Assembly: GCA_003661385.1 (NCBI GenBank)
Contig: QMWA01000019.1
Coordinates: forward strand, 1-16,371
Direction: 5' to 3'
Origin: Thermoproteota archaeon
GTDB lineage: Archaea > Korarchaeota > Korarchaeia > B14-G2
DNA length: 16,371 nucleotides
Shown here piece after piece: positions 1 through 16,371 of this stretch; within the stretch, counting starts at the first letter, position 1; each line of letters opens with the position of its first letter. Below the pieces are notes generated by a model. It ran no database searches and was not told the DNA's origin. It saw nothing but the letters and a program-made list of their open reading frames with translations. The translations under genes were made by a program, and so were the position numbers.

Positions 1-1227
1 AGGGCAGCTGCATCCCACACAGGTAGCATAGCTGGGATGGATGCAGCTTATGATGCAGCATTCAAGCAGACCAGAGTCCTGAGGTTCAGCAGGATCGACG
101 AGATGTTTGATGCAGCTAGAGCCTTCGCAACACAGCCTCTACCCGAAGACGGTGGAGCAGCTATAGTCACCAACGCGGGTGGAACAGGTGTCCTCTTAGC
201 TGACGCCTGCGAGCTCAACAGAGTCCCACTAGCGAGGTTCTCCACGTCGACGATAAAGGAGCTCGAGAAGATCCTGCCTCCACACGCCAGCTTCAGGAAC
301 CCACTTGATGTCATAGGTGACACAGATGCTGAAAGGTACACTACAGCCCTAAAGATAGTCCTCAGAGACCCCTCTGTGAACGCTGTGATAGCAAACATGC
401 TTCCAACAGCACTCCTAGACGTAGAGGAGGCTGCTGAAGCCTGCACTAGAGCCAAAGCCCTGCTCATCGAGGCAGAGAGCTGGAGGGTGGTTCCAGCTGA
501 GAACATCATCGCAGCAGCTGCAGGCAAGTGCGAGGTCTACGCTGAAGCCAGGGACCTGAGAGACGCTCTCTCACTGCTTTCAGCACTGGAGAAGGGGGTT
601 GACGCCGTAGTCTTGACCGCAAAGTCGGCTGAAGAGCTGAGGGAGACGCTTAGGCAGCTGAAGAGCTATGCTGAGGGCTTCCTCAAGCTTGAGGAAGCTG
701 AGGTAGTTCGCGTGCAGGAGGCAGGCCTAGGAGACAGAGCGTGTGTGGACACAGCTTTGCTGCTCTCCCAGGGAGAGGGCATGCTGGTTGGGAGCAAGGC
801 CTCGCTTCTCTTCCTGGTGCACAGCGAGACGCTGGAGAACCCGTTCATAGAGCCGAGGCCGTTCCGAGTTAATGCCGGGGCAGTCCACAGCTATATCCTC
901 TCCTCTCTACGAGGGACCAGCTACCTCTCTGAGCTCAGGAGCGGGAGCAGCGTGCTCGCAGTAAGCTGGAGAGGCAGAGCTAGGAGAGCTGTGGTCGGGA
1001 GAGTGAAAATAGAGAAGAGGCCTATGCTGCTTGTTGAAGCTGAGGCATCAGGTGAAGCTGGCACAGTACTCCTGCAGGACGCTGAGACAGTGTGCCTCGT
1101 GAGCCCTGGTGGAGAAGCTGTCTCGGTCAGAGAGCTAGAGGAGGGAAGCAAGGTGCTAGTCCACAAGCCTGGGGCTAAGGCTAGGCATGCTGGCATGGCA
1201 GTAGACGAGTTCGTCCTGGAGAAGTGA
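1..1227 (+). CDS. Chimeric frame: ADP-forming acyl-CoA synthetase alpha fragment joined to 3-dehydroquinate synthase (AroB' type), 5'-partial
   Basis: The frame is open from base 1, so the gene starts outside the window; the first ATG at 37 is internal. Bases 1 to about 450 match the C-terminal part of the acetyl/acyl-CoA synthetase (ADP-forming) alpha subunit: a SHTGS motif whose His (bases 16-18) corresponds to the phosphorylated histidine, then DAAYDAAFKQ, IVTNAGGTGV and a NPLDVIGD-like segment. Near base 455 it becomes archaeal DHQ synthase II, which oxidatively deaminates 2-amino-3,7-dideoxy-hept-6-ulosonate to 3-dehydroquinate with NAD+: ESWRVVPAENIIA, GEGMLVGS, FLVHSETLENPF, RPFRVNAGAVHSYIL, YLSELRSG, VGRVKIEKRP. 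Compared with the roughly 360-residue Methanocaldococcus protein, about the first 115 residues are absent, and the synthetase lacks its last ~80 residues. The DHQ synthase end overlaps aroD by 4 bases (GTGA), so that half is in its natural operon. A real fusion and an assembly chimera are both possible. Confidence 0.85.
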   Translation, partial: RAAASHTGSIAGMDAAYDAAFKQTRVLRFSRIDEMFDAARAFATQPLPEDGGAAIVTNAGGTGVLLADACELNRVPLARFSTSTIKELEKILPPHASFRNPLDVIGDTDAERYTTALKIVLRDPSVNAVIANMLPTALLDVEEAAEACTRAKALLIEAESWRVVPAENIIAAAAGKCEVYAEARDLRDALSLLSALEKGVDAVVLTAKSAEELRETLRQLKSYAEGFLKLEEAEVVRVQEAGLGDRACVDTALLLSQGEGMLVGSKASLLFLVHSETLENPFIEPRPFRVNAGAVHSYILSSLRGTSYLSELRSGSSVLAVSWRGRARRAVVGRVKIEKRPMLLVEAEASGEAGTVLLQDAETVCLVSPGGEAVSVRELEEGSKVLVHKPGAKARHAGMAVDEFVLEK

Positions 1228-1925
1228 CGCCCTTGAGGAGGATCTGCATCTCGGTCAGAGCAGAAAGCCAAGAGGAAGCTCTAGCTAGAGTACAGAAAGC
1301 TCAAGTGTACAAGCCTCTCCTGGTCGAGGTGAGGCTGGACTACATGGCTCCTAGCGAAGCTAAGCTGGCAGCAAGGAGGGCAGCAGGCAAGCATAGCAAC
1401 ATCCTCCTGACGTACAGAAGGTGGCTTGAAGGGGGAGCAAGAAGGATGGCAGAGGAAGAGAGAGCCAAGCTCCTGCTTGAGCTAATCGAAGCTAAGCCTA
1501 TGGCAGTTGACATAGAGCTCCACACACTTGAGGAGAGGAGGGAGCTAGCTGATAGGGCAAGAGAGGAGGGGGTCCTGCTGGTTGCCTCATGGCACAGCAG
1601 CTACACTCCAGGAGCTAGAGAGCTCGAGAACATAGCTAGAAGGGAGCTTGAGCTAGCTTGGGTTGCTAAAGTGGTCCCGAGAGCAGGTAGGGCAGCTGAC
1701 AACCTGGAGGTGCTCAAGCTGTACAGGAGGGTAGCTGGGAGGCTTGTAGCATTCTGCTCTGGCAGCATGGGAGTGCTGTCACGTGTCCTGTGCCTTATGG
1801 CTGGAGCACCATACACATACGTGTGCCTTCCAGGCGAGGCTACAGCTGAAGGGCAGCTCACAGCAGGTGAGCTTATAGAGCTGATGGAGGCTGCTGGAGT
1901 TGAAGGCTTTCTACTTGATAGGTAG
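1224..1925 (+). CDS. aroD: Type I 3-dehydroquinate dehydratase
   Basis: Converts 3-dehydroquinate to 3-dehydroshikimate through a Schiff base, the third step of the shikimate pathway, in the cytoplasm. The 233-residue length is normal for archaeal type I enzymes. Visible signatures: EVRLD (residues 35-39) on an early strand, the catalytic His in ASWHSS (H124), the Schiff-base Lys in AWVAKVVPRAGR (K149), SMGVLSR (about 180-186) and the C-terminal ATAEGQLTAGEL substrate loop. The start is GTG at 1224, which overlaps the upstream TGA stop as GTGA with a GGAG just before it; TTG at 1233 is an alternative that loses three residues. The end overlaps aroE by 26 bases. It is part of the fully overlapping aro operon and is probably translated by coupling. 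Confidence 0.95.
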   Translation: MTPLRRICISVRAESQEEALARVQKAQVYKPLLVEVRLDYMAPSEAKLAARRAAGKHSNILLTYRRWLEGGARRMAEEERAKLLLELIEAKPMAVDIELHTLEERRELADRAREEGVLLVASWHSSYTPGARELENIARRELELAWVAKVVPRAGRAADNLEVLKLYRRVAGRLVAFCSGSMGVLSRVLCLMAGAPYTYVCLPGEATAEGQLTAGELIELMEAAGVEGFLLDR

Positions 1926-2712
1926 CCCAGTCTCCCACTCTCTGTCACCTCTAATGCACAACCTGGCCTTCAGGAAGCTCAAGCTGCCGTACTCCTATAA
2001 GCTCATGGAGGTCAAAGCCAGCCAGCTACCTGAAGCAGTCAAGGCGCTTAGGAGCCCGAGTGTAGGAGGCTTTAACGTCACCATGCCTCTGAAGGAAGCC
2101 ATCTTAGAGCACTTAGATGAGGTCAGCAGGGAAGCTGAGGCTGTTGGAGCAGTGAATACCGTAGCCAACGTAGGCGGCAAGCTAGCTGGATACAACACTG
2201 ATGTAGCTGGCGTGAAAGCTGCGTTAGAGAAGGCTGGCGTGAAAGCTAGCAGAGCTGTAGTCCTCGGAGCTGGCGGGGCGGCTAAGGCAGCGGTCTACTG
2301 CCTAGCTGAGCTTAGAGCTGAAGTCATCGTCCTCAACAGGACGCTAGCTAGAGCTAGGAGGCTAGCTGAGAGACTGCCAGCTACCCCTGTCAAGCTCAGC
2401 AGGAGAGCGCTCAGAGAGCACATCCCTAGAGCTGACCTCGTGGTCAACGCTACACCAGTCGGCATGGATGGGAGGAGCACTCTAGTCGACAGGAGCCTCC
2501 TGAGAAGGCAGCAGGCTGTACTCGACCTGGTCTATAGGCCCTTGAAGACACCGCTGCTCAGGGAAGCTGAGGCAGCTGGAGCAAAGTGCATACCTGGGGT
2601 GGAGGTGCTTGTAGCTCAGGGAGCTGAAGCCTTCAGAATCTGGACTGGCTTCGAGCCTCCAGTAGACGAGATGATGAAGGCTGTGGTGGCTGAGCTTGAA
2701 GGCAGCAGCTAG
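1900..2712 (+). CDS. aroE: Shikimate dehydrogenase
   Basis: Reduces 3-dehydroshikimate to shikimate with NADPH. The protein has 270 residues, typical for the family. The shikimate site shows SHSLSP (S14, S16), the catalytic Lys in NVTMPLKE (K65) and the catalytic Asp in YNTD (D101). The nucleotide-binding domain follows with GAGGAA (about 123-128) and LNRT (about 145-148), the NRT motif usual for NADP(H) preference, then NATPVGM and the C-terminal GVEVLVAQGAEAF helix. The start is TTG at 1900, inside the end of aroD in another frame; GGAGG at 1886-1890 lies 9 bases before it, and the following residues (KAFYLIGSPVSHS) are the normal family start, so TTG is well supported. The end overlaps aroK by 17 bases. 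Confidence 0.96.
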   Translation: MKAFYLIGSPVSHSLSPLMHNLAFRKLKLPYSYKLMEVKASQLPEAVKALRSPSVGGFNVTMPLKEAILEHLDEVSREAEAVGAVNTVANVGGKLAGYNTDVAGVKAALEKAGVKASRAVVLGAGGAAKAAVYCLAELRAEVIVLNRTLARARRLAERLPATPVKLSRRALREHIPRADLVVNATPVGMDGRSTLVDRSLLRRQQAVLDLVYRPLKTPLLREAEAAGAKCIPGVEVLVAQGAEAFRIWTGFEPPVDEMMKAVVAELEGSS

Positions 2713-3556
2713 AGCCTACGGGGCAGTCACCGTAGTCAACGCAATACCAGCCTGGAAGGGGGCTGCGCTAGGAGTAGGCCTCAAGACTGAGGCTAAGGTG
2801 GAGCTGACAGATGGATGCTTCTCAGCTAAGCTGCTTAGCACGCCAGGTGAGAGCACGAGGCTCGCGATTGAGGCAGCTAAGCTCACGCTCAGGAAGCTAG
2901 GAGAGCATGAGGCTGGAGCTCGCATAGAGACCTGGTCTGAGATACCTCCTGCAAGAGGCCTCAAGAGCTCCAGTGCAGCTGCCAACGCTATAGTCATGGC
3001 GACTGCAGCTGCATTAGGCAGAGAGCTCAGGCCCTCTGAGGTATTAGAGCTGTCAGCTGAAGCCCAGCTCAGAGCAGGGGTCTCAGTGACTGGTGCCATA
3101 GACGACTCAGCTGCATCCCTCTTAGGCGGGCTTGTTGCAACAGACAACAAGGCCAGGGAGGTCGTCGGGCGCTGGGACATTGATGAGAGAAGCGTCGTGA
3201 TACTTGTACCGGAGAGGAAGCTGTATACTGTGAGCATAAGCGTGAAGAGGATGAAGGCTCTTAGCAAGGTGTTCGAGAAGGCCTATGAGCTCACTTTGAG
3301 TGGAGAGTGGCAGGAGGCAGCGCTGATAAACGGGTTAGCTGTCTCGTCTCTGCTGGGCATAGACTTCAAGCCTGCGCTTAAGGCGATGGAGCTTGGGGCG
3401 CTGGCAGCTGGAGTCTCAGGGACTGGCCCAAGCCTCTACGCGGTGTGCAGCAGCAGTGTAGCTGAGAGGGTTAAAGAGGAGTGGGCGGGCTCAGGCCACA
3501 GGGTTCTGTCGACTAGAGTAAACTCCAAGCTGAGGGGAGGAGCCTGGATGCTGTAG
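2696..3556 (+). CDS. aroK: Archaeal shikimate kinase (GHMP kinase family)
   Basis: Phosphorylates shikimate to shikimate 3-phosphate with ATP. It belongs to the GHMP (galacto/homoserine/mevalonate) kinase superfamily used by archaea and is unrelated to bacterial AroK/AroL. The 286-residue length fits. Seen in order: an N-terminal AYGAVTVVNAI stretch, the GHMP ATP loop PPARGLKSSSAAANA (about 84-98), an IDDSAASLLGG segment (about 139-149), and the third GHMP motif AAGVSGTGPS near residue 240. The start is TTG at 2696, within the last codons of aroE, with a GGTGG-like ribosome site 7 bases upstream. Its stop TAG shares its last G with the aroA GTG start (TAGTG). The operon position between aroE and aroA matches the order of reactions. 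Confidence 0.95.
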   Translation: MKAAARAYGAVTVVNAIPAWKGAALGVGLKTEAKVELTDGCFSAKLLSTPGESTRLAIEAAKLTLRKLGEHEAGARIETWSEIPPARGLKSSSAAANAIVMATAAALGRELRPSEVLELSAEAQLRAGVSVTGAIDDSAASLLGGLVATDNKAREVVGRWDIDERSVVILVPERKLYTVSISVKRMKALSKVFEKAYELTLSGEWQEAALINGLAVSSLLGIDFKPALKAMELGALAAGVSGTGPSLYAVCSSSVAERVKEEWAGSGHRVLSTRVNSKLRGGAWML

Positions 3557-4815
3557 TGCATAGAAGCAAGCTATCTGGGTCAGTCAAGGCCCCACCTAGC
3601 AAGAGCTACACGCATAGAGCTCTGGTCTTGGCCTCGATGGCAGCAGGCGAGTCTGAGGTGATGAACCCGCTGTACTGCAGGGACACAGAGGCCACTCTGC
3701 AGTGCTGTATGAAGCTTGGAGCCAGAGTGACGGCAGCGGAAGACATTACCGTGCTCGGTGGGAGGCTTAGAGCTCCATGCAGCATGCTAGATGCCAAGAG
3801 CTCTGGGACTACTGCTAGGCTCATCACTGCAGTAGCCTCCCATGCTGCTGGCGGCTTCACTCTGGTGACTGGCTCTAGAAGCCTGAGAAAGAGGCCCATG
3901 GGGCCCTTGCTCCTCGCGATACGCGACCTTGGTGGGAGAGCATGGTCTATTGGAGAAGAAGGGAAGCTGCCAGTCGTGGTGGAAGGCTGTGGGCTAGCTG
4001 GAGGAGAAGCTGAGGTTGACAGCAGGCTTTCATCCCAGTTCCTGTCTGCGCTCCTGGCCACATCGCTCTGGGCTAGGAGGGAGGTGAGGCTTAAGCCTGT
4101 AGGGCTGGTCTCAAAGCCATATGTCGAGATGACGGTGCACGTGGTAAGGTGGTTTGGTGGGTGTATAGAGGAGAGGAGTTGGGGCTATGTTGTGCCACCT
4201 GAGCAGCTGCTGAAGCCAGCTGGCTTCAGGGTTCCAGGGGACTTCTCGCTGGCAGCTCTGCTAGCTGCTGCAGCAGCGCTCACGGAGTCGAGAGTTGAGG
4301 TGAAGGGGCTTAGCTTAGCCCACCCTCAAGGCGACTCAGCTTTCATACAGTGCTTCAGGGAGCTTGGAGTGGACATAGAGTGCAGAGAGGAGAGCATCGT
4401 GGTGCAGGGCTTCAGCCCTAGAGCTGCTAGGCTGAACTTGAGAGACACACCAGACCTCCTGCCTGCTTTAGCTGTGCTTGCAGCCAAGGCACCTGGCAGG
4501 ACAGTCCTAGAGGGCGTTAAGCACACTAGGGTGAAGGAGTCTGATAGGGTTGTAGCGCTGGCGTCAGAGCTCTCCAAGCTCGGTGCTGAAGCACATGCTG
4601 AGGAGGATAGGCTTGTGATAGAGGGGGGAGAGCTGAGAGGAGGGAGCACACTGAGCTCCTGGGGAGATCACAGGATAGCGATGGCGCTAGTGGCTTTAGC
4701 TCTCAGCTTAGATGAGCCCACCCTGATCAGGGGAGTCGAGTGCATAGCAGACTCCTATCCCAGCTTCCTGAAGGATGTCATGAGGCTTGGAGGGAGAATT
4801 GAGGTGGTGAGGTGA
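3556..4815 (+). CDS. aroA: 3-phosphoshikimate 1-carboxyvinyltransferase (EPSP synthase)
   Basis: Transfers the enolpyruvyl group of PEP to shikimate 3-phosphate. The protein has 419 residues, in the usual range. Diagnostic motifs in order: PPSKSYTHRAL (about residues 13-23, with the catalytic Lys), SGTTARL, TGSRSLRKRPMGPL, DSRLSSQFLSALL, VPGDFSLAALLAAAA, VKESDRV, and near the C terminus DHRIAMAL. The start is GTG at 3556, sharing one base with the aroK stop. The AGGGGAGG upstream (3533-3540) is about 15 bases away, further than ideal, so re-initiation from aroK translation is likely. The gene overlaps aroC by 4 bases (GTGA). No key residue looks missing. Confidence 0.97.
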   Translation: MHRSKLSGSVKAPPSKSYTHRALVLASMAAGESEVMNPLYCRDTEATLQCCMKLGARVTAAEDITVLGGRLRAPCSMLDAKSSGTTARLITAVASHAAGGFTLVTGSRSLRKRPMGPLLLAIRDLGGRAWSIGEEGKLPVVVEGCGLAGGEAEVDSRLSSQFLSALLATSLWARREVRLKPVGLVSKPYVEMTVHVVRWFGGCIEERSWGYVVPPEQLLKPAGFRVPGDFSLAALLAAAAALTESRVEVKGLSLAHPQGDSAFIQCFRELGVDIECREESIVVQGFSPRAARLNLRDTPDLLPALAVLAAKAPGRTVLEGVKHTRVKESDRVVALASELSKLGAEAHAEEDRLVIEGGELRGGSTLSSWGDHRIAMALVALALSLDEPTLIRGVECIADSYPSFLKDVMRLGGRIEVVR

Positions 4816-5939
4816 CTGGCAGCATCCTAGGAGAGAGGTTTGTTGTAGTGAGCTTCGGTGAAAGCCACGGGCCAGCCATAGGAGCTGTTGTAGACGGGTG
4901 CCCAGCTGGGCTCCCACTAGCTAGAGAGGACATCCAGAGGGAAGTTGACTTGAGGAAGCCAGCTGACCCCACTGCTTCAACTGCTAGAGCTGAAAGAGAC
5001 GAGGTGAAGCTGCTCTCAGGAGTCTACAGGGGGTATACGACTGGAGCTCCGATAGCCATGCTGGTCGAGAACAGGGATGTGGACTCAAGCTGGTACCTGG
5101 CTAACGCCATGAAGCCTAGACCTGGGCACGCAGACTACCCAGCTTGGGTCAAGTACAGGGGCTTCAACGACCCAAGAGGTGGAGGGAGGTTCTCTGGGCG
5201 GATCACAGTAGGGTTCGTTATGGCTGGAGCTGTAGCGAAGAAGCTGCTTAGCTACACGCTTGGAGCAGAGATCCTGGCCTACACAGCCCAGGTTGGCCGG
5301 GTTAAAGCTGAGCCTCCAGCTGTAGGCCTCAGAGAGCTGAGGAGGATAGTGTACTCCAATAGCATGAGAGCACCAGACTCCAGGGCAGCTAGGGAGATGA
5401 GGAGGCTTGTAGCTGAAGCCAGAGCTGGAGGCGATAGCATAGGCAGCGTTGTGGAGTGTGTCGTGGAGGGGCTTCCCCCTGGGCTGGGAGAGCCTGTCTT
5501 CAGCTCACTTGAATCAGACTTGAGCAAAGCCCTGTTCTCGATACCAGGCGTGAAGGGCGTTGAGTTTGGGGCTGGCTTCAAGCTAGCTGAGATGCATGGC
5601 TCTGAGAGCAATGACCAGTACACCATACGAGGTGGAAGAGTTGTGACGGTGACAAACAACTGTGGAGGAGTGCTTGGTGGCCTCAGCACTGGGGGCTTAG
5701 TGGTTTTCAGAGCTGTGCTCAAGCCCCCGTCCTCGATAGCTAAGCCCCAGATGACAGTGGACTTGAAGTCCATGAGCACAGCTGAGATCAAGGTAGCTGG
5801 AAGGCACGACGCTTGCCTAGCGCCAAGAGCTGCCCCAGTAGTCGAGGCTGTTACAGCTATAGTCCTAGCAGACCACGCCATCAGAGCAGGCCTAATCCCT
5901 CCGGTTTTAGGTGAAGCCTATGCTAGAGCTCAGAAGTAG
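4812..5939 (+). CDS. aroC: Chorismate synthase
   Basis: Converts EPSP to chorismate by loss of phosphate; the family needs reduced FMN. The protein has 375 residues. It shows the conserved N-terminal [11 protein letters not shown], the RPGHADYP motif followed by [11 protein letters not shown], the [10 protein letters not shown] region, [25 protein letters not shown], and the C-terminal [16 protein letters not shown] block. All are chorismate synthase signatures with no obvious gaps. It starts at GTG 4812, overlapping the aroA stop as GTGA, with AGGTGG just upstream. Its last 20-29 bases overlap the chorismate mutase-aminotransferase gene. Chorismate made here is therefore passed to an enzyme encoded in the next overlapping frame. 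Confidence 0.97.
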
Positions 5940-7308
5940 GATAGAGGAGGTCACCACCAGGATACTGAAGCTGGCTGCAGCTAGAGTTAAGCTGGCTTCA
6001 GAGCTTGGAAGAGTTAAGCGTGAGCTCGGCCTCAGCGTATATGACCCTAGGAGAGAGCTTGAGCTAGCTAAGGCAGCAGTGAAGGTAGCTGATGAAGCGA
6101 GGGTTCCAAGGGAGTTTGCACTCGAAGTCCTCGCGGTCTTGCTGTCACAGGGGAGGAGAGCACAAGGCTTCACGCTGGAGGAGGCTGAAAGCCCGTTCTA
6201 CAGCCTGGTTAGGCAAGCAAGCACGGTAAACAATGCCATAAGGCTTGACATAGGTGAAACATGCTTTACCCCTCCTAGAGAAGCTCTGGAGGCGGCAGTC
6301 AAGTCCATTGAGAGGGGGGAGTTCAGGTACACGCCTGCAGCTGGGCTCCCTGATGTCAGAGCTAGGGTAGCTGAGCTCCTAAGTGAGAGGCTTGGAGTAG
6401 ACCTCAAGGCTGAGAACGTAGCCCTGACACCTGGAGCTAAGATGGGAGTCTATGCCAGCATGGCTGCGCTAGCTGGCCTCGGCTCCAGGGTCTTGGTCTT
6501 TAAGCCAAGCTGGCCTGCCTTCACCGAGATAGCAGCTAGGCTAAAGGCTATCACTATTGAAGTTGAGAGGAGGATTGAGGAAGACTGGAGCATCACAGAG
6601 GTCCCTGAAGCAGACTTCACTATAGTCTGCAGCCCAGACAACCCAACTGGCAGGGCGCTAAGCAGAGATGAGCTCGAGCACATAGCTGAGAAGGCTGAGG
6701 AGCATAACGCGGTGCTGCTCTCCGACGAGACCTACGGGTGGCTCAGCTTCAGGGAGCATAGCTCAGTGCTGCAAGCTGGCTGCAGCAAGGCAGTCTATGT
6801 GACCTCGCTATCCAAGGCATTTGGGATGACAGGCTTCAGAGCTGGAGTAGTAGTCAGCAGCCCAAGCATGGTGGAGAAGATAGCTAAGGTGCAGTCTCTA
6901 GCAGTAACTTGCGTGCCGCCATTTATCCAGAGAGCAGCTGCAGCAGCCTTGGAGACTAAGGCAGACGAGCAAAACAAGAGGAAGCTCAGGAGGCTCCTGG
7001 AGGTAGCTGAAGCAGAGCTGGCTTCAGCTCCACTCAGGTACTATAGGCCAGACGGCGGGCTATACCTGTTCCCAGAGGTTATGGTGGAGGAGTTCGCCGG
7101 CACAGAGTTCTCAAGGAGGCTGCTACACGAGGGCAAAGTTGCAGTAGCACCGGGATCAGGTTTTGGAGCAGAGTACAGCAGGTACCTGAGGATAACCTAC
7201 TCCGTTGGAGAGGAGACGCTTAAGGCTGGCTTAGCTAAGCTGAGGGATGCACTTGATCAGTATAGTTGGAGCAGGAGCAATGGGAAGCAGGCTAGCAAGG
7301 TACTTTAA
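5911..7308 (+). CDS. Bifunctional chorismate mutase (AroQ)-class I/II aminotransferase fusion
   Basis: Residues 1-85 form an AroQ-type chorismate mutase (chorismate to prephenate). Counterparts of the E. coli active-site residues are visible at R8, R25, K36, D45, R48, E49 and Q85. Residues from about 90 form a PLP aminotransferase of fold type I: ALTPGAK, SPDNPTG (241-247), SDETYGWLSF (271-280), the PLP Lys in SLSKAFGMTGFRAG (K302), and YLRITYS with the substrate-carboxylate Arg. The likely role is transamination of prephenate, phenylpyruvate or 4-hydroxyphenylpyruvate; the sequence does not decide which. The widest start is GTG 5911, but ATG 5920 has AGGTGA five bases upstream and begins like other mutases ([10 protein letters not shown]), so 5920 is probably the true start. 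The last ~20 residues are overprinted by tyrA and look like a non-conserved tail. Confidence 0.93.
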   Translation: MKPMLELRSRIEEVTTRILKLAAARVKLASELGRVKRELGLSVYDPRRELELAKAAVKVADEARVPREFALEVLAVLLSQGRRAQGFTLEEAESPFYSLVRQASTVNNAIRLDIGETCFTPPREALEAAVKSIERGEFRYTPAAGLPDVRARVAELLSERLGVDLKAENVALTPGAKMGVYASMAALAGLGSRVLVFKPSWPAFTEIAARLKAITIEVERRIEEDWSITEVPEADFTIVCSPDNPTGRALSRDELEHIAEKAEEHNAVLLSDETYGWLSFREHSSVLQAGCSKAVYVTSLSKAFGMTGFRAGVVVSSPSMVEKIAKVQSLAVTCVPPFIQRAAAAALETKADEQNKRKLRRLLEVAEAELASAPLRYYRPDGGLYLFPEVMVEEFAGTEFSRRLLHEGKVAVAPGSGFGAEYSRYLRITYSVGEETLKAGLAKLRDALDQYSWSRSNGKQASKVL

Positions 7309-8110
7309 GGAGAGGGGCTTTAAGCTGATCGTATACGACGTAGACGCAGAAAAGGCTAGAGCTCTAGCCAGCGAGCTCAAGGCGGAGGCCGTGAGAAGCC
7401 TCAGGAGGGCAGCTGAAGCCGACATAGTCCTGGTCTCGGTGCCTATGAGAGCTGCACCAGAAGTCACTGCTAAGGCAATCAAGCTATCCAGAAGAGGCGC
7501 TGTAGTAGCTGAGATAACGTCCTTAAAGTCCAATGTCCTCAGCAAGGCTAGGGTAGAGCTTGAGATGAGGCCTGATGTGAGGCTTCTCTCCTTACATCCG
7601 CTCTTCGGCCCTGGAGTCAGCACCCTTAAGGGGGAGAAGGTGGCTGTAGTCCCAGTGGTGAGCTTAGAGGAGGAGCTTAAGCTAGCTAGAGAGCTTCTAC
7701 CAGACTGCAAGCTCATGGTAGTAGATGCAGAGTCCCATGACAGAGCGGTAAGCTACACAATCTCGCTAGTCTACTTGCTCAACCTCATGCTAGCTAAGCT
7801 TCTTCCAAGCAGCTTGGAGCTGCTAGAGGAGCTCTCTGGAACATCCTATAGGGTTCAGGCCACGCTAGCTAAGGCTCTGCTGTCTCAGAGCCAATCACTA
7901 TACGCAGACCTGCTATGTGAAAGCAGGTACATGCCTGAGATCATAGACAACATGGTGGAGGAGCTGCTTAAGCTCAAGGACAAGCTGGGGAATACAAGGG
8001 ACGTTGAAGATGAAGTCATCAAAGCTAGAGAGAAAGCCTGGGAAGAGAAGCAGCTAAATGAAGCGTATAAAGTGATGTATAGAATGCTATTGTCTATAAA
8101 CGGAAAATAG
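7247..8110 (+). CDS. tyrA: Prephenate (or arogenate) dehydrogenase
   Basis: Oxidatively decarboxylates prephenate to 4-hydroxyphenylpyruvate (or arogenate to tyrosine). The protein has 287 residues: an N-terminal Rossmann fold with GAGAMGS and an acidic residue at the end of the second strand (VYDVD), suggesting NAD+ preference, then SVPMRAAPEV, ITSLKS, the catalytic-His motif LHPLFGP, SHDRAVSYT and GTSYRVQATLAK carrying a candidate substrate Arg. By alignment from memory, the Gln and His often found after the HD pair appear replaced (ISLVYLL), which may reflect archaeal divergence. The start is ATG 7247 or TTG 7253; GAGG at 7242-7245 is correctly spaced only for the TTG, and the Rossmann strand would then begin directly. 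It overlaps the fusion gene by 56-62 bases. It is the last gene of the aro operon. Confidence 0.92.
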   Translation: MHLISIVGAGAMGSRLARYFKERGFKLIVYDVDAEKARALASELKAEAVRSLRRAAEADIVLVSVPMRAAPEVTAKAIKLSRRGAVVAEITSLKSNVLSKARVELEMRPDVRLLSLHPLFGPGVSTLKGEKVAVVPVVSLEEELKLARELLPDCKLMVVDAESHDRAVSYTISLVYLLNLMLAKLLPSSLELLEELSGTSYRVQATLAKALLSQSQSLYADLLCESRYMPEIIDNMVEELLKLKDKLGNTRDVEDEVIKAREKAWEEKQLNEAYKVMYRMLLSINGK

Positions 8111-8197
8111 AGTACTATAGGAGTAGGCTTCAAGCTTATCCCTGCTATGTGAGACCTACCATGGCATCTGCTGCTTCTCATAGCTAAGCCGCAATTG

Positions 8198-8208
8198 CTT
8201 TAAGTATA
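8198..8208 (+). promoter_or_regulatory. Probable TATA box for the 554-residue regulator gene
   Basis: In the 187-base gap 8111-8297, CTTTAAGTATA is the clearest archaeal TATA-like element. Transcription would begin roughly 25 bases downstream, near 8225-8230, giving a leader of about 70 bases before ATG 8298. No convincing purine-rich BRE precedes it. The rest of the gap holds the inverted repeat listed separately. I see no RNA gene there and no clear T-rich terminator for the aro operon. Confidence 0.5.
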
Positions 8209-8259
8209 CAACCTGCATCCTGAGGCGAGTAGGCTAATTGAGGTTACTCCTTTGAGCAA

Positions 8260-8319
8260 CTAGCCTGCAGACAGCAATTTGGCCTGTAGATCAGGTAATG
8301 TATTTATTCTGCAGGCTAG
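8260..8319 (+). repeat. 11-base inverted repeat bracketing the start codon
   Basis: CTAGCCTGCAG (8260-8270) is exactly complementary to CTGCAGGCTAG (8309-8319). The 38-base loop contains the only usable start codon of the next gene, ATG 8298, and its weak AGGTA ribosome site. Inside the loop ACAG (8271-8274) and CTGT (8284-8287) could form a small stacked hairpin. It may act as an RNA structure limiting translation or as a protein-binding operator. Confidence 0.5.
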
Positions 8320-9962
8320 GGGCACTTAGACCTCACTTGGATGCGAAGGCCATAGAGGAGCTTATTGAAAGAGAGGCTGAGCAAGCGAGGAGGCGTCTAG
8401 GAGAGCTAGCTGAGGGCAGAGAGCTGAGGAGAGTCACCTTAAAGGACTTCCCTGTGAGCGGGAGGAGAGCTGGAGCGCTCCTCTATGACGGCGAGATTGC
8501 CATCAGCTCCAGGCTAAGTGGCCCCCAGCTTACTGCTGTAGTCAGGAGGGAAGCTTTCCTGCTCTCTGTACCATCTGCAGTCATGGACCTCCAAATCACA
8601 GTAGACTTAGGTTGGCTGCATGCTTGGGAGATGGAGAAAAATGGCCGCACCAGAGAAGCGTTAAGGGAGTGGTGGAGCATATGTTATAGAGGACATAAGA
8701 CCAGGATGGGAGCACTCTATGCTCCAGCATACCTCCTGCCTTGGATGACAGCAGCATACAATGATAGGGGTTCAGTAGAGCTGTTGAAGAGGATAAATGA
8801 TGAGGCCAGGGAGGGGAGAGTGGTCAGGGAAGAGGAGCTCTACTATGTCGTCGTAGACACGCTTCAAGATGCCATAGTGCAGCTGAGCGAGGACGAGCTT
8901 AGCAAGGCAATAGACCTGCTGTCTGGAGAAGCCTCTGAGGAGGAGAAGTCGAAGAACAGGTTCAAGGTTGCTCGAAGAAAGCTCCTCAGGTACGGGATAT
9001 ACACCAAGGGAAGCGTGGTCAACATACACAGGCTTGGACTGCAGACTATGTTCCTTGTGATAAGCGGCTTGAGGCAGGAGGCGCTACACGAGCTAGCTGA
9101 CCTCCCAGTAGTATACAGGATCCTTGAGGGTGAGGTGTCTCTGGAAGATCATGTAGTAGTCTTCATCGTCGGGGAGAGGGACGTGAAGGGGCTGAAGAAG
9201 AGCATTGAGGAGGCCAGCGAAGCTAGAGGGTTCAAGTTCGAGCTCCATAGGGCTAGAGCAGGCTGGCATATGCTGCAGAGGCGAATGTACGGGAAGCAGA
9301 GTGAAGCCTACATGTACTTGAAGAAGGCTCTAGAGCAGGGTGCAAGCAACCAGGCTTTTGGCGTGAGAGTAGGTAAGCTTAATCCACCTAGCATACAGGT
9401 TGATAAGGTAGACTTGAAGATACTCAGGCTCATACACAGGATAGGAAAGACCTCTAACAGGAAGATAAGGGCTCTAGCTGGAGTAAGCAAGGCTGAAACA
9501 GAGAGGAGGCTCAGGAAGCTGAGAAACCAGGGGCTTGTGCTGGAGTACTGGGGGCTAACTGGGCTGGGAGTGGGGGCACCCACGTTCCTCCTAGTAGAGG
9601 CTAAGGAGCTCTATGATGCCTACAGGATATGCTCAGCTCTCAGTGAGGTATCGACTGTAATGGGAAGCTGGTGTGACTCAGGTGTCTTAGCCTGCATATG
9701 CTACACGCCATCTAGCATGCTCACCTACTTCACCAGAGCAGTCAAAGAGGCGCTGGGGGATAAGCTGCTGAAGCGCATCCTGCTACGTGAGGCAGGGCCA
9801 TCAGGCTGGGATATCCCAGTCGAGTACTGGAGAGAAGACGTTAAGAGCTTCGACTTCTCAGGCGTGATGGAGCAGGTGAGAAGCATCCTAGCAGGCAGCT
9901 CTGGAGATGCATACAGCCGTGTAGTGGGCTCGACGTGTAGAGCTGCTCTTAGTAAAGCTTAA
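8298..9962 (+). CDS. Probable transcription regulator with two Lrp/AsnC-like HTH-RAM units and an unknown N-terminal region
   Basis: A 554-residue protein. The clearest part is an Lrp/AsnC-type winged helix at about 368-420 (VDLKILRLIHRIGKTSNRKI, GVSKAETERRLRKLRNQGLV) followed by a RAM-like alpha/beta segment at about 425-500 (APTFLLVEA, VLACICYTPS). An earlier stretch looks like a weaker copy: about 220-245 (VARRKLLRYGIYTKGSVVNI, then HRLGLQ) resembles the end of an Lrp HTH, and about 248-320 has the same strand-helix-strand rhythm (TMFLVIS, HVVVFIV). The first ~180 residues I do not recognise; they are rich in Trp and charge. ATG 8298 is the only start available, since an in-frame TGA lies at 8253. 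The gene is probably autoregulated or linked to the transporter 34 bases downstream. The HTH call is firm; the tandem reading is inference. Confidence 0.75.
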   Translation: MYLFCRLGALRPHLDAKAIEELIEREAEQARRRLGELAEGRELRRVTLKDFPVSGRRAGALLYDGEIAISSRLSGPQLTAVVRREAFLLSVPSAVMDLQITVDLGWLHAWEMEKNGRTREALREWWSICYRGHKTRMGALYAPAYLLPWMTAAYNDRGSVELLKRINDEAREGRVVREEELYYVVVDTLQDAIVQLSEDELSKAIDLLSGEASEEEKSKNRFKVARRKLLRYGIYTKGSVVNIHRLGLQTMFLVISGLRQEALHELADLPVVYRILEGEVSLEDHVVVFIVGERDVKGLKKSIEEASEARGFKFELHRARAGWHMLQRRMYGKQSEAYMYLKKALEQGASNQAFGVRVGKLNPPSIQVDKVDLKILRLIHRIGKTSNRKIRALAGVSKAETERRLRKLRNQGLVLEYWGLTGLGVGAPTFLLVEAKELYDAYRICSALSEVSTVMGSWCDSGVLACICYTPSSMLTYFTRAVKEALGDKLLKRILLREAGPSGWDIPVEYWREDVKSFDFSGVMEQVRSILAGSSGDAYSRVVGSTCRAALSKA

Positions 9963-9996
9963 TACCAGACCTAGCCTCCTGCTCCATGGATGTAGG

Positions 9997-11274
9997 TTGC
10001 TGGTTCCAGACGAGACGCTGTTCCTGCTGGTCTTCGCGCTCGTAGTACTGTTACTGATCACAGAGAAGTACCATAGGAGCCTAGCTGCGCTCCTAGGGCT
10101 ACTGCTGACAGTGTTCTTTGGCGTGAGAAGGGGGATAATGTCTGGAAGAGAGTTCATAGAGCTCGTAGACATTCACGTGCTTATCTTCATAGTAAGCGTT
10201 ATGGTGCTGTGTGAGGGGCTGAGCCGCTCCAGGTTCTTTCACTTCATAGGGCTATGGGTCGTAAAGGCAACTAGAGGGGAACTCAGTAGGCTGTTTATCT
10301 CATTCCAGCTGCTTACAGCAATATTAACTGTGTTCCTCAATGAAATCGCAGTGATGCTCATTATGGGGTCTCTCACGCTAGCAATTTCAGAGAGAGTGAG
10401 GATAAACATTGAGAAGTGGATACTCTTTGAAGCCGTAATGACTGACATAGGTGGAATGCTTCTGCCAATAAGCTCCATACCAAACTTGATAGTCGCATCA
10501 GAGCTTAACCTAGGCTTCATCGAGTTTGCTAGAGCCATGATGCCCATAGTCCTGCTTCTGATAGCTGTCACTCTGCTCTACCTAATTGGAACAGTAGAGG
10601 TCAAGGAGGGGAAGATTAGCTTAGAGGACATAGACCCCTGGAGCGCAGTTGAAGACAGAGGAATGCTCTACAAGTCTGTGCTCATATTCTCAGCTGTCAT
10701 AGTCCTATTCTTCCTCCAGGAAGAGCTCGGAGTCAGCTTGGAGATGATAGCATTAGCTGGAGCCACAGCCATGTTGATCTTGGGTGGAGAGGACCCAGAT
10801 GAGATATTCAGAGACCTAGACTGGAGCACTGTATTCTTCCTTGGAGGGTTCTTCGTCATAATAGGCGGGCTGGAGAAGTCAGGAGCTCTAGAGCTTCTAG
10901 GGTCAGCTGCAACAAGCTTACTAGCTCACAGCAAGCTCATAGCTGTAGTGGGATGCATGTGGATCGTAGCTCTGCTCTCAGCTGTGATGGATAACATACC
11001 TGTTACGCTCACGATGATACCCTTAACTGGGGTGCTGGCATCTAATACCGGAGCAGAACACGACCTATTTGCTTGGAGCATTGTTCTTGGAGCGAATATA
11101 GGAGGGAAAATGCTGCCCTTTGCATCGCCTTCAACGGTTGTAGCCTTAGGGCTGCTTAAGAGGGAGGGAATCATCGTTAGGACGGGAGAGTACTTTAAGA
11201 AGTTCATCCCGCTGCTGACGATACATTTAATAGCTTCATCGCTCTACTTGACTCTGCTAGTGGTGCTAGGATGA
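9997..11274 (+). CDS. ArsB/NhaD-superfamily inner membrane ion transporter
   Basis: A 425-residue polytopic membrane protein with about ten to twelve hydrophobic segments. It has the two inverted halves typical of the ion transporter superfamily that includes ArsB, NhaD and SLC13. First half: FLNEIAVMLIMGSL and then DIGGMLLPISSIPNLIVAS; second half: AVMDNIPVTLTMIPL and then GANIGGKMLPFASPSTVVA. These are the paired Asp/Asn-rich helices and re-entrant GG-P loops. The substrate (arsenite, Na+/H+, a dicarboxylate or another anion) cannot be read from the sequence; no arsenic resistance gene is nearby. The start is TTG 9997; no in-frame ATG or GTG lies between it and the previous gene, and a TATA-like AAGCTTAATA overlaps the end of that gene. 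The stop overlaps the next start (ATGA). It probably shares an operon with the regulator upstream. Confidence 0.85.
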   Translation: MLVPDETLFLLVFALVVLLLITEKYHRSLAALLGLLLTVFFGVRRGIMSGREFIELVDIHVLIFIVSVMVLCEGLSRSRFFHFIGLWVVKATRGELSRLFISFQLLTAILTVFLNEIAVMLIMGSLTLAISERVRINIEKWILFEAVMTDIGGMLLPISSIPNLIVASELNLGFIEFARAMMPIVLLLIAVTLLYLIGTVEVKEGKISLEDIDPWSAVEDRGMLYKSVLIFSAVIVLFFLQEELGVSLEMIALAGATAMLILGGEDPDEIFRDLDWSTVFFLGGFFVIIGGLEKSGALELLGSAATSLLAHSKLIAVVGCMWIVALLSAVMDNIPVTLTMIPLTGVLASNTGAEHDLFAWSIVLGANIGGKMLPFASPSTVVALGLLKREGIIVRTGEYFKKFIPLLTIHLIASSLYLTLLVVLG

Positions 11275-11564
11275 GCACCCCTGAGAAGCAGGAGAGGAAG
11301 GAGAAGGGTATAGTGGAGAGGATAAGGGAGAACCTGTGGCCTGAGAAGCAGACTGCGGTGCTCAAGAGGTTTGATGAGGTCAAGGGCTGCATAGACCAGG
11401 CGATGTCGCCTTACATCGAGGTCAAGATCAGGAAGCCAAGCGAGGTCACTATGGAGGAGTTCTCCTCTCTTAGAGAGGATAAGGAGTTCCTGAGCGGCCT
11501 CTCCGACTTTGCTAAGGAGTGGATTGAGAGGAAGAGGTCTAAAGAAGGGGAGAAGAGCTCTTAG
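11271..11564 (+). CDS. Small charged hypothetical protein coupled to the transporter
   Basis: A 97-residue protein I do not recognise. It is very rich in Lys, Glu and Arg, has one Cys (about residue 40), no membrane segment and no signal peptide, and looks mainly helical, with a polar N-terminal tail (STPEKQERKEKG) and a basic/acidic C-terminal tail. Its ATG overlaps the transporter TGA as ATGA, the usual sign of translational coupling, so it may be a cytoplasmic partner or regulator of that transporter. It ends 5 bases before the stop codon of the convergent moaD-like gene. The coding call rests on the tight overlap and on codon use like its neighbours. Confidence 0.7.
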   Translation: MSTPEKQERKEKGIVERIRENLWPEKQTAVLKRFDEVKGCIDQAMSPYIEVKIRKPSEVTMEEFSSLREDKEFLSGLSDFAKEWIERKRSKEGEKSS

Positions 11565-11569
11565 AGCAG

Positions 11570-11845
11570 CTAGCCTCCGGCTACGGGAGGGAATATAGCT
11601 AGGACGTCGCCCTCCTTAATGGGTGAATCAAGCCCCTTGATGTGGTCTATGTCTCTGCCGTTCAGGAACACCTTATAGAACTTCTTCAGCTTGCCGTTGC
11701 TGTCAAGCATGCTTGAGAGCTGAGGGTACATGTCGACTAGCGTGTAGATGACATCAGCCACCTTAGAGCCTGTGAGCTCTAGGTCAAGCTGGCTTACCCC
11801 AGTAGACTCCCTTAGTGTGGCGAAGAGCTTAACCTTAACCCTCAT
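11570..11845 (-). CDS. moaD: MoaD/ThiS-family sulfur carrier (molybdopterin/tungstopterin synthase small subunit-like)
   Basis: A 91-residue beta-grasp protein: VKVKLFATLRESTG at the N terminus, a middle YPQLSSMLD, KVFLNGRDI, then EGDVLAIFPPVAGG ending exactly in the Gly-Gly that is adenylated and thiocarboxylated. It would donate sulfur for the dithiolene of the pterin cofactor. Its place directly after an aldehyde ferredoxin oxidoreductase and its radical SAM partner suggests service to tungstopterin, although a general MoaD role is possible. The ATG at 11845 is preceded by AGGGGGC only a few bases away, and by a TATA-like TTTTATC about 30 bases upstream. It is the last gene of the minus-strand cluster. 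Confidence 0.9.
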   Translation of the reverse strand: MRVKVKLFATLRESTGVSQLDLELTGSKVADVIYTLVDMYPQLSSMLDSNGKLKKFYKVFLNGRDIDHIKGLDSPIKEGDVLAIFPPVAGG

Positions 11846-11873
11846 AAGCCCCCTAGTATCCGTGAGCTAGTGT

Positions 11874-11881
11874 GATAAAAG
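11874..11881 (-). promoter_or_regulatory. Possible TATA box before moaD
   Basis: On the minus strand GCTTTTATCACA covers about 11871-11882, centred some 30 bases before the moaD ATG (11845). In the 45-base gap between the radical SAM gene and moaD this is the only AT-rich patch. It would give a leader of only a few bases, just including the GGGGG ribosome site. It may be an internal promoter in the cluster. Confidence 0.35.
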
Positions 11882-11890
11882 CGTTGCCAC

Positions 11891-13021
11891 CTACGGGTAT
11901 TCTCTGATGAGCCTTACGTGCTCTACGAGGTACCTCATTGGGCACTGTACTATCCTCCTGTAGTACAGGCAGGAGGCGCAGCTCGGTGAGTTCCCCCAGC
12001 AGTCGTGCTCTGTTGTCTCGAAGAATGCACAGTACTCCTCGTGCTGGCAGTCGTTGCATGATGGGAACTGCCCCAGCTTGACTAGAACCCTGAACTTCAC
12101 GTAGCTCTCGGTGCTCCATATATCCTTCAGGGGCTTCTCAGCTATAGACCCGAAAGCCGCCCTCTTGACTGTCCTGCGGCGGCCGTCTAGCCACATGCCA
12201 TACGTGTGGGAGAGCATTAGACAGGGAGAGACTGAAGTGTCCCAGTTCACTACTAGCGCGTTGTTCTCTATGAAGGGGCAGTATCTGCCTGTTCCAGTCC
12301 TGTACTTGAACTCAGGCTCAACTATCCTCAGGTTGTGGACTATAGCCTTCCTCCTGGCCTCATGCAGCACCTCATGCACCTTGCTGTCTGGGTCTGATCC
12401 GTAGAGGACCTGTGAAGCCATGGCTTCGCTCGTAGGTATGAGATTTGAGAGGATTACTCCTATAGCTCCGCTCTTAGAGGCCTCTTCTATGCTGCTTGGG
12501 AGCTCACTTAGGTTAGACTTCATGAGGATCATTGAAATCCATATAGCTGGGGTCCTTCCAGCGCTGCTAGCTGCCTCCATGATGCTTCTCATCCCCTCTC
12601 TCACCTTAGCTAGGCTTGCGCCCTCTCTCAGCTCCTGGTATAGGCTTGTGAAGCTCTCTATGCTGACTACAACCCACCTGATTTTCTCGGCTATGAGCTT
12701 CGAGTACTCCTCCAACATGGTGCCGTTTGTGACGAGGCCTAGCTTGAACCACCTGGAGGCCTGGTCTACAGCCTCCTGGAAGTGCGTGTAGTACGTGGGC
12801 TCACCGTAGCCGCTCAGCCACAGGACCTTCACTCCAGCCTCGTGGAGCTCTCTTAGAGCTGCCTTGAGGTGCTGTAGCTCCATTTCCCCAAGCTCCTCGC
12901 TCCAAGACCTCCTGTAGCAGAACCTGCAGCTGAGGTTGCACTTTGATGTAAGCTCTAGGTGAGCTTCAGCCGGCGGCCCTAAGTCAGGCTGGTACCATCC
13001 TCCTAGCAGCCTTATCTTCAT
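11891..13021 (-). CDS. Radical SAM protein, tungsten cofactor oxidoreductase maturase type
   Basis: A 376-residue radical SAM enzyme. The CxxxCxxC cluster motif is CNLSCRFC (C28, C32, C35), followed by a GGEP-like GYGEP (71-75) and GLVTNG. A Cys-rich C-terminal SPASM/twitch-like region has Cys at 248, 267, 322, 325, 331, 341, 348, 351 and 360, enough for one or two auxiliary iron-sulfur clusters. Its position immediately downstream of a tungsten aldehyde oxidoreductase is the classic place of the cmo (cofactor-modifying) gene of Pyrococcus and of the radical SAM maturase family of tungsten-cofactor oxidoreductases. The exact reaction is not established. The start ATG at 13021 has no Shine-Dalgarno but has a T-rich TATA-like block 29 bases upstream, which fits a leaderless transcript. 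A peptide-modifying SPASM enzyme is the main alternative. Confidence 0.85.
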   Translation of the reverse strand: MKIRLLGGWYQPDLGPPAEAHLELTSKCNLSCRFCYRRSWSEELGEMELQHLKAALRELHEAGVKVLWLSGYGEPTYYTHFQEAVDQASRWFKLGLVTNGTMLEEYSKLIAEKIRWVVVSIESFTSLYQELREGASLAKVREGMRSIMEAASSAGRTPAIWISMILMKSNLSELPSSIEEASKSGAIGVILSNLIPTSEAMASQVLYGSDPDSKVHEVLHEARRKAIVHNLRIVEPEFKYRTGTGRYCPFIENNALVVNWDTSVSPCLMLSHTYGMWLDGRRRTVKRAAFGSIAEKPLKDIWSTESYVKFRVLVKLGQFPSCNDCQHEEYCAFFETTEHDCWGNSPSCASCLYYRRIVQCPMRYLVEHVRLIREYP

Positions 13022-13046
13022 GGAAAGCTGGGAGCTAGGCGGGGGG

Positions 13047-13054
13047 TAAAAAAT
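13047..13054 (-). promoter_or_regulatory. T-rich block between AOR and radical SAM gene (terminator and/or promoter)
   Basis: The minus strand reads ATTTTTTA here, in the 46-base gap between the AOR stop and the radical SAM ATG. A T-run just after a stop codon is a typical archaeal terminator signal, and its centre is about 29 bases before the next ATG, also right for a TATA box of a leaderless transcript. Either or both roles are possible. Confidence 0.4.
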
Positions 13055-13067
13055 GTTGGGGGCGAGT

Positions 13068-14948
13068 TTAGGCTGGAAGGAGGCCCTGCTCCTCTAGCCT
13101 GTCTGCTAGCTCCTTTAGGCCCAGCCTCTCTAGAGTCTCCCTGGTCGGCCTGCCGTCTACCCAGCCTCTGAGCTTATAGTACTCTGGGAGCATCTCATCT
13201 AGCCTAGCTGTGTGGCCTGCTATTGGGCCAGCTGGCATAGCTGTCTTTGTGAACCTCTCTGGCAGCTTGTCGTACTCCTTTCCATCTCCGAAGCTGAGTA
13301 TATTGAACACTCTCTCAGCGTTCCATATCCTCTCTCCTATGGCCATGAACTCCTCTGGTGTTACGTCCCAGCCTGTTACGGCTGAAAGCTGCTTTGCTAG
13401 GTCATCTACCCAGTACGCGAAGGTCACGAACTTGCATACCACCATGCTGTCTAGGGTTGCGAAGCCGTCCTGGAACTCCTTCACCCACTTTGGCTTGCCT
13501 TCCGTCTTCAGTGGGTCTAGCTTCTCTGGGACACCTAGGATCTCAGGTGATATCATGTATGCTCTCAGGTGGCAGCCTCCTCTGTTGCTTGTTGCATATG
13601 CTAGGGCGTGGCCCTGTACTCCTCTTGGGTCGTATGCAGGTAGGCACTGGCCTCTTACCTGTGGAGCTATCTCTGGGCGCCCATACTTCTTCGCGAGCCT
13701 GTAGCCTCCTTCAGCTAGCTCATCGCCTATGCCTGACCTGTATGCTATCCTCCATACCATCTCAACTAGCGCGCCTTCATTCCCGAACTTGAGCTCTATC
13801 CCCTCAAGCTTCTCCTTGGGGATGTAGCCTTTCTCGTAGAGCTCCATTGCAACAGCTATGGCGTTGCCTGTGCTTATGGTGTCTAGCCCTAGCTCGTTGC
13901 AGAGGAAGTTCGCCTTGGTGACTGCAGCTAGGTCTCCTACACCAGTGTTTGCTCCAAGAGCCCATACTGTCTCGTACTCTGGGCCGTCTCCCTCACCCTG
14001 GTATGGCGGCTCAGTTATCCTGGTCCACCTGCCACAGGCTATGGCGCAGCCCCAGCATGGCTGCCTCCTCACAAGTATCTTCTCAGCTATGGTCTCTCCA
14101 CTTATGTTCGCAGCATGCTCGAACTGGCCTTTCTGGAAGTTGTTTGTCGGGAATATGCCGGCCTCGTTGATTATGTTGACCAGGACTGCAGTCCCGTACT
14201 TCGGGAGAGCCTCGTTTGTCACCCCACTCGCCTTCTTCTTCTCCAGTGCTTCTCTCACGACCTCCTTCAGCTTCTCTTCGTCAGCTGGCTTAGGCTTCAG
14301 CCCTGGCTTGGCTACTATGGCCTTGAGCTTCTTTGAGCCCCATACTGCACCATGTCCTCCTCTGCCTGCTGCTCTGCCCTCCTCGTTTATTATGCACGCT
14401 ATCTTGCAGAGGTTCTCTCCAGCTGGGCCTATGCATGCCACCGAGATGTCCTCACCATGCTCCTCCTGGAGCATCTTGGTTGTCAGGTGCGTGTCTCTCC
14501 CCCAGAGGTGCTTTGCATCTCTGAGCTCAGCCTTACCCTCCTCTAGGTAGAGGTAGACTGGAGTCTCTGATGCGCCCTCCAGTACCACGAAGTCGAAGCC
14601 AGCGAACTTCAGGTATGGGCCGAACTTTCCTCCACTTTGGGAGTCGTGTATTGTGTTTGTCTCAGGGGACTTCGTTACACTGCACCATCTCCCAGCTTCT
14701 AAGCCGGATGCGATGCCAGTTACTGGGCCTGTCATGACGAATGCCTTGTTCTTAGGGCTAAGCGGGTCTACCTTCGGGTCTACCTCCTTCAGCATGAGGT
14801 ATACTCCAAGCCCTCTGCCACCTATCCAGCTCCTGAGAACCTGCTCAGGGAGGTAATCGAACAGGTTTTCGACCTTAACCTTCTGGTTTGTGAGGTCTAC
14901 TCGGACGAACTTCCCCATGTAGCCGCCGACCAAGTAGGTCACCGCCAT
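13068..14948 (-). CDS. aor: Tungsten-containing aldehyde:ferredoxin oxidoreductase
   Basis: Oxidises aldehydes to carboxylic acids with ferredoxin as acceptor, using a bis-pterin tungsten centre and a [4Fe-4S] cluster; cytoplasmic. From the ATG at 14948 the protein has 626 residues (Pyrococcus AOR about 605). Visible: GKFVRVDLT start domain, WIGGRGLGVYL, TGPVTG, GGKFGPYLKFAG, AGRGGHGAVWGSKKLKA pterin-binding region, the cluster Cys in CWGCAIAC plus a fourth in DSMVVCKF, GPEYETVWALG, NELGLDTIS and the ATSNRGGCH His. Three in-frame ATGs exist (14963, 14948, 14918). A TTTTAAG TATA box centred near 14972 puts the transcript start at about 14948, so that ATG is favoured as a leaderless start. The radical SAM and MoaD-like genes follow. 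Family members (FOR, GOR) cannot be excluded as the specific substrate class. Confidence 0.94.
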   Translation of the reverse strand: MAVTYLVGGYMGKFVRVDLTNQKVKVENLFDYLPEQVLRSWIGGRGLGVYLMLKEVDPKVDPLSPKNKAFVMTGPVTGIASGLEAGRWCSVTKSPETNTIHDSQSGGKFGPYLKFAGFDFVVLEGASETPVYLYLEEGKAELRDAKHLWGRDTHLTTKMLQEEHGEDISVACIGPAGENLCKIACIINEEGRAAGRGGHGAVWGSKKLKAIVAKPGLKPKPADEEKLKEVVREALEKKKASGVTNEALPKYGTAVLVNIINEAGIFPTNNFQKGQFEHAANISGETIAEKILVRRQPCWGCAIACGRWTRITEPPYQGEGDGPEYETVWALGANTGVGDLAAVTKANFLCNELGLDTISTGNAIAVAMELYEKGYIPKEKLEGIELKFGNEGALVEMVWRIAYRSGIGDELAEGGYRLAKKYGRPEIAPQVRGQCLPAYDPRGVQGHALAYATSNRGGCHLRAYMISPEILGVPEKLDPLKTEGKPKWVKEFQDGFATLDSMVVCKFVTFAYWVDDLAKQLSAVTGWDVTPEEFMAIGERIWNAERVFNILSFGDGKEYDKLPERFTKTAMPAGPIAGHTARLDEMLPEYYKLRGWVDGRPTRETLERLGLKELADRLEEQGLLPA

Positions 14949-14953
14949 CAGGC

Positions 14954-14988
14954 GCAGGAGCATGCTGCTTAAAAGAGTTTGCTCCTGC
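14954..14988 (-). repeat. 8-base inverted repeat centred on the AOR TATA box
   Basis: GCAGGAGC (14954-14961) and GCTCCTGC (14981-14988) are perfect complements separated by 19 bases. The centre of symmetry (about 14971) falls inside the TATA-like TTTTAAG. A dimeric repressor bound here would cover the promoter; alternatively it is a chance pair of common words. Confidence 0.4.
14968..14975 (-). promoter_or_regulatory. TATA box of the aor transcript
   Basis: The minus strand reads CTTTTAAG. Its centre is about 24-26 bases before ATG 14948, the distance expected between TATA and transcription start in archaea, so it both predicts a promoter and supports that start codon. The gap to thiL (14964-15010) holds nothing else I can recognise. 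Confidence 0.55.
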
Positions 14989-15010
14989 AGTTCCGGGGTT
15001 CGTCAAATGG

Positions 15011-15979
15011 CTAAGTGAGGAAGTGCTCATATCCACGAGGCTCCACCTCAACCTCTCTACCATCCACTACAGCTACCACGTGCTTCTCGCGTGTTGCGAC
15101 ACCTACCCTGATAAGCCTACCCCCAGCCTCCTCCACGGCCTTAGCTGCGGCGCTCCAGCTCTCTGGGGGGATCGTGACAACAAGCTCGTACTCCTCTCCA
15201 CCATAGAGAGCTAGGTCAAGTGGGCTAAGGCTGTTGTCCTCAGCGAAGCTAGCTGCCTCAGGTGCGATTGGGATGTGCTCTATCCTGAAGCCTACTCCAC
15301 TTGCCTTAGCTAGCTCATGCACCGACCACGCTAAGCCATCGCTGCTGTCTATGCTGGCTGACGCATAGGGTGCCAAGGCAAGACCCTCCCTGAGCCTGGC
15401 TTTGGGCTCTAAGACTGGCTTCACTAGCGCTTCCCTGTCACCTGGCCTAGCTGGCAGCCCCTCTAGGAGGTGCTTTAGGCCAGCTGAGGCCAGGCCAAAG
15501 TACCCTGTAGTAGCTAGGATGTCACCTGGCTTAGCTCCGCTCCTGGGCACTATCCTCTTGGCAACGCCAGCTAAGGCCACTGCAACGACGAGCTCTCTGC
15601 ACGCGTTCGTGTCCCCGCCCACGATCTCGAAGCCGTACTCTCTGGCTGCGTCGCTTGCCCCCTTGATCAGGAGCTTAAAGTCCTCTAGCCTGTAGTCTCC
15701 CGGCACCCCTATGGCTAGGACTCCAGCTGCAGGCTTGACTCCCTTAGCTGCCATGTCACTTACGTTCATCACGACAGCCTTCCAGCCTACTTGCCAGGGG
15801 GCCATCTGTGGAGGCACGTCAGTCGAGGCTACTAGCATGTCTGTCTTCAGCACGAGGCCTATTCCACCGGCATCTACCACAGCTACGTCGTCTCCTATCT
15901 GCAGTGGAGCTGATATCCTGCCTATCGCCTCCACTGCTGCCTCTATCAGCTTCCTCTCGCCAGCTTCAGATGCAAGCAT
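15011..15979 (-). CDS. thiL: Thiamine-monophosphate kinase
   Basis: Phosphorylates thiamine monophosphate to thiamine diphosphate, the last step of cofactor synthesis; cytoplasmic. It belongs to the PurM/SelD/ThiL/HypE ATP-binding superfamily. Seen in order: GERKLIEAAVEAIGR near the start, the IGDDVAVVD metal-binding motif, LKTDMLVASTDVPP, VSDMAAKGVKP, GGDTNACRELVV, KPGDILATTGYFGLA, SIDSSDGLAWSV and the C-terminal LYGGEEYELVVTIPP. The open frame extends to 16192, but upstream residues have no family similarity and run through the divergent nitroreductase gene. ATG 15979 gives 322 residues, normal length, and lies about 25 bases after a TATATA box, so it is the likely leaderless start. It is on the same strand as the AOR cluster, 62 bases upstream, probably a separate unit. 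Confidence 0.94.
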   Translation of the reverse strand: MLASEAGERKLIEAAVEAIGRISAPLQIGDDVAVVDAGGIGLVLKTDMLVASTDVPPQMAPWQVGWKAVVMNVSDMAAKGVKPAAGVLAIGVPGDYRLEDFKLLIKGASDAAREYGFEIVGGDTNACRELVVAVALAGVAKRIVPRSGAKPGDILATTGYFGLASAGLKHLLEGLPARPGDREALVKPVLEPKARLREGLALAPYASASIDSSDGLAWSVHELAKASGVGFRIEHIPIAPEAASFAEDNSLSPLDLALYGGEEYELVVTIPPESWSAAAKAVEEAGGRLIRVGVATREKHVVAVVDGREVEVEPRGYEHFLT

Positions 15980-16000
15980 AGCTAGCAAAGAAGCTTCCTG

Positions 16001-16008
16001 TATATATT
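16001..16008 (-). promoter_or_regulatory. TATA box of thiL
   Basis: TATATATT on the plus strand (AATATATA on the minus strand) is centred about 25 bases before the thiL ATG at 15979, as expected for a leaderless archaeal transcript. Because TATATA is nearly symmetric it might also serve the divergent nitroreductase gene. Confidence 0.55.
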
Positions 16009-16037
16009 GGCTGGCTGCAGTAGAGGCTGCACGTAAG

Positions 16038-16047
16038 GGAAATAAGC
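16038..16047 (+). promoter_or_regulatory. Possible promoter of the nitroreductase-family gene
   Basis: GGAAATAAGC is centred about 25 bases before ATG 16068, consistent with a TATA box of a short-leader or leaderless transcript. A GGGGG at 16058-16062 could alternatively serve as ribosome site for a longer transcript from the TATATATT at 16001. Two GGCTGCA copies (16013-16019 and 16025-16031) lie between the two TATA boxes. Confidence 0.35.
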
Positions 16048-16067
16048 TGCTGGTCTTGGGGGCTCTC

Positions 16068-16371
16068 ATGGACTTACTGGAGGCTGTTAGGGGTAGGAGG
16101 AGCATCAGGAGGTTTCTGAAGAAGCCTGTCCCAAGGGAGCTCATCGAGAAGCTGATCAAGGAGTGCACTTGGGCTCCTTCAGCCATGAACACGCAGCCAT
16201 GGTACTTCTATGTGCTGGAGGGGGAGGCTAGAGACAAGCTAGTTGAGGTCTGCAGCAAGGCATTTTACTCTATCCTGCCTAGGCTCAGAGAGCTAGGGTT
16301 CCCTGAGAGGCACATAGAGTTCATCAAGTGGTACTTCTTCACATTCGGCAATGCTCCAGTCATCATAGTAG
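16068..16371 (+). CDS. Nitroreductase-family flavoprotein, 3'-partial
   Basis: The first 101 residues of a nitroreductase-family FMN oxidoreductase, cut by the window edge. The N-terminal signature is clear: an RRSIRRF motif about ten residues in, which contacts FMN phosphate, a KPVPRELIEKLI helix, and APSAMNTQPW (about 37-46), the conserved flavin/NADPH contact. Members reduce nitro compounds, quinones, enones or flavins, and some act in cofactor synthesis, so the substrate is open. ATG 16068 is chosen because the family begins a few residues before RRS and a GGGGG lies five bases upstream. It is divergent from thiL with 88 bases between the starts. Confidence 0.88.
   Translation, partial: MDLLEAVRGRRSIRRFLKKPVPRELIEKLIKECTWAPSAMNTQPWYFYVLEGEARDKLVEVCSKAFYSILPRLRELGFPERHIEFIKWYFFTFGNAPVIIV

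Follow-up and report, generated by a model that had tools for sequence, protein, structure and literature searches.

A chimeric assembly join almost certainly accounts for the open frame linking acyl-CoA synthetase to 3-dehydroquinate synthase II at the end of a draft archaeal contig

The stretch of DNA analysed here (the window, 16,371 bp) is the entire contig C19, one of the 206 contigs that make up a 1.74 Mb draft archaeal genome; base 1 of the window is the first base of the contig. At its 5′ end, a single stop-free frame on the forward strand (1-1227) runs from a piece of an ADP-forming acyl-CoA synthetase gene (acs) into a 3-dehydroquinate synthase II (DHQS II) gene that lacks its front. 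This acs-DHQS II fusion is almost certainly a chimera created during assembly. As a chimera would predict, each side of the join can be found complete, or can be followed further, at a different place in the genome: acs is present as an intact gene on contig C21, and asd together with the start of the ADH synthase gene, which precede DHQS II in relatives, are found on contig C147.

The first-pass annotation had described one uninterrupted frame across two half-genes, and the open reading frame reading of the window bears this out. Profile searches matched residues 1 to ~146 to acyl-CoA synthetase (PF13607, PF19045 and TIGR02717), with the phospho-His motif that had been noticed in this stretch (SHTG) at residues 5-8, and residues ~140-408 to DHQS II (PF01959 positions 76-344 of 344, 328 bits). 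Both matches are thus partial, as had been claimed for the two halves, but a 5′ truncation of the synthetase gene itself is not supported, since its front is missing because contig C19 begins at base 1. We put the shortfall in PF01959 coverage, which stops short of a full-length match, down to the broken contig. The DHQS II part (439-1227, forward strand, left boundary uncertain between 427 and 453) lacks its first ~90-113 residues by comparison within the phylum and ~90-130 depending on the relative; the figure of ~115 given earlier is near this range. Similarity to acs at the DNA level stops at base 437 and DHQS similarity begins at ~430-453. The join therefore lies at ~424-441, slightly to the left of the ~455 initially proposed. 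Two coding frames joined on the same strand are in frame by chance in one case out of three, and for this reason the open frame alone is not significant; the one-in-three coincidence was nevertheless counted against a chimera.

A search of the genome for a complete acyl-CoA synthetase, a check suggested at the outset, found one at C21:5322-7439 (705 aa), in a gene neighbourhood of its own. Its product covers TIGR02717 positions 1-446 and NF045493 positions 5-694, whereas the window piece reaches only TIGR02717 positions 247-398 and lacks the complete alpha and beta domains of members of these families (4-hydroxybutyrate--CoA ligase / acetate--CoA ligase type). Window positions 1-437 (forward strand) correspond to an internal piece of acs of ~146 codons, SHTG included, that extends only from the contig start to the join. 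They align without gaps to C21:6084-6520 with 392 of 437 bases identical (90%), the match stopping at 437. Synonymous substitutions account for 38 of the 43 changed codons (dS 0.49, dN 0.019, dN/dS 0.038), which argues that the piece is not a long-disabled fragment. This allele-like divergence suggests that bases 1-437 are a misplaced copy of the same gene from a related strain or species. By eye, within C21:5322-8530, acs is directly followed by a gene resembling a phosphotransacetylase-type regulatory (DRTGG/BioD-like) protein, and acyl-CoA dehydrogenase and ETF genes surround it.

The DHQS II part is the sole DHQS II match in the genome and shares 51-53% identity with the DHQS II proteins of two relatives from the same phylum, G027 and G026. 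As noted previously, it stands at the head of an intact aro run. The downstream genes, all on the forward strand, are aroD coding for a type I 3-dehydroquinase (1224-1925, PF01487, in the same position in G026 and G027), aroE coding for shikimate dehydrogenase (1900-2712, PF08501 and PF18317), a gene for a GHMP-type kinase presumed from its place in the operon to be the archaeal shikimate kinase (2696-3556, PF00288 and PF08544), aroA coding for EPSP synthase (3556-4815, PF00275), aroC coding for chorismate synthase (4812-5939, PF01264) and a prephenate dehydrogenase gene (7247-8110, PF02153). A further gene on the same strand at the end of the operon (5911-7308) codes for a two-domain protein that combines chorismate mutase (PF01817) with a class I/II aminotransferase (PF00155). 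No second copy of the aro region was found in the bin. The search of the genome for a complete DHQ synthase, likewise suggested at the outset, yielded no DHQS II match beyond the C19 part. When the N-terminal part of G027 DHQS II served as query, no DHQS II front was found elsewhere in the assembly, a weak negative given that this front is poorly conserved; the missing front was also counted against a chimera. Two Fe-ADH_2 matches, on C169 and C12, were considered as an alternative DHQ synthase; the C169 protein reads by eye as an iron-type alcohol dehydrogenase.

The genes asd, ADH synthase, DHQS II, aroD and aroE are contiguous and in this order in both G027 and G026. This arrangement agrees with a proposed M. 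jannaschii pathway in which aspartate semialdehyde and DKFP are the substrates of MJ0400 (ADH synthase), whose product MJ1249 (DHQS II) converts to dehydroquinate (PMC4162585). When the ADH synthase of G027 was used as query, it matched a single place in the draft genome, C147:4476-4616. Contig C147 (4617 bp) carries asd followed by codons 1-52 of the ADH synthase gene, within which it breaks off; over 47 residues the encoded protein is 64% identical to that of G027. Since asd and the start of the ADH synthase gene are broken off at the end of C147 and the order in relatives matches, C147 is probably the natural upstream neighbour of C19, and we regard this as the strongest evidence against the synthetase piece belonging upstream of DHQS II. 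Taking the G027 distances as a guide (where ADH synthase begins at L034:560 and the DHQS homology at ~L034:1620), we estimate that ~0.9 kb separating C147 from the DHQS part of C19 is unassembled. The place of DHQS II between ADH synthase and aroD is thus read on one side from C19, where aroD adjoins, and on the other from synteny, the ADH synthase gene starting at the end of C147. Compared with an MJ1249-type DHQS II (PF01959) in an asd-ADH synthase-DHQS II-aro operon, the draft genome retains the C-terminal two thirds of the protein, the downstream gene order, and asd with the ADH synthase start on C147, but the DHQS II front and most of ADH synthase are absent from this assembly. A PF01791 match on C165, considered as a candidate ADH synthase, reads by eye as deoC. 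Operon order varies within the phylum, since neither ADH synthase nor aroD adjoins DHQS II in G002 (L006), in contrast to G026, G027 and the window.

The end of the acs similarity and the start of the DHQS similarity both fall within GTAGAGGAGGCTGCTGAAGCC (421-441, forward strand), where GAGGAGGCTGCTGAA codes for E-E-A-A-E. This word suits both genes in one frame, because the protein context is V-E-E-T-A-E in the C21 synthetase and V-V-E-A-A-E at the homologous place in DHQS II of G026; a word shared at the join is what a chimera would be expected to leave. Parts of the join word recur elsewhere in the genome, with 17 of 17 bases on C97, 16 of 16 on C22 and on C144, and 19 of 20 on C16. Word counts, like the state of the assembly, were judged on 42 sampled contigs of the draft genome. 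In 0.62 Mb we counted 77 occurrences of GCTGAAGCC, whereas a second-order Markov model predicts 25; for recurrent 14- and 16-mers, positions 416-445 rank among the highest 0.9% of the sample. The simpler alternative raised by the first-pass annotation, a join made during assembly where a GCTGAAGCC-like word recurs, gains support both from this over-representation and from the upstream neighbour of the operon being found at the end of C147.

Among the 42 sampled contigs, five pairs share exactly 123 identical end bases. Such sharing is characteristic of de Bruijn assembly in which the largest k-mer is ~123-124, following the rule that links the length of shared contig ends to the assembler k-mer (PMC10914622). 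In the same sample, C1 (1-442) and C16 (442-1) show an inverted end-to-end overlap of 442 bases with 97% identity, indicating that strain variants reach contig ends in this assembly. Given this overlap and the five 123-base pairs, more joining of the draft genome is probably feasible with reads. Local assembly errors and chimeras have been described in metagenome data and are believed to feature prominently in the output of IDBA-UD (PMC7111523), and such errors in metagenome assemblies are also described elsewhere (PMC10914622). The present case resembles those chimeric joins and local errors in its short foreign stretch at a contig end, its shared ends of k-mer length, its strain variants and the location of the natural neighbour on another contig; the usual proof is read support, whereas here the join is judged from assembled sequence alone. 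A further observation counts against a chimera: the first 123 bases of C19 are common to no other contig in the bin, and the left end is therefore not explained by a visible k-mer branch.

The real gene order would be (lysC-like)-asd-ADH synthase-DHQS II-aroD-aroE and onwards, corresponding to the aspartate-semialdehyde/DKFP route to 3-dehydroquinate. The break would leave C147 stopping inside ADH synthase and native C19 starting inside DHQS II, with the ~0.9 kb between them unassembled. At this break, we infer, the assembler continued C19 to the left with reads that came from the acs allele of a co-occurring related strain and crossed over at GAGGAGGCTGCTGAA, where both genes fit the same frame, thereby producing a join that would have no read support.

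No open frame matching both halves was found in 28 other genomes of the phylum or in 40 related genomes, so that the same join, which a genuine fusion would be expected to show in at least one independent genome, did not turn up in the relatives as the first-pass annotation had proposed to check. A synthetase match in G033 extending to residue 236 was considered as a second fusion and taken as an ordinary synthetase, the DHQS part alone finding nothing there. Scans of wider genome-contig and viral-contig collections for relatives returned nothing useful.

It is very improbable that one strain underwent a real deletion or rearrangement in which recombination at the common word joined acs to DHQS II. 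That strain would have lost ADH synthase and the DHQS II front at this locus, and its entry into the pathway would be disabled. The recurrence of the join word and its compatibility with both genes are in keeping with such an event, as is the strain variation in the bin, and C147 could in principle derive from a different strain than C19. However, the assembly is fragmented and the join is less than 450 bases from a contig start, and acs on C21 is nowhere near an aro operon, so that a simple deletion needs a different gene order. Moreover, the other genes of the operon are all intact and present just once in the bin; intact and fusion strains would therefore have to share one assembled operon. 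A strain-specific functional domain replacement, with the acs segment serving as a new N-terminal part of a working DHQS II, is more improbable still: it would suit the poor conservation of that part among relatives and the strong purifying selection on the synthetase piece, but this selection pattern is already accounted for if the piece is an acs allele, the fusion occurs in no relative, and the start of the gene for the partner enzyme, ADH synthase, follows asd on C147 as in the usual gene order. Neither the disabled pathway entry step nor the unprecedented domain replacement that had been envisaged for a real junction is supported, as the fusion is found in no other genome of the phylum and a complete synthetase exists elsewhere in this genome.

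If the frame is an assembly chimera, as we favour, it brings no new biology. The case illustrates that an in-frame "fusion" at the end of a draft contig can be largely settled without reads through an intact donor gene and a broken-off neighbour on other contigs. It also carries a warning, in that automatic annotation will list a fusion protein at this place that is false, and may treat the lineage as lacking the DHQS step.

Farther along the window, on the reverse strand (11570-14963), the translations group a MoaD/ThiS-like small protein, a radical SAM protein and a large aldehyde ferredoxin oxidoreductase-like protein, a grouping expected where a tungsten enzyme is encoded together with the genes for its cofactor and maturation.
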